From NCBI GenBank assembly GCA_016786485.1, contig JAEUWD010000002.1, positions 124,001 through 188,000 on the forward strand: 64,000 bases of DNA. The letters are read 5' to 3'. Origin of the DNA: Bacteriovoracaceae bacterium (lineage in GTDB: Bacteria; Bdellovibrionota; Bacteriovoracia; Bacteriovoracales; Bacteriovoracaceae). The notes beneath the pieces are model-generated. The model was given only the letters and a program-made list of their open reading frames with translations. It ran no database searches and was not told the origin of the DNA. Numbering within the stretch: position 1 is the stretch's first letter; each line of letters opens with the position of its first letter. The position numbers and the translations under genes are program-made. Below are positions 1 through 64,000 of the stretch, piece by piece.

Positions 1-2
1 AT

Positions 3-242
3 AATTATTTTTATACTGTAGACCCTGCGTTTGCTAACGGTGGTCGCCCTGCTTATCAGGCCAAGGGTGGCTTTTCTGGGAAAACCGTCATCGCTACATA
101 TCGCAATAGCTGGGGCAACGTTTTGATTTTCCCCTTCGTTCGCTATGATGATCTTAGTGGCGCCGTTTTCGAAGATAGTCCACTCGTAAAAAAGAAGAGC
201 TACTTCATGGGCGGGGCCGGTTTATTCTATCTTTTTGACTAA
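3..242 (+). CDS. C-terminal end of a MipA/OmpV-like outer-membrane protein (5' end outside window)
   Basis: The frame is open from the first bases to a TAA at 240-242 and gives the last 79 residues of a protein. The fragment alternates polar and hydrophobic residues and ends in GLFYLFD, as a final beta-strand of an outer-membrane barrel does. The order of a Pro-Ala-Tyr segment, a Gly-rich turn, a strand ending in SWGN and a late DSPLVKKKSYFMGGAG segment resembles the C-terminus of the MipA/OmpV scaffold family. The family call rests on this short tail only; that it is the end of a barrel protein is more secure than the exact family. Confidence 0.5.
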   Translation, partial: NYFYTVDPAFANGGRPAYQAKGGFSGKTVIATYRNSWGNVLIFPFVRYDDLSGAVFEDSPLVKKKSYFMGGAGLFYLFD

Positions 243-274
243 TTTATAGTCTCCTTCCATCCGATAATATCGCT

Positions 275-763
275 ATGATGATATTGATTATACTTTTTTC
301 AACATACTTAAATGCTCAGGTTTATAAAGAACCGAAAGATGCTTTAGAGCAATATCGAAAAGTTTACCAAGCTGAACAACAAAAACAATTTGGTGATATT
401 GAATATATTATTATTTCCGATATCACACCAACCACGACTCACACACAACGAATTGAAAATAAGTGCGAAAAAACTGTTCGCTACACTTATCAAATCGCTG
501 AGGATTTATGGTTTTACCAATTTTACAAACAACCTAAAAGTTACGGCGAAGTCGTGATTGAATGCGTTTCGGTTTTTGAAACTGGTGGCAAGGCTTGCTC
601 CACTGTCGTTGATGAATATACTTATGCTCCTACTGTTTGCGCCTTCGTCACAGATACAATTCACTCAGATGGTACAGAAGTTAATCAAAATTCTCGAGGC
701 ACGCTCAAATCACAAGAAATCGAAGAGCATAACAAACAAATTAAGCGTTCAAAGTCGCAATAA
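275..763 (+). CDS. small secreted protein of unknown function
   Basis: A 162-residue protein that I do not recognise. It starts with a short hydrophobic signal peptide ending near YLNAQ, so the mature protein should be periplasmic or outside the cell. The mature part has Cys residues around 68, 97, 108 and 122, which could form disulfides, and a lysine/glutamate-rich tail. There are two adjacent ATG codons (275 and 278) and no clear Shine-Dalgarno sequence, so the exact start is open. It follows the barrel protein by 32 bases and may share its transcript. Its last 23 bases overlap the convergent end of the U32 gene. Confidence 0.6.
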   Translation: MMILIILFSTYLNAQVYKEPKDALEQYRKVYQAEQQKQFGDIEYIIISDITPTTTHTQRIENKCEKTVRYTYQIAEDLWFYQFYKQPKSYGEVVIECVSVFETGGKACSTVVDEYTYAPTVCAFVTDTIHSDGTEVNQNSRGTLKSQEIEEHNKQIKRSKSQ

Positions 764-3197
764 CTTTTTTACGATCTTTATAAATCTTAACATCATTTAA
801 CTGCCCCGAACTTAACCCATACTTTTCAGTTAAACCTAGTTGATTCATAGCATCTGACAATGACAATTCTTGTGCAAAGAAAGCTAAGTATGTTTTGATT
901 TTTACACTTAATTCAGCTGCGGTTTCATTGAGTAATTCTAAACGATAATGTTGAACACCTAATTGTTTCAATTCTTCTAATAAAAAAGCTGCTGATTGTG
1001 GAGTGCTCTTATAAAAAGTATTACGACATTCGTGATCGGCCTTAAGAAAGTGATTAATACCATAAGAATCTTTTAATTCTACCGTATGCTTTTCACAAGG
1101 CTTACCACAATCTTTAAAACTTGTTCCGTTACTTAAAGTAGCTGCGAACACACAATGCTCCATATGAAACTCAGGCATATAATGATGAAGCGTAACTTCG
1201 AGGCCTGATTCAGAAATTTGATTCGCTAATCCTAGTAATTGATTCTTGTTCAAATCATAAGAAGCATTAATAACTTTTAAGCCTTTCGCTTTTAGGTATT
1301 GATAACTTTCTGAGTTAGTCACATTTAGACTAAAATCTCCCCACACTTCGAAATTTTGCCCTAAGAAATAATGAGCAGCACCTAGGTTTCTCGCTAAGAT
1401 AAAATCAGGCGCCAAACGTTCAATAGTGCGGAGGTTATAATACTCTTTTGGTTTTAAAATTCGAGTGGTAGCGATACCCGTTTTGATTTTCTGAGTACGT
1501 AACGCCGTAAGTGAAGCTGAATAGTCTTTTCCAAATTCAAAATCTAAAATGACAACGCCCAAATGCTTGAGATTAAAATTTTCAAGTTCTGCAACAAAAG
1601 CCTCAACTTGTTCTTTTGAACGAAGAACTAAATTGAGTTGTGGCATGTCGACAAATGACTTTAAAGTTTTACTCGCCAACGAATATTCATTCACTTTCTC
1701 CGTATTCGGTTTTGTTCTTAGAGCATTTAAATTTTCGATCATTTCTTTTTTGATCTTTTTTAATTCTTTATGATGTAGAAAAACATCTCCCTTAATCATG
1801 ACATCACATTCAGTAATGGTATAAACGCTAGACGATAACGCATTTAATTCTTCAAGTGCCACTTCTTTACTAAGCTTGGAGGTTTTTGCTGGTTGTAAAA
1901 AGGCTTCGGATAAACAAACGACTTCATTATTATCAATATCTTTTGCTATCAGTTTTAAACGCTGACCAACTTCACCTTGCAACTGAATACGTAATGGGAT
2001 TTTTTTAGCTTGAGTACGATCACTCCAACTTTTGGCCACAGTATTTTGTAATTGCTCGTCTGAATTAATATAAAAAATTTGACCAACCGACAGATCTGCA
2101 CCTTTATGACTTAAAAGGCTTATCTGATATGTATCTTGTTTAATCATTTGTGCTTTGAAAATTTTATCGCCTATTTCTTTTTTTGCGATGAAAAGTAAAC
2201 CCTGACCGGCTTTTAAGGGATAATCACTTTGCAATGTGATTTGATTTTTTTCGATTTTTAAAATCTTTCCAGCTTTCACACCACGGTGAGAACTGTATGT
2301 TCCATCGACCAGGGCCTGGTGATTCACACCATCTAACCAGCCTGTGAAAAAACCACGTGAATAACCTTGAGATAATTCATAGTGAGCATTCGGGTTTATT
2401 TTTTCAAAATTTAAAGCTTGAGCATAATGACGAGCAGTAAGCGCAACATACTCAGGACCTTTTAAACGACCTTCGACTTTGTAAGAGTTGATTCCTATTT
2501 TTTTTAATGCCGGAACTTTTTCTAAGCCGAAAAGATCTTTCGGTGAAACTAAGTATTTTTGATTTTTAACTTCTTTCTTTTCACCATCAACATACATCTC
2601 ATATTCAAGACGACAACTCTGAGCACACTGGCCTCGATTGGCTGAACGACCGCCAATCGCCTCAGAAGTAAAACACTGTCCAGAATAAGCAACACATAAA
2701 GCACCGTGAACAAAAACTTCTAGTTCTTTTTGAGTATTTTCTCGAATCAATTGAATTTCATCGAGCGAGTTTTCACGACCTAAAACAAAACGATCAATCT
2801 TCAAATCATCTAAAAAATTAATCGCTTCAAAATTTGTCACTGTCATTTGAGTTGAGCCATGAATTCTTTGCGATGGCGAAATAGCTCGAATGATTTTAGC
2901 TAATCCTAAATCTTGGACAATAAAAGCATCTGGTCTAAGCGGAAGCACTTCTTTTAAAAGCTGAATGGCCTGCTCTAATTCATCTTGAAACAAAACAACG
3001 TTAAAAGCCAAATTAACTCGTACGCCGTAAAGATGGCACAAATCAATCATTTCTTTCAGCTCGGCGACGGTATGATCATGAGTTCTGCCTCGGGCATTAA
3101 AGCCAGGCATACCAACATAAATGGCATCAGCACCATTGTGAATGGCGGCTAAGCACATCGACATATCGCCGACTGGAAGTAGTAATTCAGGTTTCAT
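741..3197 (-). CDS. peptidase U32-family protein with two U32-like halves (RlhA/TrhP-type RNA modification)
   Basis: An 818-residue U32 protein. The first half starts PELLLPVGD, has the TIM-barrel pattern of U32 proteins and carries the cysteine set at about C168, C175, C191 and C195 within HGALC, SGQCF and GQCAQSC. In studied relatives (RlhA, TrhP, UbiU) such cysteines hold an iron-sulfur cluster and the proteins hydroxylate RNA or ubiquinone. A middle region of about 200 residues matches the position of the DUF3656 insert of long RlhA-like proteins. Residues about 545-770 look like a second, degenerate U32 domain with its own EHC and DCGKPC cysteines. E. coli RlhA (about 650 residues) is shorter. 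Assignment to 23S rRNA hydroxylation is inference; the family call is firm. The preceding gene's TAA directly abuts this ATG. Confidence 0.85.
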   Translation of the reverse strand: MKPELLLPVGDMSMCLAAIHNGADAIYVGMPGFNARGRTHDHTVAELKEMIDLCHLYGVRVNLAFNVVLFQDELEQAIQLLKEVLPLRPDAFIVQDLGLAKIIRAISPSQRIHGSTQMTVTNFEAINFLDDLKIDRFVLGRENSLDEIQLIRENTQKELEVFVHGALCVAYSGQCFTSEAIGGRSANRGQCAQSCRLEYEMYVDGEKKEVKNQKYLVSPKDLFGLEKVPALKKIGINSYKVEGRLKGPEYVALTARHYAQALNFEKINPNAHYELSQGYSRGFFTGWLDGVNHQALVDGTYSSHRGVKAGKILKIEKNQITLQSDYPLKAGQGLLFIAKKEIGDKIFKAQMIKQDTYQISLLSHKGADLSVGQIFYINSDEQLQNTVAKSWSDRTQAKKIPLRIQLQGEVGQRLKLIAKDIDNNEVVCLSEAFLQPAKTSKLSKEVALEELNALSSSVYTITECDVMIKGDVFLHHKELKKIKKEMIENLNALRTKPNTEKVNEYSLASKTLKSFVDMPQLNLVLRSKEQVEAFVAELENFNLKHLGVVILDFEFGKDYSASLTALRTQKIKTGIATTRILKPKEYYNLRTIERLAPDFILARNLGAAHYFLGQNFEVWGDFSLNVTNSESYQYLKAKGLKVINASYDLNKNQLLGLANQISESGLEVTLHHYMPEFHMEHCVFAATLSNGTSFKDCGKPCEKHTVELKDSYGINHFLKADHECRNTFYKSTPQSAAFLLEELKQLGVQHYRLELLNETAAELSVKIKTYLAFFAQELSLSDAMNQLGLTEKYGLSSGQLNDVKIYKDRKKVIATLNA

Positions 3198-3866
3198 TTA
3201 ATCTCGCAAAATAACCTGGTAATCAGCAGGGTAACCTTCATAGTATGGAGGTAAACTATTTTTTATTTCATAAAATTCTATCCAATCAAAAACTCGCACA
3301 CCAATATCAAACTTTTTTCCGTCGAATCGAATAACTTCATAACGTTCAGAAAGAATATCATTCGCTTTCATCATTTCAGCTCGACGATTGAAAGTTACGT
3401 ATGTGATTTTTTGATCAAAAATTTCTTGGGTATTTTTATCCATGCTCGCGACGATAATATTATTTTCACTACCGTTCACTTCATTCATATAAATCAAACG
3501 TTCAAGTGCTTTGTAATTTGTGTCTGAATTAAGTCGCGCAAAAATCACACGCTTTTTACCCGTCACAAATTGCGATACATTTTCTGATACTAAATTTAGT
3601 GCTGCAGAATCAAAACGATGAAAATCATGTTTATGAATTTGTGCTAGGGCGACTAGCAGTTTTTCCATTTCATGGGATTGAACCTCATCAGCATGAATAA
3701 CAAAGATGGGTTTACGTCCTTGCGGCTTATTACCTGTTAGATAATTTTTTAGCTCAGAATAGCTTTTTAACGAGCTATCTGAATGAATTTGTAGATGCCC
3801 GATGCAGGCATGCAACCTACTGTAATTACTAAAAAAAATTATCGTTACAAGAATTACGTGTCGCAT
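3198..3866 (-). CDS. secreted protein of unknown function
   Basis: I place the start at the ATG at 3864-3866, giving 222 residues, because a signal peptide (MRHVILVTIIFF..., cleavage near LHA) begins there. A further 48 upstream codons are open but look like non-coding leader. The mature protein has a lysine-rich alpha/beta region with IFVIHADE, KRVIFARLN and NNIIVASMD strands, and ends near YEGYPADYQV. I do not recognise the family. The stop codon is immediately followed by the ATG of the U32 gene, so the two are probably translated from one message. Confidence 0.65.
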   Translation of the reverse strand: MRHVILVTIIFFSNYSRLHACIGHLQIHSDSSLKSYSELKNYLTGNKPQGRKPIFVIHADEVQSHEMEKLLVALAQIHKHDFHRFDSAALNLVSENVSQFVTGKKRVIFARLNSDTNYKALERLIYMNEVNGSENNIIVASMDKNTQEIFDQKITYVTFNRRAEMMKANDILSERYEVIRFDGKKFDIGVRVFDWIEFYEIKNSLPPYYEGYPADYQVILRD

Positions 3867-3966
3867 TATTTCGAGGTTATAAACCACTTTGACTGGCTTT
3901 ACAAGTTTGGGTGTAAAAATGGCTTTTCCCCTCTGAAATTCTTTCAAATTTAGGCCTGTTCTTAGG

Positions 3967-3995
3967 TTGACTACCATTCGGACTGGGCCTAAGCT
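3967..3995 (+). promoter_or_regulatory. possible dps promoter
   Basis: TTGACT at 3967-3972 is followed after 17 bases by TAAGCT at 3990-3995; the -35 is good and the -10 weak. A 7-base inverted repeat, TTAGGCC (3950-3956) and GGCCTAA (3986-3992), brackets the -35 element and could be an operator for a stress regulator. Assignment is tentative. Confidence 0.35.
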
Positions 3996-4024
3996 GAGCC
4001 CATAAAACAATTAAGGAGACCACT

Positions 4025-4495
4025 ATGAATATCGACATTGGAATTAATGAAGCTGACCGTAAAAAAATCGCTGAAGGCCTCTCACACTTACTGGCCGACA
4101 GCTACACCTTATATCTTAAGACCCATAATTTTCATTGGAATGTGACAGGACCCATGTTTCAAACACTTCATCTCATGTTTGAAACTCAATACACTGAATT
4201 AGCTTTAGCGGTTGATTTAATCGCGGAAAGAATTCGTTCACTTGGTGTTTATGCTCCAGGAACTTACAAGGAATTTGCAAAGCTAACCACGATTAAAGAA
4301 ACTGATACTGTTCCAGCGGCCAAAGATATGATTCGTCAATTAGTAGAAGGACAAGAAGCGGTTGTTCGTACCGCTCGCAAAATTTTTCCAACAGCTGAAA
4401 ATGTTTCGGATGAAGCGACTTGTGATCTACTGACACAAAGAATTCAATTACACGAAAAAACAGCTTGGATGTTACGTAGTTTATTAGCTGAATAA
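4025..4495 (+). CDS. dps: Dps-family DNA-binding ferritin-like protein
   Basis: A 156-residue four-helix ferritin-like protein of normal Dps length. The dinuclear ferroxidase ligands are visible: H37 in the NFHWNV motif, H49, D64 and E68 in the [10 protein letters not shown] segment. Dps dodecamers oxidise and store iron using peroxide, and protect DNA in starvation and oxidative stress. The N-terminus is short (about 10 residues before the first helix) with only one Lys pair, so direct DNA binding is not assured. A clean AAGGAG lies 7 bases before the ATG. It stands alone between convergent and divergent neighbours. Confidence 0.93.
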
Positions 4496-4663
4496 TTAGA
4501 CGACTTGAATTTCGTCTTCTTCTTTTAGATGATTGACTGGCTCGGTTGGATACTGTGTTTCTTTTTCTTCTTCAATCGAACTTGGGACACGTTTATTAGT
4601 AGAATCACAACCGATGTGTACAAAGTTTAGAATAAGAATAAAGATAAAATAGCTAGCTTTCAT
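4496..4663 (-). CDS. 55-residue putative lipoprotein
   Basis: This short reading frame starts at the ATG at 4661-4663 and stops directly after dps on the other strand. The product begins MKASYFIFILILNF and has a single Cys at 19 (VHIGC), then a very acidic polar tail rich in Glu, typical of a small lipoprotein with a disordered exposed part. The lipobox is imperfect because His is at -3. There is no clear Shine-Dalgarno site. The hydrophobic N-terminus followed at once by Cys and an acidic tail is unlikely by chance, but conservation is untested. Confidence 0.5.
   Translation of the reverse strand: MKASYFIFILILNFVHIGCDSTNKRVPSSIEEEKETQYPTEPVNHLKEEDEIQVV
4498..4525 (+). terminator. possible terminator after dps
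   Basis: A 6-base stem, AGACGA (4498-4503) with TCGTCT (4512-4517), is followed by a pyrimidine-rich TCTTCTTTT tract. The stem is short, so this is a weak call. It overlaps the 3' end of the convergent small lipoprotein frame. Confidence 0.3.
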
Positions 4664-4744
4664 CTAGTACTTTATCGGCAACTTGAGACAAAAACTTGAG
4701 CTTTTTTATCAAGAAATACAAGTGACTGATTACAAAGGAGTTTT

Positions 4745-5416
4745 ATGAAGAAATGTGTGTTTATTCGCCATGGCCAAAGCCAGTGGAATCTCGAAAATCG
4801 CTTTACCGGCTGGAAAAACGTGGAACTCACAGACCTTGGTCGCAAGGAAGCTAAAAACGCCGGAAATATTCTTAAAAAACGTCACTATAGCTTTGACGTG
4901 GTTTATACTTCAACTCTCACACGCGCTCAGGACACGGCCAAAATCGCACTTCAGGAACTCAATTCAAACGTAAAACCGATTATTGATTGGCGACTTAATG
5001 AGCGTCACTACGGCGCTTTAACCGGGAAAAATAAACAAGAAACTGCGGATCAATATGGAGCTGAACAAGTTAAAATTTGGCGACGTTCTTATCCTACTCG
5101 CCCGCCACTTATGGATGAAAAAGCGGCCCGAGAATTAGTTACAGATAAAAGTATTCCGCTGACACTTGGTGAAAGCTTGGAAGATACAGTTAAACGTGTA
5201 ACGCCATATTGGGAACAAACTATTTCGAAAGATGTTCAAAATGGAAAATCGGTTTTAGTCGTGGCGCATGGAAATAGTTTACGCGCATTGATGAAACATT
5301 TATTCAGAATTTCTGACGCCGATATATTAGAACTCGAAATACCTACCGGGACTCCAGTTGAGTGTGAATTAGATGAACGCTTGATTGGCAAAAAATATTC
5401 TTTTCTCACAGAATAA
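4745..5416 (+). CDS. gpmA: 2,3-bisphosphoglycerate-dependent phosphoglycerate mutase
   Basis: A 223-residue histidine-phosphatase-superfamily enzyme that interconverts 3- and 2-phosphoglycerate in glycolysis and gluconeogenesis. The RHGQSQWN motif at residues 8-15 contains the phosphorylated His9. RLNERHYG supplies the catalytic Glu, and VVAHGNSLR near residue 175 holds the second active-site His. The long RPP insertion (PTRPPLMDE) is typical of dPGM and not of the broad phosphatases. AAGGAG sits 6 bases before the ATG. The length is slightly below the usual 228-250 residues. Confidence 0.95.
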   Translation: MKKCVFIRHGQSQWNLENRFTGWKNVELTDLGRKEAKNAGNILKKRHYSFDVVYTSTLTRAQDTAKIALQELNSNVKPIIDWRLNERHYGALTGKNKQETADQYGAEQVKIWRRSYPTRPPLMDEKAARELVTDKSIPLTLGESLEDTVKRVTPYWEQTISKDVQNGKSVLVVAHGNSLRALMKHLFRISDADILELEIPTGTPVECELDERLIGKKYSFLTE

Positions 5417-5419
5417 TTT

Positions 5420-5638
5420 CTACTCTTTCTTTTGTGACTGATGAGGCATGTAACCACAATCGTCGCAATAGCGAGTGTACCAATCAATCGCTTCAATAAT
5501 TTTGTTTTGAACAATGTCCAAAAGCTCATCACTGTCACACTCATTTAGTATGTCATTGACGGCATGTAGGCGCATCAGGATCACATCCTGTTCTTCCTGA
5601 CTCTTGTACAATTTTAAAATTTTGTTTGGATTTTCCAT
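5420..5638 (-). CDS. 72-residue protein of unknown function with a CxxC pair
   Basis: The start is fixed at the ATG at 5636-5638 because a strong GAGGAG lies 7 bases upstream; a longer open frame upstream lacks such a site. The product is acidic and helical, with NECDSDELLD in the middle and YCDDCGYMPHQ near the end. The C-terminal Cys pair could bind a metal or be redox active. I do not recognise the family. It lies convergent to gpmA, with only 3 bases between the stops. Confidence 0.6.
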   Translation of the reverse strand: MENPNKILKLYKSQEEQDVILMRLHAVNDILNECDSDELLDIVQNKIIEAIDWYTRYCDDCGYMPHQSQKKE

Positions 5639-5764
5639 ACTAGAACTCCTCTCATAGTCAGTATCATAGCACTTCTCCGCGATCTGAGCACAGGGTGGTG
5701 TTTCTAGAGAAAATTCGTTCTGTTCGTTATTTTTTTTGAATATAAAATCAGATGTTTGTAAAAG

Positions 5765-5799
5765 TTCGGCCAAATAACCGAGTAAGTTAGTCGGCCGAA
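5765..5799 (-). terminator. hairpin after the FecR-like gene, possible terminator
   Basis: TTCGGCC (5765-5771) and GGCCGAA (5793-5799) form a perfect 7-base stem just beyond the stop of the minus-strand FecR-like gene. On that strand it is followed by CTTTTA. The loop of 21 bases is large and the U-tract short, so it may be a terminator or a simple 3' stabilising hairpin. Confidence 0.4.
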
Positions 5800-5806
5800 A
5801 TTCAAC

Positions 5807-6763
5807 TTAATTTTGGACTTTGAAGAATTCTTCGTAAGCATCCATTTCTAAGTTTTCGAGATCTTCACTCGAAATTTTGCCTTGGTTTTTTGGTGCATCT
5901 TTGAAGATTTTTTTGACTGACAACGTATTCAACTCATCGACTGATTTCACGGCTACTGTTTTTAGTTTGTTATAGAGTTTTTCATCGTAACGTTTAATAT
6001 CGTTTAAAGTTACATCTGTCGCTTTCTTTTCAAGCTGAGCGATTTCAGCTTTAACTGCATCACTCGCGCTATCGACTTCAGCTTCTGATGTTTTGATCAA
6101 TGAATCTTTTTGAATTGAAATTAATTCTTGCTGCGTAGTTTGCTTTACTTCAGCTTTAATATCATTTTTGTTTTCAACTACCGCTGCTGTAAAACCACTC
6201 TTCACGTTAAGGACATCGTTTTTATCTTTTGGCTTTACTTCCACTTCACCTCTGAGAACGGCTACGCGCGTGTTACCTGAACTTCCTCGTTGTGAAATAA
6301 AAAAGTCTGTTCCTCGAACCCCCATGGCCGCGGTACGAGTCTTAACATTCATCCCACTACGTGGTCCTTCTTTAGAAACAACTGAACGAATTGCTCCGTA
6401 CATTAATTTGATTGAAGACTTTTCATCTTCTGTTTTCTTGGCACCAACGATGATTTGATATGAAGTCGCTGGCCCTACAGTCACTTGATCACCATTTTTA
6501 TAAACCAGACGAAGTTTTGCATCTGCACCGGTTCGAACCACTGAACCTGGAGTCACTTTTGTTCCAAGCTTTATCGGCTCAACACTGTAATACAAACCTT
6601 CAAAAAGAACTTTTTGTGTTTGACCTGCAGATAAGGTCTTACTTGGTTGCGTAAAAAGCTCAGACTTTCCCTTAATTTTTACAATAACACCCGCATGATC
6701 TTGGGCCAACAACGAATTTGAAAACAAAATGATGAATAATGTGGTGAGTGACTTAAGATTCAT
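5807..6763 (-). CDS. secreted FecR-domain protein
   Basis: I choose the ATG at 6761-6763 (318 residues) because it has GAGGAAAA upstream and begins a signal peptide ending near LLAQ; a further 17 codons upstream are open. The FecR domain spans roughly residues 65-185. It shows the VRTGADAKLRLVYKNGDQVTVGP pattern in pieces, and the AMGVRGTDFFI motif typical of FecR proteins that are secreted and not tied to an iron sigma factor. The C-terminal 130 residues are charged, helical and probably coiled. No anti-sigma helix or transmembrane segment follows, so a role as a periplasmic scaffold or ligand-binding domain is more likely than sigma regulation. It is divergent from the next gene. Confidence 0.8.
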   Translation of the reverse strand: MNLKSLTTLFIILFSNSLLAQDHAGVIVKIKGKSELFTQPSKTLSAGQTQKVLFEGLYYSVEPIKLGTKVTPGSVVRTGADAKLRLVYKNGDQVTVGPATSYQIIVGAKKTEDEKSSIKLMYGAIRSVVSKEGPRSGMNVKTRTAAMGVRGTDFFISQRGSSGNTRVAVLRGEVEVKPKDKNDVLNVKSGFTAAVVENKNDIKAEVKQTTQQELISIQKDSLIKTSEAEVDSASDAVKAEIAQLEKKATDVTLNDIKRYDEKLYNKLKTVAVKSVDELNTLSVKKIFKDAPKNQGKISSEDLENLEMDAYEEFFKVQN

Positions 6764-6850
6764 TTTTTTCCTCGTGGTTTTAAAAATACAATTCATATAA
6801 AATGTAATCTTCAAGGCATAATAATTTTTTGTCTAGGGGGCAAATTTTCA

Positions 6851-7600
6851 ATGGGCAAATTAGCAAAATCATTTTTTACGTTATACCTAGCGCTACTCAG
6901 CATTACAGCTGCACGTGCCCAAAACTATGAATATCCAGAGTTACTGGTTGCTCCAAGTGCATCTGAAAGAATTAAAATGGAAGCGGTCGAAGAACAAAAA
7001 AGAAAAATCACGACCTATTCACCCTTTCTGGTTTCCGGTGCAATGACTGCAATAGCCGGATTATCACTTTTAGGAAATGTTAAGGAAATTAAACCTGCGG
7101 TTACTCAAGATGATAAAGATAAAAACAGTGAAGCTAAAATGGCGCCATATATTGGTATCGGGGTTGGTCTTTCATGGATAGCAGCTTCTTACATTATGTC
7201 GAACAGATATCGACCATATTATCAAACCTATAATGAGACTTATAAATTACCTACTTCGACTAAAGAGCAGAAATTAGCTCGAGAAAGATTGGCAGAAGAA
7301 GGAATGAAAGACGCGGCTTCAACCATGAGAGCATTAAGTTGGTTCTCATTCGTTACGAACGCCGGCGCTTCGGCGGTTATGTCGAGTAAAGCGGATGATA
7401 ATAAGGCAAAAATGATGGCAACACTTTCAGCTGTGGTTTCGCTAGCTCCACTGATTGTAAAACCACGTTGGGTAAAAACGTATAATCAACACCAAGAATA
7501 TAAAAAGAAAATATATGGACCAATTAACGTTCAGAATTTACTTTTTGAACCAGAATCACGTCGAGTGATTCCGGGAGTTATGGTTTCTTTTCAATTTTAA
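6851..7600 (+). CDS. membrane-associated protein of unknown function
   Basis: A 249-residue protein with an N-terminal signal peptide (cleavage near ARAQ) followed by two pairs of hydrophobic segments. The first pair is FLVSGAMTAIAGLSLLG and IGIGVGLSWIAASYIM, near residues 58-120. The second is WFSFVTNAGASAVM and MATLSAVVSLAPLIV, near 155-200. The arrangement, hairpin then Tyr-rich polar loop then hairpin, suggests an internal duplication and an inner-membrane or outer-membrane embedded protein. I do not recognise the family. A GGGGG run lies about 8 bases before the ATG. The last 23 bases overlap the convergent downstream gene. Confidence 0.6.
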   Translation: MGKLAKSFFTLYLALLSITAARAQNYEYPELLVAPSASERIKMEAVEEQKRKITTYSPFLVSGAMTAIAGLSLLGNVKEIKPAVTQDDKDKNSEAKMAPYIGIGVGLSWIAASYIMSNRYRPYYQTYNETYKLPTSTKEQKLARERLAEEGMKDAASTMRALSWFSFVTNAGASAVMSSKADDNKAKMMATLSAVVSLAPLIVKPRWVKTYNQHQEYKKKIYGPINVQNLLFEPESRRVIPGVMVSFQF

Positions 7601-8393
7601 AAGAATATTTTGCTAAATTTTTAGCAAAAGCCAGAGCATGCACTTGGCTGAATCCTAAACCATCCTTTGATATGGCATATTTATAAGCTTGTACAAAATT
7701 ATCTTCTGCCATCGGACCAAAACCCATCATCTCTTCTGCGAACTTTAGGCCTTCGAGTTTTGAAAGCTTAGGTCCAGCTTCAGCCTCAGTCAGAAAATGA
7801 AAAAGATCCTTAAAAGGTGATGCCACTGAATTTTTAAATTTCTCTCCCATTCGTGTCACTTTTGCAGCTGTTTGTGCGCAGGACCCGAGCGGAAGATTAA
7901 GTGTTTTCATATGCGTACAAAATTTCACTAGCTCCAAAAAATCATCGCGCGCTTTTTTCTGTTCACCTTTGAATTCAACCGAAAGCGATTTAGCCATGCT
8001 TAAAGAGTTCATTAAATCAAGATCTAAACCATCTTCCACGAATGCATACTTGAAAATAGTCAGATAATTATCCACCACTCCTCGTTCTTGTGCTGACAAC
8101 ATCACGGCCGTTTCCACTGCACTTTTACTATCAACCGTTAGCTTCGTTAGAAGATTCACGACATCCACGAATTTCTGAGCAGCACCCGTACATGCAGTGG
8201 CCACTTTTTCAGAAACTTTTAAAGCTTGGGAAGAGTCTAGTTGAAATTCATTACGGCTACGCAGGTATTCTAAGGTGGTTATAAACTCTTTGGCCGAAGA
8301 ACATTCAGCATGTAAAACTTCAGGTGTCGTTTCGGCATAGGCAGTACTAATCAAAACTAAAATAGTGATAAATGCTTTCAACTTACTCTCCAA
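7578..8393 (-). CDS. secreted helical protein of unknown function
   Basis: A 271-residue protein with a signal peptide (cleavage near AYAE) and an almost wholly alpha-helical mature part. Three similar helical blocks recur, each with a segment like EDGLDLDLMNSLSMAKSL, SKDGLGFSQVHALAFAKNLA or FQLDSSQALKVSEKVA, which suggests a degenerate repeat of about 75-90 residues. Four Cys residues lie in the mature chain. I do not recognise the family. Its start overlaps the end of the HD-GYP response-regulator gene by 11 bases, implying one operon and translational coupling. Confidence 0.65.
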   Translation of the reverse strand: MESKLKAFITILVLISTAYAETTPEVLHAECSSAKEFITTLEYLRSRNEFQLDSSQALKVSEKVATACTGAAQKFVDVVNLLTKLTVDSKSAVETAVMLSAQERGVVDNYLTIFKYAFVEDGLDLDLMNSLSMAKSLSVEFKGEQKKARDDFLELVKFCTHMKTLNLPLGSCAQTAAKVTRMGEKFKNSVASPFKDLFHFLTEAEAGPKLSKLEGLKFAEEMMGFGPMAEDNFVQAYKYAISKDGLGFSQVHALAFAKNLAKYSFKIEKKP

Positions 8394-9711
8394 ACAACTT
8401 CAGATCATCAATGGAACTGAAAACTTTTTTAAAATTACCTTTTTGATATTTTTCTTTATTAATCCGGGCCTTGACTTTCTCATCTGTTAGCATTTCACCT
8501 TTCATTTTTAAATCCATCGCGATTTCTACAATCTGATGTGAAATAATAAATAAGCTTGAAAGTGGAGAAATTTTCATATGGTCGATTCCTTTTGGAAAAC
8601 CTGAACCATCCGGTTGCTCGTGATGTTCGAGGATGATTTTATCAACATCCGGCGGGACATCTGGATTTTTGGATAAAGTAGTCGAGCATTCAATCGTATG
8701 ATTCATAAAATCTTTATTTTTTTCACTCTTCTGCACTTCCTCTGTTTCGTTGAGTTTAGGCGAATCAATAAACACATCATGGATTAAACTGGCGAAAGCC
8801 AATTTCACCATGGTTGGTTCCGAGTTCCACTGCATTTTCGAAGCTACTGCACAGGAAATAAAAGCCAAAGCTACTGAGTGTTGAGGAATAAAATCTCGTT
8901 GATTAGTGAAAATATTTTTGAGTAATTTTTTAAGGTTTTTATTATTACGGATAATAGACACCGCATAATCCACACCTTCTTTAGCTATGTTTATAACATC
9001 ATCATTCAAACCAAAACGTTTTACTGTATCATGAATGTAATCTTGAACATCGACAGCCTTTTCAACTTCTTCATCCGTTAGATTTTTAAACAGAACACTA
9101 ATGTTACGTTCAATCGTTTTTGAACAATGGGCACCGTCTTCATTTTTTATTAAAAACTTGGTCAATTTCTTGCCTGTATATTTCACGTAGTCTTCATCAC
9201 TAAACATCTCGCCTTGATTTAAAATTTTGAGAATTTTGTCTTTGTTGAGTTCTAAGTACAGATCACAGGGACAAACACCAGTTTTGTAAATAAGACTCAC
9301 GGCAACCGTATGGTATGCCGCTGGTTCGGCGATCGTATCTCGATCACCAATATTATCTTTTTTAAGCATATCAAATAAAATTGTAAGACCTTCTGAAATA
9401 TCTGGCTTCTTGATCGCCAAGTAAAGTTTGTTCGGATTCACATCTGGCAATGTTTCGACATCATAAGCTGAACTTAGAACGAATTTACATGGCAGGTTTT
9501 GATTCACGACATATTTTTGAACTTGCCCGCCGTTCATGCCTGGCATTTGATAATCACAAATAATGACATCAACGTCTTTTAGTTTTTGCAACAGCTCCAC
9601 AGCGTCGGTACCGTTGCGGGCCTCATATACATGTGTTCCTGGTTCGAGTTCGATATTAAATCGAATCAATTCGCGAATTTCATCTTCATCTTCAATCAAT
9701 AAGAATTTCAT
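8383..9711 (-). CDS. response regulator with HD-GYP-type output domain
   Basis: The N-terminal ~120 residues are a receiver domain: acidic LLIEDEDE, phospho-acceptor Asp in VIICDYQMPGMNG, Ser in VLSSAYD and Lys in AIKKPD. After a ~110-residue linker comes an HD domain with LIHDVF and the HD-GYP signature HHEQPDGSGFPKG, in which Tyr is Phe. HD-GYP enzymes hydrolyse cyclic-di-GMP, so phosphorylation probably sets c-di-GMP turnover. The first HD metal motif is somewhat divergent, so activity should not be assumed. I take the ATG at 9709-9711; a GTG two codons upstream is an alternative. No sensor kinase is adjacent. Confidence 0.85.
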   Translation of the reverse strand: MKFLLIEDEDEIRELIRFNIELEPGTHVYEARNGTDAVELLQKLKDVDVIICDYQMPGMNGGQVQKYVVNQNLPCKFVLSSAYDVETLPDVNPNKLYLAIKKPDISEGLTILFDMLKKDNIGDRDTIAEPAAYHTVAVSLIYKTGVCPCDLYLELNKDKILKILNQGEMFSDEDYVKYTGKKLTKFLIKNEDGAHCSKTIERNISVLFKNLTDEEVEKAVDVQDYIHDTVKRFGLNDDVINIAKEGVDYAVSIIRNNKNLKKLLKNIFTNQRDFIPQHSVALAFISCAVASKMQWNSEPTMVKLAFASLIHDVFIDSPKLNETEEVQKSEKNKDFMNHTIECSTTLSKNPDVPPDVDKIILEHHEQPDGSGFPKGIDHMKISPLSSLFIISHQIVEIAMDLKMKGEMLTDEKVKARINKEKYQKGNFKKVFSSIDDLKLFGE

Positions 9712-9761
9712 CAGCACCCGCTTTTTATGTACCTAACTATTCGGCAGCGGGCGTGATTTTA

Positions 9762-10493
9762 TTAATTTGTGTTTTGTAGTGAACTAAGAAGCTCAACATT
9801 TCGAGCGAGTAAAGATTCCTGATCCGAATTGAAGTTTTTATAAAGTTCTAAGTATCGCTTCATCACGTGAATCGGATAATCTTTTGGTTTTTTGTTACGC
9901 TTCAAAGCACTTTTCACATTACTTGGACCCATATTATAAGCCGCTAGGTATAACTGACTTTGGCCATCAAATTTATTACGTAACCAATTCAAATAAGCTG
10001 TCCCTAATTTAATATTCAAGTAAGGGTCATTTAGCTTCTTACCTTTTTTCCATGGAATCTTGTACATATCAGCAATCCAAACCGCTGTTTGATCTCTTAA
10101 CTGCATCAGACCAATTTCACCTACTGGGCCTTTTGAATCTGGATTAAAACTACTTTCACCACTAATAAGAGCAATCACGAAATAAGGATCAAGTTCATAA
10201 CGAAATGATTCGACGATAATGGTCTCTGCAATCTGTGCTGCTTGAGCTTGATATTTTTTTGGTAACTTAGCCTTTACTGTCGCCTTAACCGTTCTTTCCA
10301 TTTCAGCGTTATCCGCCAAACTCTTCACCATACTGCTATTATATTTTGAGCCTAATAACTCACGAGCGTGAACTTCACGGATCGATTCTTTCATACTTGC
10401 GATAGTACGCTCTGAACTTCTTTGAATGTCTTTTGACCACACGTTATTGAAGCTAATGAAGCTTAATAACACTAAAATTCCCTTTAAACTCAT
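9762..10493 (-). CDS. secreted lytic transglycosylase (SLT domain)
   Basis: A 243-residue protein with a signal peptide and a C-terminal SLT domain covering roughly residues 95-225. The catalytic Glu is E113 in ISGESSFNP, followed by GEIGLMQL and the AAYNMGPSNV motif, all standard for family 1 lytic transglycosylases. Such enzymes cleave the MurNAc-GlcNAc bond of peptidoglycan and leave 1,6-anhydroMurNAc. The N-terminal 70 residues are helical and hold no known domain. A strong AGGAGG precedes the start. In a predatory bacterium it could act on its own wall or on prey wall; the sequence does not decide. Confidence 0.9.
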   Translation of the reverse strand: MSLKGILVLLSFISFNNVWSKDIQRSSERTIASMKESIREVHARELLGSKYNSSMVKSLADNAEMERTVKATVKAKLPKKYQAQAAQIAETIIVESFRYELDPYFVIALISGESSFNPDSKGPVGEIGLMQLRDQTAVWIADMYKIPWKKGKKLNDPYLNIKLGTAYLNWLRNKFDGQSQLYLAAYNMGPSNVKSALKRNKKPKDYPIHVMKRYLELYKNFNSDQESLLARNVELLSSLQNTN

Positions 10494-10547
10494 ATAGGTT
10501 CCTCCTATGTTACTTCTCTATAAAGCAAGAACTATGCCGAAAAGACT

Positions 10548-10559
10548 GGGGTTAACCCC
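10548..10559. promoter_or_regulatory. perfect 12-base palindrome between divergent genes
   Basis: GGGGTTAACCCC lies in the 165-base divergent gap between the transglycosylase and the barrel gene. It has the size and symmetry of a dimeric-repressor operator. No U-tract follows on either strand, so it is unlikely to be a terminator. The binding protein is unknown. Confidence 0.35.
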
Positions 10560-10658
10560 TTGAAAACACGTAAGGGTTTTGTTGAATGTTTAGTCATTTT
10601 TTGCCCCTTCATAGGTAGCGCTTAAGTGTTTGAAATTATTTAGCCGTTAAGTCCTCGT

Positions 10659-12554
10659 ATGATGATAAAAGTCGCTTTTATATTCACACTTATGTTGTTC
10701 GGCTTCGCACAAGCTGGAACAGTTCGAATTGATCAAAAAGAAAAAACACTTTTCTATCTCGAAACTAATGATGATATGCACACGCAAGACAAACAAGTAA
10801 TTCTGCACTGGATGAATAAATTTGTCGGCGAAGATTTGGTGGTCATTGAAACTGAGCCTTATTCCAAGCCCATTGAAAAATATTATCTTGGCTTCAAAGG
10901 AAACTTAAAAATCGCTCTGAAATATCTTGATTACGATTACAAATATCAAGAGTACTTGGCCAAAAAATTATGCGAAAAAATGAAATGTGACTTTGTTTAT
11001 CGTGGTGATGATTTAGTCAGTTACAGTTACCCTGAATTTTGGGATCACAAAACTCGCTTCAAAGAAAACTTACCAGAACATTTTATCAAAAATGAAGAAA
11101 CTCTCACTTTTTCCACAAAACTGTCTAGCGATACTCGCAGAGTTCTTTTTCAAAAACTGGATTATCGTGTGGTCTATTGGGGTCAAGTTGGCAAAGTTTT
11201 ATATTATAACAAAGATGAAACGGCCGAAGCTAACTACGAAAACAAAGTGGGAAGTTTCATTTCCAAAAACACTGTCGATTATCGCATCAAAGATGTGATT
11301 TTGAATCAACAGAAAATAAAAGCGCTAGTTGAAAACTCGAACGCTGATTGTGCCTACACACAATTTCAAGATGCTTTGAGTTTTTGTATGGCAGGTGATG
11401 TGAACAAGCTGGCAAAACCACCAAAAACTTTACCTGCGAAATCACGTTTAAGTCTACGCAACGGTTTTGGTGAATTGGAAATTTTCGAATCAACTGCTCA
11501 AGAAAGTTTAACCAGGCCAATTCTCCACGATTCACATGCTGACACCGTTTATGATCCAGAATTCGTGACCATCTACTATAAAGAAAAACCTGAAACTTAC
11601 GAGTCAATCAAATCATACCAGACCAAATACTCATGGCTTAATAATTACGACAACATGCTAATTGAATATCGTGATGGTGATGACATCGTTGCAAAAATTA
11701 AATTGAAAGATCTAAACAAAAAAGACATGGAAAGAATCCATGAATTAATGGTCGAAAGTTTAAATCCAGATACGTTTAATATTTATGAATGGAAATATGA
11801 TAATCAACTAGCTCTAGTGGGACAATTTCAACCAGAAATTATTCCGGCACTTAATCAAAGTACCATTCGTAAGATGCAAGAACGAAGCACGTACTCAATC
11901 GGAACACGTTTTGAAAATCGTTATTTAGGAATTTCAGCAGACAATGCTATTAACTTTATTGATCGAAAAACCAGTGATGCGTTTAGTTTCTATTCTATTT
12001 ACGGCGAATGGTGGGGACGCTCGGCCACGAAGTGGGGAGTCAAAGGTCACGTGAATGTTTTTACTTATCAATATGGTGTTAATAATGGCCTTGGAACAAC
12101 TGATGCTAACGGAAATTCTGGTGAATACAATCTAATGGCAGGATACCGCAAAAAAGTTTCGTCACCTTATGCCGATGAAATTCGCTTCTTTGCCGGACCT
12201 TCTAAAAAACATATTCTTATCACATCGAACTTAAGTATTGGTAGTTTAAAATATTTAAACATGAACCTCCAAGCTGAAGCCGTTAAACAACGTGGAAAGT
12301 ACATTTTCTCAACTGAGTTGCAAGCTTCACGCATTATGAAAGCCAATACCGAAATGGCAGGGCAAGCAACTTCCGGTGGCGAAGGCATGTGGTATCACGT
12401 CTCAAGTAAAGTTTCTTATCCGATATACAAAAATTTATTTTTATCTGGTGGCGGCCTTTATCGTCAGGGCACACTCGACTTTAAGCAGGGCGGCGCTCGT
12501 CTTAAAGAATTCGGATTTTATTTGGGCCTCGACTTTATCAGTGTGGGATTCTAG
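10659..12554 (+). CDS. secreted protein with C-terminal outer-membrane barrel-like region
   Basis: A 631-residue protein starting with a signal peptide (cleavage near AQAG). Residues about 20-390 are mixed alpha/beta and charged, with one Cys pair near 100-105. From about residue 395 the chain turns into alternating amphipathic strands rich in Tyr, Gly and Ser, with short turns, and it ends FYLGLDFISVGF. A terminal Phe is the usual signal for BAM-dependent outer-membrane insertion. This suggests a periplasmic or surface domain attached to a C-terminal barrel of about 10 strands. I do not recognise the family. Its TAG is directly followed by the ATG of the lipoprotein gene, so the two are probably co-expressed. 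Confidence 0.65.
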   Translation: MMIKVAFIFTLMLFGFAQAGTVRIDQKEKTLFYLETNDDMHTQDKQVILHWMNKFVGEDLVVIETEPYSKPIEKYYLGFKGNLKIALKYLDYDYKYQEYLAKKLCEKMKCDFVYRGDDLVSYSYPEFWDHKTRFKENLPEHFIKNEETLTFSTKLSSDTRRVLFQKLDYRVVYWGQVGKVLYYNKDETAEANYENKVGSFISKNTVDYRIKDVILNQQKIKALVENSNADCAYTQFQDALSFCMAGDVNKLAKPPKTLPAKSRLSLRNGFGELEIFESTAQESLTRPILHDSHADTVYDPEFVTIYYKEKPETYESIKSYQTKYSWLNNYDNMLIEYRDGDDIVAKIKLKDLNKKDMERIHELMVESLNPDTFNIYEWKYDNQLALVGQFQPEIIPALNQSTIRKMQERSTYSIGTRFENRYLGISADNAINFIDRKTSDAFSFYSIYGEWWGRSATKWGVKGHVNVFTYQYGVNNGLGTTDANGNSGEYNLMAGYRKKVSSPYADEIRFFAGPSKKHILITSNLSIGSLKYLNMNLQAEAVKQRGKYIFSTELQASRIMKANTEMAGQATSGGEGMWYHVSSKVSYPIYKNLFLSGGGLYRQGTLDFKQGGARLKEFGFYLGLDFISVGF

Positions 12555-13670
12555 ATGAAAAAAATCTTTTGCATCTTTATTTTCTTCACCTCTTGTATCC
12601 AAAATCGTGGCGGCACTTATGACTCGTTTGTCCTGCCCTATCAAACAGTTACTTTTGATTTTTCTCAAACCGCCGATTTTAATTATAGTTCAACTGATAT
12701 GGTGCTTAACTCAAGTGGTGCAAAATTAACGCCAAGATTCGAGCAAATTGATGACTTCAGTGATGATAATGATGCTGATTGGGTCTCTTTTGTGACGGGC
12801 GTTTCAACCATTACACATACCGAGAACACCAATCGTTTAAATTTCGATTGCACCAATAGTTGGGCCGGCGTTTATTATTTACCAAGCGATAACTACACCG
12901 ATTATATGATCTATAACGAAGTAACAGTGTCAAATTGGGATTTGGGTGCACAACCCATTGGTATTCTCGGTCGCTACGTCGACGCCAATAATTTTTATAT
13001 GGCACAAACTTTCGGCGGAACTCATTATCTCTACAAACGACTTGCAGGATTGTGGACACCCCTTGCTTCTGGCCCAGGCTTTACCCCTACTACCGGCGTG
13101 ACGTACGGAATGAAGTTGCGTGCGACAGGCTCCAACAATGTCACAATTGAATACAAAGTTTGGGACATTAGTGGTGCTGAACCTGCCAGCTGGTCACTCA
13201 CCGCTTCGGAATCAAATCCGCCATCAACCACCATCACGAGTGGGATGTTTGCGATGACATGCTTTGCCGGCGATGGTTATTGGACCAACGCAAAAGTTTA
13301 CGATGGCACCTTCACAACTGATTACGATACCAGTGTCACCAAAGTTGAATTTCCTTTAGTCACGGGACTTGAACCTATCGAAAGTTTCCAAGCGGTCAAT
13401 TTTAATTTGACCGAAAACGGTGGGGACGAGATTCGTTTTGAGGCCAGCGCCGATAACGGGGCGACCTACTTAACCTATGATGGTACAGCATGGGTTGTGA
13501 ACGCAACGGGTTACGCAGATGCGATCGATTTAGCAACTTTACAAGCAGCCATCACGGAATTTCCTGTCGCTACCTCGAGCATTCAGATTCGAGCATATCT
13601 AAAATCCTTCGACGGTTCTACGACCCCAAGTATCAACTCAGCCACTCTCACCTACAAAGTTCAAAAATAA
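12555..13670 (+). CDS. lipoprotein with a concanavalin-like beta-sandwich domain
   Basis: A 371-residue protein with a type II signal peptide and lipobox FTSC (Cys14). Residues about 60-255 contain DDFSDDNDADW, GILGRYVDANNFYM and a Tyr/Trp/Gly-rich strand pattern. This resembles jelly-roll domains of the LamG/DUF1080/family-16-like laminarinase fold, which often bind or cleave glycans. The last 110 residues form another beta-rich domain, with VKFEFPLV-like strands resembling a fibronectin- or BACON-like module. No catalytic residues can be assigned. It is directly downstream of the barrel gene, so it may be a surface lipoprotein working with it. Confidence 0.6.
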   Translation: MKKIFCIFIFFTSCIQNRGGTYDSFVLPYQTVTFDFSQTADFNYSSTDMVLNSSGAKLTPRFEQIDDFSDDNDADWVSFVTGVSTITHTENTNRLNFDCTNSWAGVYYLPSDNYTDYMIYNEVTVSNWDLGAQPIGILGRYVDANNFYMAQTFGGTHYLYKRLAGLWTPLASGPGFTPTTGVTYGMKLRATGSNNVTIEYKVWDISGAEPASWSLTASESNPPSTTITSGMFAMTCFAGDGYWTNAKVYDGTFTTDYDTSVTKVEFPLVTGLEPIESFQAVNFNLTENGGDEIRFEASADNGATYLTYDGTAWVVNATGYADAIDLATLQAAITEFPVATSSIQIRAYLKSFDGSTTPSINSATLTYKVQK

Positions 13671-13681
13671 GAGCTAGTTGA

Positions 13682-13710
13682 TTGTTTTTCTTAAGGGCTT
13701 AGCTTATACT
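13682..13710 (+). promoter_or_regulatory. probable promoter of the cytochrome c gene
   Basis: TTGTTT at 13682-13687 and TATACT at 13705-13710 are separated by 17 bases, placing transcription start about 30 bases before the ATG. The -10 matches consensus at five of six positions. Confidence 0.5.
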
Positions 13711-13746
13711 GAACCCATTCAAATATTCCCGATTTTTGAGGTAACA

Positions 13747-14220
13747 ATGGAATCACGGTTAGTTCTTTTTATTATTTTTATCAGCTTAAGCATCGGTGCT
13801 CTATCACTTGGTGGTTATAAAAAATATTTCGACAATACTCGTTCACTTGATATCAGGAAACTTGCCGTCAAAGGCACTGAAAGTACTGGTGAAGCTATGG
13901 CCGAAGCGGCAGTCGTCGAAGTGCTACCGCAAGCCGTTACGCTTGATACACCAGAAATGATTAAGGCCCATGAAATTTACACTGTTTCTGGCCAGTGTAT
14001 AAAGTGTCACGGAGAATTTGGTCAAGGTAATCCAAAAGAAGAAGCCCCGCTTATTGCAGGTCAGTATGACTGGTATGTCCTGGAACAACTTAATCACATG
14101 AAAGCCGGCCGTCGCAATAATGAAAAGATGAAGCCGTATTTAAAAAATCTCGATACAAAAGATTTTGAAATCCTTGCACAATATATCTCAAAACTAAGGG
14201 CTGGCAAAAAAGCAGAATAA
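13747..14220 (+). CDS. membrane-anchored c-type cytochrome
   Basis: The ATG at 13747 has GAGGTA six bases upstream; a longer open frame starting at 13678 runs through the promoter and is rejected. The 157-residue product has an N-terminal hydrophobic anchor (LVLFIIFISLSIGALSLGG), an Ala/Glu-rich linker, and one heme site CIKCH at about residues 83-87. MKPYLKNL probably gives the Met ligand. The GQGN..EAPLIAGQ region and the ISKL ending resemble cytochrome c553/c4-type single-heme domains (Cytochrome_CBB3 superfamily). It should act in periplasmic electron transfer, likely to a terminal oxidase. It stands alone with no partner nearby. Confidence 0.9.
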   Translation: MESRLVLFIIFISLSIGALSLGGYKKYFDNTRSLDIRKLAVKGTESTGEAMAEAAVVEVLPQAVTLDTPEMIKAHEIYTVSGQCIKCHGEFGQGNPKEEAPLIAGQYDWYVLEQLNHMKAGRRNNEKMKPYLKNLDTKDFEILAQYISKLRAGKKAE

Positions 14221-14247
14221 TCATTCTGTTTTGGCCAGAAATTGAAC

Positions 14248-17037
14248 ATGAAATTTTTAATCATTGCTGTACTCGCGTTTGGCTATTTCTCATGCTCTAA
14301 ACATTCAACCCAAGATTATTTAAAAACCAGCATTGAACAACTTAAACCTGCCGAAAATAAATCGGAACAAATGTTCTTTCAGCTTGATAACAAGATGAAT
14401 GTTTTTGTTGTTTCAAACCCAAAATTTAAAAAATCAATGGTTTCACTTAATGTTTTAGTTGGAAGTGCCCAAGATCCTGCCGGCAAAGAAGGTTTAGCGC
14501 ACTTCTTGGAACATATGCTCTTTTTAGGTACAGAAAAATATCCTACAGAAGGAGAATTTCAAAACTTCTTTGGAAAACACCACGGCCAGTTCAATGCTTT
14601 CACGGCACTTGAATCGACAAATTATCATTTTGAAATTGCTCATGATTACTTAGATGAAGCTCTTTCACGTTTCAGTGAGTTTTTTAAGAAGCCTTTATTT
14701 AATGCTGACTATGTTCAACGTGAAAAATCAGCGGTCAATTCAGAACACGAAAAAAATATAGCAAATGATATGCGAAGATTTTATCGCATTAAGCAACTGG
14801 TTTTACCAAAAGATCATCCTGCAGCGACTTTCTCGACGGGAAATGCACAAACATTAAAAAATGTTTCACGCCAGGACGTGGTTGATTTCTATCAAAAGTA
14901 TTATTCACCAAATTTAATGAATCTTGTGATTTACTCAAAAGAATCCGTCAGTGATATTAAAAAAAATGTTTCAAAGTTTTTTTCCGATATCCCAAATAAG
15001 AATAATGAAGTCGCAAAATTGCCGTGGGTGGAAAAGCAGGCACCACGCTTAGTTGAAGTAAAATCTATTTCTAAAATCCAAAGACTTGTTCTCGATTTTA
15101 AAGTGGATTCACACCGAATGAAATTCTGGCCAACTAAACCATTACAAATTATTGGACACTACCTTGGACATGAAGGTGATGGCTCATTACTTTCATTCTT
15201 TAAAAAGCAAAACCTCGCCTTTTCTTTATCTGCTGGTAATTACGAAACATCTTTTGAAAACGTCTTTTCATTGAGCATGAATCTTACCGATAAAGGTGTT
15301 GAACAAATCCCATTCATTGTGCAAACCGTTTTTCAATATATTGATATGTTAAAGAAAGTAGGCCTCGAAGATTACGTCTTCGAAGAAATTGATAAACTAG
15401 CCCGCCTCGATTACATCTATCAACCTGAAGATGTGGAATTAGGTGCGGTTATTGGTAAAGCTGAATGGTTAAATTTTTATCCTTCACTAGATATTGATAA
15501 GAAAATTTCACTTTATTATCACAAGTCGAGTGAAGATTTTAAATATTTTCTGGACCAACTGACACCAGAAAATTTAACTGTTTATTCGCAACACCCAAAT
15601 GTAAAAGCTAACTTAAAAGAACAATTTTATGGCGTTCAATACAATATCCAGAATTTTAGCGTCACAAAAAATGAAGCGACTAACAAAGAACTTTTTCCGC
15701 CGAGTTTAAACCCCTACCTCCCAGATGATTTAAGTCTTGTTGATGATGAAAATACCACCAAACCAACCAAACTTTTTGAAAACGATTTAGGCGTCGCTTG
15801 GTTCAAGCAAAATAATGAATTCAATTATCCGCAAGCCCATATTCTATTGCGTCTTTTAACTAATAAAAATCTTAAAACTCCAAAAAACACTTTAATAGAA
15901 AACTTATATCTGGCTTCTTTGCACGATTCAATCAATGAATGGCGTTATCCCGCTGATATGGCAGGGTTACGTTTTGATATCGAGAGTTTCCCTCGTGGAT
16001 TAGAAATTAAAATTTCCGGTTATTCACCGAAAATTTTAATCTTTCTAGAAGATCTCATACGTAAAATTCCAAGCGCCGAACTTTCTGAAGAAAAATTTTT
16101 TATTTTCAAAACAGAATTACAAAAAAGTTTTGATAACTTTGAACTTTCTGAAGAATATCAGCAGGCCATGCACTGGTTAAATTACGCCGTGGCAAAAAAT
16201 ACATTCAGTAATAAAGATCTAAAACCGGTTCTTCCTACTGTTACTTTAGCTGACGTGAATAATTTCCCTGCTACGAACTTTAAAGAATTAAAAATTGAAA
16301 GCTTAGCTTACGGAAATTTAAAAAGCTCCGAAGTTAAAACGCTGATGGAAAAAATTCATCTTATCTTGAAAGCTGCGCCAATGGATAAGCAATATTTAGC
16401 AACTGAAGAAGATACGAAAATTGAAAAAGGTGAACACGATTTCAATTTTTCAACCAAAGGCACTAACCACGTATGGATTGGTTACAACCAAATCGGGCCA
16501 CGTGATATCAAGTTGAATGCCTACTTACGCTTATTAAATTCAGTCCTCGATAGCGCTTTCTACTCTGAAATGCGTACCAATCAACAACTTGGATATATTG
16601 TTAATACGAGCTATAAGTATTCATCTAAAAGTTATGCTCAATCATTTTTAATACAATCTTCTGAGCAAAAACCACAAGTGCTGGCACAGAAAGCACGTGA
16701 GTGGTTGAAGCACATCCCTACGACCATTGGCTCTATTACAGAAGCTGAATTTAAAGCTTTAAAGACCAGCCTCGCACGTGAATTCTCATTACCAGACAAA
16801 GATATGGGTGAACGTTTTATTTGGCTTATGACTGAAATTTTTGTGCTTAACCAAGACTTTGGTTATAAAGCTAAAATGCTTGAAAGTATCCAGTCATTTA
16901 AACTGGAAGATTTCAGAAATATCACGAAAACGTTCTTTCTAGAGCCACACTTTTTGAATATTTACCTGAGCAAATCACTCAAGGAGCAAAGCGCCGAGCT
17001 TGAAAAGTTCAGAAAGTCAGCGGAATCCTATAAATAG
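14248..17037 (+). CDS. insulinase/pitrilysin-type M16 zinc metallopeptidase lipoprotein
   Basis: A 929-residue single-chain M16 peptidase, the usual pitrilysin/insulysin length. The inverted zinc motif HFLEH is at residues 85-89 and the third ligand is E166 in AVNSEH. The C-terminal half contains the R/Y region, with GYIVNTSYKY, seen in active insulysins. An N-terminal type II signal with FSC (Cys16) suggests anchoring to a membrane as a lipoprotein. M16A enzymes degrade short peptides in a closed chamber; in the periplasm this could clear peptides from protein breakdown. I prefer the ATG at 14248 to the in-frame TTG six bases before it. Confidence 0.92.
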   Translation: MKFLIIAVLAFGYFSCSKHSTQDYLKTSIEQLKPAENKSEQMFFQLDNKMNVFVVSNPKFKKSMVSLNVLVGSAQDPAGKEGLAHFLEHMLFLGTEKYPTEGEFQNFFGKHHGQFNAFTALESTNYHFEIAHDYLDEALSRFSEFFKKPLFNADYVQREKSAVNSEHEKNIANDMRRFYRIKQLVLPKDHPAATFSTGNAQTLKNVSRQDVVDFYQKYYSPNLMNLVIYSKESVSDIKKNVSKFFSDIPNKNNEVAKLPWVEKQAPRLVEVKSISKIQRLVLDFKVDSHRMKFWPTKPLQIIGHYLGHEGDGSLLSFFKKQNLAFSLSAGNYETSFENVFSLSMNLTDKGVEQIPFIVQTVFQYIDMLKKVGLEDYVFEEIDKLARLDYIYQPEDVELGAVIGKAEWLNFYPSLDIDKKISLYYHKSSEDFKYFLDQLTPENLTVYSQHPNVKANLKEQFYGVQYNIQNFSVTKNEATNKELFPPSLNPYLPDDLSLVDDENTTKPTKLFENDLGVAWFKQNNEFNYPQAHILLRLLTNKNLKTPKNTLIENLYLASLHDSINEWRYPADMAGLRFDIESFPRGLEIKISGYSPKILIFLEDLIRKIPSAELSEEKFFIFKTELQKSFDNFELSEEYQQAMHWLNYAVAKNTFSNKDLKPVLPTVTLADVNNFPATNFKELKIESLAYGNLKSSEVKTLMEKIHLILKAAPMDKQYLATEEDTKIEKGEHDFNFSTKGTNHVWIGYNQIGPRDIKLNAYLRLLNSVLDSAFYSEMRTNQQLGYIVNTSYKYSSKSYAQSFLIQSSEQKPQVLAQKAREWLKHIPTTIGSITEAEFKALKTSLAREFSLPDKDMGERFIWLMTEIFVLNQDFGYKAKMLESIQSFKLEDFRNITKTFFLEPHFLNIYLSKSLKEQSAELEKFRKSAESYK

Positions 17038-17074
17038 CTTTAAGATCAAGTCAGGGAAAACCGATAAATGACCT

Positions 17075-19378
17075 ATGAAAGGTCGTTTACTACCCACTTT
17101 TTTCAAAAGTGATTTTAGCTCGTACATGCTGTGCTTTTTTCAAGGTCAGAGCATTTATTTTTTAAAATTAATTTCGATCGTTCAGTTAGTGAATACCCTT
17201 TCACTAAAAGCTTTTCCGTACTTAATGTTATTGCAGGCGATCATTGCTTACATTTCCATTCAACTCAGCCATAAATTAGTCACTAGTTCAAAACTAAAAT
17301 TTCATATTATTACCAGCGCACTTTCGATTTTGGTTTTGGCGATTAATTATAATTTGGGACACAGTCCAGAAGATCTCACATTTCCGCTCTTCATTTTTAT
17401 TCTTTCTAGTAATTTGACGACACTAAGTGAAATTTCTTACGAAGGTGAAATCTCTCAACGCATTTCTGTTTTAAAAAATCCTAAGATTTCGACATATCTC
17501 ACTTTCGCTAAGGAAGTTGGGGTCATGGCAGCAGCGGGCATGATGCTGTTTTTCGAAAAATTTTTCTCACAAGAAACGCAAATGATTGTTTATCTGCCAT
17601 TTATTCTTTCATCGGCTTTTGTTGTCGTTTCTTATTTTATCCAACCAGCATCAGCTAAAAATAAGGTCAATATTGAAGCGCAAAAAACACCTTTTGATAA
17701 ATTTCATTTTCCCTTTATTAATATGATTATCGTTCTGATTGGAATCATGTTCTTAATTAAAAACCTACAAAGTTTTGGTGTGTTACTAGCGATGAATTTA
17801 CTTAAAGATAATGCTGAATATAGCACTTCAACTATTTATTCTTATTTATCGATTGTTGAAACCGTTTGTATTATTAGTATGCTAAGTTTTACTGCTCTGA
17901 TGCAAAAGAAAGCACATTCATGGAGCCGTGGATTTAATCTTTATTTCATTCAGCAATTTACAGGTATGGCGAGCTTGGTTTTTACCATGAATCCTTTTTT
18001 ATTTTTAGGCGCGGGAGTCCTAAGAAAGGTTTCTCAACGAACTTTTATCGAATCTGCCATTACATTACTAATGAGTTCATTCCCACAACGTGTGGCGGTC
18101 GAAGCACGAATTTACGTAAAGAAATTTGTTGGATTATACTCTTACGTTTTCTTGGCACTTATCACTTACCCGCTCACGCAAGGCATGATTGGCCAGGAAG
18201 TTTTCTGGGCCTTAGGCAGCGGGATTTCTCTGCTGGGGTTATTTTTCAGAAAAAAACTTTTCAACCAAGTGACTGAATATCTAGTTGCCAACATCGTGCG
18301 CTCTAATATTTATGATGCTTATAATGCATGTTTAGCTCTGGCCCATCCAGAAGCTAAAAACCATTCAACAGCACTGCTTTCACTCTTGAAAAGCAATCCT
18401 CGCCCATTTTTAGCTAAAGCTATTATTCATGCTTTAGGTGAAATCAGTGATCCCCGTTCACTGCCATATTTAATGAAATACTTTCATGAAAGTAAGCGCG
18501 AAGATATGCAACTAACCGTGGTACAGGCATTGCTCAAATTTAAAACGCATGAAGTTGATTTGTTTTTAGTTCAAACTTTACGTCGAATTATTATTGAACA
18601 AGTTTCACTTGGGCAAATTCGCCGCTCTATTTTCAGAGCTATCACCAGTCGTATTAATGATATTGCGATTCCTTCATTACTTGAAATTGTTCAAGGTCAG
18701 AAAAACGATCAGCGAATTGTGGCCAATGCCCTTTTTGTTTTAGGTGAAATCGCTCGCGAGACTCGTGATCCAGGTCTCTATAAAATTTTATCGCAATATT
18801 TAAGCGACCAGTACACTCGTCGAGTAGTCACAAATGTTATTGTCTTCTTATTTGATCACCCTCGCTACAAGCAACTGGCACTAGAACATTTTGAAGTTTA
18901 TTTAACATCAAATGATCCTAACGATCGAGCAGCTGTCGCCTTCCTAGCGGGTGAATTAAAAATGAGTTCACTCATCCCTTACGTCTATGAAAACAGCAAA
19001 CAAGTCGGGCATAAAAATTCCACTCTGCTTATTTCTCTACTTAAACAAAAATACCCAGAGTCTTATTCGCTAGTGGCCAATTATATTCTAAGTAGTGAAA
19101 GTAATGAGAGTCGCGAAACATGTCTTAATCAGTTAAGTGCTATCAACCAACAACAATTACGTTACAAAGTTTATTTTCATATTTTGGATAATCACCCAAA
19201 TGAAATTCCAAAATTATTGGAATACCTTAGAAATAGTGAACGTGATTTCGATGAAGACCGACGTCTCATTCAACAAGAAGCCATTCGCCTCGGAATTGAA
19301 GTCGAAGATGATAATCAGCTTTTCGTTGAAGCTGAACAAGTAACTAAAACTCCAGAACGCATAAAAAAGAGTGCTTAG
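17075..19378 (+). CDS. multi-pass carrier (MFS/NTT-like) fused to HEAT repeats
   Basis: A 767-residue protein in two parts. Residues 1 to about 395 hold ten to twelve hydrophobic helices in the pattern of an MFS or nucleotide-transporter (NTT/TLC) carrier. Residues about 400-700 are soluble and built of helix pairs with HEAT-repeat character, such as KAIIHALGEISDPRSLPYLMKYF and ANALFVLGEIARETRDPGLY. Carrier-HEAT fusions are known among bacterial NTT-like proteins, but I cannot see a diagnostic ATP/ADP-binding motif, so the substrate is unknown. The HEAT part should be cytoplasmic and may bind a partner. It follows the M16 gene by 37 bases in the same direction. Confidence 0.75.
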   Translation: MKGRLLPTFFKSDFSSYMLCFFQGQSIYFLKLISIVQLVNTLSLKAFPYLMLLQAIIAYISIQLSHKLVTSSKLKFHIITSALSILVLAINYNLGHSPEDLTFPLFIFILSSNLTTLSEISYEGEISQRISVLKNPKISTYLTFAKEVGVMAAAGMMLFFEKFFSQETQMIVYLPFILSSAFVVVSYFIQPASAKNKVNIEAQKTPFDKFHFPFINMIIVLIGIMFLIKNLQSFGVLLAMNLLKDNAEYSTSTIYSYLSIVETVCIISMLSFTALMQKKAHSWSRGFNLYFIQQFTGMASLVFTMNPFLFLGAGVLRKVSQRTFIESAITLLMSSFPQRVAVEARIYVKKFVGLYSYVFLALITYPLTQGMIGQEVFWALGSGISLLGLFFRKKLFNQVTEYLVANIVRSNIYDAYNACLALAHPEAKNHSTALLSLLKSNPRPFLAKAIIHALGEISDPRSLPYLMKYFHESKREDMQLTVVQALLKFKTHEVDLFLVQTLRRIIIEQVSLGQIRRSIFRAITSRINDIAIPSLLEIVQGQKNDQRIVANALFVLGEIARETRDPGLYKILSQYLSDQYTRRVVTNVIVFLFDHPRYKQLALEHFEVYLTSNDPNDRAAVAFLAGELKMSSLIPYVYENSKQVGHKNSTLLISLLKQKYPESYSLVANYILSSESNESRETCLNQLSAINQQQLRYKVYFHILDNHPNEIPKLLEYLRNSERDFDEDRRLIQQEAIRLGIEVEDDNQLFVEAEQVTKTPERIKKSA

Positions 19379-19498
19379 TAATTTCAAATACTTAGTTTGA
19401 GTGCCAACTAAAATCAATGCTCAGTGATGCTAAGGAACCCAAGCTAGCTTAACCCAAGTTATTGAAATATCGTTATATTACTGAATCTTTTTAGTCTG

Positions 19499-19523
19499 AA
19501 CTCATATAAGCCGATAATGAGTT
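19499..19523. promoter_or_regulatory. inverted repeat upstream of the Cys-rich gene pair
   Basis: AACTCAT (19499-19505) and ATGAGTT (19517-19523) are separated by 11 bases and lie 25 bases before the first Cys-rich gene. TATAAG at 19505-19510 could be a -10 element inside it. It could be an operator or a 5' UTR hairpin. The rest of the 169-base gap shows nothing further. Confidence 0.3.
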
Positions 19524-19547
19524 AATATAGAAGTAAGAGGATATATT

Positions 19548-20750
19548 ATGAGACCATTAAAAAGTGCAATTGCTATATTTTTTATGATGGCGTTATTCGT
19601 AAGCAGCGATTTATACGCTCAAGCCAATAGAAGACATCAAAAAGCGATCATTCTGAATAATAATAACAATATTGCAAATCCCAATCTGATTAAAAGTAAC
19701 GAACAAAGAAGTCAGCAACGTGATGTTCTTGAAAATGTTCAAGAGCGTGAAGAGCAGCTGGAATTAATGCGACTAACTTGTATTCCACCAGCTGAAAAAA
19801 ATGAAATTGCCATGAGATGTGATTGTCCGAACGCACTTCAAACTTATAATGCAAACTCAGGTTGCAGTTGTTCGATTACTGGCCCTGCTGGCAGTGTTAA
19901 TAGCACCTGTACGGGATGTAATACTGGCTTTACATTAAGTGGGACGATGTGTGTGGCTCAGGCCACATGTGATGCTACCAAAGGCGAGACTGGAAGCCCG
20001 GGAGCTTGTATTAATTGTTGGGACTTAAGTCAAATCATTTCAAACGGCGCTTGCGCTGCTTGTACGCCGAAAGCCTTTAATACGACTACACATACTTGCG
20101 AGGATCTTCCTTGTAATGCCGCGATTGGTGAAGTCGGAACAGCGGGTGCCTGCACGAATTGCTGGAACGATTCAAAAATCGTTTCAAACGGCGCTTGTGT
20201 TGCGTGTACTCTGCCACAAGTGTTTAATTCAACAACCCATTTATGTGAAGCTCCTTCCTGTGAAGCAAGCGAGGGTAAAGTTGTCGTAGGAGGTGTTTGT
20301 ACTGACTGCTGGGCAGCTGATAAAATTGTAGAAGGTGGCGGATGTTCTCCATGTCCAGAACTGCAATTTTTCGATTCAGTAACTCACACCTGCCAGGAAG
20401 TTACTTGTGATGCAACGAAGGGCGAAGCCAAGATCGTTGGAGCTTGTTTTAACTGTTGGGAAGATTCACAAATGATAAATAGTAGCGGTGATGGCTGCCT
20501 GGCCTGTAATCAAAATGAAACCTTTAATGCGACTACGCATACATGCGAGTGTTTACTTCCATACAAACTAAATGATTCAAATGTTTGTGTTGAGCCTGAT
20601 GTGTTAATACCAGAAGACGAAGAAGATGACGACAACAACGATAATGGTGGCAACAACGGCGGTGAGGGCGGTGGCGGCGGTGAAGGCGGCGGCGATTGTA
20701 GTATCGGAGAGGGCTGCAAAGAAGAGCAACAATTCCAGGATACAACCTAA
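19548..20750 (+). CDS. secreted Cys-rich repeat protein with Gly-rich acidic tail (paralogue 1)
   Basis: A 400-residue exported protein; the signal peptide ends near LYAQ. Residues 26-140 form a conserved head shared with the next gene, with IIKSNEQR-like and DVLENVQEREEQL helices, then a Cys-rich GCSCSITGP and CTGCNTGF segment. Residues 141-335 are four Cys-rich modules of 48-49 residues, each with a central NCW or DCW and ending near THTC. The tail has an Asp/Glu run followed by a Gly/Glu run. The Cys spacing suggests EGF- or GCC2/GCC3-like disulfide knots, so it is probably a surface or extracellular protein. No catalytic feature is visible. AAGAGG precedes the ATG. Confidence 0.7.
   Translation: MRPLKSAIAIFFMMALFVSSDLYAQANRRHQKAIILNNNNNIANPNLIKSNEQRSQQRDVLENVQEREEQLELMRLTCIPPAEKNEIAMRCDCPNALQTYNANSGCSCSITGPAGSVNSTCTGCNTGFTLSGTMCVAQATCDATKGETGSPGACINCWDLSQIISNGACAACTPKAFNTTTHTCEDLPCNAAIGEVGTAGACTNCWNDSKIVSNGACVACTLPQVFNSTTHLCEAPSCEASEGKVVVGGVCTDCWAADKIVEGGGCSPCPELQFFDSVTHTCQEVTCDATKGEAKIVGACFNCWEDSQMINSSGDGCLACNQNETFNATTHTCECLLPYKLNDSNVCVEPDVLIPEDEEDDDNNDNGGNNGGEGGGGGEGGGDCSIGEGCKEEQQFQDTT
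19968..20552 (+). repeat. four tandem Cys-rich protein modules
   Basis: Four copies of a module of 48-49 codons occur in tandem. Shared landmarks are a starting Cys, GE or GK at position 6-7, a (N/D)CW near 17, a CxxC or CxAC pair near 29-33, and a final FN..THxC. The copies have diverged at DNA level, so they are older than the repeats in the neighbouring gene. Confidence 0.75.
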
Positions 20751-20779
20751 AAATTAAAAATTTTAGCGAGGATTTTTTT

Positions 20780-22177
20780 ATGAATTTATTTAAACATCTT
20801 AACACCTTACTACATACCTTATGCTTGCTAATGAGTATCAATCTATATGCTCAAAACAATAGCCGTTTTCAAAATGCGGTTATTCAAAATCAAAATATCA
20901 ATGTTTCTGATCCAAATATTATTAAGGCCAATGAACAGCGAGGAGACCAAAGAGATATTCTTGAAAATGTTCAGGCACGCGAAGAGCAGTTAACGATAAT
21001 GAAATTAAACTGTATTGCACCAGCGGTTAAAAACGAAATCGCTATAAGATGTGATTGCCCTTCAAGTTTTCAAATCTATAACACTTCCTCAGGTTGTACC
21101 TGTAGTCTAAGTGGCCCATCAGGCAGCGTAAATAACACATGTACCGGTTGTAATACCGGCTTTCAGCTAAATGGTTCGATGTGTGTTTCGACTTGCCAGC
21201 TTTCAGGTTTGAACTTTAATGCTACGACTTGTACGTGTAATCCCGGTTATCAAGAAAATTCAACTGGCACAGCTTGTGTTCGTAGTTGTCAGTTAACAGG
21301 CCTAAACTTTAATGCAACGACTTGTACTTGTAATACTGGTTACAGCTTAAATAATACTGGTACTGGCTGTGTGCTTGGCTGTGCTTTAACTGGCTCTAAC
21401 TTTAATGAGGCCACTTGTACTTGTAATACTGGTTATATTGTGAATAGAACCGGAACTGGCTGTGTGCTTGGCTGTGCTTTAACTGGCTCTAACTTTAATG
21501 CAGCAACTTGTACTTGTAATTCTGGTTATAGCTTAAATAGTACTGGTACTGGTTGTGTGCTTGGTTGCCCTTTAACTGGTTTAAACTTTAATGCAACGAC
21601 TTGTACGTGCAATACTGGTTACACTATTAATAGTACAGGTACTGGTTGTGATGAATCTGCGATTGTATGTAATTCATTAGAAGGTAAAGTACTCTCTGGA
21701 GGTGAATGTGTTGACTGCTGGGCCGAATTAAAAATTGTAGCATCAATTGATAACGGGCCCTTGATGTGTAGAGCATGCGGAACAAGAGCTGTATTTAATG
21801 AGACGACAAAAAGATGTGACCAATGCCCTGCCGAGACACCTGATTCTATCAATAATGTATGCCAAGCCTCAAGCTGTACAATCACTAATGCCGACGCTAA
21901 TTGCCAGTGTACCGGAACAAAGACCTATCTCGACAGGACATTAAATAGCTGCGTAACTTGCGGAGCAGATGAGGTGCTTAATGCTGGAGGAGACGGATGT
22001 CGTGCACCTGATGCATGTGACATGAATCCAGGCCCGGGCCTCGACCCAGACAACTGTTACTGTCGTCCCGGTTATGAACCGGTAGGTAAGTATTGCCGAA
22101 TTGTAATTGAAGATACCTGCGATCCAGCTGCCGGTGATACATGCCTTGAGGAAGCCCCAAGAGAAAAAGAAAGATAG
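20780..22177 (+). CDS. secreted EGF-like repeat protein (paralogue 2)
   Basis: A 465-residue exported protein (signal peptide ending near LYAQ). It shares its head of about 115 residues with the upstream gene, including DPNIIKANEQR, DILENVQAREEQL and CTGCNTGF. Residues 139-293 are five near-identical 31-residue repeats with pattern CxLTGxNFNxxTCTCNxGYxxNxTGTGC, matching EGF-like spacing (C-x12-C-x-C-x12-C). The remaining 170 residues hold further irregular Cys-rich units, with CWAE and CRPGYEP motifs. It is very likely a cell-surface or secreted adhesive protein. GCGAGGA precedes the ATG at 29 bases from the paralogue's stop, so the two probably form an operon. Confidence 0.72.
   Translation: MNLFKHLNTLLHTLCLLMSINLYAQNNSRFQNAVIQNQNINVSDPNIIKANEQRGDQRDILENVQAREEQLTIMKLNCIAPAVKNEIAIRCDCPSSFQIYNTSSGCTCSLSGPSGSVNNTCTGCNTGFQLNGSMCVSTCQLSGLNFNATTCTCNPGYQENSTGTACVRSCQLTGLNFNATTCTCNTGYSLNNTGTGCVLGCALTGSNFNEATCTCNTGYIVNRTGTGCVLGCALTGSNFNAATCTCNSGYSLNSTGTGCVLGCPLTGLNFNATTCTCNTGYTINSTGTGCDESAIVCNSLEGKVLSGGECVDCWAELKIVASIDNGPLMCRACGTRAVFNETTKRCDQCPAETPDSINNVCQASSCTITNADANCQCTGTKTYLDRTLNSCVTCGADEVLNAGGDGCRAPDACDMNPGPGLDPDNCYCRPGYEPVGKYCRIVIEDTCDPAAGDTCLEEAPREKER
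21194..21658 (+). repeat. five tandem 93-base repeats coding EGF-like units
   Basis: Five consecutive 93-base units encode 31 residues each. Copies 2-5 share long identical DNA stretches, around the acttgtacttgtaat and actggctgtgtgcttggctg segments, which points to recent duplication by slippage or recombination. The unit is a multiple of three, so copy-number change would keep the frame. Confidence 0.9.
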
Positions 22178-22211
22178 ATTAATCCAGGCATAATTTTCTT
22201 TCTAATAAACC

Positions 22212-22269
22212 AAACCACTAAAGATTAAACTGTAAATATGAGTTTAGTCTTTAGTGGTTTAGTTTTTTT
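22212..22269 (+). terminator. 20-base-pair hairpin plus U-tract, with the next gene's start codon in its loop
   Basis: Bases 22212-22231 pair with 22241-22260 over 20 positions, with a single T-G wobble at 22225/22247. The loop is 22232-22240 and a run of seven T follows at 22263-22269. It is a canonical intrinsic terminator for the Cys-rich gene pair. It also contains the ATG of the next gene (22238-22240) in the loop, and the 3' arm encodes the start of that gene's signal peptide. It could therefore act as an attenuator or translational switch. Confidence 0.85.
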
Positions 22270-23548
22270 ATCAGTTATTTTTAACGCTGCTTATGCGCTC
22301 GATCTCAATGATGAACTTAAAACTAGAATTATTAAAGTTATTCCGGGTAAAAATACTATCGTTATCAATCGAGGAATAGAAGACTACATTAAACATCAAG
22401 AGCATATGAAAATTGAAGTTGATGGTGTATTTGCGGCTAGGGCCGTCGCCGTAAGGACTTCACTTCGGACCGCCTATTTAAAGCTCTATCGTGTCGCAAA
22501 TCCAAAGCTTCTCACGGCCAATGCTGACATCAAGATTAGTTCACTACAAAAAAGTGAAGTTCCAATTTACGTGGAAGAAGAAATTCGAGAAAGAGATTTC
22601 TATTTCGATTTGCAAAAACTTGAACAAGACATCGATCGTAAAATTATCGCTCAAAATCAACTTATGACTTCAGACTTGCCTCCTGTGATGGATGCGGTTC
22701 ATCCGGATAAACACTATCGCTATATCGATCGTGAACTCAAAGTTTATGAAACTGACACCTATCATTCTGAATCGATATGGGAAGCATTTAGTGCTAAAAA
22801 TATGTTCTTTAATATTTTTGCTAGTCCTTATCAAACTCAAAGACTAAATAATCAAAAAAATATCAATTACGGTCTCACGATTGGTACTGGTCGTGGCAGA
22901 AAATATGAGCTTTCATTTAATCTGACGCAAAATCTTTTTATTAGCCAGAACCAATTTTCTAATTTTAAAAACGAATTCTCATCAACCAATGCCGACCTAA
23001 CTCTCGATATAAATCGAGTCACACCCAAAGTGAGTTACTTTTTACTTGGCTCGTACCTACAGCAAAAACAAAGTGACCCAATATTCGGAGAAATTTATCC
23101 CGTCAAAAACCAGTCACGCATTGGTCCTTTTGGAATTAAATATCACATCCATGAAAGCTCAACGATTAGTCGCTTTGATATTAGCTATATCCCACTTTAT
23201 GAAACACGGGTAAGTGAGGTGCTGGACTATAACTTGCTACAGATTAATATTCAGGATCGTAAGAACTTTCGTCATTCTGTTCGAGTACGTTTTGATATGA
23301 ATATTCCGCAAAGCCGTTTTTACTTTCGCAATACCCTTTTCTGGCGACCGGCGATGTACAAGAGTTCATTTGAATTAGATTTTAATGATGTGGATATTAA
23401 TAATACTTTTAGTATTGGTTATCAACTCACCAACAATGCATCGATTGATTATATGAATATTTACACTAATGATATTCGTTTACAACGTGACAACGGCATT
23501 GAGCCAATCAATATGATAAATCAATTTAACTTTCGATTAAGTTTTTAA
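22238..23548 (+). CDS. outer-membrane beta-barrel protein of unknown function
   Basis: A 436-residue protein with a signal peptide (SLVFSGLVFLSVIFNAAYA). Residues about 25-110 are a small beta domain; a charged helical linker follows. From about residue 185 there are alternating amphipathic strands with Tyr- and Asn-rich turns, ending NQFNFRLSF. The terminal Phe and strand pattern fit a barrel of about 12-14 strands, possibly DUF481-like. The start is constrained to the ATG at 22238 because an in-frame TAA lies at 22226-22228. No Shine-Dalgarno sequence is present, and the start codon sits in the loop of a long hairpin. Its end overlaps dapF by 23 bases. Confidence 0.65.
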   Translation: MSLVFSGLVFLSVIFNAAYALDLNDELKTRIIKVIPGKNTIVINRGIEDYIKHQEHMKIEVDGVFAARAVAVRTSLRTAYLKLYRVANPKLLTANADIKISSLQKSEVPIYVEEEIRERDFYFDLQKLEQDIDRKIIAQNQLMTSDLPPVMDAVHPDKHYRYIDRELKVYETDTYHSESIWEAFSAKNMFFNIFASPYQTQRLNNQKNINYGLTIGTGRGRKYELSFNLTQNLFISQNQFSNFKNEFSSTNADLTLDINRVTPKVSYFLLGSYLQQKQSDPIFGEIYPVKNQSRIGPFGIKYHIHESSTISRFDISYIPLYETRVSEVLDYNLLQINIQDRKNFRHSVRVRFDMNIPQSRFYFRNTLFWRPAMYKSSFELDFNDVDINNTFSIGYQLTNNASIDYMNIYTNDIRLQRDNGIEPINMINQFNFRLSF

Positions 23549-24329
23549 AAGTTTTACCTTCAAACTGATCTGAGACTTCGCCCTGAAAATAGATTTTATC
23601 TTTCTTAAATTCAACTTGCAACAACCCGCCTTTAACTTTGACCTGGATTTTATCTCCCCAACCATAAAAGCGTCGACATGAAACAGCTGTGGCCACCACA
23701 CCCGTACCACAGGCCATCGTTTCAGCTTCCACACCCCTTTCGTAAGTTCGTAAAGCAATCAATGCTTTTTTCGCATCGATAACTTCGAAGAAGTCGACAT
23801 TGGCGCCAATTGGAAATTGCTTATGATAACGAAAATATTTACCCTTAACGTCCACAGGATAATTTTCTAAGTTTTTTACTTCCGCTACTAAATGCGGCAC
23901 ACCGGTATTTAAAAAAAGGCACTGATTAAAATCTTTAAAATCTTCACCTGTCGGCTTCTTAATGTCGCTTAATTCGGTCATCTCAAGAGTAACGAGTTTT
24001 TTTTTGACCGAACCATGATAAACACTGTTCATAGTTTTAAATTGATAAACTTTCTTAGTTTTTTTTGTTAAGTAGTGATGATAAAAATGTAAAGCGGCCC
24101 TCGCGCCATTACCACACATCTGCGCTTCAGAGCCATCAGGATTAAAAATTTGCATTTCAAAATCGTAGCCTGCTTTTTTTTGTAAAAAAATCAAACCATC
24201 CGCACCAATACCTAGATGGCGATGACAGACCTTCTGCGCCAAGTCTGATGTGAGCTTATAGCTTCTTTTAAAGTTATCAACGAGAACGAAATCGTTACCC
24301 GTGGCTGAATATTTTATAAATGAAAACAT
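23526..24329 (-). CDS. dapF: diaminopimelate epimerase
   Basis: A 267-residue enzyme that converts LL- to meso-diaminopimelate, for lysine and peptidoglycan synthesis in the cytoplasm. Both catalytic cysteines are in place: MCGNGAR near residue 72-78 and ACGTGVVATAV near 205-215. The N-terminal FIKYSATGNDFVLVDN and the GADGLIFL and FNPDGSEAQ motifs are typical. Length is normal for the family. No other lysine genes are adjacent. There is no obvious Shine-Dalgarno sequence before the ATG. Confidence 0.95.
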   Translation of the reverse strand: MFSFIKYSATGNDFVLVDNFKRSYKLTSDLAQKVCHRHLGIGADGLIFLQKKAGYDFEMQIFNPDGSEAQMCGNGARAALHFYHHYLTKKTKKVYQFKTMNSVYHGSVKKKLVTLEMTELSDIKKPTGEDFKDFNQCLFLNTGVPHLVAEVKNLENYPVDVKGKYFRYHKQFPIGANVDFFEVIDAKKALIALRTYERGVEAETMACGTGVVATAVSCRRFYGWGDKIQVKVKGGLLQVEFKKDKIYFQGEVSDQFEGKTFKNLIES

Positions 24330-24339
24330 GTGAGTATTC

Positions 24340-24366
24340 TTGCATAAAAAGCCTATTTTTGATACT
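24340..24366 (+). promoter_or_regulatory. weak candidate promoter of the tRNA-CAU gene
   Basis: TTGCAT (24340-24345) and GATACT (24361-24366) are separated by 15 bases, about 14 bases before the mature tRNA. The spacing is short, so the exact boxes are uncertain. Confidence 0.3.
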
Positions 24367-24380
24367 TACAAAGCTTAGGT

Positions 24381-24457
24381 GGGATAATAGCTCAGTTGGT
24401 TAGAGCTCCCGGCTCATAACCGGGTGGTCCCTGGTTCAAGTCCAGGTTGTCCCACCA
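24381..24457 (+). tRNA. tRNA with CAT anticodon (elongator Met or Ile2)
   Basis: A full cloverleaf is visible. The acceptor GGGATAA pairs with TTGTCCC (one T-G pair). The D-stem is GCTC/GAGC, the anticodon stem CCCGG/CCGGG with loop CTCATAA, and the T-stem CCTGG/CCAGG with loop TTCAAGT. The CCA end is encoded. G1-C72 pairs normally, which rules out the initiator tRNA. A CAT anticodon could be read as elongator Met, or as Ile if C34 becomes lysidine; the sequence alone does not settle this. Confidence 0.93.
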
Positions 24458-24532
24458 CTTTTTCTTAGTATTCTTTACACAGCAAAAAAATCTTAAATTC
24501 CATATAAAACTGTCTGTGATAGCTAGTCGCTC

Positions 24533-27073
24533 ATGTATAAATTTTTAATCCTAAGTGTCCTTTTTTACAGTTCACTATCTTGGGCCCAGAACGAGCCGAA
24601 AGCTGTGAATCCCATTAAAAATATTTTGATTCCTGAAAAAGTTAAAACGCAAAAACAATTAGCTAAATATCAAGTCGGTCGTTACGTAAAAACTATTCCT
24701 AAAAATATTTTAGATTGCTCACTTTACCTGATGAAAGTTCATCCAATGCAATCAGTGATAAATCAAGGTGGTTTACCAGCATTACACGAAGTTTTAAAAT
24801 TTAACCATCACCGTAATATTCCTGAAACTGGAAACCAATTCGCGTTCACGAATGGTGACGTCGACAATGTTTGCGAACGAAACTTTGGTTATTGCCATGG
24901 TTACACTTTCTCGCTTACGACATGGAATCGTCTGTCTCACTTTGATGAGCACAATGTTTTGGGAGCAAAAATTCCGGACCGTGCAAACCAATCTGAAGAA
25001 TGGTTTCAATTTTATAAAAATATTATCGATGAAATTATGCATAAGCGTAATCCCATCGTCGTGCCTGGATTTAAAAACCTTTTTGAATTCTCAGAATCTG
25101 ACCCACGCATCACAAATTATCTGAAAGAACATATTGCACTTAAGTGGGCCGAAAGAAATATTTCCTTCAGTGGTGTTCGTATTTTAAAGAGCGTGAAAGA
25201 TAAATTCACTATTCAAGAAGGCATTGATTTGCATAAGGATTTATCTCACAGAATTAACGACCTTCACTATAACCCTATTATGTGGGTGGCTTCGCCTTTT
25301 GAAGGACCTTGGAAAGAAGTCGCTACTCGTGGTGGTGCTATTCACGTTATGCAAGCTTTTAAGGTTTCCGAAATTGTTGACGATCAATTCACACTTTATC
25401 TGTGGGATATTTATAACTCACATAATGCAGATGAAGCGGTTAATAGCGTTATTATCAGTTTAAAAGAAGGCATCGATGATAAGAAACGTTTAAATCTGGT
25501 CCGTCCGGATTATCATATGGATACAAAGCTTGCTACTAGCTCTTCTGGTAAATCACAAATTTCACCAGGACTCTATTATTCTGAAATCGAACAAGTTCCA
25601 TGGGATCAATTAGTTTTTAGCCAAGATGTAGGTAAATTAAAAAAATTCTATGAACAAAATCCTGCGGTCACAGCGCTCCTTGAAAAGCAATATCAAGAAC
25701 GTTTAAGAAATCCACCGCCGCCTTATATGCCACCTTATACGGGTGTAGCTTTGCCACCCATTATTTTAGCTGATCGTAGCTTATGGAACTGGCCAAAGGA
25801 ATGGATTCGTTATGATGGCCAAATCAAAATTGCCGAAAGTGAAATAGGCAAAATTCCAGAAGCCGTGAATGACGTTTTAAAAATCTTTGGCGTTGATCCA
25901 AGGGATGGTGAATTTTCGCCGTATATCTTTCAAATTCCAGAACCCTTTTTATTACCGGATGGTCAAACCATTTTCCATTGGGATCCCAATTGGATTAGTT
26001 ACGAAGGTTATCTAGAAATTCCAAGTGATCAAGTTGCAAATTTACCAGAAGCTTTAGTTGTTCACCTCAAAGATCGTTTAGAAACGTGGCCACCGAATCG
26101 ACCTTTCCTCATTAAACATGTGAATAATACTCCATCGCTTACCTACCAAGTTGGTGAAACTCCTGCGGCTTGGAATTGGCGACTTGAATGGCTTAATCAA
26201 AAAAGTTTCGCGTATCTTCCAAGTAACGCAAAAGATTTTATGCCAACTGAGGTGATACAAATTCTCGAGGCCGAAAAAGTTTTCAGCTTAAAAACATTTA
26301 ACCCGCATCTTGTTCAACAACGTCTTGGTTTTCAAACTAAAGATGGGGTCCTTAAAGTTCCACTTGCCTGGTTTAATGATAAAGGAAAAATTGATTTTCC
26401 AAAAGTCTTAAACCCTGATGAAGAAATTTTTAAAAAATTCTTTGTCGGCCTAGGCGATTGGCCGCCGAAACTTGAAATCGATATGCCTCAATATGGCTAT
26501 TCGATCAAAATGGACGATGGTGATTTTTTCCATTTCCCAATGACTTGGATTAAAAATCCATCTGGACAAGAATATAGTTACCGTATTTTTGTTCCTATTG
26601 AACAAACTGATTACGTTCCAGTTGAAGTGCAGAAAAAAATTATTCATCCCAACAAATGGCCACCGGCCAACGGGTTCAATCTTTTTGGCAGCAGCTCGGT
26701 TGAACTTCGTGATGGCACATCTTGGGAATGGCCCAGAAGCTGGCTAAGTCCAAGATATGAAATTATTGTACCTCAAGATGAACTTGATCTGATTCCGCAA
26801 AAGGTGATTGATGAAAATTTCAATGTGGGCATTTGGTCCTGGCCACCAACCTATCCTATCTCACCTTGGGGGTTTAATACGCCTTACGTAGCCCTTAAAG
26901 AAGATCAAAGTGAAAAGTGGTATTGGCCACGTGAATGGATGATAAAAGATGGCAGAATCAAAATACCTAAAGGTCGCCAAAATGAAGTACCAGAAAATGT
27001 CATCGACATTCTTAAAACTAAAGGGAAATGGCCACCGGATAAGAAAGGTATCGTAGACATTGACCGCTGGTAA
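24533..27073 (+). CDS. secreted papain-like domain followed by seven Trp-Pro repeats
   Basis: An 846-residue exported protein (signal peptide ending near SWAQ). Residues about 40-330 look like a papain-fold cysteine peptidase or transglutaminase-like domain. Candidate residues are C121 in YCHGYT, H271 in GGAIHVMQAF and D292 in LYLWDIYN, in the Cys-His-Asp order of that fold. After a Pro-rich linker (NPPPPYMPPYTG), residues 414-840 hold seven degenerate repeats of about 60 residues. Their pattern is roughly DG..W.WP..W....G.I.IP......(V/L)PE.V...L....WPP. I know no named family with this repeat; it may bind a surface polymer. The Cys-His-Asp assignment is inferred from spacing. No clear Shine-Dalgarno sequence is present. 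Confidence 0.65.
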   Translation: MYKFLILSVLFYSSLSWAQNEPKAVNPIKNILIPEKVKTQKQLAKYQVGRYVKTIPKNILDCSLYLMKVHPMQSVINQGGLPALHEVLKFNHHRNIPETGNQFAFTNGDVDNVCERNFGYCHGYTFSLTTWNRLSHFDEHNVLGAKIPDRANQSEEWFQFYKNIIDEIMHKRNPIVVPGFKNLFEFSESDPRITNYLKEHIALKWAERNISFSGVRILKSVKDKFTIQEGIDLHKDLSHRINDLHYNPIMWVASPFEGPWKEVATRGGAIHVMQAFKVSEIVDDQFTLYLWDIYNSHNADEAVNSVIISLKEGIDDKKRLNLVRPDYHMDTKLATSSSGKSQISPGLYYSEIEQVPWDQLVFSQDVGKLKKFYEQNPAVTALLEKQYQERLRNPPPPYMPPYTGVALPPIILADRSLWNWPKEWIRYDGQIKIAESEIGKIPEAVNDVLKIFGVDPRDGEFSPYIFQIPEPFLLPDGQTIFHWDPNWISYEGYLEIPSDQVANLPEALVVHLKDRLETWPPNRPFLIKHVNNTPSLTYQVGETPAAWNWRLEWLNQKSFAYLPSNAKDFMPTEVIQILEAEKVFSLKTFNPHLVQQRLGFQTKDGVLKVPLAWFNDKGKIDFPKVLNPDEEIFKKFFVGLGDWPPKLEIDMPQYGYSIKMDDGDFFHFPMTWIKNPSGQEYSYRIFVPIEQTDYVPVEVQKKIIHPNKWPPANGFNLFGSSSVELRDGTSWEWPRSWLSPRYEIIVPQDELDLIPQKVIDENFNVGIWSWPPTYPISPWGFNTPYVALKEDQSEKWYWPREWMIKDGRIKIPKGRQNEVPENVIDILKTKGKWPPDKKGIVDIDRW
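25772..27060 (+). repeat. seven degenerate Trp-Pro-rich protein repeats
   Basis: Seven units of roughly 50-70 codons end with WPP or an equivalent. Each carries a W-x-W-P-x-x-W core (WNWPKEW, FHWDPNW, WNWRLEW, WEWPRSW, WYWPREW) and a downstream I.IP...PE.V segment. They are divergent at DNA level. Confidence 0.75.
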
Positions 27074-27133
27074 AAACTGTTTCAATTTTGTTCTTATTTT
27101 GTTCTAGAAAAAATTACAAAACACATAGACGCA

Positions 27134-27156
27134 CCTGATTGAAAAGCGTAATCAGG
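27134..27156. promoter_or_regulatory. inverted repeat upstream of a secreted-protein gene
   Basis: CCTGATT (27134-27140) and AATCAGG (27150-27156) form a 7-base inverted repeat with a 9-base spacer, 32 bases before the next start. It may be an operator or a leader hairpin. A direct TTTTGTTCT repeat lies about 35-55 bases upstream of it. Confidence 0.3.
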
Positions 27157-27187
27157 CTGCAGAAACTCTGATCCAAAGGGGACTCTC

Positions 27188-28597
27188 ATGAAACAATTGA
27201 TTTTCGTTACACTTTTCCTTATTTCGGCCAGTTCTCAGGCCCAATTAACAACCGAGCAAACGCGAAAGTTGAAATTAGCCGATAACATGCTTGCGGCCAG
27301 CAACTATCAAGGAACATTATTAGCAGCTCAATTAGTTCAAACGTCAGATGTTTTTAAATACATCCCACAAGCTTTGATTGAAAGAACTGAAAAAGATTTC
27401 CATGTTACAGTACTTGGACATTCGGTAAGTTCAGCGGCCACGCTTGGATTAGTAGCAGGATCTTTAGCCGCGGGTGAATCAACTTTTGGAGCTTTGGCAG
27501 ACTCAACTTACAGCCATGATCCATCAACTATTTTTCGTTATAAACTGGCCGAGAACTTTTTCGTAGGTATGCATAATTCATTCACCAATTTACAACAAGG
27601 TTCACAACAAGGGCTTTATAGCTATCGCGATGTTTATATCTTCGCAAAAAACGCTGCTATCGAAGGCCTAAAATTGCTAAAAACTTCAATTCAAAAATTA
27701 GCTCCAGTTTTAGCCAAATCAATTGATTCTTCATCAGCTAAAATTCAATACTTATTTAATAACTCATCTGAAATGAGTGGTGACGCACTCGCGTGGTATG
27801 TGGAGTTTTTCAGTTATGATCCAAGTAATGATTCTTCATCAAGTACACATAAAAATAACTTATATTTTTACATGGCCCGTTCATCAGAAGCTACTTATGA
27901 AGCGATGTTAGGAACTTTCATGCTACAAGAAGCAGCAAAAAAATATGCTGGAAACTTAGCCGCTGCTTCGACTGAAATATTATCGTTTCCTATTTCATTC
28001 TTCTTTATGGTTGGTGTACCAGGTGCTGTTTCAGGTAGCTCTGCATACGGTGCAATTGAACTTTATGAACACTATACAGGGGTTAAGCTTGATTTCGAAC
28101 ATGCTCACGGTATTTTATTTGCAACTGCTGAATCAGCTGAAGTAGAAGAAGTTTTAGATAAAATGACTTTCAATTACAGTAAGTTCTTTGCTTTAGATGC
28201 CCAGCAATCTGTCCTACTTAAAGACAATATTAAGAATAAACTAGTAGCTAAGCATGTTGATGATTTGAAATTGCAAAAAGGAATGATTAAATCGATCAAC
28301 CCTGAAAACTATCGTACCTTATCAGTGCTTGAGCAAGTTGTAGCACCTGAGAAACTGGTAACTGCTGCTTACTTAGACGAAATGGCACGGATGATGAACA
28401 ATGGTAAAGCTATTGCACCTAACGAAGACATCGTTAATAAGACGGCCAATGCTTTCCATACTAACATTGTTCTTGCAAACCTTGTTGAACACTACGCTCA
28501 GTTCAGTACATCAGTAGAACTTAAAGCTTTAGCTGCTAAGTTTGTTCAGGAAACGAAAGTAAGAACTCAACCACAAGCAAGAAGACTTTTAAAATAA
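27188..28597 (+). CDS. secreted helical protein of unknown function
   Basis: A 469-residue exported protein (signal peptide ending near SQAQ). The mature chain is mostly alpha-helical. It has two strongly hydrophobic stretches that could insert in or lie on a membrane: around residues 85-100 (AATLGLVAGSLAAG) and around 265-285 (LSFPISFFFMVGVPGAVSG). I do not recognise the family. AGGGGA lies 6 bases before the ATG. A strong terminator follows the stop, so the gene is probably a single transcription unit. Confidence 0.62.
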   Translation: MKQLIFVTLFLISASSQAQLTTEQTRKLKLADNMLAASNYQGTLLAAQLVQTSDVFKYIPQALIERTEKDFHVTVLGHSVSSAATLGLVAGSLAAGESTFGALADSTYSHDPSTIFRYKLAENFFVGMHNSFTNLQQGSQQGLYSYRDVYIFAKNAAIEGLKLLKTSIQKLAPVLAKSIDSSSAKIQYLFNNSSEMSGDALAWYVEFFSYDPSNDSSSSTHKNNLYFYMARSSEATYEAMLGTFMLQEAAKKYAGNLAAASTEILSFPISFFFMVGVPGAVSGSSAYGAIELYEHYTGVKLDFEHAHGILFATAESAEVEEVLDKMTFNYSKFFALDAQQSVLLKDNIKNKLVAKHVDDLKLQKGMIKSINPENYRTLSVLEQVVAPEKLVTAAYLDEMARMMNNGKAIAPNEDIVNKTANAFHTNIVLANLVEHYAQFSTSVELKALAAKFVQETKVRTQPQARRLLK

Positions 28598-28609
28598 TTG
28601 TTTCAAATG

Positions 28610-28640
28610 AAAGGGATCCGCTTTTAGTGGGTCCCTTTTT
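28610..28640. terminator. strong terminator shared by convergent genes
   Basis: AAAGGGATCC (28610-28619) pairs with GGGTCCCTTT (28629-28638), with one mismatch or bulge; the loop is about 9 bases and a T-run to 28640 follows. On the other strand the same stem, with A-rich flanks, lies across the last codons and stop (28624-28626) of the convergent gene. It may therefore end transcription from both sides. Confidence 0.85.
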
Positions 28641-30171
28641 CAACTAGCCCTAGCCACAAAACACGTTCTGTTTTAAGAAAATCTTTTAAAGCCTTTTTCC
28701 TCAGCAAAGATTTATGATCCGTATTCTCAGTTTTCATATCGGCACGGGAATCGAATTCATCAAAAATATAATTAATAGTTTCACGATACTCAGGTGCTAA
28801 TTCTTTTCTTTCAGCGAGAGTTAACTTGAAATAGACTACAAGTTCTTCTTCTAAAACTTTATACTCCATCGATTTTTTTACGAACTCAATACCCGTTTGA
28901 GAAATTTCATCGAGTACGCTCTTTGTAGCTTCTTCATGAAATTGAATAGTCTCTGGGGTTTCAAAAAGGTCCATCGTCACACGCCAACCTTGGTTGAAAA
29001 CAAACATACGCATAAATAGATTTGATTCCATACCGGTCATAATCAAATTTTGAACCATATGAGTATTAGGAGCTTTTGTATTTTCACCCATCACGATCTT
29101 ACTTGAGATAACTCTTTCATCTCCAAAATTTTTGGACATGGCCAAATACATAGAAAATTGACCAGGAGAAGCATCAACGATTTGTGGAATATAAAAATCG
29201 GTTTGTGAATTAAAGGCGCGACCAATCATACTGCCGCAGTCATTAACCATCGTATAGTTCTTGTAACGCTTACCCACGTTGGATTCGTAATAAGTCTGCA
29301 AACGTACATATTCCTCATTCGTCAGTTGTATCGTTGTTACGATATAAGATTCATCCAGATATTTATCAAGTAATGGTGCCACCGTTTTGGCCAGCTCATT
29401 ACTCGAACGTTCCGCTGAATTAAGCTTCTCTTCCTTTTCTTTTCGTCCATACTCGTTCGTGAACATTTGCGTATTCATATAATATTGAACAGGTGTTGCC
29501 GTCATATGTGTTACACCATAAGAATAAACAGTGTTATTAATTCTTAAAGCAATATGTGGAAATGGTGTCGTGTTTTCGAGCAACTGAACCTGATTTCTTT
29601 TCAAGGCACTCGCTTCACTTTGAAGAAATTCTTCTTTTGATTCCGCTTCATTCTGCAATAGTTCATATATCGTAATACTTAAAGCGCTCAGAGTAAGATA
29701 CTTACCCGCTTCCATAAAGTGCATGGCCCAAATACGAGTTTTTGCTTTTTTAGGATTCTCGAGTAAAAACTTTTTCGTTGCTTGATAATGTGCAATCGCA
29801 TTGTATTTTGAAAGAACACTTATTTGTCGCATGGATAAAATACGATCCGGTTGATGCCACAACTGGCGATAAATAAGATACAAAGGTCCGCGAATAGCAA
29901 CTCGTAATTTGAGCGGAAGTTTAGGTAAGAAATTAAAAAAGTTAAAAAGATCTAGTGTGAGATCTTTTGCAACAATTAAACTTTTAAAAAAATAATTTTC
30001 ATATCGACCGGTTGGTATTGGTCCGCCTGGACCTTCGAACATAATCCAAGTATCACGCCAACCCTTGAGTAAACTTTCTTTGCCCAAAAAGTGTTTATTG
30101 CAGTTTTCAGGTGCTGCCAGCGCTTGAGCGGTCATAGTCAAAGTGAGGAGCAGAGTAAGGAGCATTTTCAT
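28624..30171 (-). CDS. secreted protein with a permuted papain-like (NlpC/LRAT/DUF4105-type) domain
   Basis: A 515-residue exported protein (signal peptide ending near ALAA). Residues about 195-325 show the order expected of circularly permuted papain-fold domains. His comes first, H206 in FPHIALRINN, followed by a YSYGVTHM strand. Then comes a helix leading to the putative nucleophile C312 in VNDCGSM, preceded by KRYKNYTMV. This resembles DUF4105 and related permuted NlpC/P60-like families. The flanking regions are helical, and one hydrophobic segment lies around 158-172. An amidase, acyltransferase or lipid-linked role is possible; none can be fixed. The gene stands at the distal end of no obvious operon. 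Confidence 0.6.
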   Translation of the reverse strand: MKMLLTLLLTLTMTAQALAAPENCNKHFLGKESLLKGWRDTWIMFEGPGGPIPTGRYENYFFKSLIVAKDLTLDLFNFFNFLPKLPLKLRVAIRGPLYLIYRQLWHQPDRILSMRQISVLSKYNAIAHYQATKKFLLENPKKAKTRIWAMHFMEAGKYLTLSALSITIYELLQNEAESKEEFLQSEASALKRNQVQLLENTTPFPHIALRINNTVYSYGVTHMTATPVQYYMNTQMFTNEYGRKEKEEKLNSAERSSNELAKTVAPLLDKYLDESYIVTTIQLTNEEYVRLQTYYESNVGKRYKNYTMVNDCGSMIGRAFNSQTDFYIPQIVDASPGQFSMYLAMSKNFGDERVISSKIVMGENTKAPNTHMVQNLIMTGMESNLFMRMFVFNQGWRVTMDLFETPETIQFHEEATKSVLDEISQTGIEFVKKSMEYKVLEEELVVYFKLTLAERKELAPEYRETINYIFDEFDSRADMKTENTDHKSLLRKKALKDFLKTERVLWLGLVEKGTH

Positions 30172-30219
30172 GGGCGAAATGTACCATGACGCCGCGCCAA
30201 GTCAAACAATATCGAGGGT

Positions 30220-30663
30220 CTATCTACTTAATTTCAAAGGATAACGGTAGGTCGCATGGATATAGGGTAGAAACTTCAAGTCTTCGATTTTAAACAGCTG
30301 TTCTTCGATACAATTGCGCAGGTTATGAGTAATGCCGTCTTTGAGATTATCCACCGACATATAAACTATCTTATTCGTACCTTTAAAGTTCATAAAACGA
30401 ACCGTCGTACAATAATAGCGAGACTTAATCCGATCGACCGTCGCCTCCTTAAAACATTGATTAAAATTGGCTTCATTATCGATAAAAAACTGCACAAGGA
30501 TTTCGTTATTGGATTTATTCACACCTTCGTAGTTTTTCATCCCTTCATCGTATTGCTTAACCGCATTGCCAGAACAATATTCATCGGGTGAGTACGGTCC
30601 AAATAACAAATCGTAAACCGCACAGGAATTTAAAACGAGAGCGAGAAATATAAGTTTTGTCAT
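30220..30663 (-). CDS. lipoprotein with an AgmX/PglI C-terminal-like domain
   Basis: A 147-residue lipoprotein with lipobox LNSC (Cys14). Residues about 60-147 follow the pattern of the AgmX/PglI C-terminal domain, a TonB-C-like fold described in myxobacterial gliding proteins. The pattern is NFNQCFKEA with a Cys, a strand pair around FKGTNKIVYMSV, a second Cys in LRNCIEEQL, then LKFLP and a YRYPLKL end. The two cysteines at the corresponding helices are typical. Its ATG overlaps the TGA of aroA (ATGA), so it is translated from the aro transcript even though it has no evident link to aromatic synthesis. Confidence 0.65.
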   Translation of the reverse strand: MTKLIFLALVLNSCAVYDLLFGPYSPDEYCSGNAVKQYDEGMKNYEGVNKSNNEILVQFFIDNEANFNQCFKEATVDRIKSRYYCTTVRFMNFKGTNKIVYMSVDNLKDGITHNLRNCIEEQLFKIEDLKFLPYIHATYRYPLKLSR

Positions 30664-31844
30664 AAATGCTCAAAAAAATCAGGGTAAGACTTATTTACAC
30701 TTTCACAGTTTTCTAGTCTACCCCCGCCTGTCATTTTTAAGAGCAATGCACCTAACATGACAATTCGGTGATCACTCGCCGGCGACAAGCTGGCGTTTTT
30801 ACGCAAGACGGTTGGTGGCGTAATTTGCAACGATTCATTTTTTTGATCGTAGTAGCATTTCACGCCGAAAGGCGCGAGAACTTCTTCGATACTTTTAATT
30901 CTATTACTTTCTTTCATTTCAAGGTTTTTGATATTTTCTAAAACACATTCGCCGTCACTTAAGCTCGCTAAAAATGCAAGTACGGGAACTAGATCGAGAC
31001 AATCACTACAGTCCCAAGTAAAAGCTTCGATTTTCTTTAACGGCTTTATTTCTAAACCCGATCTCGAAAAAATATACTCTCCACCTTGCTCTTTAATAAA
31101 ATCTAAAATTTGCGAATCACCTTGCAGAGAATCTTTCTCGAAAGCATTATCAAAATAAACCCCATTATTCACTAATCCTAAGGCCATAAAATTGGCCATG
31201 CCAGAATAGTCCACCGGAATTTCGAAGGTTTTATTTTTCAACATTTTATCGATTACGAAATCTGTCATCGCCAAATATTTTGCAGAATTTTTTATTTTTG
31301 ACGGTTTAAACGATTTTTGATTTTCAAAATAAACTAACTTGAGCGCACTTAAAAATTGTGTAGATTCGGAACAGTCCACCGACATCTCCGTTGCCTTACC
31401 AGGTCCCTGAATGTCCATGGGAAATTTCTTAGCATCACATTTCACTTTCAGTTTTGTCAAAATTTTTAGCATTTCGCTATTTGGCCTGCTTTTCATACTG
31501 GCTGCTGGTTGAATTTTATATTTCTTGGTCCCACGCGAAACCAACAAACTTAAAAAACGAGTGGTCGTCCCACCTTCGCCTGTTTTGATAGTTTTTTTTG
31601 CCTTCGATTCACAAGCTGGAAAAGAGTTTTTAATTTCAATCTGTTCTCTGGTTTGTCGTATATCTAGCCCTAATTGCTCTAAGGCTTCCAGCATATCTAC
31701 CACATCTTGCGCGAGCGTTAAATTTTTAATGACCACTTTTTCTGGTAATAACGAACCTAAGATGAGAGCTCGATTAAGATAAGACTTTGAATACGGTGCA
31801 CTTATTTTTTTCTTAGGAAAATCGGGCAGGATTTTTTTGTTCAT
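30660..31844 (-). CDS. aroA: 3-phosphoshikimate 1-carboxyvinyltransferase (EPSP synthase)
   Basis: A 394-residue enzyme, a little short of the usual 425-445. It transfers the enolpyruvyl group of PEP to shikimate 3-phosphate. APYSKSYLNRALILGSL gives the N-terminal Lys and the first substrate loop. GEGGTTTRFLSLL replaces the commoner GNAGTxxR motif but keeps Gly-Thr and Arg. ASDHRIVMLGAL and the KSYPDFF end are diagnostic. The altered PEP loop (Gly-Gly-Thr) may affect PEP and glyphosate binding, which is inference. It lies 3 bases after aroB and overlaps the lipoprotein gene, forming one operon. Confidence 0.93.
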   Translation of the reverse strand: MNKKILPDFPKKKISAPYSKSYLNRALILGSLLPEKVVIKNLTLAQDVVDMLEALEQLGLDIRQTREQIEIKNSFPACESKAKKTIKTGEGGTTTRFLSLLVSRGTKKYKIQPAASMKSRPNSEMLKILTKLKVKCDAKKFPMDIQGPGKATEMSVDCSESTQFLSALKLVYFENQKSFKPSKIKNSAKYLAMTDFVIDKMLKNKTFEIPVDYSGMANFMALGLVNNGVYFDNAFEKDSLQGDSQILDFIKEQGGEYIFSRSGLEIKPLKKIEAFTWDCSDCLDLVPVLAFLASLSDGECVLENIKNLEMKESNRIKSIEEVLAPFGVKCYYDQKNESLQITPPTVLRKNASLSPASDHRIVMLGALLLKMTGGGRLENCESVNKSYPDFFEHL

Positions 31845-31847
31845 GTT

Positions 31848-32819
31848 TTAAAATTGAACTTTTTCTTTCAATTCCGCGATTAACATTTTGTTAATAGTAG
31901 GATGCCCTAGACTTTTTAACAAAATATAATCAACTGAATCTTCGACTATCTTCTTATCTTTCGCGACGTAACTCCAAAATTTTTCCATATTACTTGGGCG
32001 TGTGTAGAGAATATTTTTGTCGATATTTAAAATATCCATCAAACCATAAAGCTCCGTTAGTAATTCATGATGAAAAGATTTAATCGTATGGTAAATGCCC
32101 AAAATCACCGCGATACCATGGGGAAGGTTTAAATCTTTTTCGTAGGCATGACCTAAAGTATGACCAAAATTAAGAATACGACGATCATTTTCTTCACGGA
32201 AATCTTTATCTGTGACTTCTTTTTTGTACTTCAAACACTTTAAAATCAGATCTTCCATTGGAATGGATTTTTTTATGGCCTTATTAATTTCCGAAGAAAT
32301 AAAAGCATACTTAATTAACTCTCCCATCCCTGAATCCACTTCTGGCTTCGGTAGTGATTTTAAAAATTCGTGACAGATATAAACATTGTTCGCTTTGTGA
32401 AAAGCCCCAATCAGATTTTTACCGTACGAAGTATTCAAAGCTACTTTGCCACCAATACAAGCATCGAGCATCGCTAACAGTGTGGTTGGAACTACGTGCC
32501 AGTTAATTCCACGCAAAGTGGTTGCGGCCACAAAGCCAGCAAAATCAATCGTGGCCCCACCACCAATCGCAACAATGGTCGAATCGCGGCGGATATTTTT
32601 TTCGATAAAGTGATTTAAGCACTCTTCATATTTGGCTATATTTTTATCAGATTCAGGATTATCTAAAACAAAAATGTTCTCTTTGCCTGTTATTTGTAAT
32701 TCATTTTTATAAACTTCGAGAATCGCCTTATCCACAACATAAAAACGCTTACTGGCAGGAATTTTATCCAGATGAGTTTTTAATTCTGACAATTTAACTT
32801 GTATAATGGTATCTTTCAT
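31848..32819 (-). CDS. aroB: 3-dehydroquinate synthase
   Basis: A 323-residue NAD- and zinc-dependent enzyme for the second step of the shikimate pathway. The NAD-binding GGGATIDFAGF and the VPTTLLAMLDACIGGK motif are clear. The metal ligands are Glu in MGELIKYAF, His in NFGHTLGHAYE and His in LPHGIAV. It is shorter than most AroB (about 350-360), chiefly at the N-terminus. A perfect TATAAT lies just 6 bases before the ATG on this strand, implying a leaderless or nearly leaderless message. Confidence 0.94.
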   Translation of the reverse strand: MKDTIIQVKLSELKTHLDKIPASKRFYVVDKAILEVYKNELQITGKENIFVLDNPESDKNIAKYEECLNHFIEKNIRRDSTIVAIGGGATIDFAGFVAATTLRGINWHVVPTTLLAMLDACIGGKVALNTSYGKNLIGAFHKANNVYICHEFLKSLPKPEVDSGMGELIKYAFISSEINKAIKKSIPMEDLILKCLKYKKEVTDKDFREENDRRILNFGHTLGHAYEKDLNLPHGIAVILGIYHTIKSFHHELLTELYGLMDILNIDKNILYTRPSNMEKFWSYVAKDKKIVEDSVDYILLKSLGHPTINKMLIAELKEKVQF

Positions 32820-32825
32820 TCTGAG

Positions 32826-32846
32826 ATTATATTCGAAAATCGAATA
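32826..32846. promoter_or_regulatory. divergent aroB promoter region with inverted repeat
   Basis: On the minus strand TATAAT occupies 32831-32826, six bases from the aroB ATG; no good -35 is seen. TATTCG (32830-32835) and CGAATA (32841-32846) form a 6-base inverted repeat with a 5-base spacer directly upstream, in the 34-base gap between aroB and the divergent gene. It could be an operator acting on both. Confidence 0.4.
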
Positions 32847-32853
32847 AAAATAT

Positions 32854-33492
32854 ATGGAACAACAAAAAGAATTTTTTCAAATTATTAAAGAAATCGAAAG
32901 TCTGCTTAAAGCAAATTTAGGTAATGTAAAGCTAACGCTTGAGCAAAAAAAACGTATTGAACGTATCGAAAAACTTCGCGATCAAAAGAGACAAGATATT
33001 TCTCTGATGGATCAGGAGAAAAATAAATTTCAAACACTTTATCAGCACTGCGAAGAAGAACTCAATAAAATGCAAACCGGCACACCAGCTTTCGATGTGA
33101 CCGAAACCCAAGCTTTACGCATACTCGAAGATATCGAACAGCTAGAGACCGAAATTAAAGATGCCATTGAATTTTTGGCCGGCTCAGAACGCTCCTTAGA
33201 AGAAATCACACTCGAAGCTAGTGGGGAAATAAAGAAAGTTAGCAATCACTCCGCCAACAATGCCGCTCGAGTGAGCTCACTGCTGGAAGAGTTCCCGACC
33301 ACCCAAAAAGAACAACTCTCTCGCCTCTTTAAACAGTCTATACCGCGTACTTTTATGGCCTTCATCCACAATAAGGGCTGCTCTGAATGTGGCATTAAAC
33401 TCTCGCTGGTGGACGAGAAATCCATTGAAGAGAAGTACGAAATCAAATTCTGTAAGGGTTGCCACCGGGTTTTCATCCCGACTCATCTTTAA
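32854..33492 (+). CDS. coiled-coil protein with C4 zinc ribbon
   Basis: A 212-residue cytoplasmic protein. Residues 1 to about 160 are a long charged coiled coil with many Glu, Lys and Gln. The last 45 residues hold a C4 zinc ribbon, with CSECG and CKGCHR as the two Cys pairs. This is the zf-RING_7 (C4-type zinc ribbon) family with a coiled-coil hairpin, found in many bacteria and represented by Chlamydia CdsZ and Campylobacter Cj0706. Function outside these is poorly known. It is divergent from aroB and lies directly upstream of rnpB. Confidence 0.85.
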   Translation: MEQQKEFFQIIKEIESLLKANLGNVKLTLEQKKRIERIEKLRDQKRQDISLMDQEKNKFQTLYQHCEEELNKMQTGTPAFDVTETQALRILEDIEQLETEIKDAIEFLAGSERSLEEITLEASGEIKKVSNHSANNAARVSSLLEEFPTTQKEQLSRLFKQSIPRTFMAFIHNKGCSECGIKLSLVDEKSIEEKYEIKFCKGCHRVFIPTHL

Positions 33493-33514
33493 AATTCAAA
33501 GCCTTAGACACGCC

Positions 33515-33543
33515 TTGTTATTCACCCGAAAAAGCAGTATAAA
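33515..33543 (+). promoter_or_regulatory. rnpB promoter
   Basis: TTGTTA (33515-33520) and TATAAA (33538-33543) are separated by exactly 17 bases. The predicted start falls at the first base of the P1 helix of rnpB, about 7 bases downstream, so position and spacing agree. Confidence 0.75.
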
Positions 33544-33549
33544 TAACCC

Positions 33550-33850
33550 GTCGAGAACTGGGTATCATCGCTGGGGAGCAATCCCTAGAGGAAAGTCCGG
33601 ACACCGTATGGCATCGTAGCGGGTAACGCCCGTCCATCGCGAGATGAGGACAAGTGCAACAGAAAGTATGTACAGGCGAGCAATCGTGCTGTAGTGAAAA
33701 CAGGTAAACTCTACGAGGTGCAAGCTCATGTAGGTGAACGTTTGACTTCGGCCAGAAGAAGTTCACGGGTAGAGTGCTTGAGGTGATTGGCGACAATCAT
33801 CCCAGAGGAATGATGATAGAAACAGAATCCGGCTTACGCCAGCTCTCGAC
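33550..33850 (+). ncRNA. rnpB: RNase P RNA, bacterial class A
   Basis: The catalytic RNA that trims tRNA 5' ends. The 5' GTCGAGAACTGG and 3' CCAGCTCTCGAC pair as helix P1, with one mismatch. The conserved P4 strands are present: GAGGAAAGTCCGGAC at about 33588 and ACAGAATCCGGCTTAC near 33822. ACAGAAAGTATGTACAGG-like and GTGAAAACAGGTAAACTC-like segments are further class A landmarks. At about 301 bases it is shorter than the E. coli RNA (377), so some peripheral helices are reduced. A good promoter precedes it. Confidence 0.96.
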
Positions 33851-33896
33851 ATTTTTCTAAATTCAAAAATGAAATTCAATGACATTCAAAAGTAAA

Positions 33897-33961
33897 AACC
33901 CTCGCTTGTAACGAGGGTTCTGGATTATAAGCTCACTAAGCTCCCTTGCGGTAGCGGGGAG
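33897..33961 (+). other. two hairpins downstream of rnpB, possible 3' processing or terminator region
   Basis: AACCCTCG (33897-33904) and CGAGGGTT (33912-33919) form a perfect 8-base stem with a 7-base loop. CTCCC (33941-33945) pairs with GGGAG (33957-33961) around a smaller inner stem. Neither has a U-tract, so they may be a processed 3' end of the rnpB transcript or a small RNA. From about 33962 to 34040 I see nothing further. Confidence 0.45.
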
Positions 33962-34046
33962 AAGAAATTTAATTATAGCACGAAAATCAGTGGAACGGTT
34001 GATAGTGATAATTTCTCAATAGTTAGCTTGGATTTTTTTTGATGAA

Positions 34047-34077
34047 CTCCCCTTGATGGTTTCACCATGGACGGGAG
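34047..34077 (+). promoter_or_regulatory. leader hairpin that masks the Shine-Dalgarno site of a small peptide gene
   Basis: CTCCC (34047-34051) can pair with GGGAG (34073-34077), which is part of the ribosome-binding GGGAGGT. Inside it ATGGT (34056-34060) pairs with ACCAT (34064-34068) around a TTC loop. In this fold the ribosome-binding site is closed, as in the leaders of many type I toxin messages. Confidence 0.5.
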
Positions 34078-34084
34078 GTAAGTC

Positions 34085-34171
34085 ATGGAGGACAAGCTCA
34101 CTAAGTTAATTAAAATCATGATCGCATTGCTTGAGTTTATCTTGAAGCTTTTGCAATTTGTGGAGCTTTAA
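34085..34171 (+). CDS. 28-residue amphipathic or hydrophobic peptide
   Basis: A very short gene: ATG at 34085, TAA at 34169-34171, with GGGAGGT eight bases upstream. The peptide starts MEDKLTKLIKIMIALLEF. It is a predicted single amphipathic helix: Asp3, Lys7, Lys10, Ala14, Glu17, Lys21 and Gln24 fall on one face and Leu/Ile/Phe/Val on the other. Its own strong terminator follows within 10 bases, so it is an independent small unit between rnpB and mutY. The design recalls membrane-active type I toxins and phenol-soluble-modulin-like peptides. No antitoxin RNA is proven. The ribosome site, ideal spacing, helix pattern and terminator support a real gene. Confidence 0.65.
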   Translation: MEDKLTKLIKIMIALLEFILKLLQFVEL

Positions 34172-34179
34172 TTAACGGG

Positions 34180-34208
34180 GAGAGGAGGGGGACCTCCTCT
34201 CTTTTTTT
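34180..34208 (+). terminator. strong terminator after the small peptide gene
   Basis: GAGAGGAGG (34180-34188) pairs perfectly with CCTCCTCTC (34193-34201) around a GGGA loop, followed by seven T. It ends at the 3' end of the convergent mutY gene. Confidence 0.93.
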
Positions 34209-35235
34209 ATTTCATCTTTTCCAAAATTTTAAACGTGGTACTGCCCAAATTACTCTTCGGTGAAATTTCCATAAACTCGTAACCTGCAGCTAAGTATTTT
34301 TTCACTTCCGCTTCACTCGGAACTTTAATGTAATTGGTAATATTGTATTTGGTTATTCCACTCTTCAGTACCATCTTCGGCTTGGCCGAAAGTTTCGTTT
34401 TGAGAGCTGGGTATTGCTTAAATTTTTTATCTTCAGATGAGAGAACAAAAGTCGGCAGTTCGTACTGACCTGCTAACCACTCTGAATCCTGTTTTTTATA
34501 AACTAATACTTTATTCTTTTTCTTCACCACATAACGAAGTAATTCCAGTTCATAAAATTTTTGAACTTTCTTTTCACCTCTTGGATACGCCAGTGCATTT
34601 TTTTCTTTGGCAGCTACACACTCACTACTCATAGGACATAATTCACAACTGGCCTTATTGGCACGACAAAAGTTCCGTCCTAAATCCATCAAGGCTTCGT
34701 TGATGGCACGTGAACTCAGTTTAGAAAATTCTTTTTTATAAATCTCACCGGTCTGAAATTTCGCCTGGATTTCTTTTTGCAGCTTCAAACCTTTTTCACT
34801 ATTTAAACCAAACAAACGCGCAAGCACTCGCTCAAGATTGGCATCAACGGCCAGCGCCGGTTGATCTGCTCCAATTCCAATGATCGCACTCGCGGTATAA
34901 GGACCGATACCTGGAATACTAGTCAGTGTTTCATAATCGAGTGGAATTTCACCTTGAAACTTTTCCACAATAAAAGCACAAGCCTTCTGCAGATTTCTCG
35001 CTCGTCTGTAATAGCCCAAACCTCTCCAACTGATCGTCAGTTGCTCAGGTGTGGCAGCGGCCAGTTTTTCTATCGTAGGATACTCCGCTAAAAAACGCTC
35101 AAAATGTCCCAGCACAGTCGCGACAGTCGTCTGCTGTAGCATGATCTCAGAAACCAGAGTGCGATAAAGCGTACGCTCTTTACGCCACGGCAAATGAGAA
35201 AATTGTGCTGACCAAGCAATAAGTTTTTTTAGCAT
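34207..35235 (-). CDS. mutY: A/G-specific adenine glycosylase
   Basis: A 342-residue base-excision enzyme that removes adenine paired with 8-oxoguanine or guanine. Catalytic Glu is E30 (VSEIMLQQT). The helix-hairpin-helix is SIPGIGPYTASAI, the catalytic Asp is D131 (AVDANLERV), and the 4Fe-4S loop is C190-x6-C197-x2-C200-x5-C206. Residues about 225-342 form the NUDIX-like C-terminal domain that checks 8-oxoguanine. Length is normal. No second repair gene is adjacent. Confidence 0.95.
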   Translation of the reverse strand: MLKKLIAWSAQFSHLPWRKERTLYRTLVSEIMLQQTTVATVLGHFERFLAEYPTIEKLAAATPEQLTISWRGLGYYRRARNLQKACAFIVEKFQGEIPLDYETLTSIPGIGPYTASAIIGIGADQPALAVDANLERVLARLFGLNSEKGLKLQKEIQAKFQTGEIYKKEFSKLSSRAINEALMDLGRNFCRANKASCELCPMSSECVAAKEKNALAYPRGEKKVQKFYELELLRYVVKKKNKVLVYKKQDSEWLAGQYELPTFVLSSEDKKFKQYPALKTKLSAKPKMVLKSGITKYNITNYIKVPSEAEVKKYLAAGYEFMEISPKSNLGSTTFKILEKMK

Positions 35236-35244
35236 GTAAGTGAT

Positions 35245-36042
35245 TTATTTCTTCTCGCAAGATTTGGCAATAGTCGGAATCACATCGAGCATGGTTTTCG
35301 CGTCCAGAGGCTCTCTTTCATTTTCCCCACGCATATTCCCACCAATGCTCATCACAAAATCCGTGAATTCTTTACTTAATTCATGGACATCGGTGATGAT
35401 AATGAGCTTTTTACTTTCATTCTCTTTAATCCAATTAATGAGACCCTTCGCTGTATTTAAACCCACATTGGTACATAAAGTATCCCAATCACCGAGCTGT
35501 TTTTTATTGGTGTTATAAACATAAAAATCCACTTCGCCTTCTTTACAGCTATCGTGAATACGACGAACCAGGCTTTTGCGATAACAATCGTGGTTTTTAT
35601 CCAGTGGATCAATTCGACTTAAACTCGAACTCACATCAATCCACATTTCTACGTTAGCCGGTTTACTAGTTTTGCTTTTGGCCTTGCCACAAAAAATATC
35701 AAACTTATGTTCTTCTTTTTTACAATCGATCATATTGCGGTCAAGACTCGAAGCTGGCGGAGGACCACCGGTATCTTCTTCAACTAAGGAAGGTGCCGCA
35801 TCGATCATTTTACCTGGCTGTGCTTTATCGTACAGACCAATTTGCGGATCGAAGCAATGATCACCCATAGGAATACATTTATATTCTGCCTCCACCATCA
35901 AACGTGAAAATTCAAATGGTGACGGAAAGACAAAAGTCGTTTTTTCAGGTTTTAATTCAGATAGAAACCATACCTCAAGCTGCTCTGGTACTGCCAGCGC
36001 ATGATTCATTAAGAATAATGTGGTTAACAAAAATCGCTTCAT
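35245..36042 (-). CDS. secreted VWA-like protein
   Basis: A 265-residue exported protein (signal peptide ending near HALA). Residues about 130-260 look like a von Willebrand A domain. MWIDVSSSLS carries the MIDAS DxSxS (D136, S138, S140), and KKLIIITDVHE supplies a later strand with Thr-Asp. Eight Cys residues suggest disulfides. VWA domains bind proteins through a metal ion, so it may be an adhesin or scaffold. Its ATG overlaps the stop of the XRE gene by one base (TAATG), implying coupled translation with a regulator, an uncommon pairing for a secreted protein. Confidence 0.65.
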   Translation of the reverse strand: MKRFLLTTLFLMNHALAVPEQLEVWFLSELKPEKTTFVFPSPFEFSRLMVEAEYKCIPMGDHCFDPQIGLYDKAQPGKMIDAAPSLVEEDTGGPPPASSLDRNMIDCKKEEHKFDIFCGKAKSKTSKPANVEMWIDVSSSLSRIDPLDKNHDCYRKSLVRRIHDSCKEGEVDFYVYNTNKKQLGDWDTLCTNVGLNTAKGLINWIKENESKKLIIITDVHELSKEFTDFVMSIGGNMRGENEREPLDAKTMLDVIPTIAKSCEKK

Positions 36043-36626
36043 TAAAACTCAACACCCTTTTGCTTAAAATATCGAAACAATGAGTTCCCGATATCCACCA
36101 TCAAATCTCGACTTTCAACATCGAGGTCCAAAAAATCAGTTAAATAAGCTTTTTGGCGGGGGCTTAATTGATCCAGCTTCTCTTTAATGCTGGTCTTCTC
36201 GCCTTCACTTCCAAATGGAATCTGGCGCTTTTTACCACCAATTGAAACCGTAGCCGAGGTCGTCTTTTGGGCCGTCCCTCGCTCACCGCCACCAAAGGCA
36301 TCCGCCAATTCATCCTGGCCACCAGTAGGCTTATCGGCAGGTTCTGATTCTTTATAAAATTCCACGAGCATCTTAAATTTCCCCGTATCCTCCTCGTGAA
36401 CAAAGTCGATCATCTCATGCAGGGGAATACCTAATTTATGCACCACTCGAGCAATAACCTGCTCGTCTATCTCATGGGTCTTTTTATTAAGGAAGCGACT
36501 CATGGTCGAAACGCTAGAGTTGGTTATTTCAGCTAAGTCCTTTTGAGAGAGGTTGCCTCGCATTTGCATATACTTGCGAACCACACCCAAAAAATCATCT
36601 AAATAATCCTTATTGAATCTAATCAT
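36042..36626 (-). CDS. XRE-type DNA-binding regulator
   Basis: A 194-residue protein. Residues about 18-75 form a helix-turn-helix of the lambda-repressor class, with LSQKDLAEITNSSVSTMSRFLN. The centre is Gly-rich and low complexity. The last 55 residues are a helical domain with SPRQKAYLTDFLDLD that may dimerise. AAGGAGG lies upstream of the ATG. It is divergent from the pentapeptide-repeat gene across 127 bases containing promoter and palindromic operators, so it may repress that gene and itself. It is coupled to the secreted VWA-like gene downstream. Confidence 0.82.
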   Translation of the reverse strand: MIRFNKDYLDDFLGVVRKYMQMRGNLSQKDLAEITNSSVSTMSRFLNKKTHEIDEQVIARVVHKLGIPLHEMIDFVHEEDTGKFKMLVEFYKESEPADKPTGGQDELADAFGGGERGTAQKTTSATVSIGGKKRQIPFGSEGEKTSIKEKLDQLSPRQKAYLTDFLDLDVESRDLMVDIGNSLFRYFKQKGVEF

Positions 36627-36696
36627 AAAAAGGCCTCCTTAAGGTCTTAATATCCTTATCGGATTGCAATTTAATTTCATTAAGAAATAATATTCC

Positions 36697-36725
36697 TTGA
36701 CGCAATTAGTCAATTGCAGTATGAT
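36697..36725 (+). promoter_or_regulatory. strong promoter with a palindromic operator in its spacer
   Basis: TTGACG (36697-36702) and TATGAT (36720-36725) are 17 bases apart, each matching consensus at five of six positions. Inside the spacer lies the inverted repeat GCAATT-agtc-AATTGC (36702-36717). A related ATTGCAAT occurs at about 36663. A protein bound here would block RNA polymerase, and the divergent XRE regulator is the natural candidate. Confidence 0.75.
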
Positions 36726-36753
36726 ATTAGTAAGAACTTCAGGGAGGTATCCC

Positions 36754-37176
36754 ATGAAAACAGCACGTATCCCTTTAGATAGCTTAATTATTTCAGGTAC
36801 TTATGCAGTGGTTAATGGTGAGTGTGTGAATCAAGTAACTTTCGAAAACATGACCATTTCAGGTGCCTTATTAGTGCAAAGTGAATTTCATGGGTGCGTT
36901 TTCCAGAATTGCACGTTCTACTCTGCAACGCTAGATAACTGTACTTTCATTGGTTGCCGCTTTGTAAACTGTCAGTTTTTCTTCACTCGAATTGAATATT
37001 GTCGTTTTAATTTTTGCTCATTTGAAAATTGTGTTTCTCATAAAGGGGGAATTTATGGAAATGATTTTTCAGTTTGTCAGCTTGATACCGATAGCTGTGA
37101 CACTTTGGATCTTGATAATAACGGGTTAAAAAATTGTTTCGTGACTCCTATAAAGCTTGCCGCTACCTGCGGGTAG
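36754..37176 (+). CDS. pentapeptide-repeat-like protein
   Basis: The ATG at 36754 has GGGAGGT upstream; a frame open further upstream crosses the promoter and is rejected. The 140-residue product contains about 15 consecutive units of the type (F/C)xNCx, such as CVFQNC, TFYSATLDNC, TFIGC and RFVNCQF, with Cys or Phe at the centre. This should form a right-handed quadrilateral beta-helix. Such proteins include DNA mimics (MfpA, Qnr), effectors and structural proteins; none is implied here. It has no signal peptide, so it should be cytoplasmic. A good promoter and terminator make it a single-gene unit. Confidence 0.8.
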   Translation: MKTARIPLDSLIISGTYAVVNGECVNQVTFENMTISGALLVQSEFHGCVFQNCTFYSATLDNCTFIGCRFVNCQFFFTRIEYCRFNFCSFENCVSHKGGIYGNDFSVCQLDTDSCDTLDLDNNGLKNCFVTPIKLAATCG

Positions 37177-37206
37177 ACGGTTTTTTCTCTCTCCACTCTC
37201 AAAATG

Positions 37207-37234
37207 CCCTCGGTTATGCCGGGGGTGTTTTTTT
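37207..37234 (+). terminator. terminator after the pentapeptide-repeat gene
   Basis: CCCTCGG (37207-37213) pairs with CCGGGGG (37219-37225), with one T-G pair and a 5-base loop, followed by TGTTTTTTT. It reaches the stop codon of the convergent gene. Confidence 0.88.
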
Positions 37235-37865
37235 AATAGAGCTTAAAATTTGAAGAAGGGGCTGCAATCAATAAAACAAATTTCACCAGCGCATCAGACT
37301 GTCTTAGGCGTTGCCACGATGGTAGATTGTTAATTTTCGCACCATATGTTTCTGGATAATAGTCAAAAGCAAGTCCACCGTTTTTATGTCCCTGTTCGTG
37401 AATCAACAACCCCACCTCCCACATCCCTCGAGAAGTATCTTTTAAGAAGTTCGGACACAGCACGACTTCGATCTTTGGCGGAGGCACTGAAGCTGACGAA
37501 TTATTCCAACAAAAAAGAAAATCTTGAGAATCAGCACAGTAATATAGTGTGGGATCAATATTCTCGGCGATATTTTTTAATGATTTTTGCAGGCGGCGAA
37601 GAAGTGGAATCGTTTCTGCATTAATCGAACGAATATCGTAAACCTCTTTCAAAGCACTGGTTATCAGGTCACTTTTTTTCAAAATGGGATCTGCTTGCTC
37701 CATCAGCTTCTGAGCAGCTTTAACATAAGCACTGGCTCGCTTATGTTCAGCTGTGACCATTTTTTTTTCAGCTTCTGAACAACCATAGGTCTTGGCCTGC
37801 GACCAAGCTTGCTCAGACAACAACATTCCCAATAACAACACGTACAAACCTTGTATTATTTTCAT
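37233..37865 (-). CDS. secreted HExxH-containing protein, putative metallopeptidase
   Basis: A 210-residue exported protein (signal peptide ending near AWSQ). After a helical N-terminal half with Cys pairs, it has VVLCPNF and LLIHEQGHKNGG, where H156-E157 and H160 form a zinc HExxH motif. The following LAFDYYPETYGA resembles the Tyr/Asp segment after HExxH in M35-like (deuterolysin) and related small secreted zincins. The third ligand cannot be fixed; an Asp or Glu in FDYYPE is possible. A protease role is likely but unproven. Its stop overlaps the terminator of the convergent gene. Confidence 0.68.
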   Translation of the reverse strand: MKIIQGLYVLLLGMLLSEQAWSQAKTYGCSEAEKKMVTAEHKRASAYVKAAQKLMEQADPILKKSDLITSALKEVYDIRSINAETIPLLRRLQKSLKNIAENIDPTLYYCADSQDFLFCWNNSSASVPPPKIEVVLCPNFLKDTSRGMWEVGLLIHEQGHKNGGLAFDYYPETYGAKINNLPSWQRLRQSDALVKFVLLIAAPSSNFKLY

Positions 37866-37985
37866 CTACAGAACTCCCTCTCTGTAATAATGATAGTGTT
37901 TTGAATCTTAATGAGTTGTAATTGCCGTGACGCAAGAATATTTTCTACACGATTTATAAAAAGATAAGTAAAAATTTCTTACTTT

Positions 37986-38600
37986 CTACTTCTCGGAAAT
38001 CTTGGTGTTCTTTGGCGCCTTGAAGACAAAATGTTCGGAGGTGAATTTCATACCAGTTTTAAAGTTAGTGAAAACCAATTTCACTTCCTTACTGTCACTC
38101 AAAATTATTTTGAGTTCTTTAAGTTCAGACAACGAATGAACTTTTTGTGGATTAGCGACATTTTCGAAGATGGCACGTGCAATACCGATTCGCTCTTGCA
38201 TCTTTTCCTTGAAAATAAGCTCCAGGGAGTTCTTGTCTAGCTTCACATCGTAGAGTTCATTGTTTTTTAATCCATGAGACATGGAATCGAAAAATCGGGA
38301 TAAAAATAATTTTTCAGAAGATTGAACAATCAGATTTCCCGCTTCTCCTTCGACAAAGGGCGGTGTGTAGAGTGAACTTTTGCTTTTATTACTATAAAAG
38401 GCACTCGATAATTTTTTATCTGGTGTAAAAATTTCGAACTTGAGTTGGCTTGGAAACATGTACTCTAAAGTTCCCTGCGTTTTTTTCACTTTACCCGTCA
38501 CGGCGCTTACGATTTGCTGCTCGAATTCAGCTTGAAATGAACGTGGTAAAAACTCTGCGTAGCAGACTGATTGTAAAAAAATGAGCAGTAAATATTTCAT
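37986..38600 (-). CDS. lolA: LolA-like outer-membrane lipoprotein carrier
   Basis: A 204-residue periplasmic protein (signal peptide ending near CYAE). RSFQAEFEQQ at the mature N-terminus, the TQGTLEYMFPSQLKFEIF strand segment in pieces and SNKSKSSLYTPPF match LolA/LolA-like proteins. These shield lipoprotein acyl chains between LolCDE and the outer membrane. Its start directly follows the TAG of smc (TAGATG), an arrangement that suggests an operon. Many lipoproteins in this window would need such a carrier. LolA-like relatives with other roles exist, so the symbol is likely but not certain. Confidence 0.78.
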   Translation of the reverse strand: MKYLLLIFLQSVCYAEFLPRSFQAEFEQQIVSAVTGKVKKTQGTLEYMFPSQLKFEIFTPDKKLSSAFYSNKSKSSLYTPPFVEGEAGNLIVQSSEKLFLSRFFDSMSHGLKNNELYDVKLDKNSLELIFKEKMQERIGIARAIFENVANPQKVHSLSELKELKIILSDSKEVKLVFTNFKTGMKFTSEHFVFKAPKNTKISEK

Positions 38601-41600
38601 CTAGTTAAGTTGTACCGATACGGCCTTCGAAATACCAGGCTCCTGCATCGTTACACCGTAGAGTGTATTATTTAATTCCATTGTTTTCTTATTGTGAGTA
38701 ATCAGAATAAATTGAGACTCTGTACTCATTTCTCTTAATAACTCACTAAATCTTCCAACGTTCGCATCATCTAACGGAGCATCAACCTCATCTAATAAAC
38801 AGAATGGTGATGGCTTCACTAAGAAAATTGAGAAAATCAAACTTACCGCAGTCATGGCTTTCTCACCACCTGACATGAGGTTAATGTTTTGCATTTTTTT
38901 GCCTGGTGGCTGAGCGATAATATCCACACCACATTCAGGATCATCTAAGTGACCTGCAACTTCAAGGCGAGCGCTACCGCCGCCGAAGATAACCGGGAAT
39001 ACTTTTTCAAATTTTTCATTTACTTCATTGAAAGCTTCTTTGAAACGAACTTTTGATTTCTCATCAATACTTGAAATCGCTAATTGTAAATCAGCCAATG
39101 ATTTCTTAAGTTCGACTTCTTGTACTTGCAAAAAGTCATAACGTAATTTTTGATGTTCATAATCTGTGATGGCCTGCCAGTTAATTTCGCCAAGGCGATT
39201 TAATTCTGTTCGGCTTTCTTTTAATTTATCTTTGTAATCGCGTAATTCTTGTCCGTATTTACGATTGAAGTGGTAACCTTTCTTCTCAATAGCTACTGGA
39301 CCTTCTGCTGACTCCATTGTGAAGATATTTACGATGTTATTTAATTTTCTTAAAAGATCGGCGCTGAGTGAAAGGTGAGAAGCGATAACTTCGCGTAAAT
39401 CAATTTGATAGATTTCAAATGTATTTTTTACGGTCATTTCTTCTTCAACTAAAATCTGAGCTAATTTCACTTCCGTTTCATTCATTTGTTTTTCAATTTT
39501 ATGAATACGTGAATTCAGATCTTTGATTTGGTCTTCACGTTCTTGCATTTGCGCCAGTAACTCTTCTAACGTTTCCTTTGCATTGCTTAACTCTTCTTCT
39601 TTTTCTTTTAATGTATCAATTAAACCATCTTTCGCTTTCTGATCCATTTCAATCGTCGCGCGGGCATCGGCCAATAATTCTTCTTCCGTTTCAATCTGAG
39701 TTTGGTTATTTACCAGGCGGTTTTTATTTTTTTCAATTTGATCGTCATTATTGTTCAATTGCTCGTTTAATGAGTTAAGACGAGAAGTAAAAGTCTTAAG
39801 TTTAACTTCTTGGCTAACATAATTCTCACGATCAGTTTCATACTTCGCACGTAATTCGCTTACAGTCGCTTCAGCCGACTGAATGGCAGTGTTAAGTGCT
39901 GCAATTTTCTGACTATCTTCCTGATAAGATTTTTTGTTTTTTTCTTCCGACTCTAAAAGCTCAAGACGTAGAATAGAAATTTCTTTTTTACGATTCTTAA
40001 GAATTTCTAAACGGCCATGAGCTGTTGAGAATCCCATCTCTTTTGATTCGAAGACCGTTTTCTTTGAAAGGTAATCGGTTTGAATCGTTTCAAACTTTGT
40101 TTTGCTTTGTTGATATTTTTGAGTCGCTGATTTAGCTGCTTCAATAACTGAATCTAATTCAGCTTGAACCGTTTGGAGTTCTTCGTTCTTTTGATCTAAG
40201 ATCACTTTTAATTGGGCTATTTCTGAATTTCTTAAAATTACACTTTGAGATAAATCTTCAGTTTTTCGTAATGTTAACTGATGACCCGAAGTAGTTTTGC
40301 GTAAAACAATTCTGCCATCCAACGAAACCAATCCCTTAAAATTTAAATCAGTGCCTAAATCTAAAGCCAAGGTGGCAGTCAAATTAGGTGCAATAAAGTA
40401 TCCATCCAAAGACTCAAGTAAATCAGCGTAAGCATTATCCTTGATTTGGATAATATTTTTAAAATTAATTAACTCTCCACAATCTTTAAGTTGCAGACGT
40501 TCAATTGATTCTTGCGAAATTTTATCTCCACGATCCGCCTTGAAAATATCCAGAGAAATATCTGATTTATTTCCAAGCCATGACTTCAGCGAAGCTGCTT
40601 TATCGTTCGTTACCAAAGAATGGATAGTTGTCGACAACATAGCGTCGATGGCCAACGCATACTTTTCTTCGCTGCTAACAATGTTTGATAGAAAAGCGGC
40701 TGTTTCTTGATTTTGTTCAAGATAATTAATCGCTTCCGTTTTTACACTTTCTACATTTTTATTAATTTCAATCAAACCCTGACGTTTTGAATCAATATTC
40801 ATCACTTCTCGAGAAAGAATACGAAATTTTTGCTCGAGTTCTTTTTCTTGAGCACTTAAAGTCTCTGAGGCTTGTTTAGATTGTGCTAATTCAGCCTGAA
40901 GTTCTTCATATACTTTCTTCACTTTTTCAAAAGCATCTTTCTGGCGAGATAATTCACCCGAAAATTGTGATGACTGCTCTTCTAGCATCTCAATTTCTTT
41001 CGCAATATCTTCTAAGTTTTTAGCATATTCTTCTAGACGAGAAGTTGATTTGAAAAATTCTTTTTCTGTTTGATTATAAACTTCTTTAACCGCTTGAAGT
41101 TCTTTCTTTTGGGCCGCTAATTCAGCTTCTTTCTGAGTAATTTGAACTTTTTGCTCGCTGATAGCTTGAGATAAAACGTCGATGGCCGCAGCATCGGTGT
41201 TTTCATCCTGAAGCGCTTCTAATTGCTCTGTTAAATTATTTTTCTTTTTGAAAAGAAGAGTGACTTCATCCTGTAAATTTTCGATTTCAACTTTCTTATT
41301 TTCAATAAACTTTTCTTTTTCATCGAGTGAGCGTTTGAAATATTTAATTTTTTCTTCTTTCGAAGCTAATTCGCGAGATAATTGATTGTATTCTTTTTGT
41401 GCTTCATCCAGTTTTTCACTTAATTCCACTTTGGTGGTGCGCTCTTCCTGAATATTTAACTCAAGACGATCACGTTCAGCGATAAAGTTACTTAGCGCCA
41501 AGGCATTTCGCGCTGAAGATTCAATACCTTCATTGAAATCAGTTAGTAATTCAAATTCTTTATGTGATTCAACGATAAGTTCGTACCTTTCAATTTTTTC

Positions 41601-42275
41601 TTTTAGATTTTTTGCTCGCTCAGCTTTTTCAGCTTGTTTCTCCAGTGATTTTAAATTTTTGTAAATCTCTGATTGTAAATCACCTAAGCGCGAAAGATTA
41701 CTTTGAGTCTGCTCAATTTTACGAAGTGATTCAATTTTACGTTTTTTAAATTTCGTAATACCAGCGACTTCTTCAATCATCGAACGACGTTCAACCGGTT
41801 TCGCTTGAACTAAACGATTGATCTCGCCTTGAGCGATAATTGAGTATGATTTTGCGCCGGCACCTGTATCCATGAAAACTTCTTGGATATCTTTTAAACG
41901 AGCAGCTACGCCGTTAATACGATATTCTGTTTCGCCGTTACGATAAAGTTTACGAGTTAATTGAATTTCGGTTGGCTTAACAACTTGAGCGCCGATGTGA
42001 ATATGCTTTCCATCATCGTTACCAAGAACAAGCGTAACCTCTGCAAAAGAGGCTGGAGAATATTTATCTGAACCTGCAAAAATCAGGTCCATCATGCTCT
42101 TACCACGTAAGTGCTTGGCCGATTGCTCACCCATAACCCAGAAAAGGGCATCAACGATATTGGATTTACCGCAGCCATTTGGCCCTACGATACCTGTAAT
42201 ACCTTTGTCGAAATAAATGGTGGTCTTATCTCTAAATGACTTAAAACCTTGCAGATGCAATCTTAATAATTTCAT
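38601..42275 (-). CDS. smc: chromosome segregation ATPase SMC
   Basis: A 1224-residue SMC protein of standard size. The N-terminal Walker A is GPNGCGKSN at about residues 32-40. It is followed by two long coiled coils (about 170-500 and 680-1020) flanking a hinge around 510-670, with TTIHSLVTN and the GLVSLDGRIVLR strand. The C-terminal lobe has LMSGGEKAMTAVSLIF (ABC signature) and CLLDEVDAPLDDANV (Walker B with catalytic Glu). It acts with ScpAB to compact and segregate chromosomes. The gene is coupled to lolA downstream. The 221-base gap upstream to the S41 gene holds a GGCCGGCC palindrome and no clear promoter. Confidence 0.97.
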   Translation of the reverse strand: MKLLRLHLQGFKSFRDKTTIYFDKGITGIVGPNGCGKSNIVDALFWVMGEQSAKHLRGKSMMDLIFAGSDKYSPASFAEVTLVLGNDDGKHIHIGAQVVKPTEIQLTRKLYRNGETEYRINGVAARLKDIQEVFMDTGAGAKSYSIIAQGEINRLVQAKPVERRSMIEEVAGITKFKKRKIESLRKIEQTQSNLSRLGDLQSEIYKNLKSLEKQAEKAERAKNLKEKIERYELIVESHKEFELLTDFNEGIESSARNALALSNFIAERDRLELNIQEERTTKVELSEKLDEAQKEYNQLSRELASKEEKIKYFKRSLDEKEKFIENKKVEIENLQDEVTLLFKKKNNLTEQLEALQDENTDAAAIDVLSQAISEQKVQITQKEAELAAQKKELQAVKEVYNQTEKEFFKSTSRLEEYAKNLEDIAKEIEMLEEQSSQFSGELSRQKDAFEKVKKVYEELQAELAQSKQASETLSAQEKELEQKFRILSREVMNIDSKRQGLIEINKNVESVKTEAINYLEQNQETAAFLSNIVSSEEKYALAIDAMLSTTIHSLVTNDKAASLKSWLGNKSDISLDIFKADRGDKISQESIERLQLKDCGELINFKNIIQIKDNAYADLLESLDGYFIAPNLTATLALDLGTDLNFKGLVSLDGRIVLRKTTSGHQLTLRKTEDLSQSVILRNSEIAQLKVILDQKNEELQTVQAELDSVIEAAKSATQKYQQSKTKFETIQTDYLSKKTVFESKEMGFSTAHGRLEILKNRKKEISILRLELLESEEKNKKSYQEDSQKIAALNTAIQSAEATVSELRAKYETDRENYVSQEVKLKTFTSRLNSLNEQLNNNDDQIEKNKNRLVNNQTQIETEEELLADARATIEMDQKAKDGLIDTLKEKEEELSNAKETLEELLAQMQEREDQIKDLNSRIHKIEKQMNETEVKLAQILVEEEMTVKNTFEIYQIDLREVIASHLSLSADLLRKLNNIVNIFTMESAEGPVAIEKKGYHFNRKYGQELRDYKDKLKESRTELNRLGEINWQAITDYEHQKLRYDFLQVQEVELKKSLADLQLAISSIDEKSKVRFKEAFNEVNEKFEKVFPVIFGGGSARLEVAGHLDDPECGVDIIAQPPGKKMQNINLMSGGEKAMTAVSLIFSIFLVKPSPFCLLDEVDAPLDDANVGRFSELLREMSTESQFILITHNKKTMELNNTLYGVTMQEPGISKAVSVQLN

Positions 42276-42496
42276 GTCTTTCTACCCTACGTCTCGTTGT
42301 GCTCTTTGTGTGTGTGTGAACAGAGCAAAAGTATTTTCTAATGAGGCCGGCCGGATTGTCTAGAAAAAAGGGGGTAACTAATTGGAAATTGATAGAAGAT
42401 TTGTTTATCTCCGTGAAGATAATACAGGCCAAAATCTTCCCGTAGACCCAGAGAGTCATTTGTCGTATAAAACCAGTGAGTTTACGAGGCTAAAAC

Positions 42497-44230
42497 ATGC
42501 GAACTTTTGTCTTCAATGCCCTCTTACTACTGTCGAATTCTATAGCTCAAATGGGCCCTGAAATCGCTTATCGATTCGTTCCACCTACTTTTTACGATGA
42601 AAGTTCAAGCATAAATACGGATAAAACGCTTGAAGAATATTGGGAAGAAACCGCGATAGGTATTAGTACCTATATCACCTACTTCAACACAGAAAAATGC
42701 TATAGCTCAGACCAATACCTCATTGCCTGTGTAAAAGCCGCCAATGTTTTAGTTTCACTCACAAACGAGAAATGGCAAATCCATCCTGAAAAACAGGGTT
42801 TGTTCAAGCTTATTCGAACACCAGAAGATGGAAAATTCGGTGGCCTCATTTTAGGGGAATATAGTGAAATTGAAAAACCTAAGCCAGCTTTAAAGCCAAC
42901 ACTTCGCACGAATTACCTCGAGTACACAAAAGATATCGCAGCCTATGACAAAGCCATTTTAGATTCTATTAAAACAGGGAACGACGAAGTCGAATTTGAG
43001 CAAATTCTCATTTGGCTAACGAAAGAAAATAAAACCATTTCTAAATACGCTTTCGGTATGAGCCTAAATCAACTCCTCATTGAAGGAATTGATTCTCATA
43101 CTAGTATTATGCCCACTCAATACCTTAAAGATGTGCAGAAAAAAGAACGCGGGCAAGCCTTCGCCGGCATTGGTGCTAATTTACTTTTTATTCAGAATCA
43201 ACTCGTTATCAGTGCTGTTGCAAGCAATGGCCCAGCCGAAGCAGCTGGTCTTAAAAAATATGACACTATTATCAAGATCGATGGAGAAAAAGTTGTTCTC
43301 ACCGACGAAAATCACGAAGAAATTTTAAAAAAAATCCGCAGCGAAACGGTGGGATCAAAAGTGATGCTTACTATTGCTAATGAAGATGGCATACGCGACG
43401 TAACACTCACACGACAAATTATCCAACAACAAAATGTTTTAATGAATTGGATTTCTGGTAAAGGCGAAGATGCCGTTTATCACTTGACCATTTCTAGCTT
43501 TTTTAATGATAACACCTGCGAAGATGCCACGAACCTGCTCATGACCGTAAACAAATATTCTTCAATCATTTTAGATTTGCGTGGAAATAGCGGTGGTTTT
43601 CTTCATGAGGCTGCTTGTATTAGCAGTTTATTTTCAGGACCAGCAAAATTAGTAGTCGTGAGTTATCCAGTTATGGGCAGTGAACATAAGCCACAAGGTT
43701 ATCCAACTTATTATTGGAAGCCGATGAAAGGTAAACTAGTGGTCTTAATTGATGCTGATTCCGCCAGCGGTAGTGAAGTCGTAGCTGGTTTTTTATCAGA
43801 AACAAAACGCGCTTATACTTTAGGTACACGCAGCTTTGGAAAAGGGACGATCCTTTCGCCAGTTGAAGATTCAAATTTCAATAACCTTGGTCTAACTTAT
43901 TACAAGACTGAGGCCTATTTCTTTGTGAATAATGCCTGGACGCCTCATCGTATTGGAGTAAAACCTGATTTTGAATTTTATCGTAAACCGAATCCATCTC
44001 TCGATGAAAAATTCGCCCTTCGTGAAGCTGAACTTTATCGAACTTCAGTTAAACACGTAGGCCCTTTGCCAGCAATCAGCAAGCGTCGAACCAAGAAAAT
44101 TGCTAAACTTAGTAAATGTATCACCAAAGAAGGGAAAGCCGATTCAGTTTATAAAAATTCACTCACAAAAATCTTCCCAGCCGACTATCAATTAGAAAAA
44201 GCGATTGATTTAATCTCTTGTATGAACTAA
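42497..44230 (+). CDS. S41-family carboxy-terminal processing peptidase
   Basis: A 577-residue exported serine peptidase (signal peptide at the N-terminus, cleavage probably near SIAQ). It has a PDZ domain at about residues 220-310 (AGIGANLLF, GPAEAAGLKKYDTIIKI). The S41 core contains SIILDLRGNSGG, and the Ser-Lys dyad is S424 in SASGSE and K449 in SFGKG, 25 residues apart as in Tsp/CtpA. It cuts proteins near C-termini and helps process envelope or secreted proteins. The N-terminal 200 residues are unusual and carry Cys pairs, so it is longer than minimal CtpA. ACGAGGC precedes the ATG. Confidence 0.9.
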   Translation: MRTFVFNALLLLSNSIAQMGPEIAYRFVPPTFYDESSSINTDKTLEEYWEETAIGISTYITYFNTEKCYSSDQYLIACVKAANVLVSLTNEKWQIHPEKQGLFKLIRTPEDGKFGGLILGEYSEIEKPKPALKPTLRTNYLEYTKDIAAYDKAILDSIKTGNDEVEFEQILIWLTKENKTISKYAFGMSLNQLLIEGIDSHTSIMPTQYLKDVQKKERGQAFAGIGANLLFIQNQLVISAVASNGPAEAAGLKKYDTIIKIDGEKVVLTDENHEEILKKIRSETVGSKVMLTIANEDGIRDVTLTRQIIQQQNVLMNWISGKGEDAVYHLTISSFFNDNTCEDATNLLMTVNKYSSIILDLRGNSGGFLHEAACISSLFSGPAKLVVVSYPVMGSEHKPQGYPTYYWKPMKGKLVVLIDADSASGSEVVAGFLSETKRAYTLGTRSFGKGTILSPVEDSNFNNLGLTYYKTEAYFFVNNAWTPHRIGVKPDFEFYRKPNPSLDEKFALREAELYRTSVKHVGPLPAISKRRTKKIAKLSKCITKEGKADSVYKNSLTKIFPADYQLEKAIDLISCMN

Positions 44231-44269
44231 AACTCGAAATATTTTTGTCGCTCAGGATATCTTAAATAA

Positions 44270-46339
44270 TTATAAACCTTCGGCTTCTAATAACTCTAGA
44301 CTTTCAGATGATGGCTTCACACTTAACTCGTAGTAAAGCGCCGTCCAGATTTTCGTGAGCGTGGTATATGCGCGAATGTCTTGTAAGTCTTCATAAGTCG
44401 CCCAATGACCAGCATCCGGTACATGCAGCATGAGAATCGGCTGAGTCTGATCAGCTTTCTGATTCTGCTGAAGCGCCTGAGTTAATTTATAAGAATGAGC
44501 TGTTTTCACACGCGAATCATCTTTTGCTGCGATAACAAGTGTGGTTGGGTAATGTTGAGGTCGTTCGGCCAATGCGACTGGCGAATAACCTTGCATATAT
44601 TGGAACATATAAGGATCGCTAGTATTTCCATACTCATAACTCCAACCATTATCAAAACGTGGATCGAGTAATTCTTTACGAAGCATATCTTGTACACCAT
44701 TACCTGGAAGAGCTAATCTGATTAAATCTGGACGTTGAGTCACTAAAGCTCCGATTAATAAACCACCGTTTGACCAACCCGCAATAGCCGTTCTGCGCGG
44801 ACGTGAGTAACCTTTGCGATGTAATGTTTCAATTGTGGCAATCAAATCATTGAACGTGTTTTGTTTTTGATCAAATTGCGCTTGGGCCGCCCATTTTTCA
44901 CCTAACTCATTTCCGCCACGTAAAGCTGGAGCAACATAAACTCCGCCATCACGAAGGAAGAAATTGTGTTGAGTTGAATAACTAGCATCAAAATATCCAG
45001 CGGCTCCAAAGCCACCGTAACCTTCAAGAAAAGATGGGTTGTTGCCATCCAATTTTAAACCCTTCCGATAAACGACTCGTACCGGAACTTTCGCTCCATC
45101 CGCACTTTTGGCGGAAAAGAATTCATTTACGTATCGAACACCCGTCGCGTCCGTTAATAATAAATCTTCCATATTTTTTTCAAGAAACTTCTTAGATTTT
45201 ATATCGTAAGTCACGTTTTGATATTCAACTACCATCGACTGGAAAACCATCGAGAATTCATCATTCTCTAACTCTTCGACATGATTTAAAGTTGCATAGT
45301 TTGGTAATTCAATTTTGGTGACTAAGTTTTGATTAGCATCGTAAACATTGGCCCAGTATCTCGCACCCATTGAATAAGAGTGAACCGAATAATTGACTAA
45401 TTCGAAAACATCTTTGAGCACGCCTTTTTCTGGATCGTAATTCCTTATCACTCCGCTTTCCATAATTTTAACGATCTCATCTTCTTCATCAGCATTCTGC
45501 TTTACGACCACCATTTGCTTATCATCAGCATAAGCGACTTGTTTCACTGGGAAATCCAAATCAATCACCTTGCCAGATACAACATTGGTTAATTTTGTTT
45601 TACCTGCTTTATTGGTATGAACCAAGTTATTCGAATGATTATTTTTGTTTGAAGTTAATTGCCACTCACTGGCTTCATAAAAAATATCATTCTTTTTTGT
45701 GCCTAATGGGTGAATAAGTTGGATTAATTCATTACCGACATATTTTTGATAAATAAAAATGTTATCCCCGCCCCACTGAATATTGTAATCACCAGCGTTC
45801 TTGATGACTTCAAGTTTTTCGCCAGTTACTAAGTTATAGACGTGAAGTTCGATGACATCAATCGAGCCACTATAGGCCACCGGTACAATTAAAAAATCTT
45901 TTTTCGGATTCACCCAAATTTTTGTAATGGAAGCCTGACCTTGATATTCACCAAATTGAAAAGAATTCACAATAGGAGTGAGCGTATTATCAGCATTAAG
46001 TTTCGCTACAACATTAGGTGCATTCAAACCCATATCCATTAACATTACGGCTTGGCCATCACTCAGATCGTACTGCATTAAACCGTGTGGCTGACTGTAT
46101 TCATTTAAGAAAATTTGTTCCCAATAAGTGGTGCCGTTCATTTTGGTTTTGAAATAATTTTTTACTTTTTTATGCTGTAATTTGAACCACTGTTCTCTTT
46201 CTGGAGTGTCATTCTCTAACCAGCGATGAGGATCTTTATGAACCATTTCATCTCTGTGTTTCAACAAATAATCCGAGCATTTTTTTGCAGCATAGAGGGA
46301 AGGTGAAATAAGGAGAGAGTAAAGAATAATGTATTTCAT
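44270..46339 (-). CDS. prolyl oligopeptidase-family serine peptidase (S9A), exported
   Basis: A 689-residue protein of typical S9A length, with a signal peptide ending near LYAA. The N-terminal DPHRWLEND is the family's start motif; a beta-propeller occupies about residues 85-400. The alpha/beta-hydrolase domain has S523 in AGWSNGG, the catalytic Asp in AAKDDSRVKTAH and the catalytic His in DAGHWAT. S9A enzymes cut after Pro in small peptides. Export to the periplasm suits processing of peptides derived from outside the cell. It stands alone; the 119-base gap upstream is divergent. Confidence 0.92.
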   Translation of the reverse strand: MKYIILYSLLISPSLYAAKKCSDYLLKHRDEMVHKDPHRWLENDTPEREQWFKLQHKKVKNYFKTKMNGTTYWEQIFLNEYSQPHGLMQYDLSDGQAVMLMDMGLNAPNVVAKLNADNTLTPIVNSFQFGEYQGQASITKIWVNPKKDFLIVPVAYSGSIDVIELHVYNLVTGEKLEVIKNAGDYNIQWGGDNIFIYQKYVGNELIQLIHPLGTKKNDIFYEASEWQLTSNKNNHSNNLVHTNKAGKTKLTNVVSGKVIDLDFPVKQVAYADDKQMVVVKQNADEEDEIVKIMESGVIRNYDPEKGVLKDVFELVNYSVHSYSMGARYWANVYDANQNLVTKIELPNYATLNHVEELENDEFSMVFQSMVVEYQNVTYDIKSKKFLEKNMEDLLLTDATGVRYVNEFFSAKSADGAKVPVRVVYRKGLKLDGNNPSFLEGYGGFGAAGYFDASYSTQHNFFLRDGGVYVAPALRGGNELGEKWAAQAQFDQKQNTFNDLIATIETLHRKGYSRPRRTAIAGWSNGGLLIGALVTQRPDLIRLALPGNGVQDMLRKELLDPRFDNGWSYEYGNTSDPYMFQYMQGYSPVALAERPQHYPTTLVIAAKDDSRVKTAHSYKLTQALQQNQKADQTQPILMLHVPDAGHWATYEDLQDIRAYTTLTKIWTALYYELSVKPSSESLELLEAEGL

Positions 46340-46458
46340 CAGTGGAAATTAGTACAAAAGCATTTCGATGCCCACTTAATTGAAGCATAGTGTAAAAATG
46401 ACCCTAACACCCTAGTTTTATTGACCAAAATGCGGATAACCAGTACCTTGCGAATCCT

Positions 46459-47253
46459 ATGCAAAAGACAAATACGTTCGCACTTGTGACTGGTGCTTCC
46501 TGTGGAATTGGTTCCGAGTTCGCTAAGCTATTGGCCGAACAAAAACATAATCTCGTGCTCACGGCCCGCAATGCTGAAAAGCTACAAAAATTAGCGACTG
46601 AACTTACCCAAAAGTATGGAATCAAGGTCCATACTCTACCCTTAGATTTAAGCCAATCCGATGCTCCAGAAAAACTTTTTACACAAACTCAAAAACTCAA
46701 TCTTACGGTTAAGACTTTAATTAACAACGCTGGTTTTGGTGATTACGGATATTTTTTAAACACTGATCTTAAGCGTGAAGAAGAAATGATTATTCTTAAT
46801 ATTTTAAGTCTCACGAAATTAACCAAACTTTTCGCACGTGAAATGCAAAAAAACGGCGGAGGTGAAATTCTCAACGTAGCATCAACCGCTGCTTTTCAAC
46901 CAGGTCCTTTGATGTCGGTCTATTTTGCGAGTAAGGCTTACGTGCTCTCTTTTACCCAAGCACTTCACGAAGAATTCAAGGGGACAAATATTAAAATCAC
47001 GGCGCTGAATCCAGGTCCTACCAGTTCTGAATTTGTAAGCCGGGCAAAAATGGCAGATTTGCCGCTTTATAAAAAAACCAAAATGGCTTCGGCCAATGAG
47101 GTGGCTAAACTTGGATTAAAAGCCTTGAATAAAAATCGCGGTTCAGTCATCCATGGATTACTCAATACTATCGTCGCTTATTTATCTCGAATCGCTCCCG
47201 CTGGTTTATCAGCGAAAGTCACACGCTTACTACTTAACAAGGCATCATCGTGA
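46459..47253 (+). CDS. short-chain dehydrogenase/reductase
   Basis: A 264-residue classical SDR. The NAD(P)-binding TGASCGIG (residues 11-18), NNAG (89-92), catalytic Ser142 and YFASK (Y155, K159) are all present. The Thr-Ala-Arg after the second strand (LVLTARN) favours NADP. The substrate is unknown. The C-terminal part has a hydrophobic tail near TIVAYLSRIAPAGL. Its TGA overlaps the GTG start of the next gene, so the two are translated together and may share a pathway. TTGACC upstream at 46420 is a possible -35. Confidence 0.9.
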   Translation: MQKTNTFALVTGASCGIGSEFAKLLAEQKHNLVLTARNAEKLQKLATELTQKYGIKVHTLPLDLSQSDAPEKLFTQTQKLNLTVKTLINNAGFGDYGYFLNTDLKREEEMIILNILSLTKLTKLFAREMQKNGGGEILNVASTAAFQPGPLMSVYFASKAYVLSFTQALHEEFKGTNIKITALNPGPTSSEFVSRAKMADLPLYKKTKMASANEVAKLGLKALNKNRGSVIHGLLNTIVAYLSRIAPAGLSAKVTRLLLNKASS

Positions 47254-48260
47254 CAAAACCTTATATCATTACACCTAGTTCTGAAATTTCAGCGGACCAA
47301 TTAGCTGAATACTTAAAAAATCATGAAGCTGAAGTTCAAACGCTTCTACAAAAAGAAGGTGCGATTTTATTTCGTGGTTTTAAAATCGAAACACCTAAAG
47401 AATTTCAAACATTAGCGAAAGTCTATTCACCAAACTTAGCAGCTGATTATTATGGCACATCTCCTCGTACAAAAATCGAAGAAGCTGATGAAGTTTTCAC
47501 CGCGAGTGAAATTCCGGCTTTCTTTCCCATGCTACAACATTGTGAAATGAGTTTTTTAAAAAATAATCCAAACCTCATTTATTTTTACTGCCAGCAACCA
47601 CCACGCAAAGGCGGCGAAACGCCAATTTGTGATTTCCGCGAAGTTTATCGCCAAATGAAACCTGAAATTCGCGAAAAATTTGAAACAAAAAAATTAAAAA
47701 CCATTCGCCAATATCACAAAGTACGCAAAGGACTCTACAATCCTTTCGAACTAAAACCTTGGAGCGAGATGTTCGCAACCACCAAACGAGATGAAATCGA
47801 AGACATTTGTAAAAAAATTGATCTCCAGGTGGAATGGGGTGAAAACGAACAATTAAAGCTGATTACCTATAACGAAGCTTTTTTAAAGCATCCTAAAACA
47901 GATGATATTATTTGGCACAATCACGCTCAGGTTTTTCATGAAACCTCAACTGTTTTTGAATGTCATCGCGTGCTAAAACGCCAACGCTCACTCATGAGTT
48001 TTGCGACCTATCTTCTTTCGTTAATTTTTTTGGCCGCTCGTAAATTCAGAAAAAATGCCTTCGTTCCGATGGATGTGACTTTCGGTGATGGAACACCAAT
48101 TCCTGGTCATTATATTAAGCACGTCCATGACCTCATTTGGAAAAATCAGATCATTTTTAAATGGGAAAAAGGTGATTTTCTTATGCTTGATAATAAACGT
48201 ACCTCACACGGACGGTTGCCTTATCAAGGCCCTCGCTCCATACTGGTAGCTTGGGAATAG
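47250..48260 (+). CDS. Fe(II)/2-oxoglutarate dioxygenase of the TauD/SyrP type
   Basis: A 336-residue enzyme starting at GTG, overlapping the SDR stop (GTGA). The iron-binding HxE is H97-E99 (LQHCEMSF), with Glu in place of Asp, and the distal His is in RTSHGRLPYQGPR, which also provides the 2-oxoglutarate Arg. KGGETPICDFREVY and GAILFRGFK are typical of the TauD/TfdA superfamily, especially the SyrP-like branch that hydroxylates amino acids or fatty acyl units. An inserted Leu/Ile-rich stretch (LMSFATYLLSLIFLAARKF), with flanking Arg and Lys, may associate with a membrane. The SDR partner may act on its product. Substrate unknown. Confidence 0.82.
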   Translation: MTKPYIITPSSEISADQLAEYLKNHEAEVQTLLQKEGAILFRGFKIETPKEFQTLAKVYSPNLAADYYGTSPRTKIEEADEVFTASEIPAFFPMLQHCEMSFLKNNPNLIYFYCQQPPRKGGETPICDFREVYRQMKPEIREKFETKKLKTIRQYHKVRKGLYNPFELKPWSEMFATTKRDEIEDICKKIDLQVEWGENEQLKLITYNEAFLKHPKTDDIIWHNHAQVFHETSTVFECHRVLKRQRSLMSFATYLLSLIFLAARKFRKNAFVPMDVTFGDGTPIPGHYIKHVHDLIWKNQIIFKWEKGDFLMLDNKRTSHGRLPYQGPRSILVAWE

Positions 48261-48311
48261 ACATTACGAATCAGTTAGTCTATACCTTGTATCCCTTTAA
48301 AAAGGAGCGTT

Positions 48312-48722
48312 ATGGCAAAGTATAGTAAAGAAGTTCTAGAGGCTTATCAAAAAGCAGTAGAAATCCGTGAAAAAGCCTATGCCCCTTATTCGAAATTTAA
48401 GGTAGGTGTTGCCCTGAAATTTACCGACGATAAAAAGTATTACCTAGGTCATAACGTCGAAAACGCTTCATATCCGGCTTGTACCTGTGCCGAAAACGTG
48501 GCGCTTGCCAATGCCTCAATTCACCATGGTCTTAAAAATTTCGAATTTATGGTGCTTGTCACGGATACGGAGGATGTAGCAGCTCCTTGTGGAATTTGCC
48601 GACAAAAATTGTGTGAATTTGTTCCAGCTGAATTTCCGATTTATTTATCCAATTTAAAAGGCATTCAGAAGACAGTAACTCTCAAAGAAATATTACCTTA
48701 TCAATTCAATAAACTTTCTTAA
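48312..48722 (+). CDS. cdd: cytidine deaminase
   Basis: A 136-residue single-domain (homotetrameric-type) cytidine deaminase. It converts cytidine and deoxycytidine to uridine forms in nucleoside salvage. Zinc ligands are C59 in CTCAENVA (Cys-Ala-Glu with catalytic E61), and C93 and C96 in PCGICRQ. YAPYSKFKVGVAL and NVENASYPACT are the substrate motifs. AAAGGAG precedes the start. The 51-base gap before it has no other feature. Confidence 0.95.
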   Translation: MAKYSKEVLEAYQKAVEIREKAYAPYSKFKVGVALKFTDDKKYYLGHNVENASYPACTCAENVALANASIHHGLKNFEFMVLVTDTEDVAAPCGICRQKLCEFVPAEFPIYLSNLKGIQKTVTLKEILPYQFNKLS

Positions 48723-48762
48723 CCTCTCCAGTGGCCCTTTTTGCCTCGTTTTATTTTATTAT

Positions 48763-48790
48763 TTGAAAAAGCGCCTTTCAATTCTAGAAT
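48763..48790 (+). promoter_or_regulatory. probable promoter of the DksA-like gene
   Basis: TTGAAA (48763-48768) and TAGAAT (48785-48790) are 16 bases apart, with a predicted start about 35 bases before the ATG. The boxes match consensus at four and five positions. Confidence 0.55.
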
Positions 48791-48831
48791 ATGAGAATAG
48801 TGTCCGATAGAGTTTGGACGGGAGGATTTTT

Positions 48832-49218
48832 ATGAAAGAATCTGGGCTTACTAAAAAGTTCATTGAAGAGCAGAAGCAGAAGCTACTGAGAATGAAGACT
48901 CAGCTCCTAAACTCAATGAGAGATGCTGTTAAAGAAGAAATTACTGATGCTGATAAAACAATTAGCGAAGAAGGCGATTTAGCGCAAGTTCTCGCTAGTC
49001 AAAATTTGGCCATTCAAGTTCAAGAAAATACCCTTAAAAAATTACGTCAAATTGACCTAGCACTTCATAAAATGGATATGGGAACATATGGCATTTGCGA
49101 AGAAACTGGTGAACCAATTGAACTAAAGCGCTTGGAAAGAATTCCGTGGGCCCGTATTTCAATTGCAGCGGCGGAAGAACTTGAGCGAGACAATAAAAAG
49201 TTTCACCGGGTTAGCTAA
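48832..49218 (+). CDS. DksA/TraR-like regulator with degenerate zinc finger
   Basis: The ATG at 48832 has GGGAGG upstream (a start 18 bases earlier is rejected). The 128-residue protein has an N-terminal coiled coil with the tip Asp-Ala-Asp (ITDADKTIS). The C-terminal finger YGICEETGEPIELKRLE keeps only one of four zinc Cys; the others are Thr, Ile and Ala. This resembles the DksA2-type protein that works without zinc, which also has C..T and C..A. These proteins bind the RNA polymerase secondary channel and, with ppGpp, adjust rRNA and other promoters. Loss of all but one Cys suggests independence from zinc; that is inference. Confidence 0.85.
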   Translation: MKESGLTKKFIEEQKQKLLRMKTQLLNSMRDAVKEEITDADKTISEEGDLAQVLASQNLAIQVQENTLKKLRQIDLALHKMDMGTYGICEETGEPIELKRLERIPWARISIAAAEELERDNKKFHRVS

Positions 49219-49252
49219 AAATCCATGACATTCACGCACTTTCTCGTTATGA

Positions 49253-50437
49253 ATGGGCTCCATGAAAACGCTCATTTTGTTTCTTATTGCAACCACACTT
49301 CACGCACAACAAACTCCGCAATTTGGTCTTGATACTAAAAATACAAAATTAATTGGTATTGGAGAAAGCGTCCACGGTAGCAAAGACTATAATCGACTTC
49401 GCTTTGATCTTCTACGTTACTTTGTTGAACACAAAGGCACACGCCTTGTGATGTGGGAAATGTCTGATACGAGGTTATTAGAAGCTTATCTTAAGGGTGA
49501 GCATAACGATGTTATCAAGGCCATGCACCAAAATGATTGGCGTGGTAAAACTGAGCAGAACAAAAAAATCTTTCAATGGATGAGGGCCTTCAACGACGCC
49601 CACCCACTTGATCCCATTGTGCTTAAAAGCGTTGATCCCCAATGCCCATGGTATGAATATCAAAAGTTAAAAGACATTCTACGTGAAATTATCCCAGATA
49701 TAGCTCAATCGACTTTACAAGCTCTACACGACAATTGTTTTGGAGCTTCTCATAAAGACTTCATTACCTTTGCTTTTTCAGATGAGATGAAAGATTGGAT
49801 GAAGAATGGTTTACCACCAGAAAAACATCAAAGATGTATGGATGCGTTGGACTCTCTCGAAAATTTAAAACTAGATGAAGTACGAGGCTTAAAAGCGTAT
49901 CAATTAAAAAGTTTCTATATCAATACTGATACTCGCTACGCTCTTTCCGTACGCGATCGTGTCATGGCCCTTAGAATTCAAGATGCGCTGAAATTAAAAT
50001 ATGATAATCGCCCGGCCATCTACTTTGCCCACAATCTTCACCTGGCCAAAACGGGTGGGAAATCATTCCAACCAGAGCATCCATGGTATCAAGTCGACTT
50101 GACGGGAGGAATTTTGGCGGAAGTCTATCAAGACGAATATAAAACGATTTCGTTAAGCGGATACGAAGTGGAAGGTGTTTTTAAAGGAGCTTTTCCAAAG
50201 TCAAATCACCCTGATTCAATCGAAAAGAAATTGTTGGATAATGGAATGAAAAATCTAACCTTAATTAGCAATCAAGAACCATGGCTGAAAGAACGTGAAT
50301 GGTACTTTCACGATGAAGTTCTTAATGGCCGAAAGCTCGATGCCGTTAATGATTTTAATTATTATTTTGTTTTCCCTAAAGCATATGCAGATATTCATAT
50401 TAAAGAAGAATCTTGCAATCCTCATCTCTCTAAGTGA
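49253..50437 (+). CDS. exported erythromycin-esterase-family protein
   Basis: A 394-residue protein with a signal peptide ending near LHAQ. IGIGESVHGSKDYNRLR, FDLLRYFVEHKGTRLVMWE and YFAHNLHLAK match the erythromycin-esterase (EreA/B, Pfam PF05139) core, with active-site Glu/His in GESVHG and His in AHNLH. Only some members open macrolide rings; most bacterial relatives have unknown substrates, so no resistance should be inferred. Two in-frame ATG codons (49253 and 49262) are possible starts, and neither has a good ribosome site. Its stop abuts the stop of the convergent gene. Confidence 0.82.
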   Translation: MGSMKTLILFLIATTLHAQQTPQFGLDTKNTKLIGIGESVHGSKDYNRLRFDLLRYFVEHKGTRLVMWEMSDTRLLEAYLKGEHNDVIKAMHQNDWRGKTEQNKKIFQWMRAFNDAHPLDPIVLKSVDPQCPWYEYQKLKDILREIIPDIAQSTLQALHDNCFGASHKDFITFAFSDEMKDWMKNGLPPEKHQRCMDALDSLENLKLDEVRGLKAYQLKSFYINTDTRYALSVRDRVMALRIQDALKLKYDNRPAIYFAHNLHLAKTGGKSFQPEHPWYQVDLTGGILAEVYQDEYKTISLSGYEVEGVFKGAFPKSNHPDSIEKKLLDNGMKNLTLISNQEPWLKEREWYFHDEVLNGRKLDAVNDFNYYFVFPKAYADIHIKEESCNPHLSK

Positions 50438-51748
50438 TCAATTATCCGGAAACTGTAAATCCACACTATGGCCGATTTTTTTATGGGCTTCCATTAACAA
50501 ATGTCGATTACACATATTAAAAAAAGTGTATGGCGCAAAAGCTTTTTTCGGTGTGAGAACTTTTAAGCCACGATATTTTGAAGGAATTATTTTTTGATAC
50601 TCATTAATATCCATGGTTGCACCAGTCACATAATAATAAAACTGCGAATAGGCTTCCACTTTCCCTCTTACGCCGTTATCAATTTGATACTGAATAATTT
50701 CACCTCGGTCGGTTATTTCATTAATGGCATTCGCGCGGTAAGCAAAAAGTTGTGATAATAACAGAAACTCCACCGCATTTTCTTGCGCATGAAGCGCTTT
50801 AATTTCTAAGCGATTATCATGCAAACGAATCAAATGATTATGAGCAATATCGTAAGTGATATTATCCAGCGCATTCAAAAAACTCTTTTTGGTTGGGTAC
50901 GAATCAACTTTTGTAACCAACTTCTTGATCCTTTCGCGAATAAAAGGATCAAGCGCTTTAAATGGCTCACGATTAAGAACTTCATCATCAATAATCCAAC
51001 GTGTTTTATAAAACATCCCCAAATAATGTTCTATATCTTTGGTATGACAGAAAACATGATTCATTTCTTCCGCATATTCTTCAATCGAAGTAATTTTTCC
51101 TTTCATAGTTTTATTATGCAATTTTTTAAAATACTCACGAGTTTTTTCAGACTTAAGCGACATCGGAGTCCCGATGTAATAATCTTTTTCGAGTAATCCA
51201 TCAAAAAGCGCTGGATAGTTAAAAAGATCGGCCAAGAAATTTGAAAGTTTTTTAACATCGTTTCCAAAAAAAGTTCGATAATCGAGATTTATTTCACCAC
51301 CACCAATCAGTGATGATGGAGTAAATCCTGCTTTTCTTAGTGATACAAACAAATCATTTTCTAAAGCTTGAATATCAGCACGCAAATCCGCAATTGTTAT
51401 TTCTTTCATCGTGACTTCAACCACACCAACATCGTCGCTTACATTGAAACGGCGTTGAAACGTACTAGGCTGGCTTCTCACGGCCACAGTAGCACGCTCA
51501 ACACTTAGATCAGCATTATATTCACTATATCTTGCAGGAAGGTCGAAGAACATTTTTGTTGCTTGTAATAAACTTTTTGAACCTGACCATGTTTTCTTGA
51601 AAGCTTCCCAGCGAGTGATAAAACGAGTGACTTCTTCTGCTATCATCGTTTTGTTAGTGAAAGTAAATTCAGGCCCTACTTTCATTTGCTCAGGCCCAGT
51701 TTGCCCCCAAGCTAGTTGGATCGTAAAAAATAAAATGAGAAACTTCAT
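50438..51748 (-). CDS. secreted protein of unknown function
   Basis: A 436-residue exported protein (signal peptide ending near AWGQ). The mature chain is mainly helical and charged. A distinctive GGGEINLDYRTFFG motif near residue 150 is followed by NFLADLFNYPALF. The motif looks like a strand-loop with acidic ligand residues and faintly recalls amidoligase/glutamine-synthetase-like metal-binding strands, but I cannot support that. Four Cys and a late YVTGATMDINEYQKI segment are present. I do not recognise the family. Confidence 0.62.
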   Translation of the reverse strand: MKFLILFFTIQLAWGQTGPEQMKVGPEFTFTNKTMIAEEVTRFITRWEAFKKTWSGSKSLLQATKMFFDLPARYSEYNADLSVERATVAVRSQPSTFQRRFNVSDDVGVVEVTMKEITIADLRADIQALENDLFVSLRKAGFTPSSLIGGGEINLDYRTFFGNDVKKLSNFLADLFNYPALFDGLLEKDYYIGTPMSLKSEKTREYFKKLHNKTMKGKITSIEEYAEEMNHVFCHTKDIEHYLGMFYKTRWIIDDEVLNREPFKALDPFIRERIKKLVTKVDSYPTKKSFLNALDNITYDIAHNHLIRLHDNRLEIKALHAQENAVEFLLLSQLFAYRANAINEITDRGEIIQYQIDNGVRGKVEAYSQFYYYVTGATMDINEYQKIIPSKYRGLKVLTPKKAFAPYTFFNMCNRHLLMEAHKKIGHSVDLQFPDN

Positions 51749-51850
51749 AAATTAACCTTTATTAGCACATCAAAAATGAACAAATTTGAGTGGTTATGAA
51801 CCGTCGAGCCATTAACGTCAATCCACTGTGTAAACATTCTTAGAGAAGTT

Positions 51851-51878
51851 TTTACAAGGCCAGTTTAAAATGTATAAA
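51851..51878 (+). promoter_or_regulatory. promoter of the secreted PLD gene
   Basis: TTTACA (51851-51856) and TATAAA (51873-51878) are separated by 16 bases; both match consensus at five of six positions. The start would lie about 15 bases before the ATG at 51899. Confidence 0.62.
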
Positions 51879-51898
51879 AGTGGGTTATCTTCACGCCC

Positions 51899-53302
51899 AT
51901 GAAAGTAATAATCACCCTGCTTATTTTAGCCCTTTCTACTCCTACTTTTGCGGATATTTTTCGCATCCTCGACTCTAATCAAGAGGCTGCTCAAACTCGA
52001 GTGGATCTGGTTCAGCAAGCTCAGAATGAGATTTTGACCTCGTACTTTATTTACAATAAAGACAGTGCCGGACTCTATGGATTGGCCCTCTTAAGACAAG
52101 CTAAACGTAGAGGCGTAAAGAGAATAAAAGTCATTCTTGATGCGAGCTTTAATGAACTCGATATCGGTATGGTTAAACACCTTAAAGACGAAGGGATCGA
52201 CATTAGACTTTATCACCCTGGCCCATTACCTGTGACTCCAGGAAAACTCATGACCCTCATGGCGAACATGATGGATGAGGATTATAAATTTGGTGATGAA
52301 ACCAAGAAAGCTATTCAGAAAATGGTTCGTCGTATGCACGACAAACTTTTAATTGTTGATGCATCGACTGAACAAAATTATCTTTTAACTGGTGGTCGCA
52401 ACATGAAGGGTGATTACTACGGAGCTTATCATAAAAATTATGACGACCGAGATGTTTTAGTTCGTTCAAAAAAAGCGGTTCGCCAAGCTCAAGAATATTT
52501 CTATCGCTTATGGGATAGCCAACACGTAGGTAAACCTTATTACCAAATGGCAAAACCCGAACAAGTTAAAATTGCTAAGCTCGAACTTGATGTGGCCATG
52601 ATGGAAATGGAAACTAATAAATTATTTAAATTAAATACCTGTAACGATGTCACCAAAGGTGAAAATGAAGTTAACACGGTTAAATTTCTTCATAGTGAAA
52701 TAACCCAAGATGGCAAAGTCCGCTCAGATACTATGTCAAAACAACTAGCAAAAATCGTAACTGAAAGAACAATAAAAAGTTTAGTTATCGAAACACCATA
52801 CCTGGTCCCGACTGACACTTTCTATAAAGTCATTAAACAAATTTTAGATAAAAAGATTTATGTACGCGTTCTCACCAATTCCTTAGGTTCAACCGATGGC
52901 GTGGAAGTGGCAGCAGCTTATTCCAATCATAAAAAACGCCTGATTGAGATGGGAATTGATCTTTGGGAATACCAAGGTCCTAATTATTTGCATGCTAAAT
53001 CTGCCGTTATCGATGATCAAATTGCCTTGATTGGTAGTTATAATCTTGACCCTCGTTCAGCGAATTTAAATACTGAAGTGGCGGTTATGATTGATGATCC
53101 CATCAAAGCCAAAGAACTACGCGCTTCATTTGATAAAAATATTGGTGGGTATGCTTCAGTTCAATTAGATAAAAATGGTGACCCGATTGGTGGTTATAAA
53201 AATGCACCAAAATGGTACAACAAATCAGATTGGATGAAGCTACTTCGCTACTACTCGTTTCAAGTTTTATCAGAATGGGATGTTATCTACGATCAGCTTT
53301 AA
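51899..53302 (+). CDS. secreted phospholipase D-family protein
   Basis: A 467-residue exported protein (signal peptide ending near TFAD). It contains both HKD motifs: H147 in RMHDKLLIVD and H365 in YLHAKSAVIDD, each followed by GG or GSxN (TGGRNM; GSYNLDPRS). The layout matches cardiolipin synthase/phospholipase D enzymes, but without the transmembrane helices of Cls, and with a signal peptide. A secreted PLD could attack phospholipids or nucleic acid outside the cell or in prey. Active-site residues are intact. It overlaps the convergent gene by 4 bases. Confidence 0.87.
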   Translation: MKVIITLLILALSTPTFADIFRILDSNQEAAQTRVDLVQQAQNEILTSYFIYNKDSAGLYGLALLRQAKRRGVKRIKVILDASFNELDIGMVKHLKDEGIDIRLYHPGPLPVTPGKLMTLMANMMDEDYKFGDETKKAIQKMVRRMHDKLLIVDASTEQNYLLTGGRNMKGDYYGAYHKNYDDRDVLVRSKKAVRQAQEYFYRLWDSQHVGKPYYQMAKPEQVKIAKLELDVAMMEMETNKLFKLNTCNDVTKGENEVNTVKFLHSEITQDGKVRSDTMSKQLAKIVTERTIKSLVIETPYLVPTDTFYKVIKQILDKKIYVRVLTNSLGSTDGVEVAAAYSNHKKRLIEMGIDLWEYQGPNYLHAKSAVIDDQIALIGSYNLDPRSANLNTEVAVMIDDPIKAKELRASFDKNIGGYASVQLDKNGDPIGGYKNAPKWYNKSDWMKLLRYYSFQVLSEWDVIYDQL

Positions 53303-53865
53303 TTTTCTAGAGACCCTTCGATAACTTCAGCTTCAGTGCTTTCATTTTTTACGGGCTCAAACGTTTTTGCTTTTGGAGCAAAGTCCTGTCGAACAATTCC
53401 AATTTTAGTAATGTAGTAATAACCCGGATGATTTTTACCATTATCATAAACAGCTTCGACTCGATATTTTTTACGGTTATAAACCACGACGGTACCGGCA
53501 CCAACACCATTCATTTCTGCTCTGGATACCACCACATTTTCTGGCAACACATACCAAGATTGAATCGTTACTTGCTTGCCGATATTTAAAAAATCTAAAT
53601 CCTCACTAGGTTTTACAAAAGCTAAATTCATATCGATTTCCTTATCCACTTCCAGCATGCCATCTTCATGAATTTTACGAATATAACCCAAATGAAAACC
53701 GTGTGTCGGGCTGCCATGGCTCATATCCGCTAAGTCATAAACTGGCTCCCACTGATTTTCACAAACGGTTAAGTCTTTGGGCATAATAGTGAGGCATTTA
53801 TTTTCTTGTTCTTGAGCATAGATTTGAGAACTAAAAAGAATCAGGGTCGCAAGGGTCTTCATCAT
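53299..53865 (-). CDS. secreted protein of unknown function with SH3-like strands
   Basis: I place the start at the ATG at 53863-53865, where AGGAGG is 5 bases upstream; the second ATG, one codon on, is also possible. The 188-residue product has a signal peptide ending near IYAQ and a mature part rich in beta-strands, with two similar regions (YIRKIHEDGMLEVDKEID and VVVYNRKKYRVEAVYDNG) like small SH3/KOW-type barrels. It ends in a Glu-rich tail. I do not recognise the family. It is convergent with the PLD gene. Confidence 0.6.
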   Translation of the reverse strand: MMKTLATLILFSSQIYAQEQENKCLTIMPKDLTVCENQWEPVYDLADMSHGSPTHGFHLGYIRKIHEDGMLEVDKEIDMNLAFVKPSEDLDFLNIGKQVTIQSWYVLPENVVVSRAEMNGVGAGTVVVYNRKKYRVEAVYDNGKNHPGYYYITKIGIVRQDFAPKAKTFEPVKNESTEAEVIEGSLEN

Positions 53866-53970
53866 ACGAGCCTCCTGGATATGGCAACCTAACATGAGTT
53901 TTATTGCTACGAGTAAAAATCCACAAAGCAGGGTAATTATTTCAAATGACTTAACTTTATAAGACCAATT

Positions 53971-54582
53971 ATGGATAAAACCCTCGTGGTTTTAAAACTT
54001 TTACTCTTTATTACCCTCGCCCATACCCAAGAGAAACTCGTTCTCAGCGATTTACCGTTAAATGAAAAAACACTCCATCAAACCCTAAGGCTTGTATCCT
54101 TTAGCGAAACTCAAAATCATGATTCATTGGAATTTTTTATTGATAATTACGATAATTTTTTTGTGAATCTGAAACATGAATCAGATCTGTTTGAAGCACA
54201 AACGGAAAAATCTTTTATCTTCCGCGGGAATCAATATTTTATTTTAACTGCCTATCCCAATAAAATTTTGGCCAAATTCGCTACTCATGAATTCATGGGT
54301 GAGGTCGCTTGCTTGTTTGAACTAGGTAAAAAACAAACTGTGAGTGTCTTACTAATCAGTTGCTTAGGTCATCAAAATGGTTATGCCTTTGAAGAGCCAG
54401 AACGGGTCTATACTGGCCATCAAGAAATTTGGCTATGGGGTAGTGATAAAGAAACACAAAAAAAAGTTTTGAATAATTTCGTGAGTTGGTCACAAGAACT
54501 GGTTAATTTTAAACAATTTCACGATTATGTTTTTATTCCCCGCAAGGAAAGCGAATTATATCAAGATCAAGTTAGCAATTAG
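53971..54582 (+). CDS. secreted protein of unknown function
   Basis: A 203-residue exported protein with a signal peptide ending near AHTQ. The mature part is mixed alpha/beta, with aromatic strands (KSFIFRGNQYFILTAYP, VSVLLISCLGHQNGYAFE) and two Cys that may pair. No motif allows a function. There is no clear Shine-Dalgarno site. It has no close co-directional neighbour. Confidence 0.55.
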   Translation: MDKTLVVLKLLLFITLAHTQEKLVLSDLPLNEKTLHQTLRLVSFSETQNHDSLEFFIDNYDNFFVNLKHESDLFEAQTEKSFIFRGNQYFILTAYPNKILAKFATHEFMGEVACLFELGKKQTVSVLLISCLGHQNGYAFEEPERVYTGHQEIWLWGSDKETQKKVLNNFVSWSQELVNFKQFHDYVFIPRKESELYQDQVSN

Positions 54583-54645
54583 TCATCGTAAAACTGTCAT
54601 AGATGTCATGATTAACAAAAAAATGCGTTTGGAAGGGAATTTTAA

Positions 54646-55014
54646 CTAAGGTTTTATCTGTGTTACTTTCTCATTTTTAAATTCTGCGATTTTAGAAAAA
54701 TAATCTTTATCAGTAGCACATTGCAACTCGTGATCTATGGGTAACGAATGCTCACAAATATCGACAAGACCTAATTTATTCAAACTGATTTTTAATACTG
54801 GTTCTTTTGAATTTTTTGATACAATTATTTGTTCTTTGTGAGTATTTCCATCCTGAGTATATACCATGTCATAACCACACAATGATTTTGATTCAAAAAT
54901 ATTTATAAGTTTGTAGGCTTTAATTCTTTCAAAGCGATTCTTGTACACACCTCTACAAAGAGATTCTTTCGCAAAAGAACTACTTGAAAAAAGAAGTATT
55001 AAAATTAGAATCAT
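54646..55014 (-). CDS. small secreted protein downstream of tRNA-Pro
   Basis: The start is put at the ATG at 55012-55014 (122 residues), where a signal peptide (LILILLFSSSSFAK) begins. The longer open frame reaches into the tRNA gene and its first residues are translated tRNA. The mature part has Cys in SLCRGV, SLCGYD, DICEH and LQCATD, probably forming two disulfides. I do not recognise the family. It begins 30 bases after the tRNA, so it may be co-transcribed with it. Confidence 0.55.
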   Translation of the reverse strand: MILILILLFSSSSFAKESLCRGVYKNRFERIKAYKLINIFESKSLCGYDMVYTQDGNTHKEQIIVSKNSKEPVLKISLNKLGLVDICEHSLPIDHELQCATDKDYFSKIAEFKNEKVTQIKP

Positions 55015-55043
55015 TATCAACCTATTAGAAATTAGAAAAAAGA

Positions 55044-55120
55044 TGGTCGGGGTGACTGGATTCGAACCAGCGACCACTTGCTCCCAAAGCAAATACGCTA
55101 CCAGACTGCGCTACACCCCG
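55044..55120 (-). tRNA. tRNA-Pro (TGG anticodon)
   Basis: On the minus strand the acceptor CGGGGTG pairs with CACCCCG. The anticodon stem TTTGC/GCAAG encloses TTTGGGA, giving anticodon TGG. The T-loop TTCGAAT and an encoded CCA end are present. Length is 77 bases. It reads CCA and, by wobble, other proline codons. Confidence 0.97.
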
Positions 55121-55140
55121 ATCACTTGTAGTGAAAGACA

Positions 55141-55169
55141 GGTATAAAAGATTTTAAGAATTTTGGCAA
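55141..55169 (-). promoter_or_regulatory. tRNA-Pro promoter inside the end of rdgB
   Basis: Read on the minus strand, TTGCCA (55169-55164) and TATACC (55146-55141) are 17 bases apart and 20 bases before the tRNA. The -35 matches consensus at five of six positions. It overlaps the stop region of the rdgB gene on the same strand. Confidence 0.6.
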
Positions 55170-55735
55170 TTGCTTTCTCGGAAGAACTTCATTGCAAACT
55201 GGACCGCTTTGGCACGGTGAGAATGCTGTTTTTTCCAGTCTTTAGCGTCGGCTAAACTGAAATTTTCGCCTTCTGGAACAAAGACCGGGTCATAGCCAAA
55301 GCCGCCCGCCCCCTTCGCTTCTTGGGCCAAAGAACCCAGTAAACGACCTTCAAAAAAGAAGATTTCATCGTCTGAAAGGTAGAAACATAAGACGCAAACA
55401 AAGTAGGCTTTGCGGTTTTTAAGGTTCTTAGTCATTTCCAATAATTTTTGAACCTTAACGCTGTAGTCTTTGGTTTCTGGCGCAAAGTTGGCCGATTGCA
55501 CGCCCATAATATCCGGCATCTCTTCAATAACTAGGCCTGAATCATCCGCCATAACTGGGGATTTAAATTTATCAAAATATGCTTTGGCCTTAGCAAAAGC
55601 ATTCTCATGAAAGGTTGAACCGTTCTCTTCGACTTCCAAAGCCGACGGAGCAGCTGACACACTGATGGATTCATCAAAGAGTTCTGCAAATTCCTGGGCC
55701 TTATGTTGATTGGAGGAAGCTAAGTATAACTTCAC
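55154..55735 (-). CDS. rdgB: XTP/dITP diphosphatase (Ham1/RdgB)
   Basis: A 193-residue house-cleaning pyrophosphatase that removes deaminated purine triphosphates (XTP, dITP, ITP). The family motifs are present: SSNQHKAQEF near the N-terminus, the metal-binding ADDSGL, GAGGFGYDPVF and SHRAKA. Its ATG overlaps the stop of rph by 4 bases, the common rph-rdgB arrangement. Length is standard. Confidence 0.95.
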   Translation of the reverse strand: MKLYLASSNQHKAQEFAELFDESISVSAAPSALEVEENGSTFHENAFAKAKAYFDKFKSPVMADDSGLVIEEMPDIMGVQSANFAPETKDYSVKVQKLLEMTKNLKNRKAYFVCVLCFYLSDDEIFFFEGRLLGSLAQEAKGAGGFGYDPVFVPEGENFSLADAKDWKKQHSHRAKAVQFAMKFFRESNCQNS

Positions 55736-56442
55736 TGAAGCGCCTTTTTCTGAGCGGCGAAAACTTTTTTAAGTGCACTTTCCGCAGCTTCAATTAAAGC
55801 ATTCAATTGCTCACGCGAGAAAGCTTCTTCTTCAGCCGTGCCTTGAAGCTCGACAAATTTTCCAGACTCAGTCATCACGATATTCATATCTGTGTGGCAC
55901 GCGACGTCTTCTTCGTAGTTTAAGTCAGCAATAATTTTTCCATCTGGATTAACGCCCACACTGACTGCTGCCAGTGCCTCTTTAATCGGATTCACCTTGA
56001 GCGAACCTTTTTTCATCAGTTTTTCTGTGGCCAAACAAAGCGCTACATAAGCACCTGAAATGGCCGTTGTTCTTGTTCCACCGTCAGCAACTAAAACGTC
56101 ACAATCAATCGTAATCGTACGCGAACCGATCTTTTCAAGGTCAATGATGGAGCGAAGACTGCGACCAATCAGACGTTGAATTTCTTGGGTACGACCAGAA
56201 ACATTCGGCCTCTCGCGTTTACTACGAGTATGAGTTGAGCCCGGTAGCATCGAATATTCGGCCGTAATCCAGCCACCTGTGACACCTTGATATTTCATCC
56301 ATGGTGGCACTGAGTCCTCAATAGTTACCGTAATGTGAACTTTTGTATTACCAAATTCAGCTATAACGCTTCCATCAGCATAGGGATTTATGTTAGTTTG
56401 AAATGAAATTTCACGGGGTGTACTTCTAGCGATTAACGACAT
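55732..56442 (-). CDS. rph: ribonuclease PH
   Basis: A 236-residue phosphorolytic 3' exoribonuclease that trims tRNA 3' ends. RSKRERPNVSGRTQEIQRLIGRSLR carries the phosphate- and RNA-binding Arg residues, read in two parts. ADGGTRTTAISGAYVAL is the core motif and DLNYEEDVACHTDMNIVM contains the conserved Asp pair. GAGGTT lies before the start. It is divergent from birA with 19 bases between the starts, and coupled to rdgB. Confidence 0.96.
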   Translation of the reverse strand: MSLIARSTPREISFQTNINPYADGSVIAEFGNTKVHITVTIEDSVPPWMKYQGVTGGWITAEYSMLPGSTHTRSKRERPNVSGRTQEIQRLIGRSLRSIIDLEKIGSRTITIDCDVLVADGGTRTTAISGAYVALCLATEKLMKKGSLKVNPIKEALAAVSVGVNPDGKIIADLNYEEDVACHTDMNIVMTESGKFVELQGTAEEEAFSREQLNALIEAAESALKKVFAAQKKALQ

Positions 56443-56461
56443 TTTAACCTCGATTTAAATT

Positions 56462-57166
56462 ATGAAACATATCCATTTAGACGAATGCCATTCTACACAA
56501 GAATATCTCAAAGTCCAAGCTGAGCAGGGCCTGATTACTTATCCAGCGATGGTTAGTACCGAGCACCAAACAAATGGAATTGGTCGACGAGGAAATAGCT
56601 GGACTGATCTGGGCGGCGCACTTTGTTTCTCCGCTTTGTTTCCCTTAAAAAATACTCCGACAATCATACCATTGGAAATGGGAACCTATCTGATTCAGTT
56701 CTTTAAAGCTCAATGGGGTGTATCACTTTATTTGAAATGGCCCAATGATATTTTGAATGCAAAAAATCAAAAGGTCGGCGGAATTCTCATTCATAAGTTG
56801 CAAGACGTTTTAGTTATAGGCATCGGGCTCAATTTATTTGAACAAGATAAAAAAGCCGCGTTGAAGGCGGAATATCCTGTCGGATATATTTTTGAAGATG
56901 AACTTAATCAATTTTCAAAGAAAAATATTTCCCTCAATATTTATCGAGCATTGTTAAAAGAATTTGAAAGAAATCAGTTCACCAAAGAACAATGGAACAA
57001 ATCTTGTATTCATTTAAATAAATCAGTGACTCTCACTGATGACAATAAAAGCCATACTGGAATTTTTATTGGTATTAATGCTGATGGCGCGGCAATGATA
57101 AATATTGGCGATGAAATAAAAACATTTTATACGGGAAATTTAAGACTTAGCGATCGTCAGAAATAA
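56462..57166 (+). CDS. birA: biotin-[acetyl-CoA carboxylase] ligase
   Basis: A 234-residue single-domain biotin protein ligase that attaches biotin to the carrier domain of acetyl-CoA carboxylase. Motifs are GIGRRGNSW (biotinyl-AMP loop), YLKWPNDIL, and KVGGILIHK with the catalytic Lys. The C-terminal SH3-like region is short. There is no N-terminal helix-turn-helix, so it should not repress biotin genes as E. coli BirA does. No Shine-Dalgarno site is clear. It overlaps the convergent response regulator by 20 bases. Confidence 0.93.
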   Translation: MKHIHLDECHSTQEYLKVQAEQGLITYPAMVSTEHQTNGIGRRGNSWTDLGGALCFSALFPLKNTPTIIPLEMGTYLIQFFKAQWGVSLYLKWPNDILNAKNQKVGGILIHKLQDVLVIGIGLNLFEQDKKAALKAEYPVGYIFEDELNQFSKKNISLNIYRALLKEFERNQFTKEQWNKSCIHLNKSVTLTDDNKSHTGIFIGINADGAAMINIGDEIKTFYTGNLRLSDRQK

Positions 57167-58337
57167 CAGAATCAGCAATTCGACTTAATTCTTTTTTAAT
57201 TAAATTCTCAGCTAAATCAGGGATAACTTCCCAAGCAATTTTTTCAATCGATGATTCACAATACTCACGCACAATCTGTTCAATAATCGGCTGAAGCTTG
57301 TCTTTCAAATTATTCAGATCAATATCCGCTGAAGCAGACTCTTTCTTTGATTCTTTTTTAGTTTTCTTCTCTGGCGCCACATTTTTCGGAATATCCATCT
57401 GTGTTGTTTCGACTGAGAAATCATCAGCTTGCCAGAGGTCGTTAGTATTAATTTCGTCTTTAATTTGATCTTCGATACTACGAACATCTTCAATTGGTTC
57501 GAAGTCTAAATCAATTTCACGTGTTTTATCATCTTCAATCGTGCTTTCAATATCGTCTTGTTTTAACTCGCTGATTGAAATTAATTTTGAAGAATGTCCT
57601 TCAGGGCTGAACATATCTGGATACTCTAAATCTTCTTGCGATGGAATTTTGTTTGCATTATTTTTTGCCGTTGGCGATGAATCTAAAGAAGATTCCATTA
57701 CTGGAGGTAATTCAATTGGATCAATTTGCGAATCAGCATCATCTAACTTGGCTGGGATTTCAATTCCCCAATCTTCCACGTCGGCCACTAATTGATTTTT
57801 TCCTGGACGAGGAATTTCTTGGAAATTAAATGGGGTCCCGATATCTTCTGTTTTATCTTCAATTTCTGGTGAATCAACCACCCAATCATCTTGTGAAGAT
57901 TCAACTTTCATTTCAACCGGCGCAGGTGTTGGTTCAACAACCGTTTTTGTTGGCACTGGTTTACTCTCTGAAGCTCCTGCCGCTAGTGAAGCACAAATTG
58001 AAACAAACTTAGCGCTATCAAATGGCTTAATAATTTTCTCATCGCCGCCAGCCGCTTTTAATTCCGCTTCATCGATACTGTCAAAAGTTCCATAAAGCAT
58101 AAGCACTTTAGTCGACGGACTTTTTTCTTTGATTTGACGGGCCAGATCGTAACCTGATTTTGTTTCAGATAAATTAAAATCTAAAAGAACGATGGCCGGT
58201 TTATGTGTTTTTAAGTTTGTGAATAATTCGTTTTCATTTTGGCAGTCGATAAGCTCATAAGGATGTGCCGCAAGTGTTATCTTAATAACTTTTTGAATAG
58301 TTAAGCTATCGTCAGCTAAAAGCACCTTATGTTTCAT
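57147..58337 (-). CDS. response regulator with a long acidic linker and C-terminal helical domain
   Basis: A 396-residue protein. The N-terminal receiver is intact: LLADDSL, phospho-acceptor Asp in VLLDFNLSE, Thr in LYGTFDS and Lys in IIKPFD. A 200-residue Asp/Glu/Ser-rich disordered linker follows. The last 55 residues (LQPIIEQIVREYCE, KIAWEVIPDLAENLIKKEL) form a helical domain that I know as a frequent C-terminus of response regulators in delta-proteobacteria-like lineages. It has no DNA-binding domain, so output is probably protein contact. GGAGAA precedes the ATG. It lies 75 bases from the PP2C gene in the same direction, so it likely belongs to the FHA/PP2C cluster. Confidence 0.8.
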   Translation of the reverse strand: MKHKVLLADDSLTIQKVIKITLAAHPYELIDCQNENELFTNLKTHKPAIVLLDFNLSETKSGYDLARQIKEKSPSTKVLMLYGTFDSIDEAELKAAGGDEKIIKPFDSAKFVSICASLAAGASESKPVPTKTVVEPTPAPVEMKVESSQDDWVVDSPEIEDKTEDIGTPFNFQEIPRPGKNQLVADVEDWGIEIPAKLDDADSQIDPIELPPVMESSLDSSPTAKNNANKIPSQEDLEYPDMFSPEGHSSKLISISELKQDDIESTIEDDKTREIDLDFEPIEDVRSIEDQIKDEINTNDLWQADDFSVETTQMDIPKNVAPEKKTKKESKKESASADIDLNNLKDKLQPIIEQIVREYCESSIEKIAWEVIPDLAENLIKKELSRIADSVISDDR

Positions 58338-58412
58338 TACAGTTCTCCAAAAAAAACAAGACCTTACCCATGATTATAAGGGAAAATGTGAAAAGATGTT
58401 AAGTGAAATCAC

Positions 58413-59147
58413 TTAGAATTGCAGGATCATGACCGTTTGATTATCCAAATTACCTCGAGTATTAGACAAATTAAATAAGGTATTTGCAGCTTTTCTTAAA
58501 TCTGAACTCTGCGAGAGTGCGTGAAGTATTTGTGAATCATCTAATCTCGCGTAAACTCCGTCCGTCATCATTAGCACCAAGTCATTTTCTTGCAATTTAA
58601 TTTCTCGAACTTGAAAGTGTAATTCTTGATAAAGACCAATTCCACTGAGTGGTGTCGTCGAAAAAAACGATTCGTGATCGTTCGGGTTTAATAAGCGAAA
58701 GCTATCTGGTTCGGTGACATTAATCAATTTACCTTCGCGATAAACTTTCAACATTGTATTTCCAATCGAAAGAGTCGTCAGTAATTCTTCGGAACAAGCC
58801 ACAAAACTCCCTGAAGCCCCTGCTCGTGCCATAATATCTGCTTGAAGATTTTCGCGATAAATATTTTTATGAATTTGAAAAACAGAGTTGATAAGCGCAT
58901 TACCTTCAACTTCATAACGATTACTAAAATAAAAAGGCAGCGTTGCATCGGGATCACTGCTCATTTTTCCGTAATATTTTTTGATATTTTCTTTGATTTT
59001 ATCGACGCACTTATCACCCACCCCGCTGCCTCCAAAACCGTCTAAAATAAAATAAATACCTTTGGCCACGTCGAAATCATATCCATCTTCATTAATTTGA
59101 AGAAAAGGACCTTGATGAGTTTCAGCGACACAAGATTTAATTTTCAT
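58413..59147 (-). CDS. PP2C-family protein serine/threonine phosphatase
   Basis: A 244-residue protein with the PP2C core. NEDGYDF and LDGFGGSGVGD (metal Asp-Gly), LMMTDGVYARL and the final LDNQTVMIL supply the metal-binding Asp residues of the fold. RAGASGSFVA gives the central strand. Such enzymes remove phosphate from Ser/Thr and oppose Hanks-type kinases or serine-phosphorylated partners. Its ATG overlaps the stop of the FHA/TPR gene by one base, so the phosphatase and FHA proteins are co-expressed. It is cytoplasmic. Confidence 0.88.
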   Translation of the reverse strand: MKIKSCVAETHQGPFLQINEDGYDFDVAKGIYFILDGFGGSGVGDKCVDKIKENIKKYYGKMSSDPDATLPFYFSNRYEVEGNALINSVFQIHKNIYRENLQADIMARAGASGSFVACSEELLTTLSIGNTMLKVYREGKLINVTEPDSFRLLNPNDHESFFSTTPLSGIGLYQELHFQVREIKLQENDLVLMMTDGVYARLDDSQILHALSQSSDLRKAANTLFNLSNTRGNLDNQTVMILQF

Positions 59148-61396
59148 TATTCCAAGTACTCCTTCAGTTTTTCTGTCGCTTTAATATAGTACTCGCCTTC
59201 AACTGGTGAAATCTGTTGAACCTCTTGAAATTTTTCCTTGGCATCATCAAAGAGGCTTAATGACTCTGAAATAATGGCTTCGCGATAAACTTTTTTCGCG
59301 CGATTTTCGAGTTCTTCACGTATCGCCGCCATTTCGTTTAGCGCCTCCGTGCTCGTTGGATCATATTTAAGTAATTCGTTATAGGTTTCATAAGCGCCTT
59401 TAAGATCCTGACCTTCTTTTAATGAACGTGCCTTACCAAGCAGAGGTGAAGTAATTTGATTCAAGCTAGTTTTTGATTCTTCTAGCATCGTTGTCCCTTC
59501 TTTAATCAAATCTTCATCCATTCCATCTTTCGCTAAAAATTCTTCAAGCTTAAGGATGGCTTTGTACCATTCCTTTTTTAGATAAAAGTTTTTTCCTGGT
59601 TTGAGTGACGCTACCATCGTCTCACGTTTATTTTTGATCTCTTCTTCGATTCGACGTTTCTCGTCTAAATCTTTCTTGAAAGCATCAATGCTTAATTTAA
59701 GTTCTTGTGATTTTGTATTTTCTGGATCAATTTCAATAATTTTATTGATGTATTGTTCCGCTACATTGATATCTTTTCTCTCGTAGGCTTCCTGGGCCTT
59801 AGCAAACAATTCGCCAATTTCTTTTTCACGTAACTTGCGTAGTTTTTCACGTTTTTCTTTTTTCTCTAATTCTTCTAACTTCGTTAAACCTTCTTTGGCG
59901 TAAGAATATAAAGTTTGCGTTAACTTATAGTTCTCATCGATCAGTTTGATTTTATCTAATTCGTTTAAGCCTTTCGCGTATTCACCTTTTTCAATATAAG
60001 CTTTGGCGACGTTATAAGTTGCTTCCACAAATTCGCGTTCTTCTTGTGACAATTGTTTGGCTTGTGGTGTCGTAGGATCTGGTGTGCTTGGCTTAGCCGC
60101 TGTTGCATCTGCCGCTTTTTGTTGATCAGCTGGTGTGGGCTGCGGTGCAGGTGGCTTTTCTTCATCAAAAAGAACCCAAACTAATAGGACCGCCACAATT
60201 CCATACATTAATTTTTTTCGTTTCGCTGGATCTTTTAAAATTGATTCATTACCTTTAACAGTACCTACCGTTGCAAAGGGATCCGCAACAGGAGCCTGTC
60301 CTGCTGTCGTTGCCGCCGCGGCCACTGGCATAGCTTCAATCGGTGCCGATTCTTCAATTGGCATTAATGTTTCTGATTCATTTTCAAGTAAATCTGATTT
60401 TACTTTGACAGTAAAACTAGTGCTGCCAATAAGGAATTCATCTCCTTCACTTAATTCTGCTTTATTAATACGTGAACCATTAAGAATAGTTCCGTTCGTC
60501 GATTTTAAATCTTCCAGCACTAAGCTAAAGCCCACTTTACGTAAAACCGAGTTTACTCCGGAGACTTCTGTATCATCTAAAACGATTTGGCATTTTTGTT
60601 GATTACGACCAATAAAGATTTCATCTTTTTCAATCACGTATCTATCATACGGTGCATGTTCGCCAAAAATTTGTAATTCAAAAGAAGAAAAAGATTTTAT
60701 AACTTGTGTGCCGTCGGCTTCAACATTACTTTGAGTATTCTCGTTTAACGTATTTTCCATTGGTGCAATATTATTACTATCCATTGAAAAATCCGTCGCA
60801 GGGGCTTCCGTGTTTTCAGGCTGACTTTCAGTTACTTCATTAGTTAAACTTCCCGGATCTGAGAGATTATTGTCCGAAGCAAAGCTATCATCAATAGGTG
60901 CCACATCGTCATTCTCAAGCGTCGAAGGCTCTTCCGTTGTCTCTGTCACAGTTTCAGTCGACTCTGGTGCCGCTTCAGAAATAATATTGGTCGCTGGTTC
61001 ATTGGCCACCATTGGCTCATGAACTAATTCCGGTTGTTCGGGAATCGACTCCGCAATAATATTGGTAATATCTTCATTGACCGCGGGGGCTGCAACTTCG
61101 TTTTCCAGATGAATGCTATACGCACCTAAATTAAAATCTTCATTACTACTAATTTCTTGTTCTTGAATGGACTTGTTATTCATCAAGATCGTGCCCACGT
61201 CCGTTAATCGCTTAACTTTCCATTTTCCTTTTTGGAATAAAAGCACAGCATGCTCACGTGAGATTTGCGGGTCATTAATCACCAAATGACAATCATCAGA
61301 GCGGCCGATAAAGACTTCTTGGCCCTCTGAAACGCTTCCCCCATCCAGCTCAAACTGGGAGACTACTTTATTGTTTTTGTAAGCAACTAATTTCAC
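59147..61396 (-). CDS. double-FHA membrane protein with C-terminal TPR/coiled region
   Basis: A 749-residue protein starting at GTG. FHA1 (about residues 15-95) has FIGRSDD and ISREHAVLL. A 130-residue Glu/Thr-rich linker follows. FHA2 (about 240-330) has FIGRNQQ and LKSTNGTILNG, but the SxxH step reads VSGVNS, so His is Asn. A transmembrane helix (YGIVAVLLVWVLF) lies near 410-425, followed by Pro-rich spacing. Residues about 455-749 are TPR-like helical pairs. FHA domains bind phosphothreonine, so the cytoplasmic half probably reads phosphorylation; the TPR half would be periplasmic. Its start overlaps the next FHA gene by 29 bases. Confidence 0.82.
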   Translation of the reverse strand: MKLVAYKNNKVVSQFELDGGSVSEGQEVFIGRSDDCHLVINDPQISREHAVLLFQKGKWKVKRLTDVGTILMNNKSIQEQEISSNEDFNLGAYSIHLENEVAAPAVNEDITNIIAESIPEQPELVHEPMVANEPATNIISEAAPESTETVTETTEEPSTLENDDVAPIDDSFASDNNLSDPGSLTNEVTESQPENTEAPATDFSMDSNNIAPMENTLNENTQSNVEADGTQVIKSFSSFELQIFGEHAPYDRYVIEKDEIFIGRNQQKCQIVLDDTEVSGVNSVLRKVGFSLVLEDLKSTNGTILNGSRINKAELSEGDEFLIGSTSFTVKVKSDLLENESETLMPIEESAPIEAMPVAAAATTAGQAPVADPFATVGTVKGNESILKDPAKRKKLMYGIVAVLLVWVLFDEEKPPAPQPTPADQQKAADATAAKPSTPDPTTPQAKQLSQEEREFVEATYNVAKAYIEKGEYAKGLNELDKIKLIDENYKLTQTLYSYAKEGLTKLEELEKKEKREKLRKLREKEIGELFAKAQEAYERKDINVAEQYINKIIEIDPENTKSQELKLSIDAFKKDLDEKRRIEEEIKNKRETMVASLKPGKNFYLKKEWYKAILKLEEFLAKDGMDEDLIKEGTTMLEESKTSLNQITSPLLGKARSLKEGQDLKGAYETYNELLKYDPTSTEALNEMAAIREELENRAKKVYREAIISESLSLFDDAKEKFQEVQQISPVEGEYYIKATEKLKEYLE

Positions 61397-62354
61397 CTTG
61401 TTCCATCCCTAGTTTTTTTTCTATTTCTTCTAATTTTTCTTTGGCATTAACATATCTTTTATCTTCTGGATAACGATGTAGAAGTCGTATAATCGCACAA
61501 TACGAGTTCGTAGCATTCACATACTTCAAAGCATCTAAATCTCTTTGCGCATTTGAGAAATTGCCTTCAATAATTTTATTTAACGAATCTTGTGTTTTTT
61601 GTAGATAAAATAACGCCTGACCATCGTTTGGGCTTAGAATGAGCGCAAGATTAAATTCTTCCATTGCTCTAAAATAATTTCCTTCACGATATTCACGTAA
61701 ACCACGCTGAAACACGACATCCAATTTGGATTTTAATTCTTTATCTTGGCTCATTCGACGTTTAATTAACGCCTGTTCGAACTCATTACCCATCTCACTC
61801 ATCTTATAAGAAGATTTTGTATCTCGCTGTTGTGGGTTATTTGGCTTGGGCTCTTCTTCCATAAATAAAACTAAAATTAAACCAATCCCAGCGATAAGAT
61901 GAATCGGTTTTATTTTCTTTTTATCTGCCACTTGCTGAATATTAAGATCGAGTTTTTTTCTACTCTTGAGTTTTACTTGGCCGGTCACTTCCGTATTTTT
62001 ATTTCTGACTTCGATACGTCCATATTTAAAAACAGTTTGGCCTATAATAATTTTGTCACCGTCTTTGAGCTTATGCTGTTTTACTTTAAGATCATTAATC
62101 ACAATTCCGTTCTGTGAACCTAAATCACTCACGACAAAATCATCCCCAACCAAAGTCAGTTCTGCATGTTCACGAGAAGCTTTTAGGTCTTTAATTTGAA
62201 TCGTCGCTGTTTCGCCGCGACCAATAACAATACGTGCGCCTTTCAAAAAGAAAGCTACACCTTTGTCCTCACCTGTTAAACACATCAGTCGATGGTGCAT
62301 TCCCACATCGACAGGCTGTTCAAAGTTTTTAAGTTTTAGAACCGTATTTCCCAT
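61368..62354 (-). CDS. FHA-domain membrane protein with C-terminal TPR
   Basis: A 328-residue protein. FHA domain about residues 25-112: VIGRGETATI, ASREHAEL and LGSQNGIVIND. A single transmembrane helix (LIAGIGLILVLF) is near 150-165, and a TPR-like helical region covers about 190-315. The segment just after the helix (LFMEEEPKPN) matches that of the neighbouring double-FHA protein (LFDEEKPPAP), so the two are probably related and may assemble together. It starts one base after the upstream gene's stop and its end overlaps the double-FHA gene by 29 bases, so translation is coupled. Confidence 0.8.
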   Translation of the reverse strand: MGNTVLKLKNFEQPVDVGMHHRLMCLTGEDKGVAFFLKGARIVIGRGETATIQIKDLKASREHAELTLVGDDFVVSDLGSQNGIVINDLKVKQHKLKDGDKIIIGQTVFKYGRIEVRNKNTEVTGQVKLKSRKKLDLNIQQVADKKKIKPIHLIAGIGLILVLFMEEEPKPNNPQQRDTKSSYKMSEMGNEFEQALIKRRMSQDKELKSKLDVVFQRGLREYREGNYFRAMEEFNLALILSPNDGQALFYLQKTQDSLNKIIEGNFSNAQRDLDALKYVNATNSYCAIIRLLHRYPEDKRYVNAKEKLEEIEKKLGMEQGEISCLQKQ

Positions 62355-62355
62355 A

Positions 62356-63894
62356 CTAATCTTTTACGAAGGTTATATAAAAACCTTTCGCAAATTTATC
62401 CTTACCCATGAGTGCCACAACGTTAATACCGTAGGCGACACCACTTATATCGTAGTTATTTTTTTGATTACAACCTTCATTTGATGCTGATTGGTCACAT
62501 AACTCAATGACAGTTGCTGCAAACCCTTGGTCACGAGCTGTATCAAGTAAACTATTCCCAGAAGAAGCATTTTCACGAATACCTAAAAGGTCTTCAGCTT
62601 CCGAATTTAAACGCTTAATATTTTTTTCGGAGTTTAGCACTAACACTGGTCCCTGGGCACCAGCTAAAAAATCTTCTAACTTACGTAAGTACGGACCTTC
62701 TTCTTCGATCTCTTCCACAAAACCATCTTCTTTATTCTGTGTTTCTCGAAATCGCTGCAAAATCGAATTAATCGAATTTCGAAGTGGATCTAATTCTTTC
62801 ATCAATAAATTCGATTCTAAATCCTTACGCTTGCCCCGAACCGATTCTTCAATCTGAATATACATGTCATCCAAGTGCTTTTTTGTCATATAATAAACAG
62901 CACCGAAGAATAAGATTGCGACTAACACTGAAGTGGTCAAAGCTTCAAAATAAGCTTGTGAACTATTGGCAACTTCAGCTACCAGCGAGTCCGGTTTAAA
63001 TCGAATAGAAATACCACCAACCACTTCTTCACGCCCGGTACGAGTATCGAAAGCTTTAATAGGTCCACCGATTCCAATTTCATCCCCAGCGAGTAAATCC
63101 ACCAGAGGCTTATCTTGCTTTTGAATCCATTCTTTGGTTTTAATAGAAAGAGTATCATTAGAGTACGAATTCAGTTTCGTAATTGGACGCACGATACGCC
63201 CCTCTAAATCAAAAAGTTCATAAGAAATAACACCCGTTTCTTTATCTAAAAACTGTGTATCAATTCGATCGAGATCACGACGTTGCAGGGCCAGGTTATT
63301 AATCCGCGCGACTTCATCCGCATAGTGCATACCACGCTTGGCCACTTCATAAATCAAAATTCGCTTGCTCGAAGTTAAAACCGGGCTGATGGTTAAGGCA
63401 ATATTAACAGCCAGGAAAATACCTAACAAAATTCCCAGCAAAACGCCCCACTCATATTGCTCATTAAAGCCATAGATAACTGGCATAAATTTAGTTCTGA
63501 AAAGGAAAACCACTTTGGCCACAATATTGTCTGGCGCTTTTTCTTCTACTACTAATTCACCATCATCTTCTTCTGGCGCTTTTTCTTCAAATTGCTCATT
63601 TTTTTCGGGACGATAAATTAATTGAAAAATCACATCAGGAAGCGCGATTTTATCATTTGGTGCTAGTGTTTTGCGCTTAACTATCTTTCCATTAACAAAT
63701 GTTCCGTTAGAACTTCCGAGGTCTTCAATATAAAGTGTATTTTGGTTCACACTGATATTCATGTGTCGCTTTGAAATACCTTGAACGCTCAACATGTGAG
63801 TACAATCCTGGCCACGACCAAAAATATTTTCGCCTTCGTTTAAAGTAATTTCTTTTCCTCGCAATTTACCGCCCACAGCAACCAATTTAAACAT
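62356..63894 (-). CDS. FHA-domain transmembrane sensor protein
   Basis: A 512-residue protein. N-terminal FHA at about residues 20-95: IFGRGQDC, ISKRHMNIS and LGSSNGTFVNG. An acidic linker follows. Two transmembrane helices, LGILLGIFLAVNIALTI (about 150-170) and LVAILFFGAVYYM (about 330-345), flank a 160-residue periplasmic sensor-like domain. After a coiled-coil stretch there is a C-terminal PAS-like domain (GPVLVLNSEKNIKRLNSEAEDLLG) at about 415-510. It has no histidine kinase or cyclase catalytic domain. It may pass an external signal to FHA partners. GGAGGT precedes the ATG, inside the preceding gene. Confidence 0.8.
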   Translation of the reverse strand: MFKLVAVGGKLRGKEITLNEGENIFGRGQDCTHMLSVQGISKRHMNISVNQNTLYIEDLGSSNGTFVNGKIVKRKTLAPNDKIALPDVIFQLIYRPEKNEQFEEKAPEEDDGELVVEEKAPDNIVAKVVFLFRTKFMPVIYGFNEQYEWGVLLGILLGIFLAVNIALTISPVLTSSKRILIYEVAKRGMHYADEVARINNLALQRRDLDRIDTQFLDKETGVISYELFDLEGRIVRPITKLNSYSNDTLSIKTKEWIQKQDKPLVDLLAGDEIGIGGPIKAFDTRTGREEVVGGISIRFKPDSLVAEVANSSQAYFEALTTSVLVAILFFGAVYYMTKKHLDDMYIQIEESVRGKRKDLESNLLMKELDPLRNSINSILQRFRETQNKEDGFVEEIEEEGPYLRKLEDFLAGAQGPVLVLNSEKNIKRLNSEAEDLLGIRENASSGNSLLDTARDQGFAATVIELCDQSASNEGCNQKNNYDISGVAYGINVVALMGKDKFAKGFYITFVKD

Positions 63895-64000
63895 TGATTA
63901 CCTCCAGCGCATCACCTTCACTAAATGCATCCACATACTTGCCTGCTTCGACTTCAATCACATGAGCAGCCGTAAAGTACATACGAGTCATACGATTTGG
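63887..64000 (-). CDS. C-terminal end of an upstream cluster gene (5' end outside window)
   Basis: Bases 64000 to 63887 are an open frame on the minus strand with 37 residues visible, ending SEGDALEVINV and a TAA at 63889-63887. The fragment contains RMYFTAAHVIEVEAGKYV. It overlaps the start of the FHA sensor gene by 8 bases and contains that gene's ribosome site, so it belongs to the same operon. Too little is visible to name it. Confidence 0.55.
   Translation of the reverse strand, partial: PNRMTRMYFTAAHVIEVEAGKYVDAFSEGDALEVINV

Follow-up and report, generated by a model that had tools for sequence, protein, structure and literature searches.

The 28-codon open reading frame between rnpB and mutY in the window, which is the whole 64,000-nucleotide stretch of a Bacteriovoracaceae genome analysed here (contig C65), raises the question of whether it encodes a toxic or membrane-active peptide and how such a gene would be kept silent. 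Our analysis indicates that the locus is most probably a divergent type I toxin-antitoxin module and one of three paralogs in the same genome, where we infer both toxicity and expression from sequence. The signals of the peptide gene are as follows.

34007-34012, plus strand: likely -10 box GATAAT of the toxin transcript, read from the sequence, with no scan hit
34047-34078, plus strand: leader hairpin (predicted fold) in which CTCCC is paired to the GGGAG within the Shine-Dalgarno (SD) sequence, and which holds the invariant ACCATGGA
34073-34079, plus strand: SD sequence GGGAGGT, from the sequence
34085-34171, plus strand: toxin-like open reading frame of 28 aa, MEDKLTKLIKIMIALLEFILKLLQFVEL, with its stop codon at 34169-34171 and paralogs on contigs C13 and C28
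34177-34208, plus strand: Rho-independent terminator of the toxin mRNA, from a terminator scan

The location given in the original prediction is confirmed by a match to RF00010 for rnpB and to the HhH-GPD family for mutY. The SD sequence and the ATG at 34085 are both present, although the distance from GGAGG to the ATG is 6 nt rather than the eight bases claimed, which is still ideal. The gene also has the terminator ascribed to it, with a GC-rich 9-bp stem formed by GAGAGGAGG (34180-34188) and CCTCCTCTC (34193-34201) and followed by seven T (34202-34208); the terminator scan counts 12 pairs in this stem. The 5' end of the transcript is placed, with weak support, at around 34019. Of the claimed amphipathic helix of 28 residues, the length stands, but the amphipathicity is modest, as the hydrophobic moment was equalled by 295 of 10,000 residue shuffles.

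Two further copies of the gene were identified in the same genome.

G000:C13:3503-3589, minus strand: open reading frame of the C13 paralog, first found by a DNA search of the genome
G000:C28:29738-29827, minus strand: open reading frame of the C28 paralog, first found by a peptide search of the genome

The three units encode amphipathic peptides of 28-29 residues (MEDKLTKLIKIMIALLEFILKLLQFVEL, MDEKLIKALKIIEAILNLVLSLLDLMNQ and MDDTTLTNFVMFLISLLELVLSLVKFLKH). They are exactly the units in the genome that are recovered by the leader pattern and likewise by the toxin-mRNA covariance model, with which they score 131, 129 and 119 bits. The plan of the whole unit, roughly 330 bp, is common to the three loci, and the paralogs retain the frame, length, leader hairpin, SD sequence, start and terminator. 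The pairwise nucleotide differences number 34, 14 and 59 at codon positions 1, 2 and 3 (of 84 each), and therefore the frame is under coding selection and appears to be translated, as is expected of an amphipathic type I toxin gene; the sole indel in the coding sequence is one whole codon. In our own reading of the alignment, positions 17, 21, 24 and 27 of the window peptide are polar in every copy and fall on one helix face. The flanking genes differ, being rnpB and mutY in the window, a CMD-family protein beside an AhpC-like gene plus a SpoU methylase at C13, and a radical-SAM-like gene and small secreted-type proteins at C28 (the names at C13 and C28 are partly our own reading). The C13 copy is located convergently behind the AhpC-like and CMD-family (AhpD-like) gene pair (L006 3-1402), and a frame resembling a LysR-type regulator lies divergently upstream of this pair.

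Conservation in related genomes had been proposed as a check of the gene, and the outcome is divided: the frame is kept in two paralogs of its own genome, but no relatives were found outside it in 129 family genomes, 291 phylum genomes, plasmids, phages and viral contigs, with no congeners among the genomes searched. The test for coding selection thus rests on the three paralogs. Peptide and peptide-profile searches of 59 relatives and the 129 family genomes returned only the three own copies as convincing matches; the others were fragments of longer frames or were without an SD sequence and start. The leader pattern gave no such peptide beyond the own copies in the family genomes, nor in the GTDB contigs among the matches listed. 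In the family and phylum, the best outside match to the toxin-mRNA covariance model (G084, 33.5 bits) is inside a gene of 520 aa, and another (G225) overlaps the start of a gene of 459 aa on the other strand; both were taken as chance. Matches to the small RNA (sRNA) covariance model outside the genome had low scores and were taken as mostly terminators. A search of PDB gave nothing.

The toxin transcript in the window is predicted to fold far more than shuffled sequence (z = -4.3 for the whole transcript, with 0 of 200 shuffles equally stable; z = -5.8 for a slightly different interval, with -5.4 and -6.4 for the paralog mRNAs). The CTCCC...GGGAG hairpin that had been suggested to mask the SD sequence is part of the minimum free energy fold. 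In the predicted folds, the SD sequence is sequestered at all three loci, with mean unpaired probabilities of 0.17 in C65, 0.00 in C13 and 0.19 in C28. Such masking in addition to an antisense RNA, a double lock, is described as common in type I toxins (PMC4147584). The element ACCATGGA (window 34064-34071 and its equivalents in L006 and L005) is invariant in the leaders of all three copies, and in the C28 leader a different GC stem replaces the stem around it. We rejected it as a conserved upstream reading frame, as it gives MDGR* in C65, lies in the toxin frame in C13 and is out of frame in C28. The 5' end of the mRNA, TAGTTAGCTTGG (window 34020-34033), can form base pairs with codons 4-7 of the toxin, to which the sRNA would bind as well. 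Pairing of the mRNA 5' end with codons 4-8 is predicted in 3 of 3 folds, with overlapping cognate and non-cognate energies, and is regarded as unproven and not copy-specific.

The peptide gene had been described as standing alone within 34045-34208. Both statements need revision, since a putative antitoxin gene is placed between the reading frame and rnpB, and the functional unit begins at around 33893.

33893-33966, minus strand: predicted antitoxin sRNA of ~74 nt with a 5' hairpin (CTCCC..GGGAG), a mostly unpaired antisense linker and a Rho-independent terminator; 5' end placed by the position of the -10 box
33895-33921, minus strand: terminator hairpin of the sRNA, whose T-run is confined to the minus strand; the terminator scan finds one at each locus
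33929-33940, minus strand: antisense core CTTAGTGAGCTT, a perfect complement of toxin codons 4-7, from a complementarity search
33972-33980, minus strand: extended -10 promoter of the sRNA, TGCTATAAT, a sequence signature with TGCTAnnAT in all three units
34094-34105, plus strand: target of the antisense core, AAGCTCACTAAG, from the complementarity search

Every unit contains a predicted sRNA gene on the opposite strand, about 120 bp upstream of the reading frame and facing away from it, with predicted lengths of ~74, 79 and 81 nt. All follow the same layout, in which TGCTAnnAT is separated by a few nucleotides from a hairpin, after which come the linker and a terminator whose T-run is on the sRNA strand. 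By these signatures, the TGCTAnnAT box and the minus-strand terminator at 3 of 3 loci, each peptide gene is accompanied by a predicted adjacent RNA gene with a promoter and a terminator of its own. Covariation in the sRNA terminator was non-significant with three sequences. The antisense RNA whose presence had been raised as a possibility is thereby predicted as a divergent gene beside each of the three peptide genes, and each such RNA is complementary to the start region of the toxin at its own locus. On the toxin strand, the C13 sRNA region (L006 1680-1740) contains CATGGAAGGAGGTAAG and AAAAGCTAATCAAGGCG and resembles a scrambled version of its own toxin's leader and start, which suggests that the antitoxin arose by a partial duplication of the toxin gene.

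The longest perfect match between the sRNA and its own toxin mRNA is 12 nt at each locus, and matches of at least 12 nt occurred in 0, 2 and 0 of 2000 dinucleotide shuffles. In the window, a 12-nt repeat in the same geometry was found at 2 of 2039 ATGs, the ATG of the peptide among them. The main complementarity begins 7-11 nt after the A of the ATG, and the pairing spans 7-28 nt after it. The linker in C28, TTTGTTAGCGTG, is a perfect complement over 12 nt of its own codons 4-8, with additional separated stretches, and G-U and flanking pairs extend the 12-nt core in C65 (14 with G-U) and C13, where the linker AGCGCCTTGATTAGCTTTT forms 19 pairs including G-U with its own codons 3-9. Each sRNA thus has the complementarity to its cognate mRNA that is expected of a type I antitoxin, and in the coding region this is specific to the cognate. 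The energies computed for duplexes of short linker and codon segments are -23.2, -32.4 and -20.4 kcal/mol for the cognate pairs versus -5.7 to -14.3 kcal/mol for the six non-cognate pairs. The recognition sequences differ among the three loci and the match is kept within each; the strong cognate and weak non-cognate duplexes therefore indicate that the toxin start and the sRNA changed together. The C13 sRNA also has a 12-nt perfect match over the SD region, CCTCCTTCCATG, which complements the mRNAs of both C13 and C28, and full orthogonality is thus not assured. The target in the mRNA is mostly paired in predicted full-length folds (unpaired 0.19-0.31), so a structural opening may be needed for pairing. 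In zor/orz, 12 continuous pairs are reported as insufficient for repression and 15 as sufficient (PMC3919570), and by this standard the 12-nt perfect core is short.

Several other readings of the locus were considered. That a chance reading frame and chance hairpins lie between rnpB and mutY would be unremarkable for a single locus with a 28-codon frame and no conservation in related genera, but it is very improbable because the unit exists in three paralogs, with differences biased by codon position and an antisense element matched to each gene, and these refute it unless all three are relics. The sRNA region might instead be the decayed remains of a duplication that took in part of the toxin gene, its leader and start, so that the repeats are leftovers or recombination seams rather than a working antitoxin. 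This would account for the leader-like CATGGAAGGAGGTAAG and start-like AAAAGCTAATCAAGGCG on the plus strand at C13, but not readily for sequences that differ between the three loci yet match within each, nor for the persistence of a promoter-like box and a minus-strand terminator at 3 of 3 loci, and we consider it unlikely.

It is likewise unlikely that the product is a membrane-active or secreted, modulin-like amphipathic peptide that is regulated by the sRNA without being toxic to its own cell. The amphipathic helix without a signal peptide and the three copies of divergent sequence fit such a peptide, whereas a dedicated antisense RNA for each copy in combination with SD masking marks genes that are harmful when leaky, and no export gene was seen directly beside the copies. 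The net charge of the three peptides, 0 to -1, counts against a type I toxin, as these generally have cationic residues near the C-terminus (PMC8309996). The type I module nevertheless remains the preferred reading, and the type I plan originally proposed finds support in the conservation of the frame among paralogs and in the divergent antisense RNA predicted at 3 of 3 loci. Its basis is the three units, the coding selection, the promoter and terminator signatures of the sRNA and the locus-specific complementarity, together with a sequestration of the SD sequence that is a predicted fold.

For such a module we infer transcription, repression, toxicity, membrane target, RNase III role and trigger as follows. 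The plus strand would give a structured mRNA of ~190 nt encoding the 28-residue amphipathic, membrane-seeking peptide, and since the leader hairpin would shut the SD sequence, this mRNA would be poorly translated even alone. With its target paired, the full-length mRNA may be inactive and require processing first, by analogy with tisB and hok. From the minus strand, a constitutive sRNA of ~74 nt would bind, through its linker, codons 4-8 of the cognate toxin mRNA and block initiation. The footprint of an initiating 30S subunit covers or borders positions 7-28 nt after the A of the ATG; with the pairing within or at the edge of this footprint, a block of initiation would be the simplest action. 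The duplex would probably also be exposed to RNase III, which cleaves the toxin-antitoxin duplex in zor/orz (PMC3919570). When the toxin mRNA exceeds the sRNA, whether under stress, after induction of its promoter or after processing of its leader, the peptide would be made, insert in the inner membrane and depolarise or arrest the cell.

The divergent layout and the limited pairing are shared with tisB/istR, shoB/ohsC, zor/orz, dinQ/agrB and timP/timR, and known divergent type I loci are described with this arrangement and a pairing of 18-21 nt (PMC3919570; PMC7667032). In zorO-orzO and zorP-orzP of E. coli O157:H7, a small hydrophobic toxin of 29 aa is combined with a divergent sRNA of limited complementarity, and the locus is duplicated with paralog-specific recognition via a variable segment (PMC3919570); this pair-specificity is the nearest precedent for orthogonality. 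However, OrzO pairs via its 5' end over 18 nt, as opposed to a linker after the 5' hairpin and codons 4-8 here, and the peptides here are without a family match. The 29-aa TisB peptide of E. coli K-12 is also amphipathic with a narrow polar strip, and tisB/istR-1 has a divergent non-overlapping sRNA and a sequestered SD sequence (PMC4147584; PMC8309996), but IstR-1 binds far upstream, at a standby site. At our loci, no upstream standby-site pairing as in the TisB family was found, the complementarity being within the coding sequence, and the similarity of the peptides to TisB is little above composition (123, 840 and 78 of 5000 shuffles were as good for the three peptides).

The pairs shoB/ohsC, dinQ/agrB and timP/timR have the divergent layout and an sRNA antitoxin of limited complementarity (PMC7667032; PMC8309996). 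TimR differs in its binding site, which lies over 60 nt upstream of the ribosome-binding site (PMC7667032), and TimP in being a 38-aa peptide with a signal sequence; no sequence relation of our peptides to these three systems was found in Pfam or NCBIfam. The ibs/sib genes are similarly a multi-copy family with one recognition domain inside the toxin coding region (PMC4147584), but Sib lies fully opposite ibs, in contrast to the non-overlapping genes here. In Pfam, none of the three peptides had a match up to E = 10, and NCBIfam gave no TisB match and no curated family above cut-off. A weak match of the C28 peptide (L005 1492-1581) to PepG1 in NCBIfam (E = 0.0014), absent from the C65 and C13 peptides, was rejected as family membership, as its 18.2 bits are far below the cut-off of 70 and it concerns one paralog only; moreover, sprG/SprF of Staphylococcus aureus (PepG1/SprG1) is a cis-encoded overlapping pair (PMC8309996). 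Rfam covariance models at the gathering score identified no antitoxin RNA, their matches in the window being limited to RNase P RNA and two tRNAs. In the parts of the literature consulted on the type I loci compared here, we found no description of a target internal to the coding sequence in a non-overlapping divergent toxin.

Owing to the tiny size of both genes, type I systems are difficult to detect. According to a paper of 2025 (PMC12390103), none had been known outside Proteobacteria, Firmicutes and Tenericutes until its own cyanobacterial case. We tentatively propose, as a possibility somewhat short of an even chance, that the three units represent an undescribed divergent type I family in a lineage from which no type I system is known. 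The antitoxin would descend from a duplicated part of the toxin gene, its leader and start, and would read the first codons of the toxin, and each duplication would have to alter the toxin N-terminus and the antitoxin together, giving three largely orthogonal pairs per cell. The genome would thus offer three natural, largely orthogonal candidate pairs of toxin and RNA in which a short element within the coding sequence serves for recognition, and the set of three loci would lend itself directly to testing how the specificity of an antitoxin evolves once its locus has been duplicated. Further systems may be sought by the rule that a divergent sRNA gene contains a short direct repeat of the start of its toxin.
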